DNA of 64,000 nt from Reichenbachiella faecimaris. Its GTDB lineage: Bacteria > Bacteroidota > Bacteroidia > Cytophagales > Cyclobacteriaceae. Under the pieces are notes generated by a model. That model did not search any database and had not been told where the DNA came from. It saw only the letters and a program-made list of their open reading frames with translations. The translations under genes were made by a program, and so were the position numbers. Position 1 is the stretch's first letter, and every line of letters begins with the position of its first letter. The stretch is taken from contig NZ_FWYF01000002.1 in assembly GCF_900176375.1 (NCBI RefSeq), positions 1 through 64,000 of the forward strand, read 5' to 3'. This document shows, piece after piece, positions 1 through 64,000 of the stretch.

Positions 1-3000
1 GGGTTGCCGGCTACGTCTGATACATTCGCAGTGATGTCGTTGTCGCCTTCGGTCAAGGCTTGTACATCTGCTGCTGGGATGTCCAGTGTCCAGGCATTAC
101 CTACAACTACTGCCGTATAATCAATTCCGTTAAGCGTAATGGTGATTACCTGTCCGTCTTCCACATCTGTAGTTGTACCACTTACTGTCAGATCCACGTC
201 GTCTTCAAGCGCATTAATGATATCATCTTCAGCTATAATAGCTATCACAATTTCTGGTGCGCTCACATCATAAACTGTCGTCACTGTCGTGGCGGCCGTG
301 TTGTTGTTGCCCGCCGCGTCTTGGGCCTCGTTCGCCCCGACATCTACGCTGATGTCGCCTGCCCCACTTGGCGTGATTTCTACCGTGTAAGTGCCGTCAC
401 CATTGTCGGTGAAGTCTGTGGCACTGCCGTTGCCTACGACTACATCTCCCAATACAAAACCGGTCACGATTTCCCCGAAGTCGACCGTCACATCATAAGG
501 GGCCGTGCTGTTGACCGCGGATGGCTCGCCACTGATTGTCGTGCTTGGTGCCACAAAATCTTCTGTTATTACTTGTTGTGCGGTGGTCGAACACCAATTG
601 TCCGGATCTGATATAGTGACTGTATATGTACCTCCTGAACTAACGGTAGCTGTTGCTGTTGCCGCCCCAGAGTCTATAGTACCATCAGCAGTAGTCCATG
701 CATATGTCAAATTAATGGTTCCCGAATTGTCAGTTGCACTAGCCGTTAGATCTGCGGTAGTGACTGTAGTTGACAATACTGTTGAAGTTGGTGTGATGCT
801 CGCTCCGTTTGGGGCAGATACATCTTCACTGATTACTTGACTAGTACTGGTAGTACAGCTATTGTCTGGGTCAGTAATGGTTACCGTATAAGTACCCGCT
901 GCACTAATCGTGGCAGTAGCTGTGGCAGCTCCTGAATCGATTGTACCGTCAGCCGTCGTCCAGGCATAAATCAAATTGCTCGTCCCTGCATTGTCCGTTG
1001 CACTCGCAGTCAAGGTCGCTGTCGTAACAGTACAGTTCAAGGTCGTCGCACTAGGTGAGATGCTCGCTCCACTAGGTGCACTAGAATTTGCTAGATTAAT
1101 TGGCCCTGCTATGATATTGGATTGACAATTCGTAGTGGGATTGGTAATACTTAAACTTGTATAAGCACCATTATTCAGTCCGGCTATTGAAATTCCCGAC
1201 GCAGTTGCTGTTAAAGACTGGGTGGACTGTGGTGTACCATTAAATGAAAAATCAACATCATAGGTTCCAGAGGTAACACCTGTTAATACAATCGTTCCAT
1301 TTGGAGCAGCGCAATTGGTAGGTTGTGTATGCGTTCCCTCTGCTATGGTTGCTTTAACAGGATCAGTTAATACAATATCCACATCCTCAACAGAAGTATT
1401 ACTACTTACTGTAATGGTAATGTCATTATATGTTCCTGCTGAGAGATTGCTAACGGTTGCATTTCCTGACCCGTCTACTACTACTCCGCTAAAACTAGCA
1501 GTACCTACTCCATCGTGATAATCTAACGAATAAGTACCTGCTGCTACGTTATTAAATGTCAAAGCAATCGACCCATCAATACCTCCACAAGTGGATGGGT
1601 TTGAAGGTGTACTCCCCGTAATGGATGGTGTAAGTACGACAGGGTCTGTAAGAACAACATCTATGTCCGCAATCGAAGTACAGTTATTATAAATAATTGT
1701 AATATCGTCATAAGAACCTTCAGCTAATCCAGTGATTGTTGCTAACCCTGAAGCTATTGACACACCAGTGAAAGTTTGCACACTAGGCACCTCATTTTGA
1801 TAATTCAAGGTATATGAGCCATCAGGAACACCTGTAACAACCAGTTCAATTTGACCGTCAGTTCCTCCGGCAGTTGTTGGACCTGAAGAAGATACTAGTG
1901 AAATTGTTGGTTTTGTAGGATCTGTCAACACCACATCTGGAAATTCGGCGCTCACGCAACCGGCATAAGTAAGACTTAGGTTAGTATAAGTACCAGCTAC
2001 TGTAGATATTGTAGCAGTATTGGATGCAATTGCCACATTAGTAAATTGCCCTCCGTCATAATCGATATTATAATTGCCATCTACAGCTACTCCTGTAAAT
2101 GTCAAATTAATGCTTCCATTACCGCCACATGTGGTTGGATTTACTCGACTTGCAGCAATGGTATGCGTAGCTGGGTCATTGAGTACCACATCCGGGTTTT
2201 CGTCTGTGGTACACCCAGTGGTTATATCTGTTATATTGAGATCGACATAACTACCTGCCGGAGCAGAAACTGACGCGGCGTTCGAAGCTACAGCCACTGA
2301 TGCAAAGCTTCCACCATTGTAATTAATCGTATAAGTTCCATCAGTTATGTCTGTAAATGAGAAATTGATCGTTCCATTTCCTCCACAAGAGCTAGGGCTA
2401 GCGCTTCCTGTAATTGCAATGGTTGGGTTCGGAACTGCTAGCGTAAATGGGCCAATAGAGTTCGACTTACAAAGCGTACCTGTATTGGTAATACTGATAC
2501 TTGAGTATACACCTGCCGATAATCCGGTAAAACCAGCAATAGCCCCTGTACCATCACTACTAACAGCTGCAGATCCTGGTACTCCATCTAAAACATAGTT
2601 GAGTGTATAATTGGTACTGAATTCGGTACTTGTAAAGGTGATACTTCCGTCAGAACCGCCACAGGTAGAGGGTTCCATTTCAACTCCCACTGCAAGCGTA
2701 GCAGCACCAGCGTTGACCAGACTTACAGGTCCAACAATGACGTTATCACAAATCAACGTAACTGCGGTTCCGCTAATTGTAATATTTGAGTAATCTCCTG
2801 GCGCTAGTCCTGTCATGGCATAATCTCCACTTCCATTTGCCGTGATAATGGCAGAAGGCACTGCCTCTCCATCTAGAGAATAATCGAGTGTATAATTTTC
2901 AGAAGCAGTCAGGCCAGAGAGGGTTATTACTCCATCAGGCGAAGGGCAATTTGTCGGTTGGGTTGTGATTACATGCGTAAGATTAATTTCTTCTGGAGAC

Positions 3001-5588
3001 ACATTGATTGTTCCAACGATTTCCTGGCAAACGGTTCCAATACGTGAAGCCACTAATTTAATGGAAGTGACAGAAGCGTCAATAGCATAAGAAGTCAAAG
3101 CGAGGGTATTGCCATCTCCAAGTGAAGCTGGACCTATACCATTATCATCTTGATCTTGCAATTCATAAACAATCAAATTTTCCGTATAACTCACCGAAAA
3201 ATCTATGGTTTCGCCTGCACATATAGTCGTAGCTGAAGTAGCTACAAATTCCATTGCAACATCGGGTGCCTGACAATCAATAAGAACCGCATTCGAATGA
3301 TTGCTTTCACAGAGACCTCCACTTTCATTGGTCACTGTTGTCGTAGCAGACCCTCCAGCGAATAGCTTATTAAATGGGGTCGATAAGCCCGTAATGGTCC
3401 ATGGATCTAAAGAGTTAAGACTTGGCGGAACATTATAAATAGCTCCTTCAATCTCTACATCGTCGATATACAGTTGAATCACTAAATTATCTGTTCCACT
3501 AACCAGAGTTGTCCCACTCACTTCGTCATCACCTTCCGCAATTGGAGAATCAAGTGTTAGTTTATTCGTTGGGTCTGGAGTTTTTGTATTAACAAATACT
3601 TCAGTAGCAAAATCACTTATTAAATCTCCAGATGCCTGAGCAGTGGCGGTGATATATGAAGTTGCAGGAATATTACTAGTAGATACCGTCCAAGCTCCGT
3701 TTGAGGCAATAGTTGTAGTGCTTCCAACGGAAGTCTCTGCGCCTCCACTAATTACTCTTGAATAGACTGTAATCGTTGATCCGTCGGGTTCGGATGAAAA
3801 GCCACTCACAGACGTAATATTCGTTCCTCCATCTACACAATATTCTCCATCTATATCTAAGGTTGGTGTTGCAGACTGTACTGGAGCTGCAGTCACCGCA
3901 ACACCACTTGATTCGGATGGACATAAAGAGGTCTCGGTTGCGTATACCGAAACTACCTGACCAACTGTGAGTGTGGGCAAAGGAAGGGCAGAAAATGTTG
4001 TTCCTGCTGTAGAGTAGGTAGTTCCAGTCCCAACCCCATCGATGTATAATTCGACCGTTGCTGCTAAGGCTTTTGTACCATTGATTTCCGTTGCTGTCGT
4101 TAATATTTCCGTTTCTGTAATAGTAGGTGTAGCGGTCGTACCTGTACCTTGGCACACATAGGCACGGCTTGATGCACATCCGCTTCCTTGAACAATGATG
4201 TAATAGACGCCAGTTGGAACGGCAGACCCCTGATTTGCATCTACGGCTCCTGTGAAGTTTCCTGTACCATCTGTAACAACTGTTATAGGATTTTCAGCAG
4301 GTGCCCATTTCGCTCCTGCAATCAAATTTCCAGTGCCCTCATCGTATAAAGACACTGTGTATGAAGTGTTTGCAGCATCAGTGATGGAAAAATTAACTCC
4401 ACTCGAATTACCAGTAATAGACAACGTATGAGCTGCATTAGCGCAGACTGCCCCCGCAATAGTTGAATTACACGACGAATAAGAAGTTGATTTTTCTTTA
4501 GTTGCAGTTGCAGCGGCTGCAGTAGCACCTACTTTAGCAGTCGCAGTAAATTCCTCAGAAGCAACTACTGCTGAGATACCCGACACTGTCCATGCTCCTC
4601 CAGAAGCCAAGGTGGTGCCTATTGGATCGCCATCTCTAAAAAGTTCTATGGTGGCGCCATCTACTTCGGTGGTAGTCCCTGAAACAGAAGTAGCATCTAC
4701 AGCAATTGGCCCAGTAATAGTGGGGCACTCCGCTCTAGGGTTTATCGCTTCCCCATTACTCAGGTCGTCACCTGAGGTAGGTGGAAAAACATCAATCAAA
4801 TCCTGAAACAAATTATCAGTAACTCCCAAGTCATCATCGACACCTCCCAAATCCGCCATTTTGAATCCTGTTGATTCTTTGGGTGCAATGGTGGTGCCTC
4901 CCACCATTCTAACGGGTGTGGAGCTACTAAAGGGTAGATCCGCATAAGGCACATAAAAATCGTAAAAATAATCTGTTCCACAAATGGTAGAACCTGCTAT
5001 GGATTTTTGAGCGAAATCTTCATAAGGGCGATCTACAGTTCCATCACCAATTTCGGTACTTGTAAGTGTATTGTTGTCAATGTCATAGATACTCACACCG
5101 AAATTCGTTCGTAAAGTTATTTCGTACTCAAAACCAGGATTCCCTGATACATAATCAAGATCAGATCCTGAACCAAACAATTGGTCGGTATCAACGAGAA
5201 TGGTATAACCTTTAGAATTTTCTGCTGTACCACCTAAACGAAAACGAAACATAAGATTTGTTCCATCAGAATAGGTATAGATGGTTTCATCTTCATCGGA
5301 GCGAACCAAATCCACGAACCCACAGCTCGGGCCTGCTGAATTGTCGCTGGACGGTTCTCCCGTGCCAACTACAGGTAATGGAACAAAAGGGATTTCGGAT
5401 GAGGTCTCATCATCAGCGCCAAATCCTTGATCTGTCTCTGAGGTATAACCATCGAGGTTAGGATCTAAAACCGACTGCCCTCCATCGGCTGGTTTGTAAA
5501 TCAGTCCGGGAGTTTGGGCAGTGGAATTCAAACTAAGGCCTAAAATAAGGATTACGGTAATGAGTATTATACTTCGTTTCTCGTTCAT
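1..5588 (-). CDS. Giant secreted repeat protein (partial, C-terminus outside window)
   Basis: The reading frame is open from the ATG at 5588 through 1862 codons to the left edge, so the 3' end is missing. A signal peptide (residues 1-25, ending STAQ) precedes an N-terminal domain of about 250 residues. Residues ~860-1503 hold about seven modules of ~92 residues with the core P-[TS]-x-C-G-G-x-x-G-[ST]-I, resembling SprB-type repeats. Residues ~1505-1676 are two near-identical PKD-like repeats, and residues ~1681-1862 two bacterial Ig-like modules. This is the architecture of very large Bacteroidota surface proteins such as adhesins and gliding-associated SprB-like proteins. A T9SS sorting domain would be expected at the unseen end. 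The exact role is unknown. The gene has a LytTR-type operator upstream and lies next to a signalling block, which suggests regulated surface display. Confidence 0.85.
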   Translation of the reverse strand, partial: MNEKRSIILITVILILGLSLNSTAQTPGLIYKPADGGQSVLDPNLDGYTSETDQGFGADDETSSEIPFVPLPVVGTGEPSSDNSAGPSCGFVDLVRSDEDETIYTYSDGTNLMFRFRLGGTAENSKGYTILVDTDQLFGSGSDLDYVSGNPGFEYEITLRTNFGVSIYDIDNNTLTSTEIGDGTVDRPYEDFAQKSIAGSTICGTDYFYDFYVPYADLPFSSSTPVRMVGGTTIAPKESTGFKMADLGGVDDDLGVTDNLFQDLIDVFPPTSGDDLSNGEAINPRAECPTITGPIAVDATSVSGTTTEVDGATIELFRDGDPIGTTLASGGAWTVSGISAVVASEEFTATAKVGATAAAATATKEKSTSYSSCNSTIAGAVCANAAHTLSITGNSSGVNFSITDAANTSYTVSLYDEGTGNLIAGAKWAPAENPITVVTDGTGNFTGAVDANQGSAVPTGVYYIIVQGSGCASSRAYVCQGTGTTATPTITETEILTTATEINGTKALAATVELYIDGVGTGTTYSTAGTTFSALPLPTLTVGQVVSVYATETSLCPSESSGVAVTAAPVQSATPTLDIDGEYCVDGGTNITSVSGFSSEPDGSTITVYSRVISGGAETSVGSTTTIASNGAWTVSTSNIPATSYITATAQASGDLISDFATEVFVNTKTPDPTNKLTLDSPIAEGDDEVSGTTLVSGTDNLVIQLYIDDVEIEGAIYNVPPSLNSLDPWTITGLSTPFNKLFAGGSATTTVTNESGGLCESNHSNAVLIDCQAPDVAMEFVATSATTICAGETIDFSVSYTENLIVYELQDQDDNGIGPASLGDGNTLALTSYAIDASVTSIKLVASRIGTVCQEIVGTINVSPEEINLTHVITTQPTNCPSPDGVITLSGLTASENYTLDYSLDGEAVPSAIITANGSGDYAMTGLAPGDYSNITISGTAVTLICDNVIVGPVSLVNAGAATLAVGVEMEPSTCGGSDGSITFTSTEFSTNYTLNYVLDGVPGSAAVSSDGTGAIAGFTGLSAGVYSSISITNTGTLCKSNSIGPFTLAVPNPTIAITGSASPSSCGGNGTINFSFTDITDGTYTINYNGGSFASVAVASNAASVSAPAGSYVDLNITDITTGCTTDENPDVVLNDPATHTIAASRVNPTTCGGNGSINLTFTGVAVDGNYNIDYDGGQFTNVAIASNTATISTVAGTYTNLSLTYAGCVSAEFPDVVLTDPTKPTISLVSSSGPTTAGGTDGQIELVVTGVPDGSYTLNYQNEVPSVQTFTGVSIASGLATITGLAEGSYDDITIIYNNCTSIADIDVVLTDPVVLTPSITGSTPSNPSTCGGIDGSIALTFNNVAAGTYSLDYHDGVGTASFSGVVVDGSGNATVSNLSAGTYNDITITVSSNTSVEDVDIVLTDPVKATIAEGTHTQPTNCAAPNGTIVLTGVTSGTYDVDFSFNGTPQSTQSLTATASGISIAGLNNGAYTSLSITNPTTNCQSNIIAGPINLANSSAPSGASISPSATTLNCTVTTATLTASATDNAGTSNLIYAWTTADGTIDSGAATATATISAAGTYTVTITDPDNSCTTSTSQVISEDVSAPNGASITPTSTVLSTTVTTADLTASATDNSGTINLTYAWTTADGTIDSGAATATATVSSGGTYTVTISDPDNWCSTTAQQVITEDFVAPSTTISGEPSAVNSTAPYDVTVDFGEIVTGFVLGDVVVGNGSATDFTDNGDGTYTVEITPSGAGDISVDVGANEAQDAAGNNNTAATTVTTVYDVSAPEIVIAIIAEDDIINALEDDVDLTVSGTTTDVEDGQVITITLNGIDYTAVVVGNAWTLDIPAADVQALTEGDNDITANVSDVAGN
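555..1075 (-). repeat. Two tandem PKD-like repeats in the giant protein
   Basis: Two consecutive modules of ~85 residues share almost the same sequence, both carrying YAWTTADGTIDSGAATATAT and ending in T[IV][ST]DPDN[SW]C. They are much more alike than the Cys-Gly-Gly modules further upstream in the gene, which points to a recent internal duplication. At the DNA level they differ mostly at third codon positions, so the similarity is maintained at protein level. Confidence 0.75.
1080..3010 (-). repeat. Array of about seven SprB-like modules
   Basis: Modules recur about every 275 bases. Each starts with a P-[ST]-x-C-(G/A/P)2 turn, then G-[ST]-I-x-[LF]-T/S, then G-x-Y-x-[LIV]-[DN]-[YF]. Turn starts fall near 1300, 1600, 1870, 2135, 2390, 2670 and 2955. 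The module near 1870 has Ala in place of the otherwise conserved Cys. The DNA has diverged, so this is an old expansion. Confidence 0.7.
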
Positions 5589-5622
5589 AACAGGTTAAAC
5601 TGAGGTTAATATCTAATAGCCC

Positions 5623-5687
5623 CGAATTTAGACCGCCTGAATCATGTATGAATAGAGACTCGGTGAAAGTGAATAAATACTCGGTGA
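5623..5687 (-). promoter_or_regulatory. LytTR-type operator and promoter of the giant gene
   Basis: The 9-base ACTCGGTGA occurs at 5658-5666 and again at 5679-5687, an exact direct repeat with 12 bases between copies (21-base period). LytTR-family regulators bind pairs of 9-base direct repeats separated by 12-13 bases. In the gene direction the sites read ACCGAGTAT and ACCGAGTCT, which partly match the family consensus. The candidate -7 element TAAATTCG (5630-5623) lies 28 bases downstream of the proximal repeat, about 35 bases upstream of the ATG. Regulation by the LytTR protein at 8343-9044 is inferred. Confidence 0.65.
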
Positions 5688-5791
5688 GTTCAGTACGAAG
5701 GCTAGGCTAGAAAAAATAAAAGGTTGTCCTATAATTTAATCAATTCGAGACTTAAAAGAGTGCTTTCTTTCCCAATAATTGAAGTTATGTT

Positions 5792-8239
5792 CTATTCCGA
5801 AATAGACATGATGTGGCGCAAGGCGGCTGTGATCTCCTCACATGCCTTTTTGATTTTTTCTATCAACTGACCCTTTTTATTACCTTTTTCAAGTAAAATG
5901 CGTGGAACTTCATTCATTAATTGGGGCAAGCTGGAAATGCCCAAAACTTCATTGCTGGTTTTAATGGAGTCGCAGGTTTGTTTGATCAATTTCTCATCGG
6001 CGTTATCCATAGCCTCCAAGAAGTCGGAGAGGAAATTTTGATAGATTTCTAAATAGTGCTCTGCCAACTCTTTAACAAAATCCTGATCATTGTCGGCCAA
6101 CTTGAGTAGCTTGAGTCCAATGGGATGATCAGTAGAAACTGCATGTTTCTTCATGACCTTGCCTCGATATTTCAATATTTTTTTGTAGAGCTCTTCAGGA
6201 TCAAAGGGCTTGGTGATATAGTCAGTCATCCCCAATTCCTTTACTTTTTTCCGTACATGGAGCAAGGCAGAAGCAGTCAGTGCAACTATGGGTAAATTTT
6301 GCGCATAGACAGAGTTTAGTTTTCTAATGGCTTTTGTGGCCTGATAACCGTCCATTTCTGGCATTTGAAGATCCATTAATATCAAGTCATATAGTTCAGT
6401 TTTTGATCGTTCTAGTGCCAATCTGCCATTTTCAACAAATTCCATTTTGATCCCCCACTTTACCAAAAATTTCTCCAATACAATCTGATTGGCTCTGTTG
6501 TCTTCTGCCACAAGAATATGAATTTTTAAATCAGCCAAATTGTCAAACTCCGGCTGAACGAATTTCTCATTTGATTCAGGGCTTTTCTGATTTCCTATAG
6601 GCAATATCAAATCAAAAGAAAAAATAGAGCCAAAACCTAATGCACTATCTAGCTCGATCTGGCTATCCATCAGCTGCAATAGTTTTTTTGAAATGGCCAG
6701 CCCCAGACCTGTACCACCAAATTTGCGTGTGGTATCATCACTTGCTTGTTCGAAATTTTCAAATATAATAGACTGATTAGCCTTCTCTATTCCAATACCC
6801 GAATCATGGACTTCAAAATGAACTTGGACTTCCTCTCCTCTCTTTTCAAGCTGAGTTACACTTAGTTTAATAAAACCCTCATCCGTGAATTTTATAGCAT
6901 TGCTGAGCAGATTGTTAATGATCTGAGTGATACGTACTGAATCTCCAATAAATCTTTGGGGCAGGGTCTCGTCATACATGAAGGTCATTTCCAAGCCTTT
7001 TTTACCAATCTCAGGCGCCAATGATTGCTTCAGGGCAGTCAAGATTTCCTTTAGGTTAAATTCCGCTTTTTCTAGCTCTACCTTGCCCGATTCTATTTTA
7101 TTGTAATCCAAAATATCATTGATCAAACAAAGTAGATTCTCCCCTGAGAACTTAAGAAGATTCAAATGTTCTAAATGCTCCTTTTTGAGTTCTTCCATGA
7201 GAAGCAAATTGGTTACTCCAAGAATGGCATTGAGCGGCGTTCTAATCTCATGACTCATGGTGGACAAAAAATTCTCCTTGGCTTTTGCAGATTCAATGGC
7301 CTCCTGCTTGGCCTTCTCAGCAAGCTGCATGGCTTCCTGAATGGCCTCATCATATTTTCTTCTTTCCGAAATATTTCTAGCCACTCCAAATGTTCGCACG
7401 CCCACGTCATCCTGAAATTCTATCTCTACGGTTTGCCCCACCCAACATGGGCCATTGGCTCCTTTCATTTTAAATTCCAGGTATGATGATCGGGTATGAT
7501 TTTTAAGGATATCAATATAATGTTTCGACACTCTCTCCGCATCACCTGAGTCTACAAGATCAGAAAAATGCATTTCGAGTAATTGTTTTTCAGAAAATCC
7601 AGATTCCCTGACCAGGGCCGGATTTACGTAGATAAAGTACCCTTCCGTGTTTAACTCGTAAACCATATCTCCTATTCGCTCGATCCTGTCACGAAACGTT
7701 TTTTCTGCATGAATCTGCTCCTTTTTGCTTTCCTCCAGATGTAGATTGGTTTTTCTCAGTTCTAGTAAAGCAGTAACTTGACGTGAAAGTGCCCATAAGG
7801 CTTCTCGCTGTGCATCACTAAGCGTCTTAGGCTCATGATCTATCACGCATAAGGTTCCCAATGAATACCCATTAGAAGAAACCAATGGTGCTCCGGCATA
7901 GAACCGGACATGTGGGTCTCCTGTAGCTAAAGGATTGTCGTAAAACCGCTCATCCTCATAGGCGTCAGGTACTTCTAAAATGTCTTCGGGTGTGTGAATG
8001 GCATGTGCACAATAGGCCAAATCTCTGGGAGTCTCTGAGGCGTTCAATCCATGTCGAGACTTGAACCACTGGCGGTCTTTGTCTATCAGGCTGACCAACG
8101 AAATTGGTGTCTCGCAGATAAAAGCAGCAATTTTGGTGATATCATCAAAACGCTGCTCAAGCGCTGTGTCAAGAATTTCATAGGACTTTAACTCGGCAAG
8201 TCTTTCCTTTTCGTTGCTAGGTATTTCAGGTTTTTTCAT
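5792..8239 (-). CDS. Cytoplasmic hybrid sensor histidine kinase (GAF-PAS-HisKA-HATPase-REC, degenerate Hpt)
   Basis: The 815-residue protein has no membrane segment. Domains in order: GAF (~24-165), PAS (~180-292), HisKA with SHEIRTPLNAILG (His330), HATPase_c with the N-box NLLSNAIKFT and G-box GGTGLGLAIS, and a receiver domain with phospho-acceptor Asp623 in LILMDLQMPEMDG. The last ~105 residues align with an Hpt domain, but the key histidine is Asp757 (CDSIKTSNEVLG where Hpt domains have xHSLKGxxxxLG). It should autophosphorylate and pass phosphate to its own receiver, but cannot use its own Hpt. It lies 203 bases upstream of the giant gene's ATG and is closely related to the kinase at 10724-13942. 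The signal sensed is unknown. Confidence 0.9.
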   Translation of the reverse strand: MKKPEIPSNEKERLAELKSYEILDTALEQRFDDITKIAAFICETPISLVSLIDKDRQWFKSRHGLNASETPRDLAYCAHAIHTPEDILEVPDAYEDERFYDNPLATGDPHVRFYAGAPLVSSNGYSLGTLCVIDHEPKTLSDAQREALWALSRQVTALLELRKTNLHLEESKKEQIHAEKTFRDRIERIGDMVYELNTEGYFIYVNPALVRESGFSEKQLLEMHFSDLVDSGDAERVSKHYIDILKNHTRSSYLEFKMKGANGPCWVGQTVEIEFQDDVGVRTFGVARNISERRKYDEAIQEAMQLAEKAKQEAIESAKAKENFLSTMSHEIRTPLNAILGVTNLLLMEELKKEHLEHLNLLKFSGENLLCLINDILDYNKIESGKVELEKAEFNLKEILTALKQSLAPEIGKKGLEMTFMYDETLPQRFIGDSVRITQIINNLLSNAIKFTDEGFIKLSVTQLEKRGEEVQVHFEVHDSGIGIEKANQSIIFENFEQASDDTTRKFGGTGLGLAISKKLLQLMDSQIELDSALGFGSIFSFDLILPIGNQKSPESNEKFVQPEFDNLADLKIHILVAEDNRANQIVLEKFLVKWGIKMEFVENGRLALERSKTELYDLILMDLQMPEMDGYQATKAIRKLNSVYAQNLPIVALTASALLHVRKKVKELGMTDYITKPFDPEELYKKILKYRGKVMKKHAVSTDHPIGLKLLKLADNDQDFVKELAEHYLEIYQNFLSDFLEAMDNADEKLIKQTCDSIKTSNEVLGISSLPQLMNEVPRILLEKGNKKGQLIEKIKKACEEITAALRHIMSISE

Positions 8240-8295
8240 GCGGAACTAAAATTAAACTAATTTTTCTCTTTTCCGCCAACTAGAAATTTACTCTC

Positions 8296-8322
8296 CCCAT
8301 CTTTTGCTAATGAAAAGATGGG
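8296..8322. terminator. Inverted repeat between kinase 1 and the LytTR gene
   Basis: A perfect 10-base stem (CCCATCTTTT / AAAAGATGGG) with a 7-base loop lies just downstream of the LytTR gene. On the minus strand it is followed by GAGAGT rather than a T tract, so it is a weak terminator or an mRNA-processing hairpin between two genes of the block. Confidence 0.35.
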
Positions 8323-8342
8323 TCTCTTTAAAATATCAATCC

Positions 8343-9044
8343 TTATAGCAGTTCAATTCTTGACAGCAATTCGGGCTTGTATTTCGCGCTTACAGGTACT
8401 ATGGCATCCCCAATCAACAGACTGTTTTGATCTATATTATCTATTTTATTAATCTGAACCAGATAGGAACGATGCACTCTCAAGAAGAGCTCTTTTGGCA
8501 ATTTTTTCTCTATGCTACTGAGTTTGTGATACACCACATGGGTTTTTTTCTCGGTATGAACCTTGATGTAATCTCCATAACCTTCCACATACAATATGGT
8601 CTCATACATCACCTTGGTCAGTAAAAAATCAACTTTCATGAAAACAGCATCATTGCCGGCAGTCTTTTGCTCTTTAAGCGCAATGTTTTCTTTAGCCTTG
8701 GTTACTGCCTTGACAAAACGTGGGTAACTTTCTATGGGCTTGACCAAGTAGTCCGTCACATCAAAATTGAAGGCCTCCACTGCATATTTTTCCTGAGAGG
8801 TAATAAGAATAATTTCAGGCTTTTTGCTCAAAGATTTGATAATATCCAAACCACTGGCTTCAGGCATCTGAATATCAAGAAACACAATATCCGGCTCCAA
8901 TTCGATAATGGCGTTGGTGCCCTCCAGGGCATTCTGATACGAACCCAACAACTCTAAAAAGCCCGTTTGTTCTATTAATGAAGTAATGATTTTAAGCGCG
9001 ATGAACTCGTCATCTATGGCAACACATGTTAATTTTTTCGACAT
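8343..9044 (-). CDS. LytTR-family response regulator
   Basis: The 233-residue protein has a receiver domain (~5-120) with phospho-acceptor Asp57 in VFLDIQMPEASG and the conserved Lys in YLVKPIE. A C-terminal LytTR DNA-binding domain (~140-230) shows typical features: ILYVEGYGDYIKVHT, SSIEKKLP and FLRVHRSYLVQINKI. It is the only DNA-binding protein in the signalling block. In many Bacteroidota LytTR regulators pair with 7TM kinases; here the neighbours are hybrid kinases and a phosphotransferase, so it is the likely relay output. Candidate target sites are the ACTCGGTGA repeats at 5658-5687 and 10668-10718. No such repeat is seen before its own gene. Confidence 0.93.
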   Translation of the reverse strand: MSKKLTCVAIDDEFIALKIITSLIEQTGFLELLGSYQNALEGTNAIIELEPDIVFLDIQMPEASGLDIIKSLSKKPEIILITSQEKYAVEAFNFDVTDYLVKPIESYPRFVKAVTKAKENIALKEQKTAGNDAVFMKVDFLLTKVMYETILYVEGYGDYIKVHTEKKTHVVYHKLSSIEKKLPKELFLRVHRSYLVQINKIDNIDQNSLLIGDAIVPVSAKYKPELLSRIELL

Positions 9045-9228
9045 TCTTTCTTAGGTTAGCAGCTGCTGATTGATACGAAAAGGCTATCAAGATTCAACCT
9101 TTTCATCAACATAAAAGTTACAATAAAAGCTTGAAATATCTTCGTTTTTGCTTGAGTAATTATTTTACATCTCCAACTCAACCTGCTAGATGAAACATGA
9201 AACAACAATAAGGAAATCATAAATGAAT

Positions 9229-10596
9229 TCAGGTATAAATTCCCTTCAATTCTTCAAGTTTTGCACTGGCTTCACGAATAAAGCTGACCAAATGAGTCTG
9301 TAGATAGGTGCTATTTTTTTCAAGAGCTGCTTCTTCTATGCCAAAAATCTGATCAATGAACTGTTTTTGTTCAAGATTTTCAAAATTCGGCTTTACCTTA
9401 TGTGCAGTCCTAGCCAAGGAATCGAAATCTCTCGCTTCATACTGAAGACTCATTTTTTCTAGTTCGAACGGGACCACATCAAGCACTCCTTCTACAATAT
9501 CCCTGACCATATCCTCATCTTGATTGGTGATCTGATACAAATAAGGAAATGCTTTCTTGGTGATGGCTTGGGTTTTTACATTCGAGACCCTATCGACCGC
9601 CTTCATTTCTAGCATTTTTATTTCTTCAATATTGCACAACATGGCCATGGCACCCTTTTCTTCTATCAACTCATAAGAACCGTCGATTTCTGAATATTTT
9701 CCAATGATTCTTTTAATAGCGTCCCTCAATAAATTGGATTTGAAAACAATTCGAATACACCTTGTGGCTTGATCATAGGTGAATTTGATTTTCACATGCC
9801 CATCAGGTTTGCTTTCATTGATGATACTTAGTAGCCTAACGATACCTGTGTACACCTTGTGTTTATTGCCGATCACAATTGATGACTCAAACTCTTTCTC
9901 AAACAGCAGGTGAGCCTCTGACTCATTCAGAAAGGTATCCTGCACTGCCGCTATAATTTGGTCTATCTTGAAGGGCGTATTTGTCTCCTTCAATTCTGTG
10001 GATGCCATCTGACTGATGGCGTGTTCGAGGTAGCCCGTAATGATGCCACAGCTTTGCTGATATCTTTTTTTAAGCTCAGGTTCCAGCTGATCAGTAATTG
10101 ACTTAGAGATATATTTCAATCCCGCAATAGGTGCTTTTATCTCATGATACAGTTTAGATCCAATCGCATGATTAACCCTTAATTCTTGTTCTAACTCAAT
10201 GACTTGTTGCCTCAGAGATTCCAATTCTCCAACCACCCCCTTCTCTGCCAAATCTCTCTCTATCACCTCCTTGTACAGCTGCGTGTGATCCTGAATGAGC
10301 CAATGAATAAATTCATTTTCTCCTTTTTTTACCTTCTCTATTCGATAGTCGCAAATCATCTGAGATTTAAAAAATCGATCAGAGACACAAAAGAAATTGA
10401 GTACCTCTCCTGGTTCGAGATCAAGGATTTGTGTCTTGTTGCTACTCAAGAATTGACTTTTCTTAAAAATAGACCCTTCGAATTTTGCCAAGTTTTCTAA
10501 CGTGTGGCAAGACTTCAGGTATATGCCATTGGCATTGAGTATAACCAACTGGGCAGATTTGCCCAAAATATCTCGTTTATAAAATTCGTCATTCAT
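9229..10596 (-). CDS. Kinase-like phosphotransferase: PAS-like, DHp, degenerate ATPase, Hpt
   Basis: 455 residues without a membrane segment. A PAS-like N-terminus (~10-115) is followed by a coiled coil (~118-145) and an H-box-like helix with YHEIKAPIAGLKYI (His151). The following region has the size of an ATPase domain but lacks the N-box asparagine and the DxGxG and GxG motifs, so ATP binding is unlikely. Residues ~350-455 form an Hpt-like domain with the histidine kept (His399 in ARTAHKVKPNFENL). This resembles the logic of Spo0B and ChpT, kinase-derived phosphotransferases without catalysis, with an extra Hpt added. Both neighbouring hybrid kinases lack the Hpt histidine, so this protein is the probable shared relay. 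Direct repeats of LytTR type lie upstream. Confidence 0.75.
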   Translation of the reverse strand: MNDEFYKRDILGKSAQLVILNANGIYLKSCHTLENLAKFEGSIFKKSQFLSSNKTQILDLEPGEVLNFFCVSDRFFKSQMICDYRIEKVKKGENEFIHWLIQDHTQLYKEVIERDLAEKGVVGELESLRQQVIELEQELRVNHAIGSKLYHEIKAPIAGLKYISKSITDQLEPELKKRYQQSCGIITGYLEHAISQMASTELKETNTPFKIDQIIAAVQDTFLNESEAHLLFEKEFESSIVIGNKHKVYTGIVRLLSIINESKPDGHVKIKFTYDQATRCIRIVFKSNLLRDAIKRIIGKYSEIDGSYELIEEKGAMAMLCNIEEIKMLEMKAVDRVSNVKTQAITKKAFPYLYQITNQDEDMVRDIVEGVLDVVPFELEKMSLQYEARDFDSLARTAHKVKPNFENLEQKQFIDQIFGIEEAALEKNSTYLQTHLVSFIREASAKLEELKGIYT

Positions 10597-10632
10597 GCTT
10601 CAATTCTCTTTTTGCCGCTACAATCATTTAGA

Positions 10633-10718
10633 GCAATCTAGATATTACTATAGCCTCAAAAATTTATTCTCGGTCAAAATGGAGTCTTTGATGCTGACTG
10701 GCAGCAATCACTCGGTGA
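10633..10718 (-). promoter_or_regulatory. LytTR-type operator and promoter of the phosphotransferase gene
   Basis: Sites lie at 10710-10718 (ACTCGGTGA, identical to the giant-gene operator), 10668-10676 (TCTCGGTCA, 7 of 9 matches) and, halfway at 10689-10697, a weaker TGATGCTGA. All are in phase at 21 bases. A -7-like TAGATTGC (10640-10633) lies 28 bases downstream of the proximal site, the same distance as at the giant gene. The site nearest kinase 2 overlaps nothing coding, since kinase 2 ends at 10724. Confidence 0.6.
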
Positions 10719-10723
10719 AATTT

Positions 10724-13700
10724 TTATTGGGCATTGTACCTTTTTACTTCCTCCAGGCTTTGAATCACCTCTTTACTAACTGTTTCTACTTTGCTGAACA
10801 CTTTTTCCTTCCCTTTTGATGTAGCCAAAAAAGCATCTATCGCCTTCAATACCTCTTCCAAATCATCTACACCTAATGCCTCATTACTGACCTTGATCTG
10901 ACCACATGCACTTCGGACTGCCTCATGATCATCTCCCTTCAGCGCCTCTGCAAATGCGGATAAAAACGACTGGTAGTTTTCAGTATAATGAGCGATCAAC
11001 TCATCCATAAACACAGTATCTCCACCAGTATACTCCTGCAGTTTGAGGAAGATTTTATTCTTAGACACATCAGGTTTTGGTTTGCTGTCAACCACGCTAT
11101 GGTACTTCAATATTTTTCGATATAACTCCTCGGGATTGAAAGGTTTGGTGATATAATCAGTCATTCCCAATTCTTTCACCTTCTTCCTGACGTCCAATAG
11201 GGCTGAAGCCGTTAATGCTATGATGGGTATATGGGCTGCATATTCGGTCTTATTTTTCCTTATCTCGATGGTCGCCTGATAGCCATCCATTTCCGGCATT
11301 TGAAGATCCATAAGAATCATGTCAAATTGTTCCGTCTTTGATCTGGAAACAGCCTGAAGCCCATTCTCTACAAATTCCACTTGGACACCCCACTTCTCTA
11401 GAAACTTCTCCAATACGATCTGATTGGCTCTGTTGTCTTCGGCCACCAGTATATTGATGTTTCGATCACTTAGACTTTCGAAGGTATTGGTGTCTGCTTG
11501 TCTATGATCATTCTTTGACCTTACTGCTCCTAGCGGTAAAGAAATATCAAATGAAAACACAGATCCTTTGCCAAGTTCGCTTGTCAAATGGATATCGCTT
11601 CCCATGTATTCCAAAAGTTTTTTGGTAATGGCTAACCCCAGTCCCGTCCCTCCAAACTTCCTAGTTGTATCTCCACTAGCCTGTGAAAAATTCTCAAAAA
11701 TCATGGCTTGATTTTCAGGGTCTATGCCAATACCTGTATCGGATATTTCAAAATGAATTCGGGCCGCTTCATGGTCGATTTCGGCAGCTGAAACAGTGAC
11801 TGAAATTCTTCCTTTTTCAGTAAACTTTATCGCATTTCCCATCAAATTATTGACAATCTGAGAAACTCTCACAGAATCTCCAATGAACACTTCCGGCAGT
11901 TTCTTGTCGTAGTTTAATTCCAGACTTAAATCCTTCTCATCCACTTTTAGAAGCATGGATTTCTGAATATGTTCAAGCAAGGTTTTCAGGTTGAAATCGA
12001 TTTGTTCGAACTCAATCTTTCCAGCGTCTATTTTGTTGTAGTCTAATATGTCGTTGATTAAGGTAAGCAGGTTTTCTCCTGAGAATTTGAGTAATCTCAA
12101 ATGCTCCAAATGCTCTTCTTTCATATCTTCCATCAAAAGCAAATTGGCTACGCCCAAAATGGCATTGAGCGGAGTACGTATCTCATGACTCATAGTCGAC
12201 AGAAAATTCTCTTTTGCTTTGGCAGAGGCCAAAGCTTCTTGCTTGGCCACCTCTGCTAATTGCGTGGTTTCATGCAAAGCCTGCTTATAATTTTTATCAG
12301 CTGTAATATCCCAATTGGTTCCCACCATACGGATGGGCTCGCCATGGGTGTCGCGCTCTACAAGAGCTTGCGCACGAATGTGATGTACAGATTTGTCTGG
12401 CCAGACGACTCTAAACTCAGTATCAAACTTCTTTTCTCCTGAGATGGCCTGGGCTACCTCAAGATCACCACGTGCTATATCATCTGGGTGAACACCATTT
12501 CGCCAAGCGTCATAAACTCCTCCAAAGGTTTCCTTGGTGATGCCATACAATTCATACATGATATCGTCCCATACCAACTGATTCTGCTGAAGATCATATT
12601 CCCAAATACCAATTTTGGCTGCCTGAGTAGCTAGTTTCAAACGGTCAGATACGCTTTTAAGGGCTATTTCAGCTTCCTTTCTTTGCGTAATGTTTTCAAT
12701 TTGTGAAACAAAATGAAGCGGACGATCAGTCGCATCCCTTACCAGAGACACGCTCAACAGGGCCCAAACCAAATCGCCATTTTTATGGAAATACCTTTTT
12801 TCCATTTGATAGCCATCAATTTGCCCTGCGATCAACTGCTGCACCTGTACAACGTCTCTTTCCAAGTCTTCCGGGTGTGTTATATCTTGAAAGGTCATTT
12901 TGATAAGTTCCTCCCTGGGATAGCCTATGATTTCACTTAACTTCTTGTTGGTACTCAGCCATTTACCAGAGGTTGAGACCAGAGCCATCCCAATGGCAGA
13001 ATATTCGAAAGCGCTCCTAAACTGCTCCTGTGTTTGTCTCAGGCTATCCTGAATTTTATCTCTCCTGTTCAAAACCAGGATTAAAAACCAGGTGGTTATG
13101 AGCAACCCAACAATAATGCACGCGATAAGGATAGATATGCCCAGCTCAGTGCTCATTGTCGTATTGGCCTCCATCAGGATTCTGAGGTAACCAAATAGCA
13201 CAGGAATTATGATGATTAGTGGGATCAAAATTTTAGCTACTCTTCCTCCCGAATATGGGCTATTGATCACTTTCATAAAGCCACTTTTGGAGTTAACTAA
13301 CAACTGGCCTACGGCTATTAAGACAAATCCAACGGCCGTATAAAACGACATGGGAAGGAAAGCCAGAATGCCTTGAAACTCACCAATGCGATACAGATAG
13401 CCAATGACAGAAAAAAAGCCTACGACAAACACAGAAACCAACAAGATATTGGCAATTTGGATATGTTTCTCGCGATCTCTTATGGACAAAACCATAGCAG
13501 CAGCAAACAGCAGGAAACCCAGTGCAGTGTTAGGAGCCATGCTGTTAAGCTTGCCTTTTTCAAGATCAGCCTGTAGCTGTTCAGCGCAAATCACCTGGTC
13601 TATTTGAAACGCTGACTGGGTCATCAGGTTGGCCATTTTTACTGAACCTATGGCAATCAGCAACACAACTACCAGTTTCACTATCCAATGTGGGAGTGAA

Positions 13701-13942
13701 AACCCAGATTTTTTCACGAGGCAGATGATTCCTAGTCCTGATAAAATAAAACAAATCGCTGTCAGTGGATTAACTGCTGCAAGACCTGAGGTGGGTCTCT
13801 TAAGTACTTCTACATTAAAGACCCACCCTATAAGAGTCAAAAAGCCTACAAATACAGTGAAATAAGCAATTAACAAAGGTAATCTGGGGTGAGACCGTCG
13901 CTCGCCAATAGCCTCTTGAAAATCATTTTTAGGTAAGGTCAT
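10724..13942 (-). CDS. Membrane hybrid sensor histidine kinase (8 TM, PAS-PAS-HisKA-HATPase-REC, degenerate Hpt)
   Basis: The 1072-residue protein begins with about eight transmembrane segments (~20-295), a membrane-sensor arrangement whose ligand is unknown. Two PAS/PAC units (~306-420 and ~435-550) follow, then HisKA with SHEIRTPLNAILG (His586), HATPase_c with GGTGLGLAIT, and a receiver with Asp879 in MILMDLQMPEMDG. The C-terminal Hpt-like segment has Gly1014 where the phospho-accepting His should be (ACGQIKVSNEALG). From HisKA onward it is strikingly similar to kinase 1 at 5792-8239, so the pair arose by duplication with a change of input module: membrane here, GAF in kinase 1. It likely feeds the same relay. 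Confidence 0.9.
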   Translation of the reverse strand: MTLPKNDFQEAIGERRSHPRLPLLIAYFTVFVGFLTLIGWVFNVEVLKRPTSGLAAVNPLTAICFILSGLGIICLVKKSGFSLPHWIVKLVVVLLIAIGSVKMANLMTQSAFQIDQVICAEQLQADLEKGKLNSMAPNTALGFLLFAAAMVLSIRDREKHIQIANILLVSVFVVGFFSVIGYLYRIGEFQGILAFLPMSFYTAVGFVLIAVGQLLVNSKSGFMKVINSPYSGGRVAKILIPLIIIIPVLFGYLRILMEANTTMSTELGISILIACIIVGLLITTWFLILVLNRRDKIQDSLRQTQEQFRSAFEYSAIGMALVSTSGKWLSTNKKLSEIIGYPREELIKMTFQDITHPEDLERDVVQVQQLIAGQIDGYQMEKRYFHKNGDLVWALLSVSLVRDATDRPLHFVSQIENITQRKEAEIALKSVSDRLKLATQAAKIGIWEYDLQQNQLVWDDIMYELYGITKETFGGVYDAWRNGVHPDDIARGDLEVAQAISGEKKFDTEFRVVWPDKSVHHIRAQALVERDTHGEPIRMVGTNWDITADKNYKQALHETTQLAEVAKQEALASAKAKENFLSTMSHEIRTPLNAILGVANLLLMEDMKEEHLEHLRLLKFSGENLLTLINDILDYNKIDAGKIEFEQIDFNLKTLLEHIQKSMLLKVDEKDLSLELNYDKKLPEVFIGDSVRVSQIVNNLMGNAIKFTEKGRISVTVSAAEIDHEAARIHFEISDTGIGIDPENQAMIFENFSQASGDTTRKFGGTGLGLAITKKLLEYMGSDIHLTSELGKGSVFSFDISLPLGAVRSKNDHRQADTNTFESLSDRNINILVAEDNRANQIVLEKFLEKWGVQVEFVENGLQAVSRSKTEQFDMILMDLQMPEMDGYQATIEIRKNKTEYAAHIPIIALTASALLDVRKKVKELGMTDYITKPFNPEELYRKILKYHSVVDSKPKPDVSKNKIFLKLQEYTGGDTVFMDELIAHYTENYQSFLSAFAEALKGDDHEAVRSACGQIKVSNEALGVDDLEEVLKAIDAFLATSKGKEKVFSKVETVSKEVIQSLEEVKRYNAQ

Positions 13943-14321
13943 GAAATATTATAATAACGTTTAGTCATAAATATAATATGAAAAAGAACAGTCTACTTGG
14001 TTCACCACTCATAATTCTTTGGCAAGATCAAAGTTAAAATGTGTGTGTTTCACACCTATGTGATTGTCCTCAGCACAAAAGGAGTCGAGATAGGTCGAAC
14101 CATCAACAACATTCTACTTACCAAAATTTTTCATGCATTTAAAACCGTGATTATCTAAAACAAATTATAAAAAAATTCAGCCAAGAAAGTATTTGAACGA
14201 TTGATGATAGATATGATTTATGATATTTTAAATATAAAGTATTCATTTTATTCGTTATTTTTATACTAACAATCATACCCAAAATTTGATCTTTACTTAA
14301 TAACTACCTTAATAATCCACC
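13943..14321. other. Divergent intergenic region
   Basis: This 379-base AT-rich stretch separates hybrid kinase 2 (minus) from the T9SS cargo gene (plus) and must carry both promoters. I see no convincing TAnnTTTG element with a partner -33 motif, no copy of the LytTR repeat, no hairpin terminator and no plausible small gene. Confidence 0.5.
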
Positions 14322-15857
14322 ATGCGTTCTTTTATAAGAAAAACTGCGTTTCTTCTTTTGGTCATCATTCCATGTATGGTCAATGCCCAAAGCATCTACG
14401 TGGACAGCACTCGACCTGATGACTCCGGAGATGGGTTGACTCCAGGCACCGCGAAAAAAACAGTAGCAGCTGGACTTGCCACTGTTACAGCATTAAACAA
14501 TCTATTTATCGCAGCAGACAATTACTTTGAAAATGTAATCATAGATAAGGCCATCAACATTTCTGGTACTGGTGGCACTCCGAATATAGGCCAGGTTACT
14601 TTAAGTGCGGATATCGGAATATCGAATGTAACAGCAAGTATTGTCAACTTGAATACAAGTGGTGTACTCCAGGATGCCGTGGATATCTCGCCGTCAGACG
14701 GATATATTTCTGTAAGTACAGGCACCTACAACGAATCTGTTACTTTCGATAAAGACTTGAGTTTTACTTCAGATAGTAATCCAATAACTATTACCAATAT
14801 TGAGATAGATAATGGTGCCACACTCACTACAGATGCTAATATGACTATCACAGGAAACGTCACCTTAACCAATGGAATTATCGATGCTCAAGGTGCCTTT
14901 TATTTAAGCTCATCAGCCACTAATATTATTGAAACTGCTACTTCCTATGTTCAGGGAACGGTAGTCGCAGAGGCAGGAGCTATTGGAACAGGCACTTTCA
15001 GTTTACTAGGAGCGTCCAACGCTGGTGGAAATGACCTCGGCAATGTCACTGTTACAAGAACAACAGGTGTAAATGGAATCGTCACTGGAGCGATTACTTT
15101 GGACGAGTCCATTGCTTGTACCTGGACTATTACCTCGGATAATGCGCCAACTTCACAAGTATTGACATTTAACTGGTTCTCAATTTGGGACAATGGTATT
15201 ACCACTCAAGCCATTTTTAATAACAATGGTGGCGACTGGAATCTTTTACTCGATCCTCTAGAAAGCGTGACAGACCCAAGAGTCATAGCGACGTTGAATG
15301 TCACTACTTTTGGGAATTTTACAATTGCAAACAATGGAGCCAACCTTCCGGTAGAACTTACCTATCTCACTGCTTCAAAACAATTGAACCATGTATTATT
15401 AGAATGGCAAACTGCTTCTGAAATCAATCATGATTATTTTGAAATTCAGAGAAGTGCAGATGGGAAAAACTTTGATGGCTTAGATCGAATCAGTTCTCAT
15501 CACAATTCAACAACAATTAATAACTACACCTGGAAAGATTTTGACCCAATTGTCGGCCAATCCTACTATAGATTGAAAATGGTGGATTATGACGGTTATA
15601 CAGAATTCTCTCCTGTCGTATCGTCTACCTCTTCTAACTCTTCTTTGGTTTTGCACCCAAATCCTACTTCAGATTTTTTAAATATCCAATCAGACATTGA
15701 AGTCGATCATGTAGCCTTGTACAATGCCAGTGGCAAAGAAATCAACCTGACTGTAGCGAAACGGCAGATTGATGTTTCTTCGCTAATGCCAGGCATCTAC
15801 ATGCTAAAAATGATTTCAAATGACGAGGTTATTCAATCACGATTTGTCAAGGAGTAA
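14322..15857 (+). CDS. T9SS-secreted beta-helix-like protein with C-terminal sorting domain
   Basis: The 511-residue protein has a signal peptide (1-22, ending VNAQ). Residues ~25-290 contain many short beta-strand repeats such as ITGNVTLTNGIIDAQG, typical of a right-handed beta-helix. A fibronectin-like segment (~340-430) holds LLEWQTASEINHDYFEIQRS, a stretch common in Bacteroidota secreted proteins. The last ~75 residues (LVLHPNPTSDFLNI ... LMPGIYMLKMI) are a type A T9SS sorting domain, so the protein should be exported and attached to or released from the cell surface. No catalytic motif is recognised. Its divergent position next to kinase 2 makes it a possible further target of that system, though no operator repeat is visible. 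Confidence 0.8.
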   Translation: MRSFIRKTAFLLLVIIPCMVNAQSIYVDSTRPDDSGDGLTPGTAKKTVAAGLATVTALNNLFIAADNYFENVIIDKAINISGTGGTPNIGQVTLSADIGISNVTASIVNLNTSGVLQDAVDISPSDGYISVSTGTYNESVTFDKDLSFTSDSNPITITNIEIDNGATLTTDANMTITGNVTLTNGIIDAQGAFYLSSSATNIIETATSYVQGTVVAEAGAIGTGTFSLLGASNAGGNDLGNVTVTRTTGVNGIVTGAITLDESIACTWTITSDNAPTSQVLTFNWFSIWDNGITTQAIFNNNGGDWNLLLDPLESVTDPRVIATLNVTTFGNFTIANNGANLPVELTYLTASKQLNHVLLEWQTASEINHDYFEIQRSADGKNFDGLDRISSHHNSTTINNYTWKDFDPIVGQSYYRLKMVDYDGYTEFSPVVSSTSSNSSLVLHPNPTSDFLNIQSDIEVDHVALYNASGKEINLTVAKRQIDVSSLMPGIYMLKMISNDEVIQSRFVKE

Positions 15858-15885
15858 AAAGCAACTACTTTTTTAGGGTTGCTGG

Positions 15886-15917
15886 TTGTCAGCCATGCGT
15901 CAATCATTGTACATTTG
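15886..15917 (+). promoter_or_regulatory. Bacteroidota-type promoter of pyrD
   Basis: TTGT at 15886-15889 is followed after 20 bases by TACATTTG at 15910-15917, matching the -33 TTTG-like and -7 TAnnTTTG pattern. The predicted start site near 15924 leaves a short leader before the ATG at 15937. Confidence 0.55.
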
Positions 15918-15936
15918 CGGCAGATAAAAACTGACT

Positions 15937-16962
15937 ATGTACAAATCGCTGATACGCCCATTTCTATTTCTCTTCCAACCTGAAAATGCCCACCACCTGA
16001 CCTTCTTTATGATGAAGGTTATCAACGTTCTCCCGCTTGGAAGAGCCATTTTTTCATTGGCATACAGCCAAAAAAACAAAGGACAAGAAACAGAACTCTT
16101 TGGCTTGAAATTTCCCAACAAAGTGGGATTAGCAGCTGGATTGGACAAAAATGCGGAAGCCATAGATATGTTTGCTGCCATGGGTTTTGGTTTTGTCGAA
16201 ATTGGCACGGTCACCCCAAAACCACAATCTGGAAATCCAAAGCCAAGACTTTTCAGGCTCAAAGATGATCAAGCTTTGATCAACCGCATGGGTTTTAACA
16301 ATGATGGCGTTGTGGTCATTAAAAAAAGATTAGAAAAGAGAAAGTCCAATATCCTTGTGGGTGGCAACATTGGTAAAAACAAAGTAACGCCAAACAATGA
16401 GGCCGTAAATGACTACATCATCTGTTTCAATGAATTGTTTGACGTAGTAGATTATTTTGTGGTGAATGTCAGTTCACCAAATACACCAGGTTTACGAGAA
16501 CTTCAAGAGAAAAAACCACTTTCAAATATCCTCAATACCTTAATGGCGGAAAACAAAAAAAGGCCAGTGACTAAGCCCATTCTCTTAAAAATCGCTCCAG
16601 ATCTTTCCGAAGAACAGTTGGTTGATATCATTGATATTGTGAATGAAACTCAGATAGCTGGTGTAATTGCAACAAACACAACCATTGACCGTGCTGGATT
16701 GAAAACTTCTGAGGCTAAAGTAGAAACCATAGGTGCAGGCGGGCTAAGTGGTAAACCTGTCCAATCCAAATCTACTGAAGTCATCAAGTTTCTTCATGAT
16801 AAATCCAAGGGCTCATTCCCAATTATAGGTGTGGGTGGAATAAATTCTGGTGAATCGGCGTTGGAAAAAGTAGAAGCTGGAGCAAGTCTGGTTCAGGTCT
16901 ACAGTGGATTCATCTATGAAGGCCCAAAATTGATTGCGAGAATCAATAAAACCCTCGCCTAA
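15937..16962 (+). CDS. pyrD: Dihydroorotate dehydrogenase (quinone), class 2
   Basis: This enzyme oxidises dihydroorotate to orotate in pyrimidine synthesis, passing electrons through FMN to membrane quinone. Its 341 residues match class 2 enzymes. An N-terminal helical membrane-associating segment (~1-40, with [12 protein letters not shown]) is present, as is [15 protein letters not shown]. The catalytic serine is Ser180 in [13 protein letters not shown], and the FMN phosphate loop lies around [19 protein letters not shown]. Serine rather than cysteine as base supports class 2. The gene stands alone with its own promoter; ftsK follows after 75 bases. Confidence 0.96.
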
Positions 16963-17037
16963 ACGCATACTAAATGATCGATTCTTGGGTTCACATTTGT
17001 GCCCATTTTGATTAATTTACATTCCAAATACTCATCA

Positions 17038-19548
17038 ATGGCCAAGAATACTTTTAAGAGCAAAACCAAAGAAAAAAGACAGTTTAGATTACCCTCCATC
17101 TCAATCGGATTTTTGAACGATAGACGTTTTCACCTGTCCCTAGGTTTTTTGACGCTTATTTCCAGCTTATTCTTACTCACTGCTTTTATCTCCTATCTAT
17201 TTACTGGCAAGGCTGACCAAAGCCTGATGGGAAATATTGTAGAAACTGGACTGAAAGCTTCAGGTCTGGAGGCCGAAAATTGGTTGGGTCTTTTTGGAGC
17301 CTACACGGCACACTATTTTATCTACCAGTTTTTTGGCATCGCCTCATTTTTAATTCCGCCCTTTCTGTTTCTGATTGGTTATAAAATTGTCTTTGATAGA
17401 GAAATTTTACCAATTTCAAAATCTTTTTGGTTTACCATTTTCTTTCTTCTCTGGATTAGTGTTTTCATAGGTTACTTTATGATCAACTCAGAGCAAATCA
17501 ATATCTGGGGTTTCTTAGGAGGTGGTACAGGATTCGAATTAGCCATTTTGCTTGACAGCCTCATGGGATGGGGTACCTTGTTATTTCTGCTATTTGCCTT
17601 AGCTGTATTTACAGTTTACTTCTTCAATATCACCAAATTGGTAGGCCTTAGCGGAATACCCTCATTAGACAGCAGATTAGACCATCTGGCTGAAGATGAA
17701 GACAAATATGATTCTGAGGAAGATGAGGGCAAGCCAGACGACTCGGACACTATTGCTGCTGTGGTATCTGCCATCAAAGAGGAAGTAGAAAAAGAAGAGG
17801 CAGAAGCCGAATCTAATCAATCAGATCAAAGTGATGAATGGAAAGTAGAGGTAAAAAAGCCAGCAGTTAAGCAGGTAGAAAAGCCAGAATTGGTTTTAGA
17901 TGTGGATGAACCTACGGCAAAAAAAGAACCCGTTTCTCAAAATGAGCCTGCGGTTCCTATAATAGAAAAAGAAGATGATCTAGCGCTAGAGGTAGAGAAG
18001 CCAGAAGCCAAAGAAAAGGTTACAGACAAACTTGAAAACTATGATCCCACCCTGGATCTGGCCAAATACGTCTACCCTACCCCAGACTTACTGACTGAGT
18101 ATCCCGAAAAAAATGTTCAGGTATCCAAAGAAGAGCTTGAGCAAAACAAGGACAACATAGTAGAGACCTTGATCAATTTCAAAATTGGTATTTCGAGTAT
18201 CAAAGCTACTATTGGTCCCACTGTGACCCTTTATGAAATTGTACCTGAGGCTGGAGTTAAAATCTCGAAGATTAAAAACCTTGAAGATGATATTGCCTTG
18301 AGTTTAGCAGCACTAGGGATTAGAATCATTGCACCCATACCAGGCAAGGGAACTATTGGTATAGAGGTGCCTAATAAGAATCGTGAGATGGTAGACGTAA
18401 AATCTATCTTGACTACTGACAAATTCATGAAGAGCAGCGCAGAACTGCCTGTGGTCTTGGGTAAAACCATCTCCAATGAAGTATATGTGACTGACTTGGC
18501 TAAAATGCCACACCTGCTCATGGCTGGTGCCACAGGTCAGGGTAAATCTGTAGGCCTCAACATTCTTCTGACCTCACTGATCTACAAAAAGCACCCTTCA
18601 CAGTTGAAGTTTGTTTTAGTCGATCCCAAAAAAGTGGAGCTGACACTTTTCAATAAAATAGAAAAGCACTTCTTAGCCATGCTGCCAGGCACTGAGGAAG
18701 CTATTATTACAGATACAAAAAAGGTCATCTATACTTTGAATTCGCTTTGTATCGAAATGGACAATCGATATGATCTATTAAAAAATGCAGGGTGTAGAAA
18801 CTTAAAAGAATACAACAAAAAATTTGTTGAAAGAAAGCTTAACCCAAACAAGGGACATAAGTTCTTACCATATATCGTGCTGGTAATAGACGAATTGGCT
18901 GATTTGATGATGACGGCTGGCAAAGAAGTAGAAACTCCCATAGCGCGTCTGGCACAATTAGCCAGAGCGATTGGTATTCACTTGGTAGTTGCCACCCAAC
19001 GCCCCTCAGTAAACGTAATTACAGGTGTGATCAAAGCCAACTTCCCAGCACGACTATCATTTAGAGTGACCTCTAAAATCGACTCCAGAACGATTTTGGA
19101 TGCAGGAGGAGCCGAACAATTGGTGGGTATGGGAGACATGCTTTTGTCTCTTGGATCTGATATCATACGCCTGCAATGTGGGTTTGTGGATACACCTGAA
19201 GTAGATCGGATTTGCGAATTTGTGGGAGATCAACAAGGGTATGAGTCAGCCTATATGCTGCCAGAATATGTAGGAGATGAAGGCGATAGCACGATAGGTG
19301 AGGTTGACCTTAAAGATCGTGATGTACTTTTTGAAGATGCCGCTCGTCTGATCGTCATGCACCAGCAAGGTAGTACTTCGTTGGTACAACGAAAACTCAA
19401 ACTAGGCTACAACAGAGCAGGGAGATTGATAGATCAGCTCGAAGCTGCAGGTATTGTAGGAGCCTTTGAAGGCAGTAAGGCGCGAGAAGTATTGGTGACT
19501 GATGAGCACTCGCTCGAACAACTGCTCAATGAACTTAACGGTCTTTAA
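17038..19548 (+). CDS. ftsK: FtsK/SpoIIIE-family DNA translocase
   Basis: This septal DNA pump clears and aligns chromosome ends at division. I chose the ATG at 17038 (MAKNTFKSKTKEKR), giving 836 residues; an in-frame GTG 39 bases upstream would add a sequence without recognisable features. Four transmembrane segments lie at ~30-190. An acidic, low-complexity linker (~215-340) rich in Glu and Asp follows, then the alpha and beta motor domains with Walker A GATGQGKS (Lys503) and VLVIDELADLMM as Walker B. The C-terminal gamma winged helix, which reads polar DNA signals, is visible (~770-836, RLIVMHQQGSTSLVQRKLKL). The length is normal for the family. Confidence 0.95.
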   Translation: MAKNTFKSKTKEKRQFRLPSISIGFLNDRRFHLSLGFLTLISSLFLLTAFISYLFTGKADQSLMGNIVETGLKASGLEAENWLGLFGAYTAHYFIYQFFGIASFLIPPFLFLIGYKIVFDREILPISKSFWFTIFFLLWISVFIGYFMINSEQINIWGFLGGGTGFELAILLDSLMGWGTLLFLLFALAVFTVYFFNITKLVGLSGIPSLDSRLDHLAEDEDKYDSEEDEGKPDDSDTIAAVVSAIKEEVEKEEAEAESNQSDQSDEWKVEVKKPAVKQVEKPELVLDVDEPTAKKEPVSQNEPAVPIIEKEDDLALEVEKPEAKEKVTDKLENYDPTLDLAKYVYPTPDLLTEYPEKNVQVSKEELEQNKDNIVETLINFKIGISSIKATIGPTVTLYEIVPEAGVKISKIKNLEDDIALSLAALGIRIIAPIPGKGTIGIEVPNKNREMVDVKSILTTDKFMKSSAELPVVLGKTISNEVYVTDLAKMPHLLMAGATGQGKSVGLNILLTSLIYKKHPSQLKFVLVDPKKVELTLFNKIEKHFLAMLPGTEEAIITDTKKVIYTLNSLCIEMDNRYDLLKNAGCRNLKEYNKKFVERKLNPNKGHKFLPYIVLVIDELADLMMTAGKEVETPIARLAQLARAIGIHLVVATQRPSVNVITGVIKANFPARLSFRVTSKIDSRTILDAGGAEQLVGMGDMLLSLGSDIIRLQCGFVDTPEVDRICEFVGDQQGYESAYMLPEYVGDEGDSTIGEVDLKDRDVLFEDAARLIVMHQQGSTSLVQRKLKLGYNRAGRLIDQLEAAGIVGAFEGSKAREVLVTDEHSLEQLLNELNGL

Positions 19549-19573
19549 GAATTTTAATTAACTTTTATATTTG
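19544..19573 (+). promoter_or_regulatory. Probable promoter of the lolA-like gene
   Basis: TATATTTG at 19566-19573 fits the -7 consensus TAnnTTTG. A TTTA at 19544-19547 is an imperfect -33 element 18 bases upstream, overlapping the ftsK stop codon. The start site would be near 19580, about 50 bases before the ATG at 19631. Confidence 0.45.
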
Positions 19574-19630
19574 GCATGAAATGTGCAATTTGTGCATCAT
19601 TTTCAACCCCATTTTAAAACCATACACAAT

Positions 19631-20269
19631 ATGAAGTCGATCCAATTCCTATTTATACTCAGTATCGCCGTGCTGACCCAGGCTATAGCCCAAAAAGACC
19701 CGGCAGCCAAAGAGGTACTCGACGCCATGAGTGCGAAGTATCAAAAAATCCCAGCCTTCAAGGCTGAATTTTCTTATACCATGGAAGATGATAGTGACGA
19801 TATTGATGAGGGGTTCAAAGGCACTATATTAGTAAGAGGTGACAAATACAAGTTGGTTATGGATGAGCAGGAAGTCACGTTCGACGGCTCTGATATCTAT
19901 ACCTATCTCAAGGAGGAGAACGAAATCACCATTTCAGGTTATGACCCTGAAGAAGAAGAAATTTCGCTTTCCAACATTTTTAATATCTACAAAATTGGAT
20001 ATAAATATGTGTATACTGAATCTAGAAACAATGGAACCATTGACGTAGTTGATTTGGTGCCAGAAGATCGAGATAAGGAATATTTTAAGATCAGAATGGA
20101 AATAATGACTAGCGACAAGTCATTGAAAAGTTTCAAAGTATTTGATAAATCTGGCAGCAGGTACCTATACAAAGTGTTGAGTTTCAAAGAAGATACAAGT
20201 ATTACTGATAAGACATTTGTGTACGACAAGACAAAATACCCAGGAGCTGAAGTCATTGATTTCAGATAG
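19631..20269 (+). CDS. LolA-like periplasmic lipoprotein carrier
   Basis: The 212-residue protein has a signal peptide (1-21, ending QAIAQ) and then a LolA/LolB-fold pattern: an N-terminal helix with AAKEVLDAMSAKYQKIPAFKA, followed by antiparallel strands (GTILVRGDKYKLVMDEQEV, DIYTYLKEENEITISGY). LolA carries lipoproteins across the periplasm to the outer membrane. The Bacteroidota LolA-like family is divergent, and some members may serve other lipids. An in-frame ATG 48 bases upstream is disfavoured because it would place a polar stretch before the signal peptide. It follows ftsK closely, a neighbourhood common in this phylum. Confidence 0.8.
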   Translation: MKSIQFLFILSIAVLTQAIAQKDPAAKEVLDAMSAKYQKIPAFKAEFSYTMEDDSDDIDEGFKGTILVRGDKYKLVMDEQEVTFDGSDIYTYLKEENEITISGYDPEEEEISLSNIFNIYKIGYKYVYTESRNNGTIDVVDLVPEDRDKEYFKIRMEIMTSDKSLKSFKVFDKSGSRYLYKVLSFKEDTSITDKTFVYDKTKYPGAEVIDFR

Positions 20270-20293
20270 TCCCAAAAACTAACAATATTTAAG

Positions 20294-20332
20294 GCTCTGA
20301 CCCGTACCATATTCACGGCCAGAGCTTTTTTT
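20294..20332 (+). terminator. Rho-independent terminator after the lolA-like gene
   Basis: GCTCTG (20294-20299) pairs with CAGAGC (20320-20325), and the stem extends inward through CCGT/ACGG. Seven T follow directly. Confidence 0.8.
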
Positions 20333-20352
20333 ATGTTTAAACGAAAAAAACT

Positions 20353-21105
20353 ATGTGCCTCATTCTATTTGCTTGGAAAAAACACGCTCACTTTGATCTG
20401 ATTCTAGCAGCCAATAGAGATGAGTTTTATAAGAGACCAACTCTGAAGGCGCATGTCTGGACGGCTCACCCCGAGCTGATTGCAGGCAAAGACCTGACTG
20501 CTGGTGGTACCTGGATGGGGATCACAAAATCTGGCAAGTTTGCCGCCTTAACCAATTACAGAGACCCAGCAAATATTGACGAAAATGCACCATCAAGAGG
20601 AGATTTAACTAAAAAATATCTCACAAAGGACATCTCTCCACAAGCTTATCTAGAGGAAATTAAATCAGTTAAAATCCCTTATAATGGATTTAATCTGTTG
20701 GTAGGAGATAATGACTCCCTGTGGTATTATAGTAATCTGAATCACAAGATTGTTTCCCTTTCACCTGGCTTGTACGGGCTAAGTAATGCCTTACTCAATG
20801 ATCCTTGGCCCAAGGTGGTAACTGGGAAACAAAAGCTGAACCAGATCGTACGTCAGGGTCAAATCACACCCAAGGAATTAATAACACTGGTACAAGACCA
20901 ATCAATTGCACCAGATCAAGAATTACCTAGTACTGGCATCCCTTTGGATTGGGAACGCGCACTTTCCGCCATGTTCATTAGTACTGAAAATTATGGCACC
21001 CGCTGTTCTACTGCCCTGCTCAAAAAAGGAAAACATATCACTTTTACAGAAAAGACCCACACGCATCTTGGACAAAAAGAAGAACTGGTAGAATTTATCC
21101 TTTAA
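20353..21105 (+). CDS. NRDE-family (TANGO2-like) protein
   Basis: The 250-residue protein begins with Met-Cys (MCLILFAWKKH) and has the family-defining LAANRDEFYKRPT motif at ~20-32, then AGGTWMGITKSGKFAALTNYRDP. These are hallmarks of the NRDE / TANGO2 family, in which the initiator Met is probably removed to expose a nucleophilic Cys, as in Ntn hydrolases. The biochemical role in bacteria is not settled; the eukaryotic relative is linked to haem and lipid handling. It has no signal peptide, so it is cytoplasmic. It lies between terminators and unrelated genes, so context adds little. Confidence 0.88.
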   Translation: MCLILFAWKKHAHFDLILAANRDEFYKRPTLKAHVWTAHPELIAGKDLTAGGTWMGITKSGKFAALTNYRDPANIDENAPSRGDLTKKYLTKDISPQAYLEEIKSVKIPYNGFNLLVGDNDSLWYYSNLNHKIVSLSPGLYGLSNALLNDPWPKVVTGKQKLNQIVRQGQITPKELITLVQDQSIAPDQELPSTGIPLDWERALSAMFISTENYGTRCSTALLKKGKHITFTEKTHTHLGQKEELVEFIL

Positions 21106-21207
21106 ATCTACTCCAAAGGGCAACCAATATACCTAGCAATACGGATTGAACTCAGCTTCATACCATTCTAATTTTAATGAAAAAACAATCTAAAAATTGG
21201 AATCATT

Positions 21208-23112
21208 ATGAAAATGTACAGTCTAAAATATGGAATTTTAGTTGTCTGCCTTCTCTGCGTTATGGGAAGTCTAAAAGCGCAGGATGCGCTATGGCAACTT
21301 GACTTTGACAAAGAAATCGCGTGGAACAAAATCACGGATTCAGGCATCTTACTTGTGGGTACCAGCGACATGGGACTTCACGGCATTGACTCACGGGATG
21401 GGAACAAACTATGGAGTAACGACATTATGAAAGGTGCCAGATCAGTAAAAGGTGCTGATGGCAAAAAACAAGACCCTTCTGCTCTTTTCGAGCAATTTAT
21501 TTATGTGATTGAGGACGAAGAGTATCCAGAGATGGGGGATTTCATTGAAATTAAATACACAGACAATGCAGCATATAAGAATTACGCCATTGTCAATATC
21601 CAGAATGGAGAAGAAGTGATTAGCCCAAGAAAAGCTGAAATGCCAATCACTAAATTCTTCGGGAAAGAAATGCCAACATTCAACTACAGTGGTACAGGAT
21701 ATATTCCTGAATTGAGAATGGTGATCATTTCAGCTTCATGGCAAGATTACATGCAAAAAGGTGCTCCTTGGATGCAGATCACAAAAATGGTCGAGTTACC
21801 AAGTGCCAAGGTGATTTGGGAAAGCGATCAAGTCTCCAGTGAAAACTTTCCATTTGTAGTTGGTACTGACATTATCATGCCTGGCAAAACAAAAATTGCA
21901 CGCATGGACTCAAAAACTGGTAAAATCAAATGGGAGTACAATACTTCATTAAAAAATCAGACCTTCGAAAAATTCGACTTAAGCTTAGATCTAACTACTG
22001 GGTATTTCTTTGAAAAAAAGAAAAACAGCGGTACGCTATCAGCTGTAGATATGGCCTCTGGTAAAAAATTCTGGGAACAAGAATTGAAATTAAAAGATGT
22101 GCCATCACTTACCGCCATGAGTTATGGGGTAGTAACCAAGGACGAAAGCAATCTTCGTTTATATGATTTGAAATCTGGTACCGAAAAGTGGAAAGTCAAA
22201 AAAGTAGACGGAACCGTCATCGATCTTGGCGACTATGGTATTGCCATTACTCAGAAAGAAAAAAGACTGGTATTGCTTGATCCAGCCACTGGAGATGCCA
22301 AATGGGATGAAAAAATCTCTGGAATAAATATTGATCGCATTGTTGGTAACGGAATCATGTACTCTGACGCAAAAGGCAGATTGGGAGTTATCCAATACGA
22401 CGGCGAAAAAATTTGGGACAAAAAGGGAATGCTTGATGTGCCCAGCATTAGGTATCAGGTCGAACTCGGCCGAGAGTTGATGTATATAGATGGGGATCTG
22501 TATGATGTTGATCTCTTTTCTGGAGATTATAAGGTATTAGTTGGGAAATTAGATAAACAATTTGAAGGTGACGAATCACCAGAAAGTATTGAGCTAGTCG
22601 ATGGCGGCTACTTGGTAAGCTCCAGTCAAAACCTTTTCATGTTCGAAACAGATGGTTCGTTACGATGGAAGAAATACTGGGAAGCACCAGGCATGAGCAT
22701 GGCGGCCAAAATAGCCTTAAGAGTAGGACAAGTTGCCATGGTTGCTATGGCTGCCAGCTCGGCTGCAGCTTCTTCACAGTATCGCACGGCCTATGGGGGA
22801 GAAACCTATTATTCCAAAATGTATGCACAACAAGCAGAAGACCTTGCCAAAGGAGCTAGCATGTTAGGAGATGAAGCCAAGAAACTCTTCACTGCATCCA
22901 AATCCAAGGGTAATATTAAAATGATTCTTTCGCGAGTAGGTGCTGGTGGACAGGCCAAGAGTTCTGGACTTGTAAAAGTTGATAAGGCAACAGGTGAAGA
23001 ACTCGGAACACTTCAATTAGGTGATAAAGAGCCCATTTATGACTTCGATCCTATTTCTGGACAGGTGTTCTTCAAGGCTGACAAAAAGCAAATCATCAGC
23101 TACTCTCTATAA
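21208..23112 (+). CDS. Exported PQQ-like beta-propeller protein
   Basis: The 634-residue protein has a signal peptide (1-24). It contains repeated propeller blades with the G-[KT]-x-x-W pattern, for example DGNKLWSND, TGKIKWEYN, ASGKKFWEQE, SGTEKWKV and TGDAKWDEK, typical of PQQ-like (WD40-like) quinoprotein folds lacking enzymatic residues. Residues ~494-520 form an unusual hydrophobic Ala/Met-rich insert (MSMAAKIALRVGQVAMVAM), followed by a Tyr-rich loop inside an otherwise regular propeller. It probably serves as a periplasmic scaffold or sensor. The downstream WD40-caspase gene is separated by only 68 bases with a hairpin, so the two may share a transcript. Confidence 0.75.
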   Translation: MKMYSLKYGILVVCLLCVMGSLKAQDALWQLDFDKEIAWNKITDSGILLVGTSDMGLHGIDSRDGNKLWSNDIMKGARSVKGADGKKQDPSALFEQFIYVIEDEEYPEMGDFIEIKYTDNAAYKNYAIVNIQNGEEVISPRKAEMPITKFFGKEMPTFNYSGTGYIPELRMVIISASWQDYMQKGAPWMQITKMVELPSAKVIWESDQVSSENFPFVVGTDIIMPGKTKIARMDSKTGKIKWEYNTSLKNQTFEKFDLSLDLTTGYFFEKKKNSGTLSAVDMASGKKFWEQELKLKDVPSLTAMSYGVVTKDESNLRLYDLKSGTEKWKVKKVDGTVIDLGDYGIAITQKEKRLVLLDPATGDAKWDEKISGINIDRIVGNGIMYSDAKGRLGVIQYDGEKIWDKKGMLDVPSIRYQVELGRELMYIDGDLYDVDLFSGDYKVLVGKLDKQFEGDESPESIELVDGGYLVSSSQNLFMFETDGSLRWKKYWEAPGMSMAAKIALRVGQVAMVAMAASSAAASSQYRTAYGGETYYSKMYAQQAEDLAKGASMLGDEAKKLFTASKSKGNIKMILSRVGAGGQAKSSGLVKVDKATGEELGTLQLGDKEPIYDFDPISGQVFFKADKKQIISYSL

Positions 23113-23129
23113 TATCAATCCATAGTTAA

Positions 23130-23156
23130 GACTGTCTCGATTGATTCGAGGCAGTC
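23130..23156 (+). terminator. Strong hairpin between the propeller and caspase genes
   Basis: GACTGTCTCGA (23130-23140) pairs with TCGAGGCAGTC (23146-23156), including one G-T pair, around a 5-base loop. No T tract follows, so it could be a processing or attenuation hairpin rather than a full terminator. Confidence 0.4.
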
Positions 23157-23180
23157 ACTTATATTCTAAAACTACTCACT

Positions 23181-26100
23181 ATGCTACGCTCCTATCTCTT
23201 ATTGAGCTTTTTCTTGTTATGCTTTTTTACAAACGCACAGGAAAACCAACTCATTGTCCGCCAAGGGCACACAGCCGCCATAAACAGCGTGAAATATGGA
23301 CCTGACGGAAATGTGGTCTATTCTGCCAGCGATGACAAATCCATTAAAATGTGGGATGTAAAAACTGGCGTGGACATTAGCACCTTCAACGCTCACACAG
23401 CTCCTGTCAAGTGCATGGAGCTTTCTGAAGATGGACAGTTATTAGTCTCTGGAGATCTGCAAGGGAATCTATTGCTATGGGATGCCAAAACTGGTCTGGT
23501 GAAAACAACTATATCAGCGCATCTGGGGAGTGTAAACACAGTCAAATTCACCAAAGATCAACAATATATGGTTTCAGGTGGAGATGATAAAATGCTCAAA
23601 GTTTGGAATTTGAAAGGTGATACACTGAAAACAATTAAGGGATTCAATGCTTCAATTCAAGCCATTGGAATCTCACCAGACGGCACCAGAATCATATCTG
23701 GCGGTTACAAAAACAATGGAGTTGAACTACTACTGATTGACCTAGACAAAGGAAAAATCATAGATGATGCGCTCAATCATTGGAAAGGTGCTGCTGCTGC
23801 TCAAGCCTACGCCAAAACCATTATGACCCCAGTGGCACTGGCTATGAATTTGGCCAAAGGCAATGTAGGCAAAGGCATGACGACATTCTATATTATGAAT
23901 TATAGCAATATCGAATTCACGCATGACGGAAGCAAAGTATTAATCTCCCAAAACACCTTTCTGCCACTCACTGCTGCAAAAGGAGAAGAAACCAGCGAAG
24001 GCTCGTCCAGTATCTCTATTATAGAACTATCCAAGGATCAAAATCAATTCACGGAAGTGATGAAACCCATTAGATGGCAATCTAGTCATCCCAGAGCAGT
24101 GGCTGTCTTTAATCAAGATCAGACCAAAGTCATCGTCAATGAAAAATACAGCATGAAGGTATATGATATTGAAAATGCTGAATTTCCAGAACCTGGAAAA
24201 AAAGAAGCTACTCAGTATGTTCCTCCTGTGGTAAAAGAAATAAAAGGAACAGGACTAGGCTTAAATGCATTAGCTCTTTCTCCTGACTACAGAACGATCG
24301 TTTCGGCCGATGATGATAGAAAGATAAAACTGTGGGATTACCACTCTGGCCGAAAGATTAGAGATTTGGAAGGTTTCGTTCAGCCTGCCCTTGCTGTGGA
24401 TATTTTACCTGATGGCAAACATATTATGGTTGGTTCACTTGATCGTAATCTTACTGTTTGGGATATCCATACGGGCCAATTAGTCCGGACTTTTGACAGG
24501 TCTTCTGATGTATGTAGCATTGACATCTCTGACGATGGCACAACATTCCTGACAGCTGCAGTGAATACCGAATTTTTCAAAATGTGGAATTATAGGACAG
24601 GAAGACAGCTCAGGTCTTTTTTAGAAACAAAAAAACAAACGATCTGGGTGAAGTACAATCCAGATGATGATGATCAAATCTTTGCCGCTACAGCAGATGG
24701 AGAAGCCAAAATATGGTCTATCAGTGAGTCCAAAGCCAAAAAGAAAATCAAAGGAGACTACCTTCTATTTGAAGACAAGTATAAAAACAATGACTTCAAA
24801 GTGAGCTGGAAAAACTATGAGCTCATAGTCAAAAAATCGAATGCGGAGTACATCACGGATATCCAAAATGGAAGATTGACAGATGCTGTCTTCAGCAAGG
24901 ACAATAAGTACCTCATTACCACAAATGAAAACGGGGAAATTGTCCTGTACAATTTGGCTACTAAGCAAAGAACCATAAGTATGGCACTCATCGGCAACAA
25001 TGATTTCATCTCTTATACCCCAGACTTGTACTACAGCTCGTCGAAAGGAGCAGCAAAGGCCATTGCCTTTAAATCCAACAATAAAGTCCTTCCTTTTGAG
25101 CAACTTGAGTTGAAATACAATCGACCTGATATTATTGCGAAGCGAATCGGATACACACCACAAAAACTGATCTCTTCGTACAAGGCCGCTTACGACAGAC
25201 GCTTGAAAAGGCTCGGTTACACAGAAGAGGAATTGGGGAATACTTTTGATTTGCCCGAAGTGAAAGTAGACTTCACCTCCATACCACTGGAAACAGATCA
25301 AAAGACAATGAAAATTAAGGTCACTGCTACAGATCAAACTTACCCAATCAAACAACTACAGGTATATGCCAATGACGTCCCAGTTTTCGGATCGAAAGGT
25401 GTTTCTGTATCAGACGGCAAGATCATAAATAAGGAACTATCCTTCCCTTTGAGTAATGGCATCAATGAGATAAAAGTAACTGCCACTAATGCAAAAGGTC
25501 AAGAATCTATCCCTGAGAAATTTGAAATCCAATATACAGCAGATTGGGACAAACCCGACTTGTACCTTGTGGGAATTGGCGTATCCAACTATCAACAATC
25601 CGACTACAATCTGGCTTTTGCGGCCAAAGACGCACAAGATATGATTGAGACCTTGTCAGGCTCCAGTGCCTATGAAACGGTTAATGCCAAATTACTCATC
25701 AATGCAGATGCTACAAGTTCAAACATTATGGCCGTTCGCTCTTTCATAGCTCAGGCAAAAACGGATGACGTAGTGGCTATCTTTGTTGCTGGTCATGGCG
25801 TTTTGGACAAAGACTATAATTATTTTTTCGCCACCAATAATATGGATTTCAGTAATCCAGCAAATGGTGGATTGTCTTATGCCCAAATAGAATCGCTCAT
25901 AGATGGTATAGACTGTAGAAACAAGATATTGCTCATGGACACCTGTCACTCAGGCGAACTGGATGACGAAGACGTACAAACTGTAACGGCCTCAGCCAAA
26001 AAAAGTGGGGCTGTATCCTTTAGGTCTACAGGTAGTATTGTGAAGTTGAAAGAAAACAGCTTCGGCCTACAAAATACACTAGAACTATCTAAGTCCCTTT

Positions 26101-26375
26101 TCAGTGATATGAGAAAAGGCACTGGTGCTACAGTCATATCAGCTGCTGGAGGCACTGAATTTGCAGCCGAAGGTATGAACTCATCCAATGGTCTGTTCAC
26201 TGCCAGCTTCATTGAGGGTATTACCACCAGAAGGGCAGATGTCGATCGGGATAGAAGTTATTCTATTTCTGAAATGCGTGCATGGGTGGGAGAACAAGTC
26301 ACCAAAAAAAGCAAGGGTAACCAAGTACCCACTTCGCGTGAAGAAAACGTGAAAAATGATTTCAGAATCTATTAA
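23181..26375 (+). CDS. Exported WD40-repeat protein with C-terminal caspase (C14) domain
   Basis: The 1064-residue protein has a signal peptide (1-20, ending TNAQ). WD40 repeats fill ~25-560 (for example SASDDKSIKMWDVKTG, VSGGDDKMLKVWNLKG and SADDDRKIKLWDYHSG), forming one or two propellers. An Ig-like linker (~690-785) leads to a caspase/metacaspase fold beginning WDKPDLYLVGIGVSNY (~790). The catalytic dyad is intact: His872 in FVAGHGV and Cys922 in LLMDTCHSGE. Exported WD40-caspase proteins occur in Bacteroidota and cyanobacteria; substrates are unknown. It is followed after 10 bases by a FecR-like gene and then a CHASE2-like gene, suggesting a signal-activated periplasmic protease complex. 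That function is inferred. Confidence 0.87.
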   Translation: MLRSYLLLSFFLLCFFTNAQENQLIVRQGHTAAINSVKYGPDGNVVYSASDDKSIKMWDVKTGVDISTFNAHTAPVKCMELSEDGQLLVSGDLQGNLLLWDAKTGLVKTTISAHLGSVNTVKFTKDQQYMVSGGDDKMLKVWNLKGDTLKTIKGFNASIQAIGISPDGTRIISGGYKNNGVELLLIDLDKGKIIDDALNHWKGAAAAQAYAKTIMTPVALAMNLAKGNVGKGMTTFYIMNYSNIEFTHDGSKVLISQNTFLPLTAAKGEETSEGSSSISIIELSKDQNQFTEVMKPIRWQSSHPRAVAVFNQDQTKVIVNEKYSMKVYDIENAEFPEPGKKEATQYVPPVVKEIKGTGLGLNALALSPDYRTIVSADDDRKIKLWDYHSGRKIRDLEGFVQPALAVDILPDGKHIMVGSLDRNLTVWDIHTGQLVRTFDRSSDVCSIDISDDGTTFLTAAVNTEFFKMWNYRTGRQLRSFLETKKQTIWVKYNPDDDDQIFAATADGEAKIWSISESKAKKKIKGDYLLFEDKYKNNDFKVSWKNYELIVKKSNAEYITDIQNGRLTDAVFSKDNKYLITTNENGEIVLYNLATKQRTISMALIGNNDFISYTPDLYYSSSKGAAKAIAFKSNNKVLPFEQLELKYNRPDIIAKRIGYTPQKLISSYKAAYDRRLKRLGYTEEELGNTFDLPEVKVDFTSIPLETDQKTMKIKVTATDQTYPIKQLQVYANDVPVFGSKGVSVSDGKIINKELSFPLSNGINEIKVTATNAKGQESIPEKFEIQYTADWDKPDLYLVGIGVSNYQQSDYNLAFAAKDAQDMIETLSGSSAYETVNAKLLINADATSSNIMAVRSFIAQAKTDDVVAIFVAGHGVLDKDYNYFFATNNMDFSNPANGGLSYAQIESLIDGIDCRNKILLMDTCHSGELDDEDVQTVTASAKKSGAVSFRSTGSIVKLKENSFGLQNTLELSKSLFSDMRKGTGATVISAAGGTEFAAEGMNSSNGLFTASFIEGITTRRADVDRDRSYSISEMRAWVGEQVTKKSKGNQVPTSREENVKNDFRIY

Positions 26376-26385
26376 CAATCACATC

Positions 26386-27171
26386 ATGAGAATAATTGTA
26401 ATTTTATTTTTAATCATAGCCTTTCAGCCAGCACAGGCGCAGCAATATACTGTCATCCATGTGATAGGTAAAATTTATAATAGCCAAACGAACAGCTATC
26501 TCAAATCCGGTTCAAAGTTGAGCGAAGACTCCAAACTTAAATTTGAAACAGCTCATGCGCGAGCCGCAGTCCTAAGTTCATCAAGAGGTAGATACATCAT
26601 CCAGCAACAAAGCCATCAAAGCAATGGAAGTGACCTTGTCTATTCATTGTCGACTGTTCTGGCACCAGCCAGAGGCAAAATGAGTACCCGATCTGGGGGT
26701 ATCAACAATCAAATGGATTTTGTCAAGAAGTTCGGAGAAAGCCCAATTGCCATAGTTGGTGGTAAATACACAGCAGCCATTTCTACTACGTCCTATCCAT
26801 CAGACGACAGTAGATTTTTTTATGCCAGTTATACTTTCAATGGTGAAACCATCAATAAGAAATTGAATATTGAAAATGGATCATTGGTATTTGATATGAG
26901 CACTTTCTATGCAGTAGACGGCATCACAATTGACCCCAATCAAACCTCAGCAGCCAAATTATTCTATTATGACAGCCAAAAAGAAGAATCCACAGAAATC
27001 ACCTCATTGGATTTCGTAATTGTGAACGACACAGCGTTTGCTGCCATAATAAAATCACTAGAGGATTTAAGCAAAGAAGAACAGGCCAAAAGCATGCAGG
27101 AAATTATTGTCTCACTCTATGGCTCTTGCGAGCTCAGTGATATTCAAGCAATCTTAAAAGCTTCAAATTAA
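26386..27171 (+). CDS. Secreted FecR-like protein
   Basis: The 261-residue protein starts at the ATG at 26386, which gives a clean signal peptide (1-18, ending AQAQ); an in-frame ATG 30 bases upstream would overlap the caspase stop. The segment ~20-75 (VIHVIGKIYN ... YLKSGSKLSEDSKLKFET ... AAVLSSSRGRYII) matches the pattern of FecR-type beta domains: G-x-V, then L-x-x-G-x-x-L, then threshold and T-x-x-x-A-x-L. The rest is not recognised. FecR-like proteins often sit beside CHASE2 proteins in other phyla, and here the CHASE2-like gene overlaps its stop codon by one base. It probably presents or senses an envelope signal for its partners. Confidence 0.55.
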   Translation: MRIIVILFLIIAFQPAQAQQYTVIHVIGKIYNSQTNSYLKSGSKLSEDSKLKFETAHARAAVLSSSRGRYIIQQQSHQSNGSDLVYSLSTVLAPARGKMSTRSGGINNQMDFVKKFGESPIAIVGGKYTAAISTTSYPSDDSRFFYASYTFNGETINKKLNIENGSLVFDMSTFYAVDGITIDPNQTSAAKLFYYDSQKEESTEITSLDFVIVNDTAFAAIIKSLEDLSKEEQAKSMQEIIVSLYGSCELSDIQAILKASN

Positions 27172-28340
27172 TGATCAAAAAACGAATTTTTCTGTGGTTG
27201 GGGATCATGGCCAATACTTTGGCCATGATCTTTTTAACTTTCTATTTCATGAGTTTGCCTTGGTTAGCCGGGGACGAAAAGCTACTGATCTGGAGTACCT
27301 CTGCCATTAAATTTGCCAACCGAGAAATGCCGGCCTCAGAAGATTTCGCATTGATCAACACTTCTTATGACTTACAGCTCATTGATCGTCTGGATGATTT
27401 CGGTTTCCCTATTGGGCAACGAGTCATCACTGACCGAGAAAAATTGACACTCATTCTTGATGCCATTTCTAAGACAGAAAATCCGCCTAAATACATTATA
27501 TGCGACATTCATTTTCTGGACTCGACTGCTTCTGATTTTGGCCTGGATACCACACTGCAAAAATTTGATAACCTGATCATCTCCTACCACCTCAATGACT
27601 TTGAAGAAATAGAATACCCTATATTCAAAGATGTCAATCGAGGATTATCTGACTATGTAATCGGCAGTGTATTTGACGGGGTTTATAAATATCAGCTACT
27701 GCACCACGACTCACTGAAATTGACGCCACTCAAAGTTTATGAGGATCTTTCAAACCAAGAAGCAAAACCAAATGGTCCATTCGTGAAAATTGGAGACAGA
27801 TGGACACCCAACAATTTTGTAATGAATTATAGACTCCTCCAAAAGGATATTGAAAACATTGAAGCTGGTTTTAATCCTATCAACATGGGCGAACTGCTAT
27901 TCCTGGAAGATCAGGATATCCAAAATTTTGTGGCTGGTAAAATTGTTGTGATTGGGGATTTTTTCGAAAACGATAGGCACGAAACCCTTTTTGAAATTTC
28001 ATCAGGCCCGCTCATTTTGCTCAATGCTTTTCTTACGATTCAAGAAAGTGACACCTACGTCAACTTCTGGTTTTTCCTGCTAATACTTGCAAGCTATGCC
28101 TATCTGAGCTACATGGTATTTGTAGAAGGGGATTATATGGAAAGTCGCATCACCAAGTATTTTGGTGCGGTCAGGGTAGCCAATTACCTGGCTGGCTTTA
28201 TGAGTTATCTGATTTTGCTCACCCTCCTCTCTTGTCTCACTTTTTTTATATTCAATATCCATCTCAATGTTTTCTTTCTGGCAATCACTTTTTATCTCAC
28301 AGACCGACTGATAGGCTTATACCATCGTCAGAATAAGTAG
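27171..28340 (+). CDS. CHASE2-like membrane sensor without output domain
   Basis: The 389-residue protein has one N-terminal transmembrane segment (~5-29), a periplasmic domain of ~250 residues, and three C-terminal membrane segments (~285-305, 335-360, 362-380). This TM - sensor - 3 TM layout, together with strings such as YIICDIHFLDS and GKIVVIGDFFEND, is characteristic of CHASE2 sensors. These normally continue into a kinase, cyclase or other output domain, but this protein ends ~10 residues after the last segment. Its ATG overlaps the previous stop (TAATG), indicating translational coupling to the FecR-like gene. The caspase protein upstream may be its effector partner; this is inferred. 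Confidence 0.7.
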   Translation: MIKKRIFLWLGIMANTLAMIFLTFYFMSLPWLAGDEKLLIWSTSAIKFANREMPASEDFALINTSYDLQLIDRLDDFGFPIGQRVITDREKLTLILDAISKTENPPKYIICDIHFLDSTASDFGLDTTLQKFDNLIISYHLNDFEEIEYPIFKDVNRGLSDYVIGSVFDGVYKYQLLHHDSLKLTPLKVYEDLSNQEAKPNGPFVKIGDRWTPNNFVMNYRLLQKDIENIEAGFNPINMGELLFLEDQDIQNFVAGKIVVIGDFFENDRHETLFEISSGPLILLNAFLTIQESDTYVNFWFFLLILASYAYLSYMVFVEGDYMESRITKYFGAVRVANYLAGFMSYLILLTLLSCLTFFIFNIHLNVFFLAITFYLTDRLIGLYHRQNK

Positions 28341-28538
28341 GCAAAACATCTTGTACCATTCTTAAAGGTTTCAATTCATGGAAAAAAGGTTCCACTTGAT
28401 GAAGTGAAGCGATTACTTCCTTGGCACGCCTTACATTTAAGGTTGGATTTTAAACCATAGATCGCATCCCCCCGCGTCTTTACAGATGAAGCAAAATCCT
28501 CAGACCCACTTCTACACAGAAACCTTTTAAATATTTAT

Positions 28539-31500
28539 ATGAAAACAATTCTATTTTTATTACTGACCGCACAGGTTTTGCTCGTTCCACTTGGCGCAAA
28601 TGCCCAGACGGATTTTAGGGAAGAAGCGATTTACTTCCTACTGACCACTAGATTTTTTGATGGTGACCCATCAAACAATGTACCCAACGAATGGAGTTCT
28701 TATCATCCAGACCCTACAATAAACCCTGAAATCACTGATCCTAACGATGTCACCTGGAGAGGGGATTTCAAAGGGTTGATTGAGAAACTGGACTATATTC
28801 AAGACCTTGGTTTTACTGCCATCTGGATCACACCTATTGTTCAGAACTGGAGTCCTCTGGATTATCACGGCTATCATGCTTATGATTTCACTAAAGTGGA
28901 TCCAAGATTAGAATCTCCTGAAGCCACCTTTCAAGACTTGATCAATGCCGTGCATGCACGCGGTATGAAAATCGTTCTGGACGTAGTGACCAATCATGCT
29001 GGCCGATTTGGAATCAAAGATGTAGCAGAAATAAAATACAATACCGATCCCACACAGCCTTGGGGTCAGGATTCCAATGGAAGCGTATTACAGCCTAATC
29101 CAAACTGGGCCTATGACGGGCTTACACCAAACCCGGATGACGGTAAAATCTGGAGCCGTGCCAATCTGCCCACCATGCCGCCACCATATAATAGCAATCT
29201 AGCCAATTACAACTGGCCTTCTACGCAGTCCTATGTGGATACAACAGACCCAGATTGGTATCATCATTCCGGCAACGGCTTTGCACAGGGATGGGACGAC
29301 ACTGAAAATCTGTATAACCGGGCACTGGCCGGAGACACACCTGATTTGAATACTGGTAGCCAAGTAGTTCGTGACTATCTGGTGGCGGCTTACACCACCT
29401 TTATCAATATGGGAGTGGACGCATTCAGATGGGACACCATGAAGCACATGGACAAGGAAGATGTATTGTATTTCAAAGACGCCTTCCATGCCGTGAATCC
29501 AGACCTCTTCATCTTTGGAGAAGTGGCGCAAAAAAGACATGAACTGCACAATGTGGAAGAAATCAATCCACACTGGTACACCTGGCGTGGTGCAGTCAAC
29601 AATTCAGAAAACTCTGATATAGCGGTACTCGACTTTTATGCCGAAGCTACTTTTCATGGCATTTTCGAAGAAGGGGGAGGTTTTTCTGGTGTACAGGCAG
29701 CTGCACGATATGATCACTTGTATAGCGACCCTTCCACGCTTCTGACCTGGCTTGACAATCACGACTTTGGTCCTAACAATGACTGGAATGCCCGATATGG
29801 CGGATCAGAAGAAAATCTGGCGGCCTGTATGAACTTCATGTTTACCTGGCGAGGTATTCCTGTGGTGTACTATGGTACGGAGATTCAATTTATGAAAGGG
29901 GAATATGCAGATATTCATGACGCCTCAGGTATTACCAAATCTATTGACCTGACTGGAAGAGCCTATTATGGGGATCAATTTGACCAAGCGCCTAACCACG
30001 TGATCTATCAACACATCAAAAAGTTGAATGCCATTCGCAAAGCTATTCCTGCTTTGCAAAAAGGTAGCTGGCGATGGGATGGCAATGCAGGCGGCAATGC
30101 CGTGGGCTATGTCAGAAAATACAACGACAGTGAAGTAGCTGTAGGACTGGCCAAAGATGGTGGCGCCACTTTCAATTTTTCTGGACTCACAAACGGCACT
30201 TACAGAGACGCTGTCACAGGTGCTGAAGTACAGGTGACTAATGGCTCTATCAGTTTTGACGTCACCTCTGGATCAGCTGGTATTTTTGTACTCAACGGAC
30301 CTGGAATGATCGGAGGAAATGGTGTTGGATATTTTCAATCTGGTATTGGAGGAGGAAATCCTGTAGTAAGTATTTCACCTGCAGGTGGCAATTACACGGA
30401 TCCTATCAATATCACAATGCATTCTTCTTCGCAAAACGAACCAAGTACCATCTATTACACTACCGACGGAAGCACCCCTACAACCAACAGCCCTATTTAC
30501 CAAAGTCCTTTTAATATTGATACTCATAGCACAGTATCGGCCTTAGCAGTGGATGGGCTAGGCAATTACTCAGCGGTTGTGACTCATTCGTACGCTATTG
30601 GCGAAATCAGTGGCCTCACAGTGTACTACAAAAACAACTCAGGCTGGAGTGAGCCAAACATTTATTACTGGGGTGTCCAACCTACTGAAGCCACAGGAGG
30701 TGTCAATTGGCCAGGTGTACCCATGCAGGATGACGGTGACGGCTGGTACAAGTATACATTGGCCGAAGCAGCTAGCACAAACCTTATTTTCAATGATGGC
30801 AACAATCAAACCGAAGATTTGAGTAGAAGTGCAGACGGCTGGTATGAGAATGGCACCTGGAGTAATACCGACCCCCGAACGCCAATAGACCTCCCTCCAT
30901 CTGTATCTATAGACATAGCAGGTGGAAATTTTGTTGTTGGAGATCAAATTTCGGTCACTATCAGCGCTAGTGATGATTCTGGGCTTGCACCATCTATTTA
31001 TTATACTGTGGACGGCAGCACGCCAACCGATCAAAGTCAAACCTACAATGGGTCGATCCTTATTACCACTACCACCACACTCCGTGCATTGGCTATTGAT
31101 AACATAAATCAGCCTTCAGGTATCGTTTCGGAGACCTATAACTTTTTGCCTCCGGCTCCAGGACTTACGCTTCACTTTAAACCAGATGGCTACGCAGACC
31201 CAGAAATCTACTTTTGGGCTGTTACCCCAAGTGGAGCATCCACTATCTGGCCAGGTATAACTATGAGCGATGAAGGTGAGGGCTGGTATAGTTATACCTT
31301 AGAAAATGCTGACTGCACCAATGTTATCTTTAACAACAATGGAAATAGCCAAACTTCAGACTTAAGCAGATGCAGTGAAGGATGGTATGAAGCAGGTACT
31401 TGGTACGACTTGAAACCCCAGCCAGGAAGTGGGCTAACTGTTCATTTCAAAAAACCAGTCGCATGGAATACGGCTAATATTCATTTTTGGGATGTGACTC

Positions 31501-31991
31501 CATCAGACATAGATGCCTCGCAATGGCCTGGGCCAAGTATGACTCCTGAAGGAGACGACTGGTACAGTTTTACAATTGCAGATGCCTCATGTGCCAATAT
31601 ATTGTTTAATGATAATGGTAGTGCTCAAACTGGAGATCTCAATCGCTGTAGTGAAGGATGGTATTCGTCTGGATGGAGTTCAACTTCGGCAAGGTCTAGG
31701 GAACAAAACCAAGACATCGAAAACTCACAAGCCAATAAGGTATCGATCTACCCCAATCCATCTACGTCTGGCATAGTCAACATAGATTTGGTCTTTTCGT
31801 CTGAGGTAGAATATACTATTCAGGTAATAGGAATCAGTGGGCGACTAATTGAAGCCAAAACTGACCTTCGAAGCACCATAGGCATGCAAAGTCTTACACT
31901 TGAAAGTAACAGTTGGCAAAATGGTGTCTATATCATCCAAGTCAACTTGCCTCATCAGGTAATCAAAAAAAGACTGACTGTGGTGAATTAG
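28539..31991 (+). CDS. Secreted multi-modular alpha-amylase (GH13) with T9SS sorting domain
   Basis: The 1150-residue protein cleaves alpha-1,4-glucans outside the cell. After a signal peptide (1-23) comes a GH13 catalytic domain (~25-590) with Asp299 (nucleophile, DAFRWDTMKHM), Glu328 (acid/base, FIFGEVAQ) and Asp409 (WLDNHDFG). Then follow two chitobiase/hexosaminidase-C-like modules (IYYTTDGSTPTTNSP and the copy IYYTVDGSTPTDQSQ) alternating with three starch-binding modules (each with NIYYWGVQP-like and DGWYKYTL-like motifs), and a T9SS sorting domain (VSIYPNPSTSGIVNIDL). It is probably surface-anchored and supplies maltodextrin to the glycogen genes at 45-55 kb. No SusC/SusD pair lies nearby. 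Confidence 0.93.
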   Translation: MKTILFLLLTAQVLLVPLGANAQTDFREEAIYFLLTTRFFDGDPSNNVPNEWSSYHPDPTINPEITDPNDVTWRGDFKGLIEKLDYIQDLGFTAIWITPIVQNWSPLDYHGYHAYDFTKVDPRLESPEATFQDLINAVHARGMKIVLDVVTNHAGRFGIKDVAEIKYNTDPTQPWGQDSNGSVLQPNPNWAYDGLTPNPDDGKIWSRANLPTMPPPYNSNLANYNWPSTQSYVDTTDPDWYHHSGNGFAQGWDDTENLYNRALAGDTPDLNTGSQVVRDYLVAAYTTFINMGVDAFRWDTMKHMDKEDVLYFKDAFHAVNPDLFIFGEVAQKRHELHNVEEINPHWYTWRGAVNNSENSDIAVLDFYAEATFHGIFEEGGGFSGVQAAARYDHLYSDPSTLLTWLDNHDFGPNNDWNARYGGSEENLAACMNFMFTWRGIPVVYYGTEIQFMKGEYADIHDASGITKSIDLTGRAYYGDQFDQAPNHVIYQHIKKLNAIRKAIPALQKGSWRWDGNAGGNAVGYVRKYNDSEVAVGLAKDGGATFNFSGLTNGTYRDAVTGAEVQVTNGSISFDVTSGSAGIFVLNGPGMIGGNGVGYFQSGIGGGNPVVSISPAGGNYTDPINITMHSSSQNEPSTIYYTTDGSTPTTNSPIYQSPFNIDTHSTVSALAVDGLGNYSAVVTHSYAIGEISGLTVYYKNNSGWSEPNIYYWGVQPTEATGGVNWPGVPMQDDGDGWYKYTLAEAASTNLIFNDGNNQTEDLSRSADGWYENGTWSNTDPRTPIDLPPSVSIDIAGGNFVVGDQISVTISASDDSGLAPSIYYTVDGSTPTDQSQTYNGSILITTTTTLRALAIDNINQPSGIVSETYNFLPPAPGLTLHFKPDGYADPEIYFWAVTPSGASTIWPGITMSDEGEGWYSYTLENADCTNVIFNNNGNSQTSDLSRCSEGWYEAGTWYDLKPQPGSGLTVHFKKPVAWNTANIHFWDVTPSDIDASQWPGPSMTPEGDDWYSFTIADASCANILFNDNGSAQTGDLNRCSEGWYSSGWSSTSARSREQNQDIENSQANKVSIYPNPSTSGIVNIDLVFSSEVEYTIQVIGISGRLIEAKTDLRSTIGMQSLTLESNSWQNGVYIIQVNLPHQVIKKRLTVVN

Positions 31992-32006
31992 GTAGCTAAA
32001 AATGAG

Positions 32007-32073
32007 ATCGCCTAAAGAGCAATACTTTACTTCTCCAACCCATAGGAGGATGGATTAAAACTTTTTAGGCGAT
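32007..32073. terminator. Bidirectional terminator between amylase and CtpA genes
   Basis: A perfect 10-base stem (ATCGCCTAAA at 32007-32016, TTTAGGCGAT at 32064-32073) encloses a 47-base loop with a smaller CTCC/GGAG hairpin. T-rich sequence follows on the plus strand. It sits between two converging genes. Confidence 0.65.
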
Positions 32074-32091
32074 TTCTTAATTTTTATTTCA

Positions 32092-33720
32092 TTAGTTGCT
32101 CCGCACCATAATCGCTTCCGCTTGATCAAATAGTTGGATGGCTTGCGTGTAAATTTCATTGGATTGGTTGTAAATCGGATAGAAACCATCATTGTTCCAA
32201 ATGCCGCGAGCAATCTGAGCTTTCAAATACAATTTGATCAAATTCTTGGAGTGCTTGAACTGAGCATCGTTATAAGCCAGTCCACTTTCTTCAGCCACTG
32301 CGACCAATTCCTTCAACATTTTTTCATTGATTTCAAAATCCGTGAAGTATTTATCGAAACCATCACTTTCCAGTTTGGCTCTATTGCCATCAGAATAGGC
32401 CAGAGAATACTCTCTAATGGCATTGGTAGTGAATAATCTATTGAGGTAAGCTGAATTGCCTGCTGTATCCATTGGAATGAAATAATCTGGCATGATACCT
32501 CCACCACCATACACGGTACGGCCTTTTACCGTCTCATATTTCAAAGTATCATTCTGGTGGATGCTGTCAGCATTATACAATTCTCCCGAGGTATATCTAT
32601 TATAGATATCACTGTAATAATCATCTTTTCCTCCTTCGTAAGATCGTTGAATTGATCTTCCACTTGGTGTGTAATACCTTGAAATCGTTAGGCGCAATTC
32701 TGATCCGTCGGACAAATCAATTGGCATTTGCACCAATCCTTTGCCGAAAGACCTTCTTCCAACTACCAGCCCTCTGTCGTTATCCTGAATAGCGCCAGAA
32801 ACAATTTCCGAAGCAGATGCGCTTCCTTCATCAATCAATACGATCAAAGGTCGGTCTTCAAAGAGCCCAGAGTTACCAGCTCTATGCTCCTGATTATATC
32901 GAAATTCTTTCCCTTTAGTGAATACAATCATCGGGTCGCCCGGCAAGAATTCATCTGCCATTTGAATCGCCATACTCATATAGCCGCCAGGATTACCTGT
33001 TAAGTCTAATATCAATTTTTGCAGCCCTTTTTCGTCCAATTTGTCCAGTGCAGATTTGAATTCTTCATAGGTAGTAGCCGTAAATCTGTTGACTTTGATG
33101 TACCCAATTTCATCATCTATCATGTAAGAAGCATCCACAGAAAACTGGGGAATTTTGTCTCGAATGATTTCAAAGTCCAAAAGATCCTCATTATTCTTTC
33201 TAAGAATGGAAACAGTCACCTGCGTTCCTTTTGGCCCCCTCAATCTATCCAGTACACCACGAGTTTTAATACCTATACCCGCTACGTTTTCAGTGTCGAC
33301 TTTTATGATTTTATCTCCAGTCAACAGGCCTACGCGTTCGGAAGGTCCTCCACTGAGCGGAGCCACTACATAGATGGTATCTCTAAAAATGTTGTATTCT
33401 ATACCAATCCCGTCAAAATTACCCTCAAGTTGCGAGCGGCTATACTCTTGCTCCTCTTTAGGTATGTAAGCTGTATGCGGATCCAATTCTTCCAACATAT
33501 CCGCAATGGCCTTTTCTACTAAATCCTCTGTTTTGACCTCATCTACATAGTTGCGATCTACGTAATTCAAGATTTCGCGGAATTTTTGAAGTGATTGAGC
33601 CAAGTCAGACCCTCCATCTGCAGAGCTTGTCATATTGGCACCAATAAAGATCCCAGCTGCAATGGCAATAGATAGGAAAAGGGGGAGCCTGATTTGGGCT
33701 TTGGTATTTTGAATTTTCAT
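32092..33720 (-). CDS. S41-family carboxyl-terminal processing peptidase
   Basis: The 542-residue protein has an N-terminal signal-anchor (~10-28), a PDZ domain (~90-175, with YVVAPLSGGPSERVGLLTGD) and an S41 protease core. The catalytic serine is in GSASASEIVSGA and the lysine, 25 residues later, in RRSFGKGLVQ; this is the usual Ser-Lys spacing. Such proteases trim or degrade periplasmic proteins. The extra ~150 C-terminal residues (after MPDYFIPMDT) are usual for Bacteroidota members. It is a single-gene unit converging with the amylase gene. Confidence 0.93.
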   Translation of the reverse strand: MKIQNTKAQIRLPLFLSIAIAAGIFIGANMTSSADGGSDLAQSLQKFREILNYVDRNYVDEVKTEDLVEKAIADMLEELDPHTAYIPKEEQEYSRSQLEGNFDGIGIEYNIFRDTIYVVAPLSGGPSERVGLLTGDKIIKVDTENVAGIGIKTRGVLDRLRGPKGTQVTVSILRKNNEDLLDFEIIRDKIPQFSVDASYMIDDEIGYIKVNRFTATTYEEFKSALDKLDEKGLQKLILDLTGNPGGYMSMAIQMADEFLPGDPMIVFTKGKEFRYNQEHRAGNSGLFEDRPLIVLIDEGSASASEIVSGAIQDNDRGLVVGRRSFGKGLVQMPIDLSDGSELRLTISRYYTPSGRSIQRSYEGGKDDYYSDIYNRYTSGELYNADSIHQNDTLKYETVKGRTVYGGGGIMPDYFIPMDTAGNSAYLNRLFTTNAIREYSLAYSDGNRAKLESDGFDKYFTDFEINEKMLKELVAVAEESGLAYNDAQFKHSKNLIKLYLKAQIARGIWNNDGFYPIYNQSNEIYTQAIQLFDQAEAIMVRSN

Positions 33721-33816
33721 AGACCTAGAAATAAAGTATTAATCCTTTTACGAGGAAAGTATCTATAAGATACCAAAAAAGGGGTCTTAATTCAATAGAC
33801 AGAATGGATAGAAAAC

Positions 33817-33847
33817 AAAAAAGACTGGCCTACCAAGTATCCCAGTC
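33817..33847 (-). terminator. Terminator of the 36-residue ORF
   Basis: On the minus strand GACTGG pairs with CCAGTC (plus-strand coordinates 33842-33847 and 33823-33828), followed by a run of six T. The stop codon of the small ORF at 33830-33940 lies in the loop. Confidence 0.65.
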
Positions 33848-33940
33848 TTTTTCATGATTGCTCACTTTTTCGTTTGGCAGCACAAAAGGGCAAATAGCCG
33901 CGCCTACAAACAAAACCGCAATTAAAATTATCATTGTCAT
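33830..33940 (-). CDS. Small putative membrane protein, 36 residues
   Basis: The ORF starts MTMIILIAVLFVGAAICPFV, one hydrophobic helix of ~18 residues, and continues into a short polar tail rich in Glu, Lys, Asp and Trp, ending DWDTW. Its stop codon falls in the loop of a terminator hairpin, as expected for a real gene that ends where transcription ends. It lies between gdhA and ctpA on the same strand as both. I know no family for it. It could be a regulatory membrane peptide; a chance ORF cannot be excluded. Confidence 0.5.
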   Translation of the reverse strand: MTMIILIAVLFVGAAICPFVLPNEKVSNHEKDWDTW

Positions 33941-34021
33941 ATCGAACCAGATTTTAATTTGAACGTCAAAGATAATCCGTTCTTTTCATACCACAAATCA
34001 GATCAATATTATTGTCAAAAA

Positions 34022-35377
34022 TTATACGTGCCCTTGAGCCAGCATGGCATCAGCTACTTTCACATAGCCAGCAATGTTTGCGCCTTTTACATAATCAACA
34101 TAATCATCATCAATACGCCCATATCTCTCACAGTTCTCATGAATAGAAACCATAATCTCTTTGAGCTTCTTATCCACCTCTTCACTGCTCCAACTCAAAC
34201 GCATGCTGTTTTGCGACATTTCTAAACCCGAGGTAGCTACACCACCAGCATTAGATGCTTTTCCTGGACTAAATAAGATTCTATTTTTCCGAATCAAGTC
34301 CAGGGCACCTTCTGTGGTTGGCATATTGGCGCCTTCAAACACGCCTATACAGCCGTTGTCTATCAAGGTCTGCATGTCATAGTCTGGCAATTCATTTTGC
34401 GTGGCACATGGGAAAGCTAAATCGATTTTCGCATTCCATGGAGTCAACTCCTTATAAAAAGTGGCACTTTTATATTTACCTGCAAACTCGCTAATACGTC
34501 CTCTTTTTTCGTTTTTCAGTTCTTTAATGAAAGCCAGCTTTTCTTCGTCGATCCCTTCTGGGTCGTACACATAGCCTTGAGAATCTGAGACTGTCACTGG
34601 TTTTGCTCCTAAGTGCAACAACTTCTCTATGGTGTACTGCGCCACATTTCCGCTGCCAGACACTGCGCATACCTTCCCGTGCATGGAATGCCCATGAGCC
34701 TTTAAAACCTCATCTGCAAAATAAACTGTACCATAGCCGGTGGCTTCCGTTCGAATCAAACTACCACCATATTGCAGTCCCTTACCGGTCAGCACGCCTG
34801 AAAATTCGTTTCTCAATCTTTTGTACTGTCCAAACATGTAACCGATTTCTCTGCCACCCACGCCAATATCTCCTGCGGGTACGTCAGTAAAACCACCAAT
34901 ATGCTTAGACAACTCTGTCATGAAACTTTGACAAAAACGCATGACCTCTGCGTCAGACTTACCTTTAGGGTCAAAATCACTACCTCCTTTACCTCCTCCA
35001 AGAGGAAGTGTGGTTAAGCTATTTTTAAACACTTGCTCAAAGGCCAAAAATTTGAGTATACTCAAATTCACTGTTGGGTGAAACCTTAAACCTCCTTTGT
35101 ACGGGCCTATGGCCGAATTCATCTGCACCCGAAATCCACGATTGATTTGATTTCTGCCCTGATCGTCTACCCAGGGCACCCGGAAGATGACGGCCCGTTC
35201 TGGCTCGCACATTCTTTCCAATATATTGGCTTCTTTATATTTTTTGTTTTCTTCGTTGAAAGGAATAATCACTTCTGCTACTTCACGAACGGCCTGAATA
35301 AATTCAGTTTCGCCAGGATTTCTAGCCGATATGCTCTGCATGAAAGCATCAATGGCCTGAGTCATGTTCTTGGACAT
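34022..35377 (-). CDS. gdhA: Glutamate dehydrogenase
   Basis: It interconverts 2-oxoglutarate plus ammonium and glutamate. The 451 residues match the hexameric small-subunit class, and all hallmarks are visible: RVPWVDDQGRNQINRGFRVQ, the catalytic-lysine segment PLGGGKGGSDFDPKGKS, DVPAGDIGVGGREIGYMFG and the Rossmann loop VSGSGNVAQYTIEKL. The segment SDSQGYVYDPEGI is typical of NADP-dependent assimilatory enzymes, but cofactor choice cannot be fixed by eye. It is transcribed alone. The 36-residue ORF downstream might be cotranscribed, since no terminator is seen directly after gdhA. Confidence 0.96.
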   Translation of the reverse strand: MSKNMTQAIDAFMQSISARNPGETEFIQAVREVAEVIIPFNEENKKYKEANILERMCEPERAVIFRVPWVDDQGRNQINRGFRVQMNSAIGPYKGGLRFHPTVNLSILKFLAFEQVFKNSLTTLPLGGGKGGSDFDPKGKSDAEVMRFCQSFMTELSKHIGGFTDVPAGDIGVGGREIGYMFGQYKRLRNEFSGVLTGKGLQYGGSLIRTEATGYGTVYFADEVLKAHGHSMHGKVCAVSGSGNVAQYTIEKLLHLGAKPVTVSDSQGYVYDPEGIDEEKLAFIKELKNEKRGRISEFAGKYKSATFYKELTPWNAKIDLAFPCATQNELPDYDMQTLIDNGCIGVFEGANMPTTEGALDLIRKNRILFSPGKASNAGGVATSGLEMSQNSMRLSWSSEEVDKKLKEIMVSIHENCERYGRIDDDYVDYVKGANIAGYVKVADAMLAQGHV

Positions 35378-35600
35378 GGTATTAAATTTTTGGGTTATAA
35401 ATCTGTTTCAATATTAGCTAATTCCAACACATAATCCTGTCTTCAACTTTGATATTTTATCCCAGTATTAAATAATCAGAAGTGACCAACAGAAAACAAC
35501 CTATGCAATTAATCATTAATTAAAATAATGATAATTGAACCCATTGGCTGTTGGCTCATGGAATTCGTTCCTTTGATTAAGCCACAAAACATAGAAAAAT

Positions 35601-35771
35601 ATGAACACGCACCCAACACCCGATTTGCTAGATACGCTTCGGATGCTAAAAAAGGAAGATCAAATGGACTTGCTCGACTATATCAGAAGCAGGTATAAGT
35701 ATTCTTCAAAGGTTACGGATCGCTATCGAAAAAATGCTTTGTCTCAAATCAAAAAGGCATTGAAGTACTAG
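35601..35771 (+). CDS. Small helical protein, 56 residues, paralogue of 36214-36399
   Basis: The ORF encodes a charged, helical protein: MNTHPTPDLLDTLRMLKKED ... ending RYRKNALSQIKKALKY. Its second half aligns with the protein at 36214-36399: YRKNALSQIKKAL against YRKKAISEIRSAL, and LKKEDQMDLLDYIR against LDTDQKNNVMQYVK. Conservation between two copies argues that both are real genes. There is no signal peptide or membrane segment. The function is unknown; size and composition would fit a small regulatory or DNA/RNA-associated protein, but this is a guess. Confidence 0.6.
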   Translation: MNTHPTPDLLDTLRMLKKEDQMDLLDYIRSRYKYSSKVTDRYRKNALSQIKKALKY

Positions 35772-35884
35772 AATTAACCAAAAGAAAAAAGGGTCAATCC
35801 ATATTTCTGAGGGATTAGACAATCCTAACCTACAGTTTTTAAACAGTCACTTAATCCTGAGTCAATTACCTTTGCGAACTAAAA

Positions 35885-36003
35885 GTCATTTCATCAGGAG
35901 GTACGACCAGAGAAATCTCGTTGGCTGATAGCAGCATGTAAATACCTGGGGCAAATCTTCTGCTCGACCTTGATAAGATCCTTGGGCTGCGCTACGGAAT
36001 GAC
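35885..36003. repeat. Dispersed intergenic repeat, copy 1
   Basis: This 119-base element starts GTCATTTC and ends GGAATGAC, giving near-perfect terminal inverted repeats. The inner part AGGAGG-x6-CAG-AGAAATCTCGTTGGCTGA matches the reverse complement of the element at 59216-59325. Such GTCATTTC...GAAATGAC elements are scattered between genes in many Bacteroidota genomes. The sequence just after it (to ~36060) may be a degenerate extension. Confidence 0.65.
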
Positions 36004-36106
36004 GCTGAGTTCGTGAGTCTACTCAGGCATCCGAAATATTCTCGCCCCAACTCTGCAGGCTAATCCTAAGAAAACATTTTCCACAAAGTGTAAAAATGCG
36101 TATCTC

Positions 36107-36126
36107 ACCTAAATTTCATTTTAGGT
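36107..36126. promoter_or_regulatory. Inverted repeat before the 61-residue gene
   Basis: ACCTAAA (36107-36113) and TTTAGGT (36120-36126) form a perfect 7-base palindrome with a 6-base spacer, about 90 bases before the start at 36214. A GCGTAT direct repeat flanks it. It could be an operator for a dimeric regulator; no T tract suggests termination. Confidence 0.35.
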
Positions 36127-36213
36127 AAAAGGCGTATTTATTTCATTGATTATTCGCTCTAATTTTGGAGTAGCTATTTAAGTATTCAATCAGTTCACTA
36201 AATACAACAGAAA

Positions 36214-36399
36214 ATGGATCAACTAGCAACTGTCTTGGAAATCATGCAAAACGTGAGAACACTGGACACTGATCAAAAGAATAACGTGATGCAATATGTA
36301 AAACACATGTCATCATTGAATAATCAACCTGAAGAGAATTATAGAAAGAAAGCCATAAGCGAAATTCGCTCCGCTCTCAATCAGCAAACTTCTTTTTAA
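36214..36399 (+). CDS. Small helical protein, 61 residues
   Basis: The protein MDQLATVLEIMQNVRTLDTD ... ending YRKKAISEIRSALNQQTSF is predicted all-helical and polar. It is a paralogue of the protein at 35601-35771, sharing the C-terminal YRKxA[IL]S[EQ]I[RK]xAL signature. Its stop codon overlaps, by three bases, the stop codon of the converging channel gene. No known family is recognised. A palindromic candidate operator lies upstream. Cytoplasmic by absence of any signal. Confidence 0.65.
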   Translation: MDQLATVLEIMQNVRTLDTDQKNNVMQYVKHMSSLNNQPEENYRKKAISEIRSALNQQTSF

Positions 36400-38300
36400 T
36401 CTTCTGAGAGTACGATGATTTCGTCCTGAGCCGTCAATTCTATCAACTCAGACTTCTTAGGGTTGACGACTACACCATAGGCTGCGTTCGGGTCTTTACT
36501 CTTGGCCAGAATACGATAACCCAGCGCTACTTCGTTCTTTCTTGCGGCAGACTCCAGTATGGTGTAGAAATTGACTGGTTCTCCAGTGACTACATATTCG
36601 CTAGCAGGTTTGATATAAATCTCAGAGCCATCCGCATCGAACAAGTCTTCGAATACGCGCATCAAAAACTTGTTTTCTGACACCTGGGTCATGAGCAAAC
36701 TAAGCAATTTGTCACTTACAATAAAATCATCTGCGCTTGTAATATCAGCCAATAATCGATTTTTCATATCGATCATTTCACTTACTAAATTCAAGTGCTT
36801 GTCTGTTCGCTCTGCTATACTTCTGATATGAAGCAGTGTAATTAAAGTTTGTGCATCTGCCTCTTGAACTGGAAAATGTTGTTCATAACAAAGCAAGATG
36901 ATATAATCGTAGGTCGGAATTTCTAATTTCTCAAGTGTCTCTCTATCTGTAGTCTCTGCTCTTTTGAATTCCACAGTGAGGTTTTTCAAAGAAGGTTTGA
37001 TTCTTTGGATGACTGTCACCGGATCTTCAAATTTCGAGACTACTTTCACAGTAGATCCAAAGGGTGCGTAATGGTCTAGTTCTCTGATGATATTCTTTGC
37101 ACGGTCATTCCACCCAATGATCAAGATTTGCTCTTCGTTGGTTTCCTCTTCGGGTCGTTCCAACAGCCTATTACTTTCTATTTGATAATCCGCCAGTCCT
37201 GATGGCACCAACGTATCATCATCCTCAGTGATACCAATTACCTGATCCCCTTCATTAAATACCGTGTCCATGGGTGGGTTGATCGCCACTGTACCATCCG
37301 CAAACTGAATGCCCATGATCGCTGAGTCCTCATAAGCAAAGATGATTTCTCGGAATGTTCTTCCCACCAATGTAGGTTCTTCCAAGAAATAAATTTCATC
37401 TCCATCGTAGTCCATTAATTCAATATACACGACACTCAAACCAGACTGTCTACTGGTTTGAACCATGATTCTAGAGATAAAATCGTCAGATAAAATCAAC
37501 TCTACTTCATCTTGGCCAACCATTTTAGCTACTTCGTAGTTCTTGCTGTCCTGTATCTCTGCTGTAATATGGTAAGGTTCTTTTCTCCTGTTTGGGTTGG
37601 TGACAATCGCTACAATTGTTTTTATAATTTGGGAGTCAGAATTTTCATTGTCTTTATCCAGAACAATGATGGACTTGGAATTGAACGGGTTGGCAATATA
37701 AATATCGTCAATATCAATGGGACTACCTGTACGACAGATTACTCTCGTATTGGCAGTGTTTCCTACTTTTAGACGAATCTCGTCTTCCATTTCTACTTTA
37801 TCTTTTTCTGCCAGAATTACAATCACTCCCTCCTTCAGGTTTTCATTGGCTTCTACCAATTCAGATATAATTGTAAAAATCTTAGAAGACCAGCCCAGTA
37901 TAAGTGTATGGTCTTTTTCAATGACGAACGAACGACCTTTTCTCAATTCTTCGAGTTTGGTCAAGATACCGTTTGACACCAAACCAATAAGTGTGGAGAG
38001 TACTACTACACCCACTAGTGTAACTGCCAATAAATACACTCTAAGTGACCAGCCGCCGGTAGTGTTGCCTAAAGTCCCTGGATCGAGCATGTGGATCATA
38101 TTCTGCCACAAAGACTCTGGATAGCCTATACTCTCGCCCACTTCCACTTCGAAGCCTGTGAGTACTAATATGACAGCTAAAATGATGACAAGAATAAGAG
38201 TCAAAAGACCAAGACCTCCAATAAGAGTCATGGTGCCCTTTGATACATAATTATCAAATTGATATTTGGCCTTAGCAATTAGAGAAGAGCTATTATTCAT
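36396..38300 (-). CDS. CASTOR/POLLUX-type ion channel with RCK-like domains
   Basis: The 634-residue protein has two transmembrane segments (~22-50 and ~85-115) flanking a pore-loop region (YPESLWQNMIHMLDPGT). Two cytoplasmic Rossmann-like RCK/TrkA-N units follow: HTLILGWSSKIFTIISEL at ~128 and EEQILIIGWNDRAKNIIREL at ~392. This layout and the GWS / GWN dinucleotide-loop variants are typical of the CASTOR/POLLUX family, known in plants as nuclear cation channels and widespread in bacteria with unknown physiology. It likely gates K+ or Ca2+ in response to a bound ligand or ion. It stands alone, converging with the 61-residue gene. Confidence 0.85.
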   Translation of the reverse strand: MNNSSSLIAKAKYQFDNYVSKGTMTLIGGLGLLTLILVIILAVILVLTGFEVEVGESIGYPESLWQNMIHMLDPGTLGNTTGGWSLRVYLLAVTLVGVVVLSTLIGLVSNGILTKLEELRKGRSFVIEKDHTLILGWSSKIFTIISELVEANENLKEGVIVILAEKDKVEMEDEIRLKVGNTANTRVICRTGSPIDIDDIYIANPFNSKSIIVLDKDNENSDSQIIKTIVAIVTNPNRRKEPYHITAEIQDSKNYEVAKMVGQDEVELILSDDFISRIMVQTSRQSGLSVVYIELMDYDGDEIYFLEEPTLVGRTFREIIFAYEDSAIMGIQFADGTVAINPPMDTVFNEGDQVIGITEDDDTLVPSGLADYQIESNRLLERPEEETNEEQILIIGWNDRAKNIIRELDHYAPFGSTVKVVSKFEDPVTVIQRIKPSLKNLTVEFKRAETTDRETLEKLEIPTYDYIILLCYEQHFPVQEADAQTLITLLHIRSIAERTDKHLNLVSEMIDMKNRLLADITSADDFIVSDKLLSLLMTQVSENKFLMRVFEDLFDADGSEIYIKPASEYVVTGEPVNFYTILESAARKNEVALGYRILAKSKDPNAAYGVVVNPKKSELIELTAQDEIIVLSED

Positions 38301-38520
38301 TGATTCAGGTCGTAGCTAAATTAAATCTTGTTCATTTGGAATAGCGGCCGAAAATATTGATCATGTAAGATAAAATTTTTCAGCTTATTTGGGCAAAAAT
38401 AATCCAATAATGGAAAAACAACCGTTTTATGCGGATTATATATCTCTTGCATGTGGTGAAATTTACTTCAGAACGAGAATTGGCGAAATTATTGATTGAT
38501 TCAAATGTTTTTATCTTCGT

Positions 38521-39240
38521 ATGAGATTTTTTAAAATGTCAATAACTCAATTGTTCTCCTTAACAAGTAAGCGATCTCTGATCTGCATTATTGGTATCAT
38601 GACACTGTGTGGAGTGAGTCTCCAATCTTTGGCACAAGTCTATTCATTAAAAATAAACACTTCTAATTTCACTCTCGAAGGTCAAATTTTTAATGGATAT
38701 ACAACAGATTTCGTACAGCCCTACAAAGAGGTGAAAAAAGAATGGTGGAGATATGTGAATGCCAGAACCATTATTTTCAACAAAAAAACGCATCTGGTTC
38801 TAACCGTTCCCGCTAAAGGTAAGGATACAAACGAGCCACTCAAATTTGTTTCTCAACTCATCGAAGACAAAAACAAAAATCTGTCAACCTTAAAATTGGC
38901 GTTAGTGAAAGACGAGGTACCTGAGAATCAGCAGGCCCAATTAAGCAATCAGGTTAAAAACTTATTGAAAGATTTTAAGGTGAACTACTTCACGGCTTTA
39001 GTTCAAAACAAAATAAATGAACAGGAAATAGCTGGAAAAAGAATTAGTCAGCGAATGGACAAATATTTGTTGGACAACAGCAAGCTCCAGTTGCGAATTG
39101 AAAAGAAACCTGAAGAAAAAAATGAATTGACGGCAAGATTAAAAACCAATACAGCAGAAATAGAAAAGCTACAGGTCAAACTCAACGCCAATCAGAAAAA
39201 GCTCGGTCAATACAAAAAAGAACTGACCCTTATAAAATGA
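38521..39240 (+). CDS. Unrecognised exported protein with C-terminal coiled coil
   Basis: The 239-residue protein has a signal peptide (cleavage after SLAQ, ~39). Residues ~40-110 look like a beta-rich domain (VYSLKINTSNFTLEGQIFNG, VNARTIIFNKKTHLVLTVPA). Residues ~135-239 are strongly helical and charged with heptad-like spacing, a probable coiled coil. I do not recognise a family. The start is uncertain: TATCTTCG just before the ATG at 38521 resembles a -7 promoter element, and if used, translation would begin at the in-frame ATG at 38536, leaving the signal peptide intact. The stop codon abuts a terminator shared with the converging receptor gene. Confidence 0.7.
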   Translation: MRFFKMSITQLFSLTSKRSLICIIGIMTLCGVSLQSLAQVYSLKINTSNFTLEGQIFNGYTTDFVQPYKEVKKEWWRYVNARTIIFNKKTHLVLTVPAKGKDTNEPLKFVSQLIEDKNKNLSTLKLALVKDEVPENQQAQLSNQVKNLLKDFKVNYFTALVQNKINEQEIAGKRISQRMDKYLLDNSKLQLRIEKKPEEKNELTARLKTNTAEIEKLQVKLNANQKKLGQYKKELTLIK

Positions 39241-39264
39241 AAAAGGCAGCCAACTGGCTGCCTT
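39241..39264. terminator. Terminator between converging genes
   Basis: AAGGCAGCCA (39243-39252) pairs perfectly with TGGCTGCCTT (39255-39264) around a 2-base loop. On the minus strand it is followed by a T run, so it mainly terminates the receptor gene, and it begins right after the stop of the plus-strand gene. Confidence 0.8.
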
Positions 39265-39286
39265 AATGCTCTTGATTAATCTTACC

Positions 39287-42097
39287 TTAAAATGTGTAAG
39301 TGTATTTTAGTTCAAAAAGTCTTCCTGGCTTATATAAAGAGAACAACTCCTCTTCATTACCAAATTTGTAAACTTGTTGTTGTTTTTCGCTCAGCAGGTT
39401 CTTTGCACTAAAACTTAGCTGAGAATTGGCTGCCTCCCCAAAAGTTTTTGAAACTTTCAAGTTCAAACTATTAAACGGTTTGGTGTAAACATCAGGAACG
39501 TTAGAGGTACCTATGAAGGTAATGGTTTCACCTTGAACGTTATAAGAAAGGTTACCCGTCAGGCCAAGTAAGTTATTCTCATAGTTCAGATATCCATTCA
39601 TAACGTATGGAGATTGTCCAGTCATTTCTCTGTATTGCTCTACGCCTTCAGCGGATCCTTTGTAAGCCACTTCACTGTCATACTCCGACTGACCTTCTTC
39701 ATTCACTGCCACTGTTTTTCTATTCACTTTAGAAATCACATACGAAAAATTGCCGCCTACAGAAAAATTTTCCATCAGTGGGCTAATGCCCCCAAGGTTT
39801 TTTCTTACTTCAAGTTCAGTACCATATACTGCAGCTTCACCAACATTTCTAGGTTTTAACTGGCCTGGACTATTAGGAAAGAATACCAAAGCAATATGAT
39901 CTGTGAAATCTTTGTAGAAAAATGATACAGAAAACATTTCGCTGGCCGTAAAGAAATATTCCCATCTCAAATCATAGTTCAATATTTCAGCCTGTTTAAC
40001 ATCAAGATTTCCCGAAAATCTAGTTCTTGTAATTGGATCTTCAATGAACGCAGAAGACTTCTCTTTGAAGGATGGTCTTGCTACCGTCTTGTTGAAAGAG
40101 CCTCTCAAATTCATATCATCTCTTAATGCATATACTAAGCTTACAGACGGCAAAAGGTTAGTTTGATTCATTGTCTTTTCGTTATCCAAAGCTTCGCTAG
40201 AATTGTCTTCATTTAGGCGAACTCCACTATAATACATTTGTACATTTTCTACTCTCACACCATAGATTGATTTCAATTTAGGTGTCACTTGCATTTCATT
40301 CATCAAGTATCCAGCAAATATGGTTTGTCTACCTTCGTAATTGTTGTAAGTGTTGCTATTGTCTTGGATATAAAGCCCATCTTCATTTGTTGAAGCATAA
40401 AGATTGTCTTCAGACAGAATCCAATTTGGATCATTGTACGCTACATCAAAGACCTCCAATGGCTCGTATGCATACTGGTAAACATTGAAATTTCTATTTC
40501 TAAAAGTCATTAATCCACCAGATTTCAATTTATTCTTTTCGTTCAAATTATAGGTAAAGTCTGCTTTGAAGCTCTCACTTACCTCATCCAATTCTCTCCA
40601 AAAACGATTTACGGCTCCACCATTTTTAAAACCATACGCTCCGTCGTCTTCATTTATTCTTGTATCCCTGTAATCAGGATCACTAATTTTTGAAAACAAT
40701 AAAGAGTTTGACCATTCAATTCTCAACTTGTCAAAGTTATGTTTACCATAAGTGATATTATTGGTCATTGAGCGCTGAGTATATGCCAAGATATCGTTGT
40801 TAATATTTGTTGGATTATTTAGAGCTGTGAAATTCATCTCTCTTTTTAGCGCAGTCGAAACACCATTTTGGGTATGTAGCAAGCTCGTGCCGATCGTGTG
40901 GTTATCTGTTTTAGCCGCCAGCGTTCCTAATCCACTCCAAAGCACATTGTTTGTACTCAAATCACCTACGCCTGTAAAATCTCTGATCAAAGAAACTTCG
41001 CTCGTCGTTCTGTCCTTTTCATATCTTTTTCTTACAAATCCGTCGTAGAACGTATTGGTGTTTTTGTAGTTAAAGATGGCATTGTATCCCCAAGTAACCT
41101 TGTCTCTTTGGATTTGATTTCTGTGCAGCACAGAAAGTCCTGTATTCATAAAGTTCCTCGAACGATCTACTCCTAAGGTGGGATCAAATTTTCTTGTAGT
41201 CTCAGCTACAAAATCATCTGGGCGCGTAGAAATTTCAGTGCCTGCTGCAATCGGCAAATCTCTCTGTCCATTATCAAATCCTAAAAAGTCAGAGCCCGAT
41301 CCTTGGTAGTTTACATTGTCAGACTTGAAGTGCATGTCTGGATTGTAGCCCATACTAACAGATACTGATGTCGTTTTTTCATCTGGAAATGCCTTCGTCT
41401 GAATGTCAACTAATCCACCCGCAAAATCACCACTTAGGTTAGGACTGAAAGTCTTGTAAACCATTACATTTTCTAGAATGGCTGTAGGAAAAATGTCAAT
41501 TTGCACATCATTTCTATCAGGGTCTAACCCTGGGACGATCATACCATTCATAGATGTCTTGGTATATCGATCACCCAAACCTCTTACATATACATATTTT
41601 CCGCCCTGAACGGTTACTCCTGTTACTCTCTTCATGGCAGAAGATAAATTGCTATCGCCTACCTTTTTGAATGCAGCAGAAGAAATGCCATCAATCGTGT
41701 TGGCGGATTTCTTTTGAATAGACATCAGCGCCACTTCGTTGTCTCTGATTTGCTCGGCAGTTACCACTACAGCTTCTAGCTGCTGTACATCTTCTGAAAG
41801 CGTAACATTTATGTTAGTTACTTCACCTGCTTTGATCACTACACCTTCAATAGTCTGTGGCTGATAGGAAACAAATTGAATCACAATATTGTGTGTGCCT
41901 GCCTCTAGTGCCAATGAGAAATTGCCATCAAAATCGGCAACCGAACCCTGTGTGGTTCCCTGTTTTGTAATGGTAGATCCAAACAGCCCTTCGCCATTAG
42001 ATCCGTCTATTACTTTCCCTCTTAAAAATCCCTGTTGCGCTAATGATAGTGTGGTCGCGCTAATGATTAATCCTAATGTTAATAATATCTTGTTCAT
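39287..42097 (-). CDS. TonB-dependent outer-membrane receptor
   Basis: The 936-residue protein has a signal peptide (1-20), a carboxypeptidase-regulatory-like domain (~22-110, GFLRGKVIDGSNGEGLFGST), a plug domain (~115-230, with VTVQGGKYVYVRGLGDRYT) and a C-terminal beta-barrel ending in an aromatic residue (YTYTF). It should import a large or scarce substrate across the outer membrane using TonB energy. It is not a SusC-type receptor paired with SusD; instead a surface lipoprotein gene (42451-43707) lies upstream on the same strand, separated by a terminator. A -7-like TAGTTTTG at 42128-42121 and TTAACA direct repeats at 42202-42218 may control it. The substrate is unknown. Confidence 0.9.
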   Translation of the reverse strand: MNKILLTLGLIISATTLSLAQQGFLRGKVIDGSNGEGLFGSTITKQGTTQGSVADFDGNFSLALEAGTHNIVIQFVSYQPQTIEGVVIKAGEVTNINVTLSEDVQQLEAVVVTAEQIRDNEVALMSIQKKSANTIDGISSAAFKKVGDSNLSSAMKRVTGVTVQGGKYVYVRGLGDRYTKTSMNGMIVPGLDPDRNDVQIDIFPTAILENVMVYKTFSPNLSGDFAGGLVDIQTKAFPDEKTTSVSVSMGYNPDMHFKSDNVNYQGSGSDFLGFDNGQRDLPIAAGTEISTRPDDFVAETTRKFDPTLGVDRSRNFMNTGLSVLHRNQIQRDKVTWGYNAIFNYKNTNTFYDGFVRKRYEKDRTTSEVSLIRDFTGVGDLSTNNVLWSGLGTLAAKTDNHTIGTSLLHTQNGVSTALKREMNFTALNNPTNINNDILAYTQRSMTNNITYGKHNFDKLRIEWSNSLLFSKISDPDYRDTRINEDDGAYGFKNGGAVNRFWRELDEVSESFKADFTYNLNEKNKLKSGGLMTFRNRNFNVYQYAYEPLEVFDVAYNDPNWILSEDNLYASTNEDGLYIQDNSNTYNNYEGRQTIFAGYLMNEMQVTPKLKSIYGVRVENVQMYYSGVRLNEDNSSEALDNEKTMNQTNLLPSVSLVYALRDDMNLRGSFNKTVARPSFKEKSSAFIEDPITRTRFSGNLDVKQAEILNYDLRWEYFFTASEMFSVSFFYKDFTDHIALVFFPNSPGQLKPRNVGEAAVYGTELEVRKNLGGISPLMENFSVGGNFSYVISKVNRKTVAVNEEGQSEYDSEVAYKGSAEGVEQYREMTGQSPYVMNGYLNYENNLLGLTGNLSYNVQGETITFIGTSNVPDVYTKPFNSLNLKVSKTFGEAANSQLSFSAKNLLSEKQQQVYKFGNEEELFSLYKPGRLFELKYTYTF

Positions 42098-42120
42098 TTT
42101 CTGATATTCTAATTTTAACG

Positions 42121-42128
42121 CAAAACTA
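42121..42128 (-). promoter_or_regulatory. Candidate -7 element of the TonB receptor gene
   Basis: On the minus strand the sequence reads TAGTTTTG, matching TAnnTTTG, about 24 bases before the ATG. No clear -33 TTTG is found at 19-21 bases, consistent with a promoter that needs an activator. Confidence 0.4.
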
Positions 42129-42201
42129 GATCTCCCATATTCCTTGACTGTGTTCAGGATTTTATGAAATGTTTAAAAATCAGTCGGTTAATTGAAGGGG
42201 G

Positions 42202-42218
42202 TTAACATTTTCTTAACA
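42202..42218. promoter_or_regulatory. TTAACA direct repeat upstream of the TonB receptor
   Basis: TTAACA at 42202-42207 recurs at 42213-42218, an 11-base period (5-base gap). More TTAAC-like hexamers follow at 42290, 42299 and 42310. The rest of the 42098-42450 gap holds only a short palindrome (42282-42297) and the terminator of the lipoprotein gene. TTAACA repeats with this spacing resemble PhoP boxes known from Firmicutes; whether this applies here is unknown. Confidence 0.35.
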
Positions 42219-42371
42219 CAAAAATCGACTCTGAATAGCCAGAATTCAAAAACACGCATTTATACTTGCACAATCGTCTTAATCGTTTTTTAACGATGAT
42301 AACATTGGATTAACTTTTGATCTCCGGATTTCATGTTAAATTCAACAAGTCAGAAAAAAATAGTTTGAAAC

Positions 42372-42401
42372 AAAAAGGCCCCGACATTTCTGCCGGAGCC
42401 T
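42372..42401 (-). terminator. Terminator of the surface lipoprotein gene
   Basis: AGGCCCCG (42376-42383) and CGGAGCCT (42394-42401) pair with one mismatch. On the minus strand five T follow. It lies about 50 bases downstream of the lipoprotein stop codon. Confidence 0.65.
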
Positions 42402-42450
42402 CTATATTCAGAAAATGAATCTTTGATTTTTTATCTGATGACGAAGTCTA

Positions 42451-43707
42451 TTACTCGTCAAAGCTAGTCGTGTATACTTCGAAAGAAGAAACACTTACCT
42501 TGCTAAATGTCAAGGACTCGTTCACCACGTTTAAAGCAGCGTCTTCAGACTCTTGATAAGTCTCTGAATCGAAAGAAGCTGAAAGCTTAACTTTACCGTC
42601 TTCAAATACTACGTTAGTTACTGAACCTTTAGCTTTTGATTTAAAATCTGCATTGGTATTCGTACCATCTATTGAGTTAATAGATCCGTTCATCAAAGTA
42701 AATGACTTGTCTAAAGAACCTTCTCTTCCATCAATTTCAAGACCTTCATCAGAGTTTTCATCAACGTATACTACGAAGTTAGAAACTGTACCAGCGTATG
42801 ACTGATCAATATCAATTGCATCGTCACCTACTGCGTAAACCAAAAGGTTAGTCACATTCACAGTTCCTCCAAAAAACTCAACACCATCATCAGAGTTGGC
42901 ATAAACTTCGATGTTTTCGATAACAGTTCCTGTACCTACACCACCCAATGTCAAACCATTGATTTCGCTACCTTCAGCAATTTCAGCTCCACCATGTCTG
43001 ATAGAAACATATTTGATTACACCAGAGTTGTCAGCTGCATCACTTCCGCCATATTGACCATTGCTATCTTCAGCATCTACACCTTCGATTTGAGGGTTTT
43101 CAGTTTTAGCACTTACAGGCGCTTTACCCAAAATCACCAAACCACCCCATCTTCCTTTGTCGTCTTGATCAAGCTCGCTTCCTGCTATTTCACCTGGTTG
43201 GATATCATCATCCGTAGAAGTCATAATAATCGGAGCAGTAGCAGTACCTTCTGCCATCAATTTACCGCCTTTGGCGATCATCAATACGGCAGCATTTGCA
43301 CCAGATAAAGAGGCGTCACCTTTAACAACTGTACCTGCTTCTATAGTTAAGGTAGCTCCATCCAATACAGTTACTCTTGTCTTCAACACATATATGTTGT
43401 CGCTAGTCCATTCAGTATCTTGCTCGATATTTGCAGTTACTTCAATTTCTTCAGCAATATCTCTCACTCTTCCACCAGTTTGACCCGCTTGGTCTACTAA
43501 AGTCCAATCGTCAAATACGCTTTCATCAGATGCTCCTGTGGCTGTTTCGTCTGAAGAAACAACAGCAGCTACTGCTACAGCTGCAGCATCAACTGCTTCT
43601 TGTTGTAATTCCTCTACTGTTTTCTCAATTTCATCATCATCGTCATCACATGAAACCATCAATCCCATTGAAGTAAACACGAATAATAGTGCTAATAATT
43701 TTTTCAT
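42451..43707 (-). CDS. Surface lipoprotein, beta-helix-like
   Basis: The 418-residue protein has a lipoprotein signal with Cys20 in GLMVSC, directly followed by five Asp, an acidic run of the kind that directs Bacteroidota lipoproteins to the cell surface. A helical spacer (~28-55) precedes a repetitive beta-strand region (~95-390) with ATLTIEAGTVVKGDASLSGA, GRWGGLVILGKAPVSA and repeated D-G-[IV]-E/D-[FI] turns, suggesting a right-handed beta-helix. Proteins with GRWGGL[VI]I are common in marine Bacteroidota next to TonB receptors and are sometimes misnamed as multidrug transporters. It probably works with the receptor encoded downstream. The bound substrate is unknown. Confidence 0.8.
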   Translation of the reverse strand: MKKLLALLFVFTSMGLMVSCDDDDDEIEKTVEELQQEAVDAAAVAVAAVVSSDETATGASDESVFDDWTLVDQAGQTGGRVRDIAEEIEVTANIEQDTEWTSDNIYVLKTRVTVLDGATLTIEAGTVVKGDASLSGANAAVLMIAKGGKLMAEGTATAPIIMTSTDDDIQPGEIAGSELDQDDKGRWGGLVILGKAPVSAKTENPQIEGVDAEDSNGQYGGSDAADNSGVIKYVSIRHGGAEIAEGSEINGLTLGGVGTGTVIENIEVYANSDDGVEFFGGTVNVTNLLVYAVGDDAIDIDQSYAGTVSNFVVYVDENSDEGLEIDGREGSLDKSFTLMNGSINSIDGTNTNADFKSKAKGSVTNVVFEDGKVKLSASFDSETYQESEDAALNVVNESLTFSKVSVSSFEVYTTSFDE

Positions 43708-43875
43708 TTCTTTTCTTTTAAGTATTCTGATATTATGTTTTTCAAAATTTGTACTGCAAAACTGTACAAGTGATATTATCAGGTGTGGAAGTAGTAGTTA
43801 CCTTTCTGTTAAAAGAATAGCAAATGGTGTTATTGCTATTTTAACAATGTTAAGAGAATGTGAAGTACATAAAGC

Positions 43876-43909
43876 AAAAAAGCAGCTCCGTTGCTGAAGC
43901 TGCTTTTTA
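43876..43909 (-). terminator. Terminator of the MoxR gene
   Basis: AAGCAGCT and AGCTGCTT form a perfect stem around a 10-base loop, with A/T runs on both sides. On the minus strand a run of six T follows. It lies 22 bases after the MoxR stop. Confidence 0.85.
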
Positions 43910-43930
43910 ATTCCTTTTTGTTGATGCCAA

Positions 43931-44926
43931 TTACTTGACCATACTGATATTGACCTTACTTAAAATGGTATTGATAATATCATGTGTAGTAATACCATCA
44001 GCTTCTGCCTCATAGTTAAGAATGATCCTGTGATTGAGAACATCTGGAGCCACTTCCTTAATGTCTTCGGGAAGCACAAAATCACGGCCTTCTAAGAAGG
44101 CAATGGCCTTAGCTGCCAAATTCAAATTAATGGAAGCTCTAGGAGATGCTCCAAACTGAATGTAATGTGCTTCTTCCTTCATGCCATAGGCCTGAGGATC
44201 TCTGGTAGCAAAAATTAACTCAATAATATATTTCTCCAGCGACTCTGATAAGTTGACACTATTGATTTCATTTCGAATGGCAAAAATATCATCCTTGGTC
44301 AATATGGTATCCACCTTACTATCAAATGTCATATTTGACATTCTGCGCATGATTTCCAGCTCTTCATCTTTGGATGGGTAGCCCACATGTACTTTCATCA
44401 TGAACCTGTCTACCTGTGCTTCCGGGAGTGGGTAGGTTCCTTCTTGGTCTACTGGGTTTTGTGTCGCCAACACTAAAAAAGGGCGATCCAGCTGGAAAGT
44501 AGTTTCACCAATGGTGACCTGCTTCTCCTGCATAGATTCTAGCAATGCTGACTGCACTTTAGCTGGTGATCTGTTGACTTCATCTGCTAAAATCAAATTG
44601 GCAAAAATCGGCCCTTTCTTCACCTCGAAATTGGAAGCCTTTTGATTATAAATCATGGTTCCCAAGAGATCAGCAGGTAGCAAATCAGGTGTAAACTGGA
44701 TTCGCTTAAAATCAAGGTGCAGTACATTAGCCAGCGTATTTACAGTCAATGTTTTTGCCAAACCAGGGACACCTTCTAAAAGGATATGTCCTTGTGTAAA
44801 TAAGCCTACCATCAGCCGATTGATCATATACTTCTGACCGACTACTACCTTATTTACTTCAGTATAAATCTGCTTGATTTTTTCCTGATGCACTTTTTTA
44901 CTATCTACACTTGCAGTTGCTTCCAT
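43931..44926 (-). CDS. MoxR-family AAA+ ATPase
   Basis: The 331-residue protein has Walker A GVPGLAKT (~55-62), Walker B LILADEVNRSPAK, the sensor 1 segment LATQNPVDQEGTYPLPEAQ and arginine-finger region VDRFMMKV, all diagnostic of MoxR ATPases. These act as chaperones that activate or assemble partner proteins, usually with DUF58 and von Willebrand A proteins encoded next to them. No such partner is adjacent here; the upstream gene is DUF4301. It may act on partners encoded elsewhere. Confidence 0.92.
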   Translation of the reverse strand: MEATASVDSKKVHQEKIKQIYTEVNKVVVGQKYMINRLMVGLFTQGHILLEGVPGLAKTLTVNTLANVLHLDFKRIQFTPDLLPADLLGTMIYNQKASNFEVKKGPIFANLILADEVNRSPAKVQSALLESMQEKQVTIGETTFQLDRPFLVLATQNPVDQEGTYPLPEAQVDRFMMKVHVGYPSKDEELEIMRRMSNMTFDSKVDTILTKDDIFAIRNEINSVNLSESLEKYIIELIFATRDPQAYGMKEEAHYIQFGASPRASINLNLAAKAIAFLEGRDFVLPEDIKEVAPDVLNHRIILNYEAEADGITTHDIINTILSKVNISMVK

Positions 44927-45033
44927 ATTCGAAGATTATTCTTTTCTAACCAAACAAAACTAATCCACTTTGGGTAAGTTTTAAAACCCAAGACGGATAT
45001 CGATCAGATGTTGCTGTTAAAAATTGTTAAGTC

Positions 45034-46500
45034 TTATTGATGAGTTGGTTTCAACAGGTCATTCACAGTTTTCACTGGGTTAAATGTCGATATTGGCACC
45101 TCCACAAAGAGTGTAATCCAGTCTGCCATGGCGCCATTCCAAAGACCTGGTAGCTCCATGGCTTTAAGGTCTTTTCCATTCTTGGATTTCTGTGTAATAA
45201 AACCAGTCCTGTCGTCTCGGTATTTTAACAAGTCAAATTTTTCTCCATTATAATCCTTTACTCCACATACCAAATCCACAGGATTAAAATGGGAGGATTT
45301 TTTTAAAATCTCAGTCTGTGCTGAATCAGTCATGTCAATCTGTGCAGTTTCTGCAATTTGAAGAGAAGTACTTTGATCTCCTTTCACCCAAAATGGCCCT
45401 CCTCCTGGCTCGCCAGTATTTTCCACCATTCCACACACACGAACAGGTCTGTTCAAGTATTGAGTCAACTCTTTTGTGTTATTTAAGTTAAGTGCTATTC
45501 CGTATTTGGATTTTAATGTATTGAGTGCCTCATTCAAACAATCTTCACCACTCACTATTCGCTTTTGCCAATCAAACGAATCACTTTGAAAAGCTAATAG
45601 TATACCAGCAATCGCCTTTTTGTATGTGATCGTATCTTCTTTCAAATGATCAGGCACTACATTATCAATATTCTTTACAAAAATGATATCAGCGTTCAAT
45701 TCATTCAAGTTTTCTAATAAGGCACCATGCCCGGCCGGCCTAAATAATATCTGGTCATTGTCCAGAAAGGGTTCATTGGACAAGTCAACTGCTATGGTAT
45801 CTGTTGATTTCTTCTGCTGAGAAAAAGACACTTCATATTTTACTCCTAGCTCCTTTTCATATTTTGACAACACACGCTGCAGTTTAATTTCAAATTTTGG
45901 CTGATGCTCTGGCGAAACCGTAAAATGTAAATACACCAGACCCTCTTGTGAGGCATATTTTGCTCCTTCTACCAAATGCTCTTCTATTGGGGTTTTAACC
46001 CCATTTTCAGTTTTATGAAAAGTAAGAAGTCCTTTAGGCAAGCTTCCATATCCAAGACCATTTTCATTAAGCAAAGCACTGACAATCGTTTTATAATCCT
46101 TTGATGCTACTAATTCCTTTATATCAAGACCCTGGTTTTTCAGATATGCAGATAGCTCGCCATAAAAAGCAAAATTGCCGAGTCCTTCTATAAATTTTTC
46201 TGTGCCTGTATTTAGTTCACCAGTAGATAGATATTCAAATAAATCCTTGAACATTCTGGTCGCAGCACCAGAAGCTGGTACAAATTTTAATAATTTTTTC
46301 CCAGACGTCAGCGTCTCATATTGCTCTAAAAATGTATTTATTCGTTCGAGAGTGAGTCGCACAATTCCATCGTCAATCGTAGCTGGTCTGTCAAGATTCA
46401 AAAACGGAAATCCGGTTTTAAAATCCATAATCTGTCTTTCAATAACTTTAATATCACTTCCTCTAGATACAATTAATTCCTCTTGGTCAGTTGAAAACAT
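45034..46500 (-). CDS. DUF4301 protein, probable nucleotidyltransferase-like enzyme
   Basis: The 488-residue cytoplasmic protein matches the DUF4301 family as I recall it, a Bacteroidota family without assigned function. KLLKFVPASGAATRMFK (~66-82) has the shape of the glycine-rich nucleotide loop of sugar-nucleotide pyrophosphorylases. Further on, LFRPAGHGALLENLNELNAD and IIFVKNIDNVVPD resemble the UDP-sugar pyrophosphorylase pattern G-H-G/N-G-x-x-x-x-L ... V-x-x-[IV]-D-N. The gene begins 26 bases after the GT3 glycogen synthase gene on the same strand, so the two form an operon. I infer that it might make or regulate the sugar nucleotide used by the synthase. The family call is good; the function is a hypothesis. 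Confidence 0.75.
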   Translation of the reverse strand: MFSTDQEELIVSRGSDIKVIERQIMDFKTGFPFLNLDRPATIDDGIVRLTLERINTFLEQYETLTSGKKLLKFVPASGAATRMFKDLFEYLSTGELNTGTEKFIEGLGNFAFYGELSAYLKNQGLDIKELVASKDYKTIVSALLNENGLGYGSLPKGLLTFHKTENGVKTPIEEHLVEGAKYASQEGLVYLHFTVSPEHQPKFEIKLQRVLSKYEKELGVKYEVSFSQQKKSTDTIAVDLSNEPFLDNDQILFRPAGHGALLENLNELNADIIFVKNIDNVVPDHLKEDTITYKKAIAGILLAFQSDSFDWQKRIVSGEDCLNEALNTLKSKYGIALNLNNTKELTQYLNRPVRVCGMVENTGEPGGGPFWVKGDQSTSLQIAETAQIDMTDSAQTEILKKSSHFNPVDLVCGVKDYNGEKFDLLKYRDDRTGFITQKSKNGKDLKAMELPGLWNGAMADWITLFVEVPISTFNPVKTVNDLLKPTHQ

Positions 46501-46526
46501 TTTTAGTTGTCTTTATACTTAAATTT

Positions 46527-48356
46527 TTATTTAGTAGGATAATTATTCAAAGCTTTGTCGTAAGCTCTGTCATAGTGCTTGATGAGGTTCTTCCAATCAA
46601 ATTCTTCGGAAAGATCCTCCGCCTTATTTCTACTTTGAATTCTAAATTTCCTATTTGTATTCACAAATTGCAACATCTTGTTGGCCAATTGATCTGCAGC
46701 CGAATGGAAATCTTGATCCTCTCTGTCGATTAGATACATCCCATGTGCCTCATTTCCTTTTTTTATTTTTTTGACATAATTGCCAAAGCCTGACAGATCT
46801 GAAGTGATCGCAGAAACGCCACGAGCCAAACACTCCACAGGAGTATATCCCCAAGGCTCATAATAACTAGGAAAGATGCCCATGTGGCATCCTCTCACAA
46901 ACTGGCCATACTCTATACCAAATAATGGATTCGTAGAAGTCACAAAGTCTGGATGGTATACTACTTTCACTTTGTCATCCTTATGATTGAGTAAATTGGC
47001 TCCGCGTAAGAAATTAAGCACTGGATCCTCTGCATCATTCACCAGATTGTGCGTAACCACACTCGGCAATCGATCTGATTTCCAAGATTGAATCGTTCTT
47101 CTGTATCTCAATTTCCAATAATCATCTACCAATTCATTGAGTGCAGGCAGGCGATGATCTGTATTTGTTGCGGCAGCATCAAATAAGCGCTCTTTGAGCT
47201 GCTCCATGATTGCATCACAGTTGTGATCAATCTCTTCCATGATCGCACGTGAGGTGAGTACATCCTGATTGATGCTGCTATAGGGTTGTTTGGTCACAAA
47301 GAACATCACTACTGTCTTATTAATGTTCTTTTCTTTCATGTAATGATTTAATCTTGCGAGCGCTTCAAGTGTCAAATCATACCCTTTGTTTTTATATTCA
47401 AACCGACCTGAAGTGAAAAAATAAAGCGTATTGTTGAGATCAAAAGTGTAGGATTGAAAAAAATGTCCCATCACAAAATGCTCTATCTGCTTCTTGTATG
47501 TGTGGTGCAAGTTTTGCACTTCGTGCAATACGGAAAACCGCTCAATATTTAAGCCATTTGGTAAAATACAATCAGGATTTCTTCCCAGTAGGTGGACACA
47601 CTCCTTGGCAGTCACGTCACTGACTGTAGTGAACACATTTGCTCCATGAGCACAAGCACGCTCCAATTGTACGGTTGGCTCTACATTAAATTTTTTCGCT
47701 TCTGAAGCCCAATCCAAAAAAGGTAAATGATCATAAAAGAAAGGATCGTTCATAGCCAAATACCTTCCCAATAAAGTCGCATGCGTTGTGAATACGGTCT
47801 GAACAGGTATTTGCTCCTTTTTCAAATCAGGGATCGCAGTTCCAGCCATCCATTCATGAAAATGCGCCAAAAGATCATGATCTTGATCCAGACAGACACG
47901 CGCATATCTGGACAAAAATTCCTTAACCATATATCCAAAAGCAAGCACTTCATCCATTAGAGGATCGTGCTGATTGAAAGAAATATGATGATTCTGCCAA
48001 TAGAAGTATTTGATATCACCTAGCTTATCCATCACACTTTTAGGATTGAATAGCACGGTAGTAGGCCGACCTGATACCAGCCATGATCCAATTTGCACAT
48101 CCCAACCCATAGCCCTGAGTTCTCTAACAATGGCTACTGCAGGTGAGTCTATAGATTCGTCAGGTTCAAAATCTGCATTCACATTGGCATGCACATTAGG
48201 GCCTAAAAGGATATAATTCGTCCCCCAACCCTGCACCATTGTGGGCACTTTGGATCGGATTACCGTATAAATCCCTCCTACCTGATTACAAACCTCCCAG
48301 GCTACCTCCACTAAGGTTGTGTTTTTTCTAACTACAGTTTTTGTTTTTGGAGCCAT
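46527..48356 (-). CDS. Glycogen synthase, eukaryote-type (GT3)
   Basis: The 609-residue protein begins its domain with LVEVAWEVCNQVGGIYTVI, the signature of GT3 glycogen synthases found in fungi, animals and Bacteroidota. Other family strings are FTTHATLLGRYLAMND, TVSDVTAKECVHLLGR, NGLNIERFSVLHEVQN, the Arg-containing FFTSGRFEYKNKGYDL and the C-terminal FPSYYEPWGYTPVECLARG with the conserved Glu. GT3 enzymes use UDP-glucose, unlike the bacterial GT5 GlgA that uses ADP-glucose; no glgC is nearby, which agrees. It lacks the long regulated tails of animal enzymes. It diverges from the GH31 gene and leads the operon with DUF4301. Confidence 0.92.
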   Translation of the reverse strand: MAPKTKTVVRKNTTLVEVAWEVCNQVGGIYTVIRSKVPTMVQGWGTNYILLGPNVHANVNADFEPDESIDSPAVAIVRELRAMGWDVQIGSWLVSGRPTTVLFNPKSVMDKLGDIKYFYWQNHHISFNQHDPLMDEVLAFGYMVKEFLSRYARVCLDQDHDLLAHFHEWMAGTAIPDLKKEQIPVQTVFTTHATLLGRYLAMNDPFFYDHLPFLDWASEAKKFNVEPTVQLERACAHGANVFTTVSDVTAKECVHLLGRNPDCILPNGLNIERFSVLHEVQNLHHTYKKQIEHFVMGHFFQSYTFDLNNTLYFFTSGRFEYKNKGYDLTLEALARLNHYMKEKNINKTVVMFFVTKQPYSSINQDVLTSRAIMEEIDHNCDAIMEQLKERLFDAAATNTDHRLPALNELVDDYWKLRYRRTIQSWKSDRLPSVVTHNLVNDAEDPVLNFLRGANLLNHKDDKVKVVYHPDFVTSTNPLFGIEYGQFVRGCHMGIFPSYYEPWGYTPVECLARGVSAITSDLSGFGNYVKKIKKGNEAHGMYLIDREDQDFHSAADQLANKMLQFVNTNRKFRIQSRNKAEDLSEEFDWKNLIKHYDRAYDKALNNYPTK

Positions 48357-48629
48357 GGTCAGCAGTATTCTATTTTTTGAAATGCAATATTAGTCAAATG
48401 CGAATTACGATATATTCAATAAATTGCATAATTCATTGGAGCAAAATTAACAAAATATACAATCTGTTAAAAAGCAGTTTGCAAAAAGAGCCTTTTGTTG
48501 TTAATCATAACTATTTTTGCATACAAATATTTTGATCAACTGAAAGATGGCATGTTTATGCTAAACTTCAATTTAGAAACGGCCATTGGCATTCAAAATA
48601 GTTTAAATTTCTCCATGATAAAATAAGAA

Positions 48630-51074
48630 ATGGAAAATCTTACAGAAGAAAACAAAAAAGAGGGCGTAACAGACTTCTCTGGTAATTATATAGAAAAATT
48701 CCAAGACAAAAATGTAGAGGAGTTCTTCTCTGGCGCATTGGTCACTTGGGAAAAGCAAGAAGATGCCTTTCTCTTTCATGGTGAATTGGCTTCTCTGGAA
48801 ATCAGAGTGATTGCTGCTGATATATTAAAATTTAGACATGGAATAAGCGGCTATTTTGAAGATGATTTTTCTTACTCCATTGATCCCTCTTTTCAGCCTG
48901 AAGAACTGAATTACAAGTTTGAAGATCAAAAAGCCACTTTTGTCATCAAAACTGATATACTCAAATGCTATATCAGTAAAACTACACTGCAAACCAAAAT
49001 TGTCACGCTTGACGGCACGGCAGTATTGGAAGATGAAAAGGGATTTCACTGGCAAGACCACAAACACTATGGTGGTCATATCAGTATTTGCACTCGGGTG
49101 CTGCACGAAGGTGAAAAATTCTATGGCTTGGGTGACAAAACTGGAAATCTTAATCTGATTGGCACCAAGCGAGAACTGTGGGGGACAGATTGCTATGGCT
49201 ATGGAAATGAATCAGATCCTGTCTACAAAAATATACCCTTCTATATGGGACAGCACAGCCAGGTGGGTTATGGCATTTTTATGGACAACACTTTCAGGAG
49301 CTTTTTCGATTTTGGAAAGGAAAGAAAAACAGTCTGTAGTTATTGGTCACAGGGAGGTGAGATGCGCTACTACTATATCCATGGGCCAAAATTAATTGAT
49401 GTAGTAAGCAAATACGCCAGGCTGACAGGAAAGCCACAGCTTCCTCCAAAATGGGCTTTGGGCTATCACCAAAGCAAGTGGAGCTACTACCCAGAATCTG
49501 TGGTCAGAAAGCTTGGAGACGAGTTCAGAAGCCGTGAGATACCATGCGACGTCATCCACTTAGATATCGACTATATGGACGAATTTAGGTGCTTCACGTG
49601 GGATGATAAGAAATTCCCTAATCCAAAAAAGATGATCAGTGATCTGAAAAATCAAGGATTTAAAACTGTGGTGATCATTGATCCAGGGATCAAGATTGAT
49701 AAAAATTACCGTGTCTATCAAGAAGGCATGAAGGGCAATCATTTTTGCCAGAGAATGGATGGCGACTTACTCAAAGCCAGCGTATGGCCTGGGTTGTGCC
49801 ATTTCCCTGACTTTACTCAGAAGAAAACACGTGAATGGTGGGCTACACTGTTTGATGGTTTGATTGAAAATGGCGTGGATGGGGTGTGGAATGATATGAA
49901 TGAACCAGCCACTTTCGAAGATGGCACCTTTCCGAATGACGTTCGCCATGATTTCGACGGACATCCAGGTAGCCACAGAAAAGGGCACAATGTATATGGT
50001 TCGCTCATGGCACAATCCACATGGGCAGGTCAGAAGCAGTACATGAAAAACAAAAGACCATTTACTATCTCCAGATCAGCTTATGCAGGCATTCAAAAGT
50101 ACGCCTCTGTGTGGACGGGAGATAACATGGCTTCGTGGGAACACTTAAAAATTGCCAATATCCAATGTCAGCGATTGGCTGCCTCAGGTATCTCTTTCGC
50201 AGGATCAGATGTCGGAGGATTTATTGGCTCACCTGATGGCGAATTATATACCCGCTGGATTCAGATGGCTGTATTTCATCCATTCTTCAGAACGCACTCT
50301 TCTGGAGATCACGGAGACAAAGAACCCTGGAAGTTCGATCAAAAATATGTAGACATTGTTCGTCGTTTTATCGAAATGCGCTACGAATTGATGCCTTACA
50401 TTTATTCTGTATTTCAAAATCATAGCGAAACAGGTATTCCAATGATTCGCTCCTTGCACTTGGAAGGACATATTGATCCAGAAACATTTTATCGTGAAGA
50501 GGAATTTTTCTTGGGAGATCACCTCATGGTATGCCCAGTATCAGAGCCAGGTAAATCCAGCAGGAGAATGTATCTGACGTCAGGTCAATGGTACAACTAC
50601 TGGTCTGATCAACTGATCGATGGTGGATTAGAGATCAAAGTCGACACGCCCTTGAATCAGATACCCATATTCATCAGACAAGGAGCTATCATACCTAAGC
50701 AGCCTAAGATGCAGTATGTAGATGAATTTGTATTTGACGAACTGACACTGGAATGCTACAAACCGGCATCTAGCACTGCTTCCTACATTTACGAAGACAG
50801 TGGAGATGGCTATGACTATTTGGAGTCCAAAGGCTTTGTAAAAAAGCAACTGACATCTGCAATTGAAGGAAATTATTGGCTCATTTCTCAAGTGCTGGAT
50901 GGCGAATTTGCCTCTACGTATCAGACCTATGAAATTAGACTGCATGGACTGCAACAAATGCCATCACAAGTAGTAGTAGATAATGAAGACGTGACCACCA
51001 ATGCTAAGCTTGAGTCTGGCATAGTGAGTTTATCCATAGACAAAAATTTTAAACAATTAATCATTAAACAATAG
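48630..51074 (+). CDS. GH31 alpha-glucosidase
   Basis: The 814-residue protein has no signal peptide, so it acts in the cytoplasm. GH31 hallmarks are KFYGLGDKTGNLNL, the (beta/alpha)8 barrel with IHLDIDYMDEFRCFTWD, the catalytic nucleophile Asp422 in DGVWNDMNEP, and later TGDNMASWEHLK, GSDVGGFIGSPDGELYTRW and FHPFFRTHSSGDHGDKEPW. It probably trims glucose from maltodextrins or glycogen ends. It starts a plus-strand run with the GT4 gene 40 bases downstream, then the GH57-like gene. A TATTTTTG at 48512-48519 may be its -7 element, with a leader of ~105 bases, but no -33 partner has correct spacing. Confidence 0.93.
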   Translation: MENLTEENKKEGVTDFSGNYIEKFQDKNVEEFFSGALVTWEKQEDAFLFHGELASLEIRVIAADILKFRHGISGYFEDDFSYSIDPSFQPEELNYKFEDQKATFVIKTDILKCYISKTTLQTKIVTLDGTAVLEDEKGFHWQDHKHYGGHISICTRVLHEGEKFYGLGDKTGNLNLIGTKRELWGTDCYGYGNESDPVYKNIPFYMGQHSQVGYGIFMDNTFRSFFDFGKERKTVCSYWSQGGEMRYYYIHGPKLIDVVSKYARLTGKPQLPPKWALGYHQSKWSYYPESVVRKLGDEFRSREIPCDVIHLDIDYMDEFRCFTWDDKKFPNPKKMISDLKNQGFKTVVIIDPGIKIDKNYRVYQEGMKGNHFCQRMDGDLLKASVWPGLCHFPDFTQKKTREWWATLFDGLIENGVDGVWNDMNEPATFEDGTFPNDVRHDFDGHPGSHRKGHNVYGSLMAQSTWAGQKQYMKNKRPFTISRSAYAGIQKYASVWTGDNMASWEHLKIANIQCQRLAASGISFAGSDVGGFIGSPDGELYTRWIQMAVFHPFFRTHSSGDHGDKEPWKFDQKYVDIVRRFIEMRYELMPYIYSVFQNHSETGIPMIRSLHLEGHIDPETFYREEEFFLGDHLMVCPVSEPGKSSRRMYLTSGQWYNYWSDQLIDGGLEIKVDTPLNQIPIFIRQGAIIPKQPKMQYVDEFVFDELTLECYKPASSTASYIYEDSGDGYDYLESKGFVKKQLTSAIEGNYWLISQVLDGEFASTYQTYEIRLHGLQQMPSQVVVDNEDVTTNAKLESGIVSLSIDKNFKQLIIKQ

Positions 51075-51114
51075 AGAACGACCCACTAGGAACCTAAATC
51101 AAACACCTAAAACT

Positions 51115-52302
51115 ATGAGCGTAAAATTGTTAATGTTTGGACCTGGCGCACCAGGTCGTCTGACTAGTGGCTTGGGAGTCGCCACTGCAAAACTTGCCGA
51201 AGAATTGTCTAAAAAGACAAGCTTAAAAATTATTGAGCCGAAGTCATTCGATCAATTCGGAAAACCTAAAGTCAATCTGGAATCTTCTTTTTCGGATTTA
51301 AGCGTACTGAAGGAATTGGCTACTGTAAGTATAGAAGCACAGCTTTCTGCTTATGATTACCATGAAGTGACTCAGTCGCATACCATGGAGAAAGTAGAAA
51401 GTCAGAAACTACACAAACAACTGACTACTTATTCAGACGAACTGGTTTTGGAAGGAGAAAAAATAGATTACGACGTACTCTATGCCCACGATTGGATCAC
51501 GTTCAAAGCGGCTCTGGAATTGAAAGAAAGGTTTGGCAAGCCCTTGTTGTTGCATATCCACTCACTGGATTTTGACAGAAATTTTGGTCAGACCAAATCT
51601 TGGATTTTCGATTTAGAACAAAAAACCATGCAGGCTGCAGATGCCATCATTGCAGTCAGCGAATATTCCAAGCAAGTGATGATAAGTGAATATGGTATTT
51701 CTCCAGACAAAATTCAGGTGATTTATCATGGACATACGCATACTGATCCTGTAAAAGCTAAAAGTCCGTTTGCCGAAAAAATAGTACTCTTCGTAGGACG
51801 ATTATCAGGGCAAAAAGGCCCTATGCAATTTCTTGAAATTGCTGAGAAAGTTTTTGAGCAAAATCCAGACACAAGATTTGTCATTTCAGGAGAAGGTGAG
51901 TTGTACAAGAAATTAATTGAAGCTGGTGCTGGAAGCGAAATTGCTGATCGCTTTCATATTACAGGCTATCTTGAACATGAAGAACTTCAGAAACTATACG
52001 CTATAGCCCATGTATATTGCATGCCCTCTTTTTCAGAACCCTTTGGATTGGCAGCTGTAGAAGCCGCTGATGCAGGTGTACCCTTGGTGCTTTCTGATAA
52101 ATGCGGAGCAGCTGAATTGTTGCCTGATGCACATCAAGCTAACCCAGCATCAACTGATGATTTTGCAGATCAAATCATTGCCATTTTGGGAGATGAAAAC
52201 ATGAGCAAACTACAGGTTAAAAGCAATAGAGAAAAAATTAAAAAATTGAGTTGGGAGAAGTCAGCAGCTGAAGTACTTTCAGTAGTTGATAAGATATTAT
52301 GA
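51115..52302 (+). CDS. GT4 glycosyltransferase, glycogen-synthase-like
   Basis: The 395-residue protein has the GT-B fold. The N-terminal half holds MFGPGAPGRLTSGLGVATAK (the Gly-rich acceptor loop) and LYAHDWITFKAALEL. The C-terminal half holds IVLFVGRLSGQKGPMQFLEI and the GT4 signature MPSFSEPFGLAAVEAADAG with the conserved Glu pair. It resembles GT4 synthases of alpha-glucans that occur in Bacteroidota beside GH57 genes. Its last four bases overlap the ATG of the GH57-like gene (ATGA), so the two are translationally coupled and probably act together on a maltodextrin or branched glucan. The donor sugar is unknown. Confidence 0.85.
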   Translation: MSVKLLMFGPGAPGRLTSGLGVATAKLAEELSKKTSLKIIEPKSFDQFGKPKVNLESSFSDLSVLKELATVSIEAQLSAYDYHEVTQSHTMEKVESQKLHKQLTTYSDELVLEGEKIDYDVLYAHDWITFKAALELKERFGKPLLLHIHSLDFDRNFGQTKSWIFDLEQKTMQAADAIIAVSEYSKQVMISEYGISPDKIQVIYHGHTHTDPVKAKSPFAEKIVLFVGRLSGQKGPMQFLEIAEKVFEQNPDTRFVISGEGELYKKLIEAGAGSEIADRFHITGYLEHEELQKLYAIAHVYCMPSFSEPFGLAAVEAADAGVPLVLSDKCGAAELLPDAHQANPASTDDFADQIIAILGDENMSKLQVKSNREKIKKLSWEKSAAEVLSVVDKIL

Positions 52303-53315
52303 GCAAATTACTATCACTTGTTTTAGTTTATGACTGGGAATGTCCTTTATCAGAATTTTCATTTTTTGATGTCAGATCGGGCAAATCTTATTTTGCAGAG
52401 GATGAGGAAAATCTGTTTAATGAGTGGTACATCTCGGGCATCAGTAATCAGCTAGACGAAGTCATAGATGCCAAACATCCTGTGTCTGTTTATTTTTCCG
52501 GCTCTTTTTTGGAGCTGTTAGCCATTTGCGACCCCACTAGAATCAAGTCCATTAAGTCTGCCAAACACATAAACATCCTGGGCGGAACTTATCATCACTC
52601 ATTAGCCAGTTTATATTCAAAGTCTCATTTCGAAAGAGAGGTCAGTTGGCACCAGAAATTAGTTAAAAATCTTTTTGGGGTGAAGCCCATATATTTTTTC
52701 AATACTGAAAATATCTATTTCAATGACTTGGCATTACAACTTGAAAGTTCTGATTTTAAATCAACCTTTGCTGGTGCAATAGATTGGTATTTGGGAGACA
52801 AAAAAAATCAAAGGGTTTTCAGTTCTAAATCCAATGAGGGCTTCATGCTCATGCTTGTCAATCATGATGGAGGAGATACACTATTTCATGACCATGAGGT
52901 TGTCAATAATTTCATGCAACTCGGTAGCCAGCAACTGGAAGATTTTGGTGGCTGGAATGAACTGATCAGAAAAACAAAGACCAAGGCCGAGTTAGTGGCA
53001 TTGAATAAACAGATGAAAACCTCTACTACCGAAACTTACAATATTCGGCAACCCATCAGTGCTGCCTATGGTTCTGTCGATTTGGATCAATTGAAAAACT
53101 ACCCACTTCAAGAAAGTTGGATCAAGCAGCTCTATGGATTAGAAGCTTCGTTGGTCAAGAAACCAGAAGCTTTACAGAAGAAGTGGTCGAGACTCGGCTC
53201 AATTGGGGTTTTGAAAAGTCTCAATCCAGATCTGGATCAAGGTGAAACAAACAACAGCTACAATGTGTACCAGTCACTCATCAACATACTGAGTGATCTT
53301 CATTTGAAACTCTAA
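52299..53315 (+). CDS. Divergent GH57-like alpha-glucan enzyme
   Basis: The 338-residue protein shows the GH57 pattern in VYFSGSFLELLA, ILGGTYHHSLASLYS and KPIYFFNTENIYFND; in the family the Glu of this last motif (Glu137) is the nucleophile. LFHDHEVVNNF (Asp198) takes the place of the usual LFMDYETFGEH, so the acid/base Asp may be retained although the surrounding residues are not. It is shorter than typical Bacteroidota GH57 amylases (over 400 residues). It could be a branching or debranching enzyme, or an inactive partner of the coupled GT4 protein. Its stop overlaps the stop of the converging branching enzyme gene. Confidence 0.75.
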   Translation: MSKLLSLVLVYDWECPLSEFSFFDVRSGKSYFAEDEENLFNEWYISGISNQLDEVIDAKHPVSVYFSGSFLELLAICDPTRIKSIKSAKHINILGGTYHHSLASLYSKSHFEREVSWHQKLVKNLFGVKPIYFFNTENIYFNDLALQLESSDFKSTFAGAIDWYLGDKKNQRVFSSKSNEGFMLMLVNHDGGDTLFHDHEVVNNFMQLGSQQLEDFGGWNELIRKTKTKAELVALNKQMKTSTTETYNIRQPISAAYGSVDLDQLKNYPLQESWIKQLYGLEASLVKKPEALQKKWSRLGSIGVLKSLNPDLDQGETNNSYNVYQSLINILSDLHLKL

Positions 53316-55321
53316 ACTTTCTTTAAAACCATGGCCGTGCGGCTTGGCGAATAAACAGACAGTTGAAATCCATGCTCGTAGGGCATAGCTGGATATGTAA
53401 TGGAACTATCAATCCTGCTGTGGCCGCCAAACTCAGGTTCATCAGTGTTAAGTATCACTTTGTAGTCTCCTTTTTCTGGCAAATGAAATTTGTAATCTGC
53501 AATGGATTTGTCAGGATGGAAGTTGAACACAAAAATTAAAAGGTTACGTTCAAAGATGATGACCTTGTTCTCCTCATCTATATTCAACTGATTCGCTGGC
53601 AAAGCAGAAAGCACGTTATCCTGATCTAACATGGCTAACATGGCCCGATCAAAATCGTTGAGCCATTGATACTTTAAGTCTTCATTATCCACCAGAGACC
53701 ATTGCCTACGTGCATACTTATAACTCCAGTCATTACCTTCTCTTGGGAAGTCGACCCACTCGGGATGGCCAAATTCATTGCCTATAAAATTGAGATAACC
53801 CTCTCCTCCTAGGCTTGCTGTGATGAGTCGAATCATTTTGTGCAGGGCTATACCTCGTTCTACTACTAAATCATGGTCTGATTTAGTCATGTGAAAGTAC
53901 ATCTCTTTGTCCATGAGCCAAAAGGCCAAGGTCTTGTCCCCTACCAATGCCTGATCATGAGATTCAGCGTAGGCAATGGTCTTTTCTTTGTAGCGCCTAT
54001 TGGCCATGACTCCCCAAAGTTCATTCATGTTCCAATTTTCGTCAGATGAATGCTTAAGCAGTTTGATCCAATAATCAGGCAGCCCCATTCCCAAACGATA
54101 ATCGAACCCAATCCCTCCTTCAGATACTGGACGACACATACCTGGCATTCCGCTCATATCTTCCGCTACAGAGATCGCATTTGTTTTGATTTCATGAATC
54201 AATTCATTAGCCAGTTGCAAAAAACAAATGGCATCCCAATCAACACCTTCTTTGAAATACTTGTCATAATGATCAAAGCCCACCCCCTCTCCATGGTGGT
54301 GGTAAAGCATAGATGTCACACCATCAAAACGGAATCCATCAAAATGAAATTCCTCCATCCAGTATCGAATATTGGATAGCAAAAACTGAAGCACTTCTGT
54401 CCTTCCATAATCAAACAGTTTTGAATCCCAACCTGTATGATAACCACGACCTCCTTTATGGAAATATTGATTATCAGATCCATCAAAGTCATTCAACCCT
54501 TCAGCAATATTTTTCACTGCGTGAGAATAAACAGCGTCCATGACCACTGCCAGACCCAACCGATGCGCATGATCAACCATGTACCTCAGGTCGTCAGGTG
54601 TACCAAAACGTGAAGATGGGGCATAAAAATTTGATACATGATAACCAAAAGACCCATAATATGGGTGCTCCTGGATAGCCATGATCTGAATACAGTTGTA
54701 TCCCTGTTTGGCGATTCTGGGCAAGATCAAATCTGTGAACTCTCGAAAAGTACCTACTCCCTCTTTTTCCAAAGCCATTCCCACATGGCACTCATAAATG
54801 ATGGGATTTTTAATATCAAGCTCGAATTTCGAGTCCTTCCATTTGTATTTAGATTCGGATACCACCTGTCCAGCAAAGTCATAAGACTTGGGATCTTGAA
54901 TAGCGCATTGAATATAAGCCGGCAATCGATCTCGATCCGCTAATCCATTTTGGATTTTCACTTTTACGAGACTCAAAGATGACATAGGATACTCGCTGCC
55001 GTCTGGAACAAAAATGCCCCAGACACCATTTTCATCCTGAGTCAAAGGGTGTCTTTCAGCATTCCAGCCATTAAAATCACCAATTAATGAAAGTGCGTCC
55101 GCAGCTGGCGCCCACTCCCGATACCACCAGCCTTTTTCCTTTTTATCATAGTTGAAACCAAAATAATGATGTCCATTTGCAAACTCGTACAATGAACCCG
55201 AATGACTTACCATATCATCCAAACGCTGTTTGAAAAAATTCATACGTTGGGCAATATCATCTTGGTAGGGAGCTAACCAAGGGTCGTCTTTTATGAGTTG
55301 GATTTCTTCTTTCTGAGCCAT
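53312..55321 (-). CDS. glgB: 1,4-alpha-glucan branching enzyme (GH13_8 type)
   Basis: The 669-residue enzyme makes alpha-1,6 branches in glycogen. It has an N-terminal CBM48-like domain (~50-150, WYREWAPAADALSLIGDFNGWN), a GH13 barrel with DGFRFDGVTSMLYHHHG (nucleophile Asp), SVAEDMSGMPG (acid/base Glu) and YAESHDQALVGDKT, and a C-terminal beta domain. The sequence is closest in pattern to eukaryote-type GH13_8 branching enzymes, matching the GT3 synthase nearby. It is monocistronic and converges with the GH57-like gene by a 4-base overlap. Confidence 0.93.
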   Translation of the reverse strand: MAQKEEIQLIKDDPWLAPYQDDIAQRMNFFKQRLDDMVSHSGSLYEFANGHHYFGFNYDKKEKGWWYREWAPAADALSLIGDFNGWNAERHPLTQDENGVWGIFVPDGSEYPMSSLSLVKVKIQNGLADRDRLPAYIQCAIQDPKSYDFAGQVVSESKYKWKDSKFELDIKNPIIYECHVGMALEKEGVGTFREFTDLILPRIAKQGYNCIQIMAIQEHPYYGSFGYHVSNFYAPSSRFGTPDDLRYMVDHAHRLGLAVVMDAVYSHAVKNIAEGLNDFDGSDNQYFHKGGRGYHTGWDSKLFDYGRTEVLQFLLSNIRYWMEEFHFDGFRFDGVTSMLYHHHGEGVGFDHYDKYFKEGVDWDAICFLQLANELIHEIKTNAISVAEDMSGMPGMCRPVSEGGIGFDYRLGMGLPDYWIKLLKHSSDENWNMNELWGVMANRRYKEKTIAYAESHDQALVGDKTLAFWLMDKEMYFHMTKSDHDLVVERGIALHKMIRLITASLGGEGYLNFIGNEFGHPEWVDFPREGNDWSYKYARRQWSLVDNEDLKYQWLNDFDRAMLAMLDQDNVLSALPANQLNIDEENKVIIFERNLLIFVFNFHPDKSIADYKFHLPEKGDYKVILNTDEPEFGGHSRIDSSITYPAMPYEHGFQLSVYSPSRTAMVLKKV

Positions 55322-55438
55322 GTGCTATCGAGCTAAACTTACACCCAATATAATCAGCTGACGTTAGATAAAATGAATAGAGCCGTTAATTCCAATGAAT
55401 ATTTAGAAAGATCTCAATAAGAAGTTGAATTGATTTTA

Positions 55439-56389
55439 TTAATTAAAAAAGGAATCTACAAACTCATGCTTGTTGAAAACCTGAAGGTCGTCAATACCTT
55501 CACCCACACCAATGTATTTGACTGGGATTTTGAATTGATCAGAGATGCCAATGACCACACCTCCCTTAGCCGTTCCATCCAATTTGGTGATGGCCAAAGA
55601 AGAAACGTCTGTGGCCTTAGTGAATTCCTGAGCCTGAATGAAGGCGTTTTGCCCAGTGCTACCATCTAGCACCAACATGATCTCGTGAGGAGCATCAGCT
55701 ACAAATTTCTGAATGACTCTTTTGATCTTTGTCAATTCATTCATCAGATTGACTTTGGTGTGTAATCTACCTGCAGTATCAATGATGACAATATCAGCTT
55801 TCTGCTCCACAGCATGCTTCACTGCATCGTAAGCTACAGCTGAAGGATCCGTATTCATGCCATGGGCAATCACTGGCACGTTCACTCGCTCACCCCAAAG
55901 TTTGAGCTGATCCACTGCAGCTGCACGGAAGGTGTCTGCTGCCCCTAGCACAACCGATTTGCCTCTTCTTTGAAACTGAGAGGCCAGTTTGCCAATGGTC
56001 GTTGTTTTACCCACACCATTCACGCCTACCACCATCAACACATAAGGTTTTTTATCTGCCGGCAATTCGAATTCAGCAGCATTACCAGAATTGTTTTCTT
56101 CTAGCAGTCCAGCTATTTCTTCACGAAGAATGACATTAAGCTCAGTAGCATTCAGGTATTTATCCTTAGCTACACGCTCTTCTATCCTTTCGATTATTCT
56201 GACTGTAGTATCTACTCCTACATCTGAGGTAATCAATACTTCTTCCAATTCATCGAGCAACTCATCATCAACTGTAGATTTCCCAGCTACAGCCTTACCC
56301 AATTTAGAAAAGAAATTCTCTTTTGTTTTTTCAAGACCTTTATCAAGTGTCTCTTTCTTTTCTTTAGAAAAAATATTGAATAATCCCAT
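55439..56389 (-). CDS. ftsY: Signal recognition particle receptor FtsY
   Basis: The protein docks ribosome-SRP complexes to the membrane for co-translational insertion. I chose the ATG at 56389 (MGLFNIFSKEKK), giving 316 residues; the upstream in-frame ATG at 56437 lies inside the preceding terminator. An N domain (~20-95) precedes the G domain with GVNGVGKTTTIGKLA, ADTFRAAAVDQL, IIDTAGRLHTKVNL and TKLDGTAKGGVVIG, all SRP-GTPase motifs. The short acidic N-terminal extension is usual for the phylum. It lies downstream of the ribosomal protein genes but is separated from them by a strong terminator. Confidence 0.96.
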   Translation of the reverse strand: MGLFNIFSKEKKETLDKGLEKTKENFFSKLGKAVAGKSTVDDELLDELEEVLITSDVGVDTTVRIIERIEERVAKDKYLNATELNVILREEIAGLLEENNSGNAAEFELPADKKPYVLMVVGVNGVGKTTTIGKLASQFQRRGKSVVLGAADTFRAAAVDQLKLWGERVNVPVIAHGMNTDPSAVAYDAVKHAVEQKADIVIIDTAGRLHTKVNLMNELTKIKRVIQKFVADAPHEIMLVLDGSTGQNAFIQAQEFTKATDVSSLAITKLDGTAKGGVVIGISDQFKIPVKYIGVGEGIDDLQVFNKHEFVDSFFN

Positions 56390-56414
56390 AATCAGTTTGG
56401 TGGATAGGTAAAAA

Positions 56415-56449
56415 ACAGAAAAAGTCTCCTGACACAATCAGGAGACTTT
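56415..56449 (-). terminator. Terminator of the rpmB-rpmG-DUF4295 operon
   Basis: AAAGTCTCCTG (56421-56431) and CAGGAGACTTT (56439-56449) form a perfect 11-base stem with a 7-base loop. On the minus strand T-rich sequence follows. Confidence 0.85.
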
Positions 56450-56472
56450 CAAAGATATCTTAAAGGGCTGAA

Positions 56473-56625
56473 TTATTTCGCAGCCAATACTTCTTTCACT
56501 TTGTCTTCAGTGACAATTTCTTCTCTGAATGAATATGCTCCTGATTTGGTTTTCACCGCCTTAATTACCTTAGCATATTTTACACCATCCTTATTCTTCA
56601 GGGTTGCAACTACCTTCTTAGCCAT
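56473..56625 (-). CDS. DUF4295 small protein
   Basis: A 50-residue basic protein (MAKKVVATLKNKDGVKYAKV ... ending VKEVLAAK) is encoded two bases after the rpmG stop. DUF4295 genes are conserved in this position across Bacteroidota. The size, basic charge and constant linkage to L28 and L33 suggest a ribosome-associated protein, but I know of no experimental function. Confidence 0.88.
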   Translation of the reverse strand: MAKKVVATLKNKDGVKYAKVIKAVKTKSGAYSFREEIVTEDKVKEVLAAK

Positions 56626-56627
56626 GG

Positions 56628-56810
56628 TTATTTAATTTCTTTGTGAACAGTATATTTCTTAAGAACAGCATTGAATTTTCTCAATTCCATTCTGTCAGGA
56701 GTATTTTTCCTGTTTTTTGTCGTAATATATCTAGAAGTACCTGGCTGACCTGTAGTCTTATGCTCGGTGCATTCTAATATTACCTGAACTCTATTACCTC
56801 TCTTAGCCAT
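56628..56810 (-). CDS. rpmG: 50S ribosomal protein L33
   Basis: The 60-residue protein [18 protein letters not shown] ... [18 protein letters not shown] ... is a standard L33. The zinc-binding CxxC pairs found in some L33 are absent (only one Cys), so this is the zinc-free form. It follows rpmB by 12 bases and precedes DUF4295 by 2 bases. Confidence 0.96.
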
Positions 56811-56822
56811 CGTTCTAAATTA

Positions 56823-57062
56823 TTATAATGAAAGGGTTCCTTTTTCTTTAGCCTTTTTCAACGTAGCAGCCAAACCATTCTTATTGATGGTTTTCAATGC
56901 TGTTGAAGATACTTTCAAAGTAATCCATCTATCTTCTTCAGGAAGATAAAATCTCTTCTTGAATAGATTCGGATAGAACCTTCTCTTTGTTTTGTTATTA
57001 GCGTGGGAAACGTTGTTTCCGCTTTGTGGTCTCTTACCAGTTATTTGACAAACTTTCGACAT
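56823..57062 (-). CDS. rpmB: 50S ribosomal protein L28
   Basis: The 79-residue protein shows the L28 start [20 protein letters not shown] and [20 protein letters not shown], with a C-terminal [17 protein letters not shown]. It is the first gene of the rpmB-rpmG-DUF4295 operon and has a good promoter 39-70 bases upstream. Confidence 0.96.
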
Positions 57063-57100
57063 TTTTCTAGTCTTTTAGCGATCCTTAAAAAATCGGAGTG

Positions 57101-57132
57101 CAAATATAGATAAAACTTTAGCATTTGTAAAA
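57101..57132 (-). promoter_or_regulatory. Promoter of rpmB operon
   Basis: On the minus strand TATATTTG (57108-57101) matches the -7 consensus exactly. A TTTT (57132-57129) lies 20 bases upstream as an imperfect -33 element. The start site would be near 57094, leaving a leader of ~32 bases. The remaining sequence to the SUI1 gene at 57258 shows nothing else clear. Confidence 0.55.
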
Positions 57133-57257
57133 GCCCACTGTGAAATAAATTCAAGATTTAAGGTTTAAGATTCGATCTTATCTAAAAATGACTCTTAAAT
57201 GTCTTTAATCCGATCAAAAGTCAATTTTTAACTTTAACTATTGAATTTTGAACTGGT

Positions 57258-57602
57258 TCAAATCTTCCTCGCCTGATAACCTTCTTTGAGTAGAATCTCT
57301 ACCACCTTATCCCTCAAGTCTCCTTGAATGATGATCTCACGATCCTTCACATTACCTCCAACGCCGCATTTCGTTTTGAGCAACTTGCCCAATTCTTTCA
57401 AATCTCCTGTCATACCAGTAAAACCAGTGACTAAAGTGACTTGTTTCCCTTTGCGGTTTTTCTTGTCGAGTTCTACTCGTAATTTTTGGTCTTTGGGTGC
57501 CAATGTTTCTTCTTCTAATTCAGACTCCTCTATATAATCAAAACTTTCGCTTGTGGAGTACACGACCCCAATCCGGTTTTTGAAATTTCCTTTTTTAGAC
57601 AT
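57258..57602 (-). CDS. SUI1/YciH-family translation initiation factor
   Basis: The 114-residue protein is homologous to eukaryotic eIF1. The N-terminal ~40 residues are a variable linker; the core holds LRVELDKKNRKGKQVTLVTG, KELGKLLKTKCGVGGNVKD and IIIQGDLRDKVVEILLKEGY, the SUI1 fold with its conserved basic loop. In bacteria its role is thought to be fidelity of start-codon use, but it is not essential where tested. It lies near ribosomal genes on the same strand, with separate promoters likely. Confidence 0.93.
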   Translation of the reverse strand: MSKKGNFKNRIGVVYSTSESFDYIEESELEEETLAPKDQKLRVELDKKNRKGKQVTLVTGFTGMTGDLKELGKLLKTKCGVGGNVKDREIIIQGDLRDKVVEILLKEGYQARKI

Positions 57603-57645
57603 GACGATGAATTTTTCACAAAGAAAGCAATACTTCCCCTCCTAT

Positions 57646-57680
57646 CAAAAAAAGAGGCCGTCTCCTTCTGAGACGGCCTC
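57646..57680 (-). terminator. Terminator of the small TPR-like gene
   Basis: GAGGCCGTCTC (57654-57664) pairs perfectly with GAGACGGCCTC (57670-57680) around a 5-base loop. On the minus strand seven T follow. It lies about 30 bases after the stop at 57709. Confidence 0.9.
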
Positions 57681-57708
57681 ACGATATAAACGTAAGTTTT
57701 AAATGTTT

Positions 57709-58107
57709 TTAATACTTCAGCTCCCAGATCTTGTTCTGATAATAAGATACGTCTGCGCTTTGATCATTTTGCCTCATCAGCTCAGAGCACTGCGAGTAGT
57801 AGTCTAGTGCTTGTTTAGGCAAATTATTAAGTACATAGTAATCACCCATCAATTCCAGATTGCTGACATCTCGTTTGATGGCGATAGATTTTTCAATCCA
57901 TTCCTTAGCCGTACCTAAGTCCTTCTTTTTTCTTAGCAATACTTTGGCCTGCTTGGCTAATAGCTGCCAATCATCTGGCGAACCATTCTCTACAGCTTCC
58001 TTGGCTTTCTCTACAGATTTGTTTTCTGGAATTTCAGCAAAGACTGAAGTTTGGAGTATAAGCAATAAGGCCAAGCCCATGGCTGATATTCTTTTGATTT
58101 TGTTCAT
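57709..58107 (-). CDS. Small periplasmic TPR-like protein
   Basis: The 132-residue protein has a signal peptide (1-24, ending SVFAE). The mature part is helical with two or three TPR-like units: DWQLLAKQAKVLLRKKKDLG, AKEWIEKSIAIKRDVSNLEL and GDYYVLNNLPKQALDYYSQC. TPR units bind partner proteins; the partner is unknown. It is transcribed alone, with a strong terminator. Confidence 0.75.
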   Translation of the reverse strand: MNKIKRISAMGLALLLILQTSVFAEIPENKSVEKAKEAVENGSPDDWQLLAKQAKVLLRKKKDLGTAKEWIEKSIAIKRDVSNLELMGDYYVLNNLPKQALDYYSQCSELMRQNDQSADVSYYQNKIWELKY

Positions 58108-58279
58108 AACAGTGAATTTTTAAGTTTTTGACAATCAGTCAGAGGCCAACAGCATGCCAAGAAGCTAACTCACTGAGAGATAGTCTATTGATCTTTACAC
58201 CAAATAATATTTGTCAAAGAATCGGACAGTAATTGTACACGAGCGCACTCTGTAACGAAAAGCATTAATATCCGTCGAG

Positions 58280-59185
58280 CTACAAAATCAACCCCATGCC
58301 AAACAGTATCACGAATAAAAGTGTGGATAATGCTAATTGTTTCAGATATGGATCGAGGGCTACAGCCGTTGTTTTGGTTTTCACCGCCCATCCATTTTTT
58401 ATGATTAACGGAAAGGAAAGAACGAACAAAAATGATGTCCATTGAGTAGAATTGAGCAGGGTAAACATCAAACCTGATAACATACTAAGAGCCAATAGAC
58501 AAAAATGATAAGTCACTGCACGGTCTCTGCCTATCCTAACTGGTATTGATATTTTACCAGCCTTTTTATCAGACTCAATATCTCGAATGTTATTTACATT
58601 GAGAACACCAGTCGCCAAGAAGCCACAGCTCAATGCCGGAAACAGAATGGACCAATCCAACACTCTGGTTTGCAAATAATATGAACCATAAACTCCAATC
58701 AACCCAAAAAATATTAAAACTGAAATATCTCCCAGTCCGCGATAGCCGTAGGGCTTATTTCCAGCTGTATAAGTGATGGCAGCATAAATAGCTAGAAGGC
58801 CCAACACTAAGAAAACAGTAATCAATATCCACTGACCTGCAAAAGCCAGGGCCAACAAAGAGAGCCCAGAAACCAATGACAGGCCTGCAAAAACAATCAT
58901 AGCGAGCTTCATTTGCTCTTTCGAAATGGTACCCGTTTGTACAGCTCTGGAGGGGCCTTCTCTTTCTGAACTATCTGCTCCATGAACAGAGTCTCCATAG
59001 TCGTTGGCCAGATTGGACAGAATTTGTAAAAATACAGTTGTAGTAACTGCCAGTCCCAGGATACCCCAATCAAATGACCCCTGCCATTTCGCCAAGAAAT
59101 TACCCATAAAAATACTGGACAGCGCCAAAGGTAGTGTTCGAAGTCTGAAAGCTTGGAGCCAGTGTTTTATTTTAGAATCGATCAT
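58280..59185 (-). CDS. menA: 1,4-dihydroxy-2-naphthoate polyprenyltransferase
   Basis: This UbiA-superfamily membrane enzyme attaches the isoprenoid tail in menaquinone synthesis. The 301 residues contain about eight or nine membrane segments. The first Asp-rich motif is NLANDYGDSVHGADS (~60-74) with the MenA-specific SRAVQTGTIS after it; the second is NVNNIRDIESDKKAGKISIP (~195-214). The gene is monocistronic. A dispersed repeat lies about 30 bases upstream of its start. Confidence 0.93.
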   Translation of the reverse strand: MIDSKIKHWLQAFRLRTLPLALSSIFMGNFLAKWQGSFDWGILGLAVTTTVFLQILSNLANDYGDSVHGADSSEREGPSRAVQTGTISKEQMKLAMIVFAGLSLVSGLSLLALAFAGQWILITVFLVLGLLAIYAAITYTAGNKPYGYRGLGDISVLIFFGLIGVYGSYYLQTRVLDWSILFPALSCGFLATGVLNVNNIRDIESDKKAGKISIPVRIGRDRAVTYHFCLLALSMLSGLMFTLLNSTQWTSFLFVLSFPLIIKNGWAVKTKTTAVALDPYLKQLALSTLLFVILFGMGLIL

Positions 59186-59215
59186 TATTCAATTTTAACC
59201 TTTCAATCAAAACCA

Positions 59216-59325
59216 GTCATTTCGTAGCCCGGGCAAAGAAATTTTCTCAGCGTATTGCAGCCATCCGAAGTATTTGTTGTTTCAGCCAACAAGATTTCTC
59301 CAGTTGTTCCTCCTTACGAAATGAC
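59216..59325. repeat. Dispersed intergenic repeat, copy 2
   Basis: This 110-base element begins GTCATTTC and ends GAAATGAC, a perfect 8-base terminal inverted repeat, and fills the gap between menA and argS. Its reverse complement matches the element at 35885-36003 over GTCATTTC-x3-AGGAGG and AGAAATCT[TC]GTTGGCTGA. It might also act as a terminator for argS. Confidence 0.65.
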
Positions 59326-59335
59326 AGATTCAAAT

Positions 59336-61129
59336 TTACATTCTATCTGGTACATGGATGCCTAAAAGCGACATGCCAAATTTGATATTTTTCGCTACTT
59401 GAGCTGAAAGTGCTACACGAGCTGTGGTCACTCCCTGATCTTGCTCTCCGAAAATAGCTAACTCAGCGTAGAACTTGTTGTATTCCTTGGCCAGATCATA
59501 AACATACTGAGCAATCACAGAGGGCAAATAATCCTCAGCAGCCAATTTGATCTTATTTGGCAACTCTGAAATCAAATAAATCAGATCGCATTCCGTCTGG
59601 GTTAATTGTATATCAGATGAAATGCTTAGCGATTCAGTGTCAATGCCTAATTCACTTGCCCTTCTTAGAATGGCGGATATTCTCGCATGCGTATATTGAA
59701 TAAATGGGCCAGTATTTCCGTGAAACTCAATGGACTCCTGAGGGTCAAAAAGCATTCGTTTCTTTGGGTCTACCTTTAGCAAGAAATATTTCAGCGCGCC
59801 CAAACCAATTGTATCATAGAGCTCCCTGGCTTGCTCCTCGTTAAAACCGTCAATTTTACCCAGCTCTTTGGTGTGATGAGCTGCTGTGCTGATCATTTCA
59901 TTCATCAAATCATCTGCATCTACCACCGTTCCTTCACGAGACTTCATTTTGCCTGAAGGCAAATCCACCATGCCATAAGACAAGTGATAACACTCCTCTG
60001 CCCACTTATAACCCAATTTCTTTAGAATCAGAAAAAGCACTTTGAAGTGATAGTCCTGCTCGTTGCCGACAGTATAGACCTGCTTGATCAACCCTGGATA
60101 TTCTTTGAATCTTTGGATAGCCGTACCTATATCTTGTGTCATATAAACAGCTGTACCATCAGATCTTTGTACGATCTTTTGATCCAATCCTTCTTCAGTG
60201 AGATCGACCCAAACAGACCCATCATCTTTGGCAAAGAAATGTCCAGCTTTTAAACCTTCAGCTACTTGTTCTTTGCCTAGCAGATAGGTATTTGATTCGT
60301 AATAAAGTTTATCAAAGTCTACTCCCATCTGCTGATACGTAGCGTCAAACCCCTCATAAACCCATCCGTTCATTTTTTCCCAAAGCGCATAAGTATCTGA
60401 TTCTTTTGCTTCCCACTTTCTGAGTAAGTCTTGGGCTTCTAGTAAAATAGGGGCTTCTTTCTCTGCTACCTCCTTAGGCTTACCAGCCTCAACCAACTGC
60501 GCAATTTCAGCCTTATAGGCTTTATCAAATTCCACATAGTATTTACCCACTAGCTTATCCCCTTTCAGTTCAGCAGAGGTAGGCGTTTCTCCGTTTCCAA
60601 ATTTTTGCCAGGCGACCATAGACTTACAGATATGAATCCCTCTATCATTGATGATCTGGACTTTGACCACGTCATATCCGAAAGCATCATAAATCTGAGA
60701 AACAGAGTAACCCAAAAAGATATTTCTCAAGTGACCCAAGTGTAGAGGTTTATTTGTGTTTGGCGAAGAATACTCCACCATCACAGTCTCCCCTTTTCGC
60801 GCATGCGCCCCAAAGTTTGGCTTGGCAGCTATTTGATTGAACAAACTTGTCCAAATGGACGCAGACACTTCTATATTCAAAAAGCCTTTGACCACATTGT
60901 AACCATCTACAACTTCACAATTCTCTTTCAAGTAGGTACCCAAGTCCTCGCCAGTTTCCATGGGATTCTTTTTTGAAATTTTTCCGTAAGGAAAGGTCAC
61001 AAAAGTATAAGTCCCTTCAAATTCCTTCCTGGTAGGCTGTAAACCCAAATCTGAAGCTGATACTTCGTGATCATAGAGAGACTTGAGCCCCTCTGCTATT
61101 CCTTGTTGCAATTGTGATACAATATCCAT
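59336..61129 (-). CDS. argS: Arginyl-tRNA synthetase
   Basis: The 597-residue class I synthetase charges tRNA-Arg. It has an N-terminal tRNA-recognition domain, the HIGH-type motif in SSPNTNKPLHLGHLRNIFLG (~115-134), the KMSK equivalent GKMKSREGTVV (~395) and a helical anticodon-binding domain with the closing strings KFGMSLLGIHVPDRM. The gene lies 6 bases after ctlX and appears to be the last gene of a three-gene operon with two guanidine-modifying enzymes. Confidence 0.97.
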   Translation of the reverse strand: MDIVSQLQQGIAEGLKSLYDHEVSASDLGLQPTRKEFEGTYTFVTFPYGKISKKNPMETGEDLGTYLKENCEVVDGYNVVKGFLNIEVSASIWTSLFNQIAAKPNFGAHARKGETVMVEYSSPNTNKPLHLGHLRNIFLGYSVSQIYDAFGYDVVKVQIINDRGIHICKSMVAWQKFGNGETPTSAELKGDKLVGKYYVEFDKAYKAEIAQLVEAGKPKEVAEKEAPILLEAQDLLRKWEAKESDTYALWEKMNGWVYEGFDATYQQMGVDFDKLYYESNTYLLGKEQVAEGLKAGHFFAKDDGSVWVDLTEEGLDQKIVQRSDGTAVYMTQDIGTAIQRFKEYPGLIKQVYTVGNEQDYHFKVLFLILKKLGYKWAEECYHLSYGMVDLPSGKMKSREGTVVDADDLMNEMISTAAHHTKELGKIDGFNEEQARELYDTIGLGALKYFLLKVDPKKRMLFDPQESIEFHGNTGPFIQYTHARISAILRRASELGIDTESLSISSDIQLTQTECDLIYLISELPNKIKLAAEDYLPSVIAQYVYDLAKEYNKFYAELAIFGEQDQGVTTARVALSAQVAKNIKFGMSLLGIHVPDRM

Positions 61130-61135
61130 TCTTTC

Positions 61136-62077
61136 TTACTTCTTGGGCAGAAAAACTTCTGCCATCATACATCGTGCGCTTCCGCCTCCCAGTGCTTCAA
61201 TCGTATCAAGCGAACTGGAAATGATGTCTTTATTATATAATAAAATTTTAGTTTTCTGATCTTCGTCCAATGAGGCATAAGCAGCAGCTGACATCACCAT
61301 CATTCGATCACCAGATTTATTCTCTACCTGAAGCATATTACCAGCAAAATGGGCTTTTTGATTTTCAGAAATTTCAATAATCTCTTTACCCGAATTCTCT
61401 AGTGAATCTACCACCATTTTTCGTTCGCCAGTATCATCAATAGTGTCTAGGCAAATGACTGCAAAATCATGACCCAGGGCCATCATCACGTTTGTGTGAT
61501 AAATGGGTAGTCTTTTGCCTCCTACATTTTGATTGGCTACAAAAGAAACTACTTTATAGCCAAAGGCACTTTCAAAATCCTTGATCACTTCTGGGTGAGT
61601 TCTTTCTGAAATAGCTGCATAAGCTATTTGATTTCCTCGATCTAGGATCAAACTCCCAGTCCCTTCCAAGAATCTGCCTGCCTCTTCCGTCCCAGATAGG
61701 TCAATGATATTAGTGATTTGATAACCAAATTGTCCCAAATCATCAATAATGTCTTGACGACGTTCGAGTCTGCGATTTTCTGCATACATGGGATACAGCC
61801 CTATGACTCCATCTTCATGAAATGAAATCCAGTTGTTTGGAAAAATAGAATCTGGTGTACTAGGTTCAAGCGTGTCTTTCACTACTAAAACTTCAATATC
61901 ATGGTTCCGAAGCTTCTGAACAAATCCATCGAACTCAGCCAATGCTCGTTCCTGTACATTCTCAGGTGTAATACCCTCTAGTGCCTTTTGATAGTAATTG
62001 TTGACTGCCGTCTGTTCGTTGAGCCTGAACTGTACTGGACGGATCATCATGATCGTAGATGTTGTATTTACTCCCAT
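61136..62077 (-). CDS. ctlX: CtlX-like citrulline/arginine hydrolase (amidinotransferase fold)
   Basis: The 313-residue protein belongs to the guanidino-group-modifying superfamily. It has STIMMIRPVQFRLNEQTAVN, the substrate-binding DSIFPNNWISFHEDG, LEGTGSLILDRGNQIAYAA, a catalytic-His region IYHTNVMMALG and the C-terminal nucleophile Cys in GGGSARCMMAEVF. This pattern fits CtlX, which releases ornithine from citrulline in Francisella; in Bacteroidota the true substrate may be citrulline or arginine. It is encoded one base after the ADI-like gene and 6 bases before argS, suggesting joint control of the arginine pool. Confidence 0.8.
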   Translation of the reverse strand: MGVNTTSTIMMIRPVQFRLNEQTAVNNYYQKALEGITPENVQERALAEFDGFVQKLRNHDIEVLVVKDTLEPSTPDSIFPNNWISFHEDGVIGLYPMYAENRRLERRQDIIDDLGQFGYQITNIIDLSGTEEAGRFLEGTGSLILDRGNQIAYAAISERTHPEVIKDFESAFGYKVVSFVANQNVGGKRLPIYHTNVMMALGHDFAVICLDTIDDTGERKMVVDSLENSGKEIIEISENQKAHFAGNMLQVENKSGDRMMVMSAAAYASLDEDQKTKILLYNKDIISSSLDTIEALGGGSARCMMAEVFLPKK

Positions 62078-62078
62078 A

Positions 62079-62999
62079 TCAGTAGGCTCTTTCTAGTGGT
62101 AGAGTAGAACATCTCAAAAGGCCTTCCATTTTGGCCGTTTCACTGTAAGGCACTTTTTCAACCTTAAAGCCTCTTCGTTCCAGCTCGTCATTCAGTCGAG
62201 TAAATCCTTGCTCGCTAATAATAATTTCTGGCGAAATGGAGAACACATTAGAGTTCATGTGGTACATTTCATCCTTGGAGATCTCTAGGCAGTTTTCCTG
62301 ACCAAAATGGCTCACTACCAGTTCGTAATCTCTTTCGTTTTTGAAACCACCCTTGTAGATGATACATTGATCATTGCCAATCGGCTGAAAACAACAGTCG
62401 AGATGTAAGGCGTTTTCTTTGGGGTCATCATCAGACTTCTTGAGCTCAAAAGCATAAAACTCACAGTTTGGGAACTGATCTCTCAAAAATTCCACACCTG
62501 CACGGTTAGTCCTACTTACCTTGTACTTGTTGTAATCCTCATCTTCCGAATAGCCAATATAGAGTTTCTCCTTCCATGGCATCACGTCCCCGCCTTCAGC
62601 ATAAGCACCTTCTGGCATTCTTAAGATCTGTTCAGGGTTGATTTGATCAAGCAAATAATTAATACCATCCCTTTCGCTCGCTCGATCATCAATAATGTTA
62701 GGGACGATGAATTTATCACCAATCACGAAACCAATATCACGTGCAAACACCTGATTGGTATCAGAGAGTACCTCAGGTCGATAAACTTCAACTCCATATT
62801 TTTTAAGTGCGCTAGCTACAGCTTCCATTTCATTTATTATGTCTTCCTCTTTTGGGAAGGTTCCATCGAGAATGTGTTCCCTTGATTTGGGATCGTATGC
62901 TTCTTCGATAGCAGGTACTCCACCAAAACTTTCGCCTGTACCAAGTACAACCGACTTCAGCGGAGCAGTTTCGTCTTTAATTAAAATATTAATCATCAA
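62079..62999 (-). CDS. Arginine deiminase/DDAH-family hydrolase
   Basis: The 306-residue protein has the same five-bladed guanidine-modifying fold: VFARDIGFVIGDKFIVPN, PEGAYAEGGDVMPW, the catalytic-His segment ALHLDCCFQPIGND and the nucleophile Cys in KMEGLLRCSTLPLERAY. It resembles dimethylargininase and single-domain arginine deiminases; the substrate cannot be fixed by eye. It is the first gene of the operon with ctlX and argS and diverges from the arginine decarboxylase gene. The three enzymes could form a route from arginine through citrulline to ornithine. Confidence 0.82.
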   Translation of the reverse strand: MMINILIKDETAPLKSVVLGTGESFGGVPAIEEAYDPKSREHILDGTFPKEEDIINEMEAVASALKKYGVEVYRPEVLSDTNQVFARDIGFVIGDKFIVPNIIDDRASERDGINYLLDQINPEQILRMPEGAYAEGGDVMPWKEKLYIGYSEDEDYNKYKVSRTNRAGVEFLRDQFPNCEFYAFELKKSDDDPKENALHLDCCFQPIGNDQCIIYKGGFKNERDYELVVSHFGQENCLEISKDEMYHMNSNVFSISPEIIISEQGFTRLNDELERRGFKVEKVPYSETAKMEGLLRCSTLPLERAY

Positions 63000-63018
63000 A
63001 TTCGGGTTTTTGGGACGG

Positions 63019-63072
63019 CAAATTTAACAGGAATTTTAGCAATTACGATGATGCGTATTAAACATAAATTTG
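63019..63072. promoter_or_regulatory. Divergent promoters of the ADI-ctlX-argS operon and speA
   Basis: TAAATTTG occurs on the minus strand at 63026-63019, 20 bases before the ATG at 62999, and on the plus strand at 63065-63072, about 50 bases before the ATG at 63121. Both match TAnnTTTG. The -33 elements are not clear on either side. Confidence 0.45.
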
Positions 63073-63120
63073 CAGATATTTGCTCGTTTACTTAAGCTCT
63101 AATTTTACCTTGCTGTTTAA

Positions 63121-64000
63121 ATGAAAAAGTACCGTGACTTAATTGACCAAACCTTTTATTTTCCTACTCAGGAATTTGACGTAAAGAACAACCAGCTATT
63201 CTTTAATGGGGTAAATCTCATGAACATCATCAAAGAGCATGGTACACCACTCAAACTAACCTATCTGCCCAAGATTTCTGAAAACATCCAAAACGCAAAA
63301 GCAATATTTGCTGAAGCGATCAAGAAAAAGAAATATAACGGAAGCTATACCTATTGCTACTGCACGAAGTCAAACCATTTTTCTTTTGTGCTCGAGGAAG
63401 CTTTAAAAAACAATATCCATATCGAGACTTCCTCTGCTTACGACATTTCTATTGTGGAGGCTTTGTTCGAAAGAGGGTTGATCACTAAAGACACCTACAT
63501 CATTTGTAATGGATACAAGCGTCCACATTATTTAGAAAAGATTACTCAGTTGCTTAATGCTGGGTTCAAAAATTGCTTGCCCATTTTGGATAACCTGATG
63601 GAACTGGATTACTATGAGGAGCATGTGAAGAAGCCGTTCAATATGGGCATGAGGCTCGCCGCAGATGAAGAACCTAACTTCGAATTCTACACTTCTCGCC
63701 TCGGGATTAGATATGGAGATGTCATTGATTACTATCAAAACAGAATCAAGGATAAATCTAAGGGCCAGCTAAAAATGCTTCATTATTTTATCAATACAGG
63801 AATAAAAGATACTGCCTACTACTGGAGTGAACTCAGCAGATTTGTGTACAAATATGCTGAACTAAAAAAGGTTTGCCCTGAGCTTGAAGCCGTGGATATT
63901 GGAGGTGGTTTTCCTATAAAGAACTCCTTGCATTTTGAATATGATTATAAGTACATGGCAGAGCAAATCATTGAAAACATTCAATGGATTTGTAAAAAGA
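63121..64000 (+). CDS. speA: Arginine decarboxylase (partial, continues past window)
   Basis: The first 293 residues are inside the window and the frame is open at the edge. The protein is a fold-type III PLP enzyme: TYCYCTKSNHF (~77-87) holds the PLP lysine in the form found in Bacteroidota SpeA, followed by HIETSSAYDISIVEALFERG, FYTSRLGIRYGDVIDYY, MLHYFINTGIKDT and the phosphate loop region AVDIGGGFPIKNS. It makes agmatine from arginine for polyamine synthesis. Divergence from genes for two arginine-type hydrolases makes a shared arginine theme. Confidence 0.88.
   Translation, partial: MKKYRDLIDQTFYFPTQEFDVKNNQLFFNGVNLMNIIKEHGTPLKLTYLPKISENIQNAKAIFAEAIKKKKYNGSYTYCYCTKSNHFSFVLEEALKNNIHIETSSAYDISIVEALFERGLITKDTYIICNGYKRPHYLEKITQLLNAGFKNCLPILDNLMELDYYEEHVKKPFNMGMRLAADEEPNFEFYTSRLGIRYGDVIDYYQNRIKDKSKGQLKMLHYFINTGIKDTAYYWSELSRFVYKYAELKKVCPELEAVDIGGGFPIKNSLHFEYDYKYMAEQIIENIQWICKK

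Follow-up and report, generated by a model that had tools for sequence, protein, structure and literature searches.

A pseudokinase with an intact Hpt domain as the likely shared phosphotransferase between two hybrid kinases and a LytTR regulator in Reichenbachiella faecimaris

Four clustered genes of Reichenbachiella faecimaris probably encode a four-step phosphorelay whose steps are divided among different proteins, in which either of two hybrid histidine kinases, K1 or K4, would pass phosphoryl groups through a third protein, M, to the response regulator R, and in which M would once have been R's own kinase. Judged by its sequence, M is a pseudokinase, composed of a PAS region, a kinase remnant devoid of ATP-binding motifs and an Hpt domain, and not a plain Hpt gene. 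The Hpt-like tails of the kinases linked to M lack the phospho-accepting histidine (H2), and the distribution of this loss among related kinases is not one of chance.

Results

The window, the 64,000-nucleotide stretch of DNA analysed here, comes from a marine bacterium. An open reading frame check gives the gene order K1 (10724..13942; 1072 aa), M (9229..10596; 455 aa), R (8343..9044; 233 aa) and K4 (5792..8239; 815 aa), with all four genes, and hence every feature located below, on the minus strand. The intergenic gaps are 127, 184 and 103 bases, so that co-transcription of K1-M-R-K4 is not assured, and alignment of upstream regions across species gave only short common blocks, in which we claim no site. 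The domain content given in a preliminary description of this DNA is recovered throughout: two kinases with complete kinase and receiver domains, one with a GAF and one with an eight-segment membrane input, Hpt-shaped tails carrying Asp757 and Gly1014 in place of the histidine, and between the kinases a gene for an Hpt domain with His399, followed by a receiver-LytTR gene.

K1 comprises eight hydrophobic segments, two PAS domains, HisKA (H586), the ATPase domain, a receiver (D879) and an Hpt-like tail (residues 956-1072; 10727..11077), and K4 comprises GAF, PAS, HisKA (H330), ATPase and receiver (D623) domains and an Hpt-like tail (residues 701-815; 5795..6139). K4 is probably soluble and has one borderline hydrophobic segment, inside the GAF domain. 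Pfam detects HisKA, HATPase_c and Response_reg in both proteins and GAF in K4, and a motif check finds the H-box, the N, G1 and G2 boxes and the receiver Asp and Lys in both, which makes them hybrid histidine kinases. They are not tripartite HK-REC-Hpt kinases, since the phospho-accepting histidine expected in the tail is replaced by Gly1014 in K1 (codon 10901..10903) and by Asp757 in K4 (5969..5971). The two receivers are 77% identical to each other. Gene conversion between K1 and K4 was considered and rejected: in the kinase part, identity within genomes (65, 72 and 70%) does not exceed that of the same gene between species (71-86%), one tie-like value excepted, and the K1 receiver of the window, 77% identical to that of its own K4 and 70-74% to those of three K1 orthologs, is equally near the K4 receiver of another genome (G002; 78%), so that there is no within-genome effect.

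Single sequences of the tails are poorly recognised. K1 and K4 give no Pfam Hpt match at E<=1; of eight tails, one matches Hpt (E 0.047), and unrelated families score higher. An Hpt search of one genome gave 14.4 bits for the K1 tail and 13.4 bits for M, against a cut-off of 24.6 bits, and did not list the K4 tail, and a PDB sequence search with the tails put designed helical proteins on top and an HPt protein at E 0.12. The alignment to the NCBIfam ArcB model covers both the K1 and K4 tails nearly to the model end. In profile comparisons (hhalign), the eight Reichenbachiella tails match live Hpts at 95% (E 2e-8) and 94% (E 1e-7), while the DHp and PAS controls reach 0.2% (DHp E 0.27); the match to the Hpt of M is only 51% (E 1.6e-4). 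A structure model of the K4 receiver plus tail (13 kinase rows, pLDDT 87) predicts a helical bundle whose helix order and length resemble those of the M Hpt, with D757 placed nine residues into the helix that corresponds to M's His399 helix; the best 50 of 1617 Foldseek matches of this model at E<=10 are receiver proteins. Together, the profile matches and the model indicate that the Reichenbachiella tails, including those of K1 and K4, have an Hpt fold.

The dead tails retain this predicted fold and 13 residues that are invariant across the eight Reichenbachiella sequences. At equal kinase plus receiver divergence, mean identity is 30% for dead against 41% for live tails in one bin and 46% against 58% in another, and 69% against 77% in a third that holds one pair each; dead tails thus evolve somewhat faster than live ones, which also evolve fast, and Marinoscillum tails are eroded further than those of Reichenbachiella. 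The suggestion that the dead tails act as docking decoys is so far unsupported, given their lower conservation relative to live tails at matched divergence. H728, C756 and E764, however, are invariant in the eight Reichenbachiella tails and found in 0/17, 1/17 and 0/17 live tails, respectively, a pattern by which the dead tails may have kept a role.

M contains a pseudokinase part (residues 119-335; 9592..10242), with a helical hairpin and an ATPase-like domain, and an Hpt domain (residues 345-455; 9232..9564; Pfam Hpt E 0.18, below its cut-off). By motif, the N, G1 and G2 boxes are missing from all ten M proteins, in contrast to 12/12 hybrids that have them, so M is not an active histidine kinase; H151 stands at the old H-box. 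The HxxK motif of an Hpt phosphotransferase is present, with H399 (codon 9400..9402) and K402 invariant in 10/10 M proteins. An intact PAS-kinase-REC-Hpt hybrid shows collinearity with M, whose pseudokinase part matches hybrid kinases at 96.7% (E 3e-10) and whose Hpt matches the hybrid Hpt at 99% (E 5e-18) in profile comparisons. In the 5/5 Reichenbachiella pairs computed, the Hpt is the most conserved part of M (73-86%, compared with 44-66% for PAS and 56-75% for the pseudokinase). The only NCBIfam match of M at E<=0.1 is RcsD (E 2e-4, in the Hpt part), at 19.3 bits where the curated cut-off is 634 bits, and M, which has zero hydrophobic segments, lacks the membrane-anchored N-terminal part of RcsD. 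A PDB search by sequence gave no relevant match (best E 0.33), an initial scan of genome contigs with M alone as query no relative, and a search of plasmids no match.

R is a LytTR response regulator, with REC and LytTR domains found by Pfam and Asp57 (8874..8876) as the receiver phospho-acceptor. Six other genera, represented by 12 genomes, have an intact PAS-kinase-REC-Hpt hybrid with a live Hpt next to the orthologous LytTR gene; at 3/15 loci with an M-like PAS hybrid the LytTR gene is not adjacent. A tree places the R proteins encoded at M loci in a single group with those from hybrid loci (96/94); the 12 LytTR paralogs of R's own genome that the tree includes, out of 22 extracted, fall outside it. 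Since M is collinear with the hybrid that partners the orthologous LytTR gene, R's own kinase has probably been demoted to a phosphotransferase.

Among the 30 matches examined from 295 family genomes, loss of H2 is confined to kinases adjoining an M gene (H2 in 0/13, versus 17/17 other best matches). The 13 M-linked kinases come from ten loci in Reichenbachiella and Marinoscillum, and residues at the histidine site are unsure in the five Marinoscillum tails, which are unrecognisable as Hpt by profile (93.7% to the Reichenbachiella tails; 0.9%, 8% and 23.5% to three live Hpt sets). M, R and a dead-tail kinase occur together in 10/10 loci, although inheritance of the cluster as a unit accounts trivially for part of this co-occurrence. 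M and dead tails are found in the same 5/8 genus genomes, and two genomes have only one of the kinases, K1 in G001 and K4 in G005, while both retain M and R, as would fit K1 and K4 being interchangeable inputs to a single M-R core. Judged by the kinase tree, the histidine may have been lost once or twice. A search of the genus for a Ras-like GTPase, run without a positive control, was negative in 8/8 genomes.

Discussion

In the relay that we propose, membrane-bound K1 would autophosphorylate at H586 and the probably soluble, GAF-containing K4 at H330, and the phosphoryl group would move to the receiver of the same protein, at D879 or D623. As their own tails would be unable to accept it, it would then pass to His399 of M and on to Asp57 of R. 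M would derive from R's former kinase, a PAS-kinase-REC-Hpt hybrid, by loss of ATP binding and of the receiver, with PAS and Hpt retained. K1 and K4 would be recruits related to kinase-REC-Hpt hybrids, their Hpt histidine having been lost after, or along with, M's takeover of that step. The domain and residue states, the linkage, the grouping of R with hybrid-linked regulators and the collinearity of M with the hybrid can be read from the sequences themselves; from these we infer each phosphotransfer, the direction of evolution and the convergence of K1 and K4 on the same M. The two-input relay on a shared Hpt of the preliminary description is supported by the comparisons, which show intact H1 and D1 in kinases without H2, an invariant H2 in M and the presence of R in 10/10 clusters of the neighbourhood survey; what it had missed is M's nature as a demoted hybrid kinase. 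A bolder version, which we put forward tentatively, is that an RcsCDB-like relay has arisen anew by complementary decay, captured foreign three-part kinases having lost their Hpt histidine, with M as a PAS-gated phosphotransferase hub that would itself be a third input, opening or closing the flow from both kinases.

M might instead regulate the kinases without belonging to the relay, forming mixed dimers with K1 or K4 through its hairpin and inhibiting or gating them as RetS does GacS, with the relay using another Hpt. The structure model of M is compatible with this, as it predicts a histidine-kinase-like hairpin, with helices at residues 105-168 and 173-198, along with an ATPase-like fold (with a low pTM of 0.44, from an alignment that includes active hybrids) and has RetS chains among its Foldseek matches; moreover, the genome encodes further Hpts, and in one Marinoscillum pair (G224-G187) PAS (75% identical) and hairpin of M are better conserved than the Hpt (65%). 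We nevertheless consider such a regulator unlikely, given the invariant H399 and the high conservation of the Hpt in Reichenbachiella, the shortened hairpin of Marinoscillum M, from which the old H-box histidine is gone, and the fact that it gives no reason for the loss of H2 in the neighbouring kinases.

It seems quite unlikely, too, that K1 and K4 phosphorylate C3, a 164-aa stand-alone Hpt, or C4, a 241-aa REC-Hpt protein, leaving M and R as a separate pathway. Both proteins are encoded in the genome, and the C4 tail, with its histidine present, is the nearest in-genome relative of the dead tails besides K1 and K4 (E 1e-17), but neither lies in the cluster that unites M, R and a dead-tail kinase at 10/10 loci. 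Direct transfer from the H-box histidine of K1 or K4 to R, with M merely a phosphate sink or phosphatase, found no direct support and is highly improbable: such a bypass needs no receiver, yet both kinases keep an intact one, and R's hybrid companion in other genomes has a live Hpt.

Without intermediates, it is difficult to retrace how split relays such as Rcs came from single-protein kinases. Here, one bacterial family retains the whole hybrid, a demoted kinase and shorter forms of the latter, live and dead Hpts of recruited kinases and, alongside, related LytTR regulators. Because all these forms survive, one can test in which order parts were lost and whether each is required. M is a clear candidate for a pseudokinase retained for its phosphotransfer domain.

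The proposed relay resembles RcsC-RcsD-RcsB of enterobacteria in combining a hybrid kinase without a working Hpt, a distinct phosphotransferase whose inactive kinase-like part is accompanied by a C-terminal Hpt, and a separate regulator; RcsD is described as not autophosphorylating (PMC5651002). Unlike RcsD, M starts with a PAS-like region and has no hydrophobic segment, R is a LytTR protein, and K1 and K4 still bear a dead Hpt tail. The collinearity of M with the local PAS-kinase-REC-Hpt hybrid makes an origin separate from that of RcsD likely. In the account of LadS-GacS-GacA of Pseudomonas aeruginosa, H1 and D1 belong to LadS, H2 to GacS and D2 to GacA (PMC4866733), so that there, too, a hybrid kinase borrows the Hpt of another kinase and the H1-D1-H2-D2 steps are spread across proteins; GacS is an active unorthodox kinase, whereas M lacks ATP-binding motifs. 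In Vibrio fischeri, the activating kinases RscS and HahK are described as acting on SypF, whose Hpt alone complements a sypF deletion, with HahK signalling via LuxU as well (PMC12369376). This likewise places the Hpt in another protein, although SypF is there termed a sensor kinase and the outputs are SypG and SypE. Finally, the pseudo-HPt AHP6 of Arabidopsis, in which the histidine is replaced, reportedly competes for the kinases with live HPts (PMC7402358); AHP6 is a free protein, whereas K1 and K4 each carry the dead Hpt as part of the kinase itself.

M as a Probable Remnant of a Hybrid Kinase

The four genes, all minus-strand, are K1 (10724-13942), M (9229-10596), R (8343-9044) and K4 (5792-8239), in that order; the intergenic gaps are 127, 184 and 103 bases, and separate promoters are therefore possible. 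In agreement with the preliminary description, the kinase and receiver motifs of the hybrid kinases K1 and K4 are complete (Pfam and motif check), the histidine site of their C-terminal tails is occupied by G1014 and D757, respectively, and R is a REC-LytTR regulator (receiver Asp57). For M, the proposed shared phosphotransferase, that description correctly recognized an Hpt domain with His399 present but missed the PAS-like region and kinase remnant preceding it. The Hpt domain also has Lys402. M consists of this PAS-like region, a helical hairpin, an ATPase-like fold devoid of N, G1 and G2 boxes, and the Hpt, across which its sole NCBIfam match, RcsD (E 2e-4), extends.

An M profile matched 37 of 295 family genomes. 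M genes occur in 10 of them, and the others contain mainly hybrids of 630-660 aa (intact PAS-HK-REC-Hpt kinases), short PAS-LytTR proteins and Hpt-only matches. When the 10 M proteins are aligned with 11 hybrids, the two match collinearly from the PAS as far as roughly the N-box; beyond this point M lacks the remaining kinase motifs and the entire receiver, and the alignment restarts at the Hpt. Profile comparisons relate the pseudokinase part of M to the hybrid kinases (96.7%, E 3e-10) and its Hpt to theirs (99%, E 5e-18). Foldseek with the M model, whose underlying alignment included active hybrids, returned 129 matches at E<=0.001; those listed are mostly histidine kinases, including phytochromes and RetS chains, with low whole-length TM-scores. 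The model (pLDDT 81, pTM 0.44) leaves the domain arrangement unsure.

The Hpt histidine is retained in all 10 M proteins. The H-box histidine, H151, persists in four of five from Reichenbachiella (Asn in genome G005), and the position is not His in any of the five from Marinoscillum, a genus that we take to belong, like Reichenbachiella, to the Cyclobacteriaceae (GTDB). M is still shorter in three Marinoscillum genomes (373-400 aa). The Hpt is its most conserved part in all five Reichenbachiella pairs computed, the PAS in the Marinoscillum pair G224-G187.

Kinase Tails without the Histidine

Single-sequence support for the K1 and K4 tails as Hpt domains is weak, although the NCBIfam ArcB model aligns across both, nearly to the model end. 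A profile of eight Reichenbachiella tails matched the live Hpts of PAS-HK-REC-Hpt hybrids with 95% probability (E 2e-8, 103 columns) and those of another live set with 94% (E 1e-7), against 0.2% for each of the DHp and PAS controls and only 51% (E 1.6e-4) for the Hpt of M. The five Marinoscillum tails scored 94% against the Reichenbachiella tails but 0.9 to 24% against the live sets, all these comparisons being one-to-one and built from few sequences. Furthermore, an AlphaFold2 model of the K4 receiver and tail (mean pLDDT 87, pTM 0.54; input, 13 dead-tail kinase rows) places the helices of the tail at 138-146, 151-177, 181-198, 202-207, 210-214 and 219-245 in model numbering, with D757 at model residue 189. 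The modeled M Hpt has helices at 361-387, 391-407, 411-425 and 429-454, with His399 in the second. The predicted K4 tail and M Hpt agree in helix order, lengths and site placement, which would bear out the earlier claim of an Hpt-shaped tail.

A receiver-plus-tail profile search of the 295 genomes, scoring at most nine candidates per genome, gave 30 matches at E<=1e-60. Thirteen are kinases of M loci, none with His at the site, and the remaining 17 all have it. His is likewise present in the 11 hybrids of the M alignment. The site residues are G, D, E and E in K1-type and D, N, E and Y in K4-type Reichenbachiella kinases; in Marinoscillum, where the alignment is unsure, they are a gap, E, A, E and Q. 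In a kinase-plus-receiver tree of 35 rows, the dead kinases fall within one weakly supported region (83/77). It also includes G306a and G306b, both live, next to the Reichenbachiella group, and there were therefore one or two histidine losses. Among the eight genomes of the genus, each of the five with M has tails at E<1e-40, and the three without M have none. Since the genes are clustered, this pattern reflects inheritance as a unit and is no evidence of independent co-occurrence.

At kinase-plus-receiver identities of 65-75%, mean tail identity is 30% for dead Reichenbachiella tails (18 pairs), 41% for live tails (5) and 20% for dead Marinoscillum tails (2); at 75-85%, the values are 46% (9), 58% (6) and 30% (1). 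Judged by these identities, the dead tails are relaxed, yet not free. Residues H728, C756 and S762-N763-E764 are invariant in all eight Reichenbachiella dead tails (K4 tail, window 5795-6139, minus strand), and H728, C756 (adjoining the dead site) and E764 (of the SNE motif) are rare among live tails. The invariant residues may point to a retained role of the tail. Elsewhere in the genome that carries the window, a 241-aa REC-Hpt protein with its histidine present (L176:6453-7178) has the tail that, K1 and K4 aside, is most closely related to the dead tails within that genome.

Inputs and Probable Origin of the M-R Core

M and R are present together in five Reichenbachiella genomes (G000, G001, G002, G005, G007), accompanied by both kinases in G000, G002 and G007, by K1 only in G001 and by K4 only in G005. 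Each of the five Marinoscillum-genus loci has one GAF-type kinase (1312-1332 aa). This distribution fits exchangeable inputs onto a fixed M-R core. In three of these loci, a single receiver of 119-123 aa is encoded between M and R (L035:10868-11239, L090:8607-8972, L091:9161-9520), possibly a phosphate sink or an additional branch. K4 of G005 is encoded in overlapping ORFs of 348 and 594 aa (L033:5760-8580) that separate GAF-PAS from kinase-receiver-tail, either a genuine split or a sequence error. In two Marinoscillum-genus genomes, separate kinases encoded downstream of R contain relatives of the K1 8-TM sensor region (42 and 49 bits; L090:11761-14103, L091:12237-14591), and K1 may be such a sensor fused to a K4-like kinase.

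A kinase with an M-like PAS was found at 15 examined loci. A REC-LytTR gene adjoins it in 12, in genomes of six other genera (in G016 it is one gene away from the hybrid, itself split over two ORFs), and none lies beside it in G044, G145 and G233. LytTR genes from the 10 M loci group together with those from the 12 hybrid loci (support 96/94), separate from 12 own-genome LytTR paralogs, and M thus appears to occupy the position once filled by R's own kinase. A separate lineage of kinase-REC-Hpt hybrids, whose Hpts are live, is the one to which K1 and K4 belong; four live relatives viewed in full (two in G306, one each in G065 and G211) have a K4-like N-terminal GAF. From this distribution of kinases and regulators, in trees rooted at the midpoint only, we infer that M was demoted and K1 and K4 were recruited.

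At eight of the 12 hybrid loci, phmmer identifies two neighbors of the hybrid, a Ras-like GTPase and a protein of ~275 aa; elsewhere, the pair are the queries themselves in G023, and were recognized by reading in G026 and G016 and by size only in G019. The cluster of ~275-aa protein (no Pfam family), small GTPase (Ras/Rab-like, PF00071), hybrid and REC-LytTR recurs in other genera at L094, L096, L097, L102, L103, L104, L106 and L107 (plus L036-L038). In four genomes, the PAS of M and the hybrids is fused directly to LytTR (255-258 aa) beside the same GTPase (L095:2552-3319, L099:8011-8784, L100:8328-9104, L101:8003-8773), where the relay may have collapsed into a one-component regulator.

Comparison with Known Relays

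No description of the K1-M-R-K4 system was found among the best-ranked open-licence PMC papers, and 'Reichenbachiella' with 'histidine kinase' gave nothing relevant among open-licence PMC papers. Borrowing another kinase's Hpt is already known: LadS works through GacS (PMC4866733), and RscS and HahK work through SypF (PMC12369376). Two further papers present RcsD as a kinase-like but inactive phosphotransferase (PMC5651002) and AHP6 as a pseudo-HPt reported to compete with live ones (PMC7402358).
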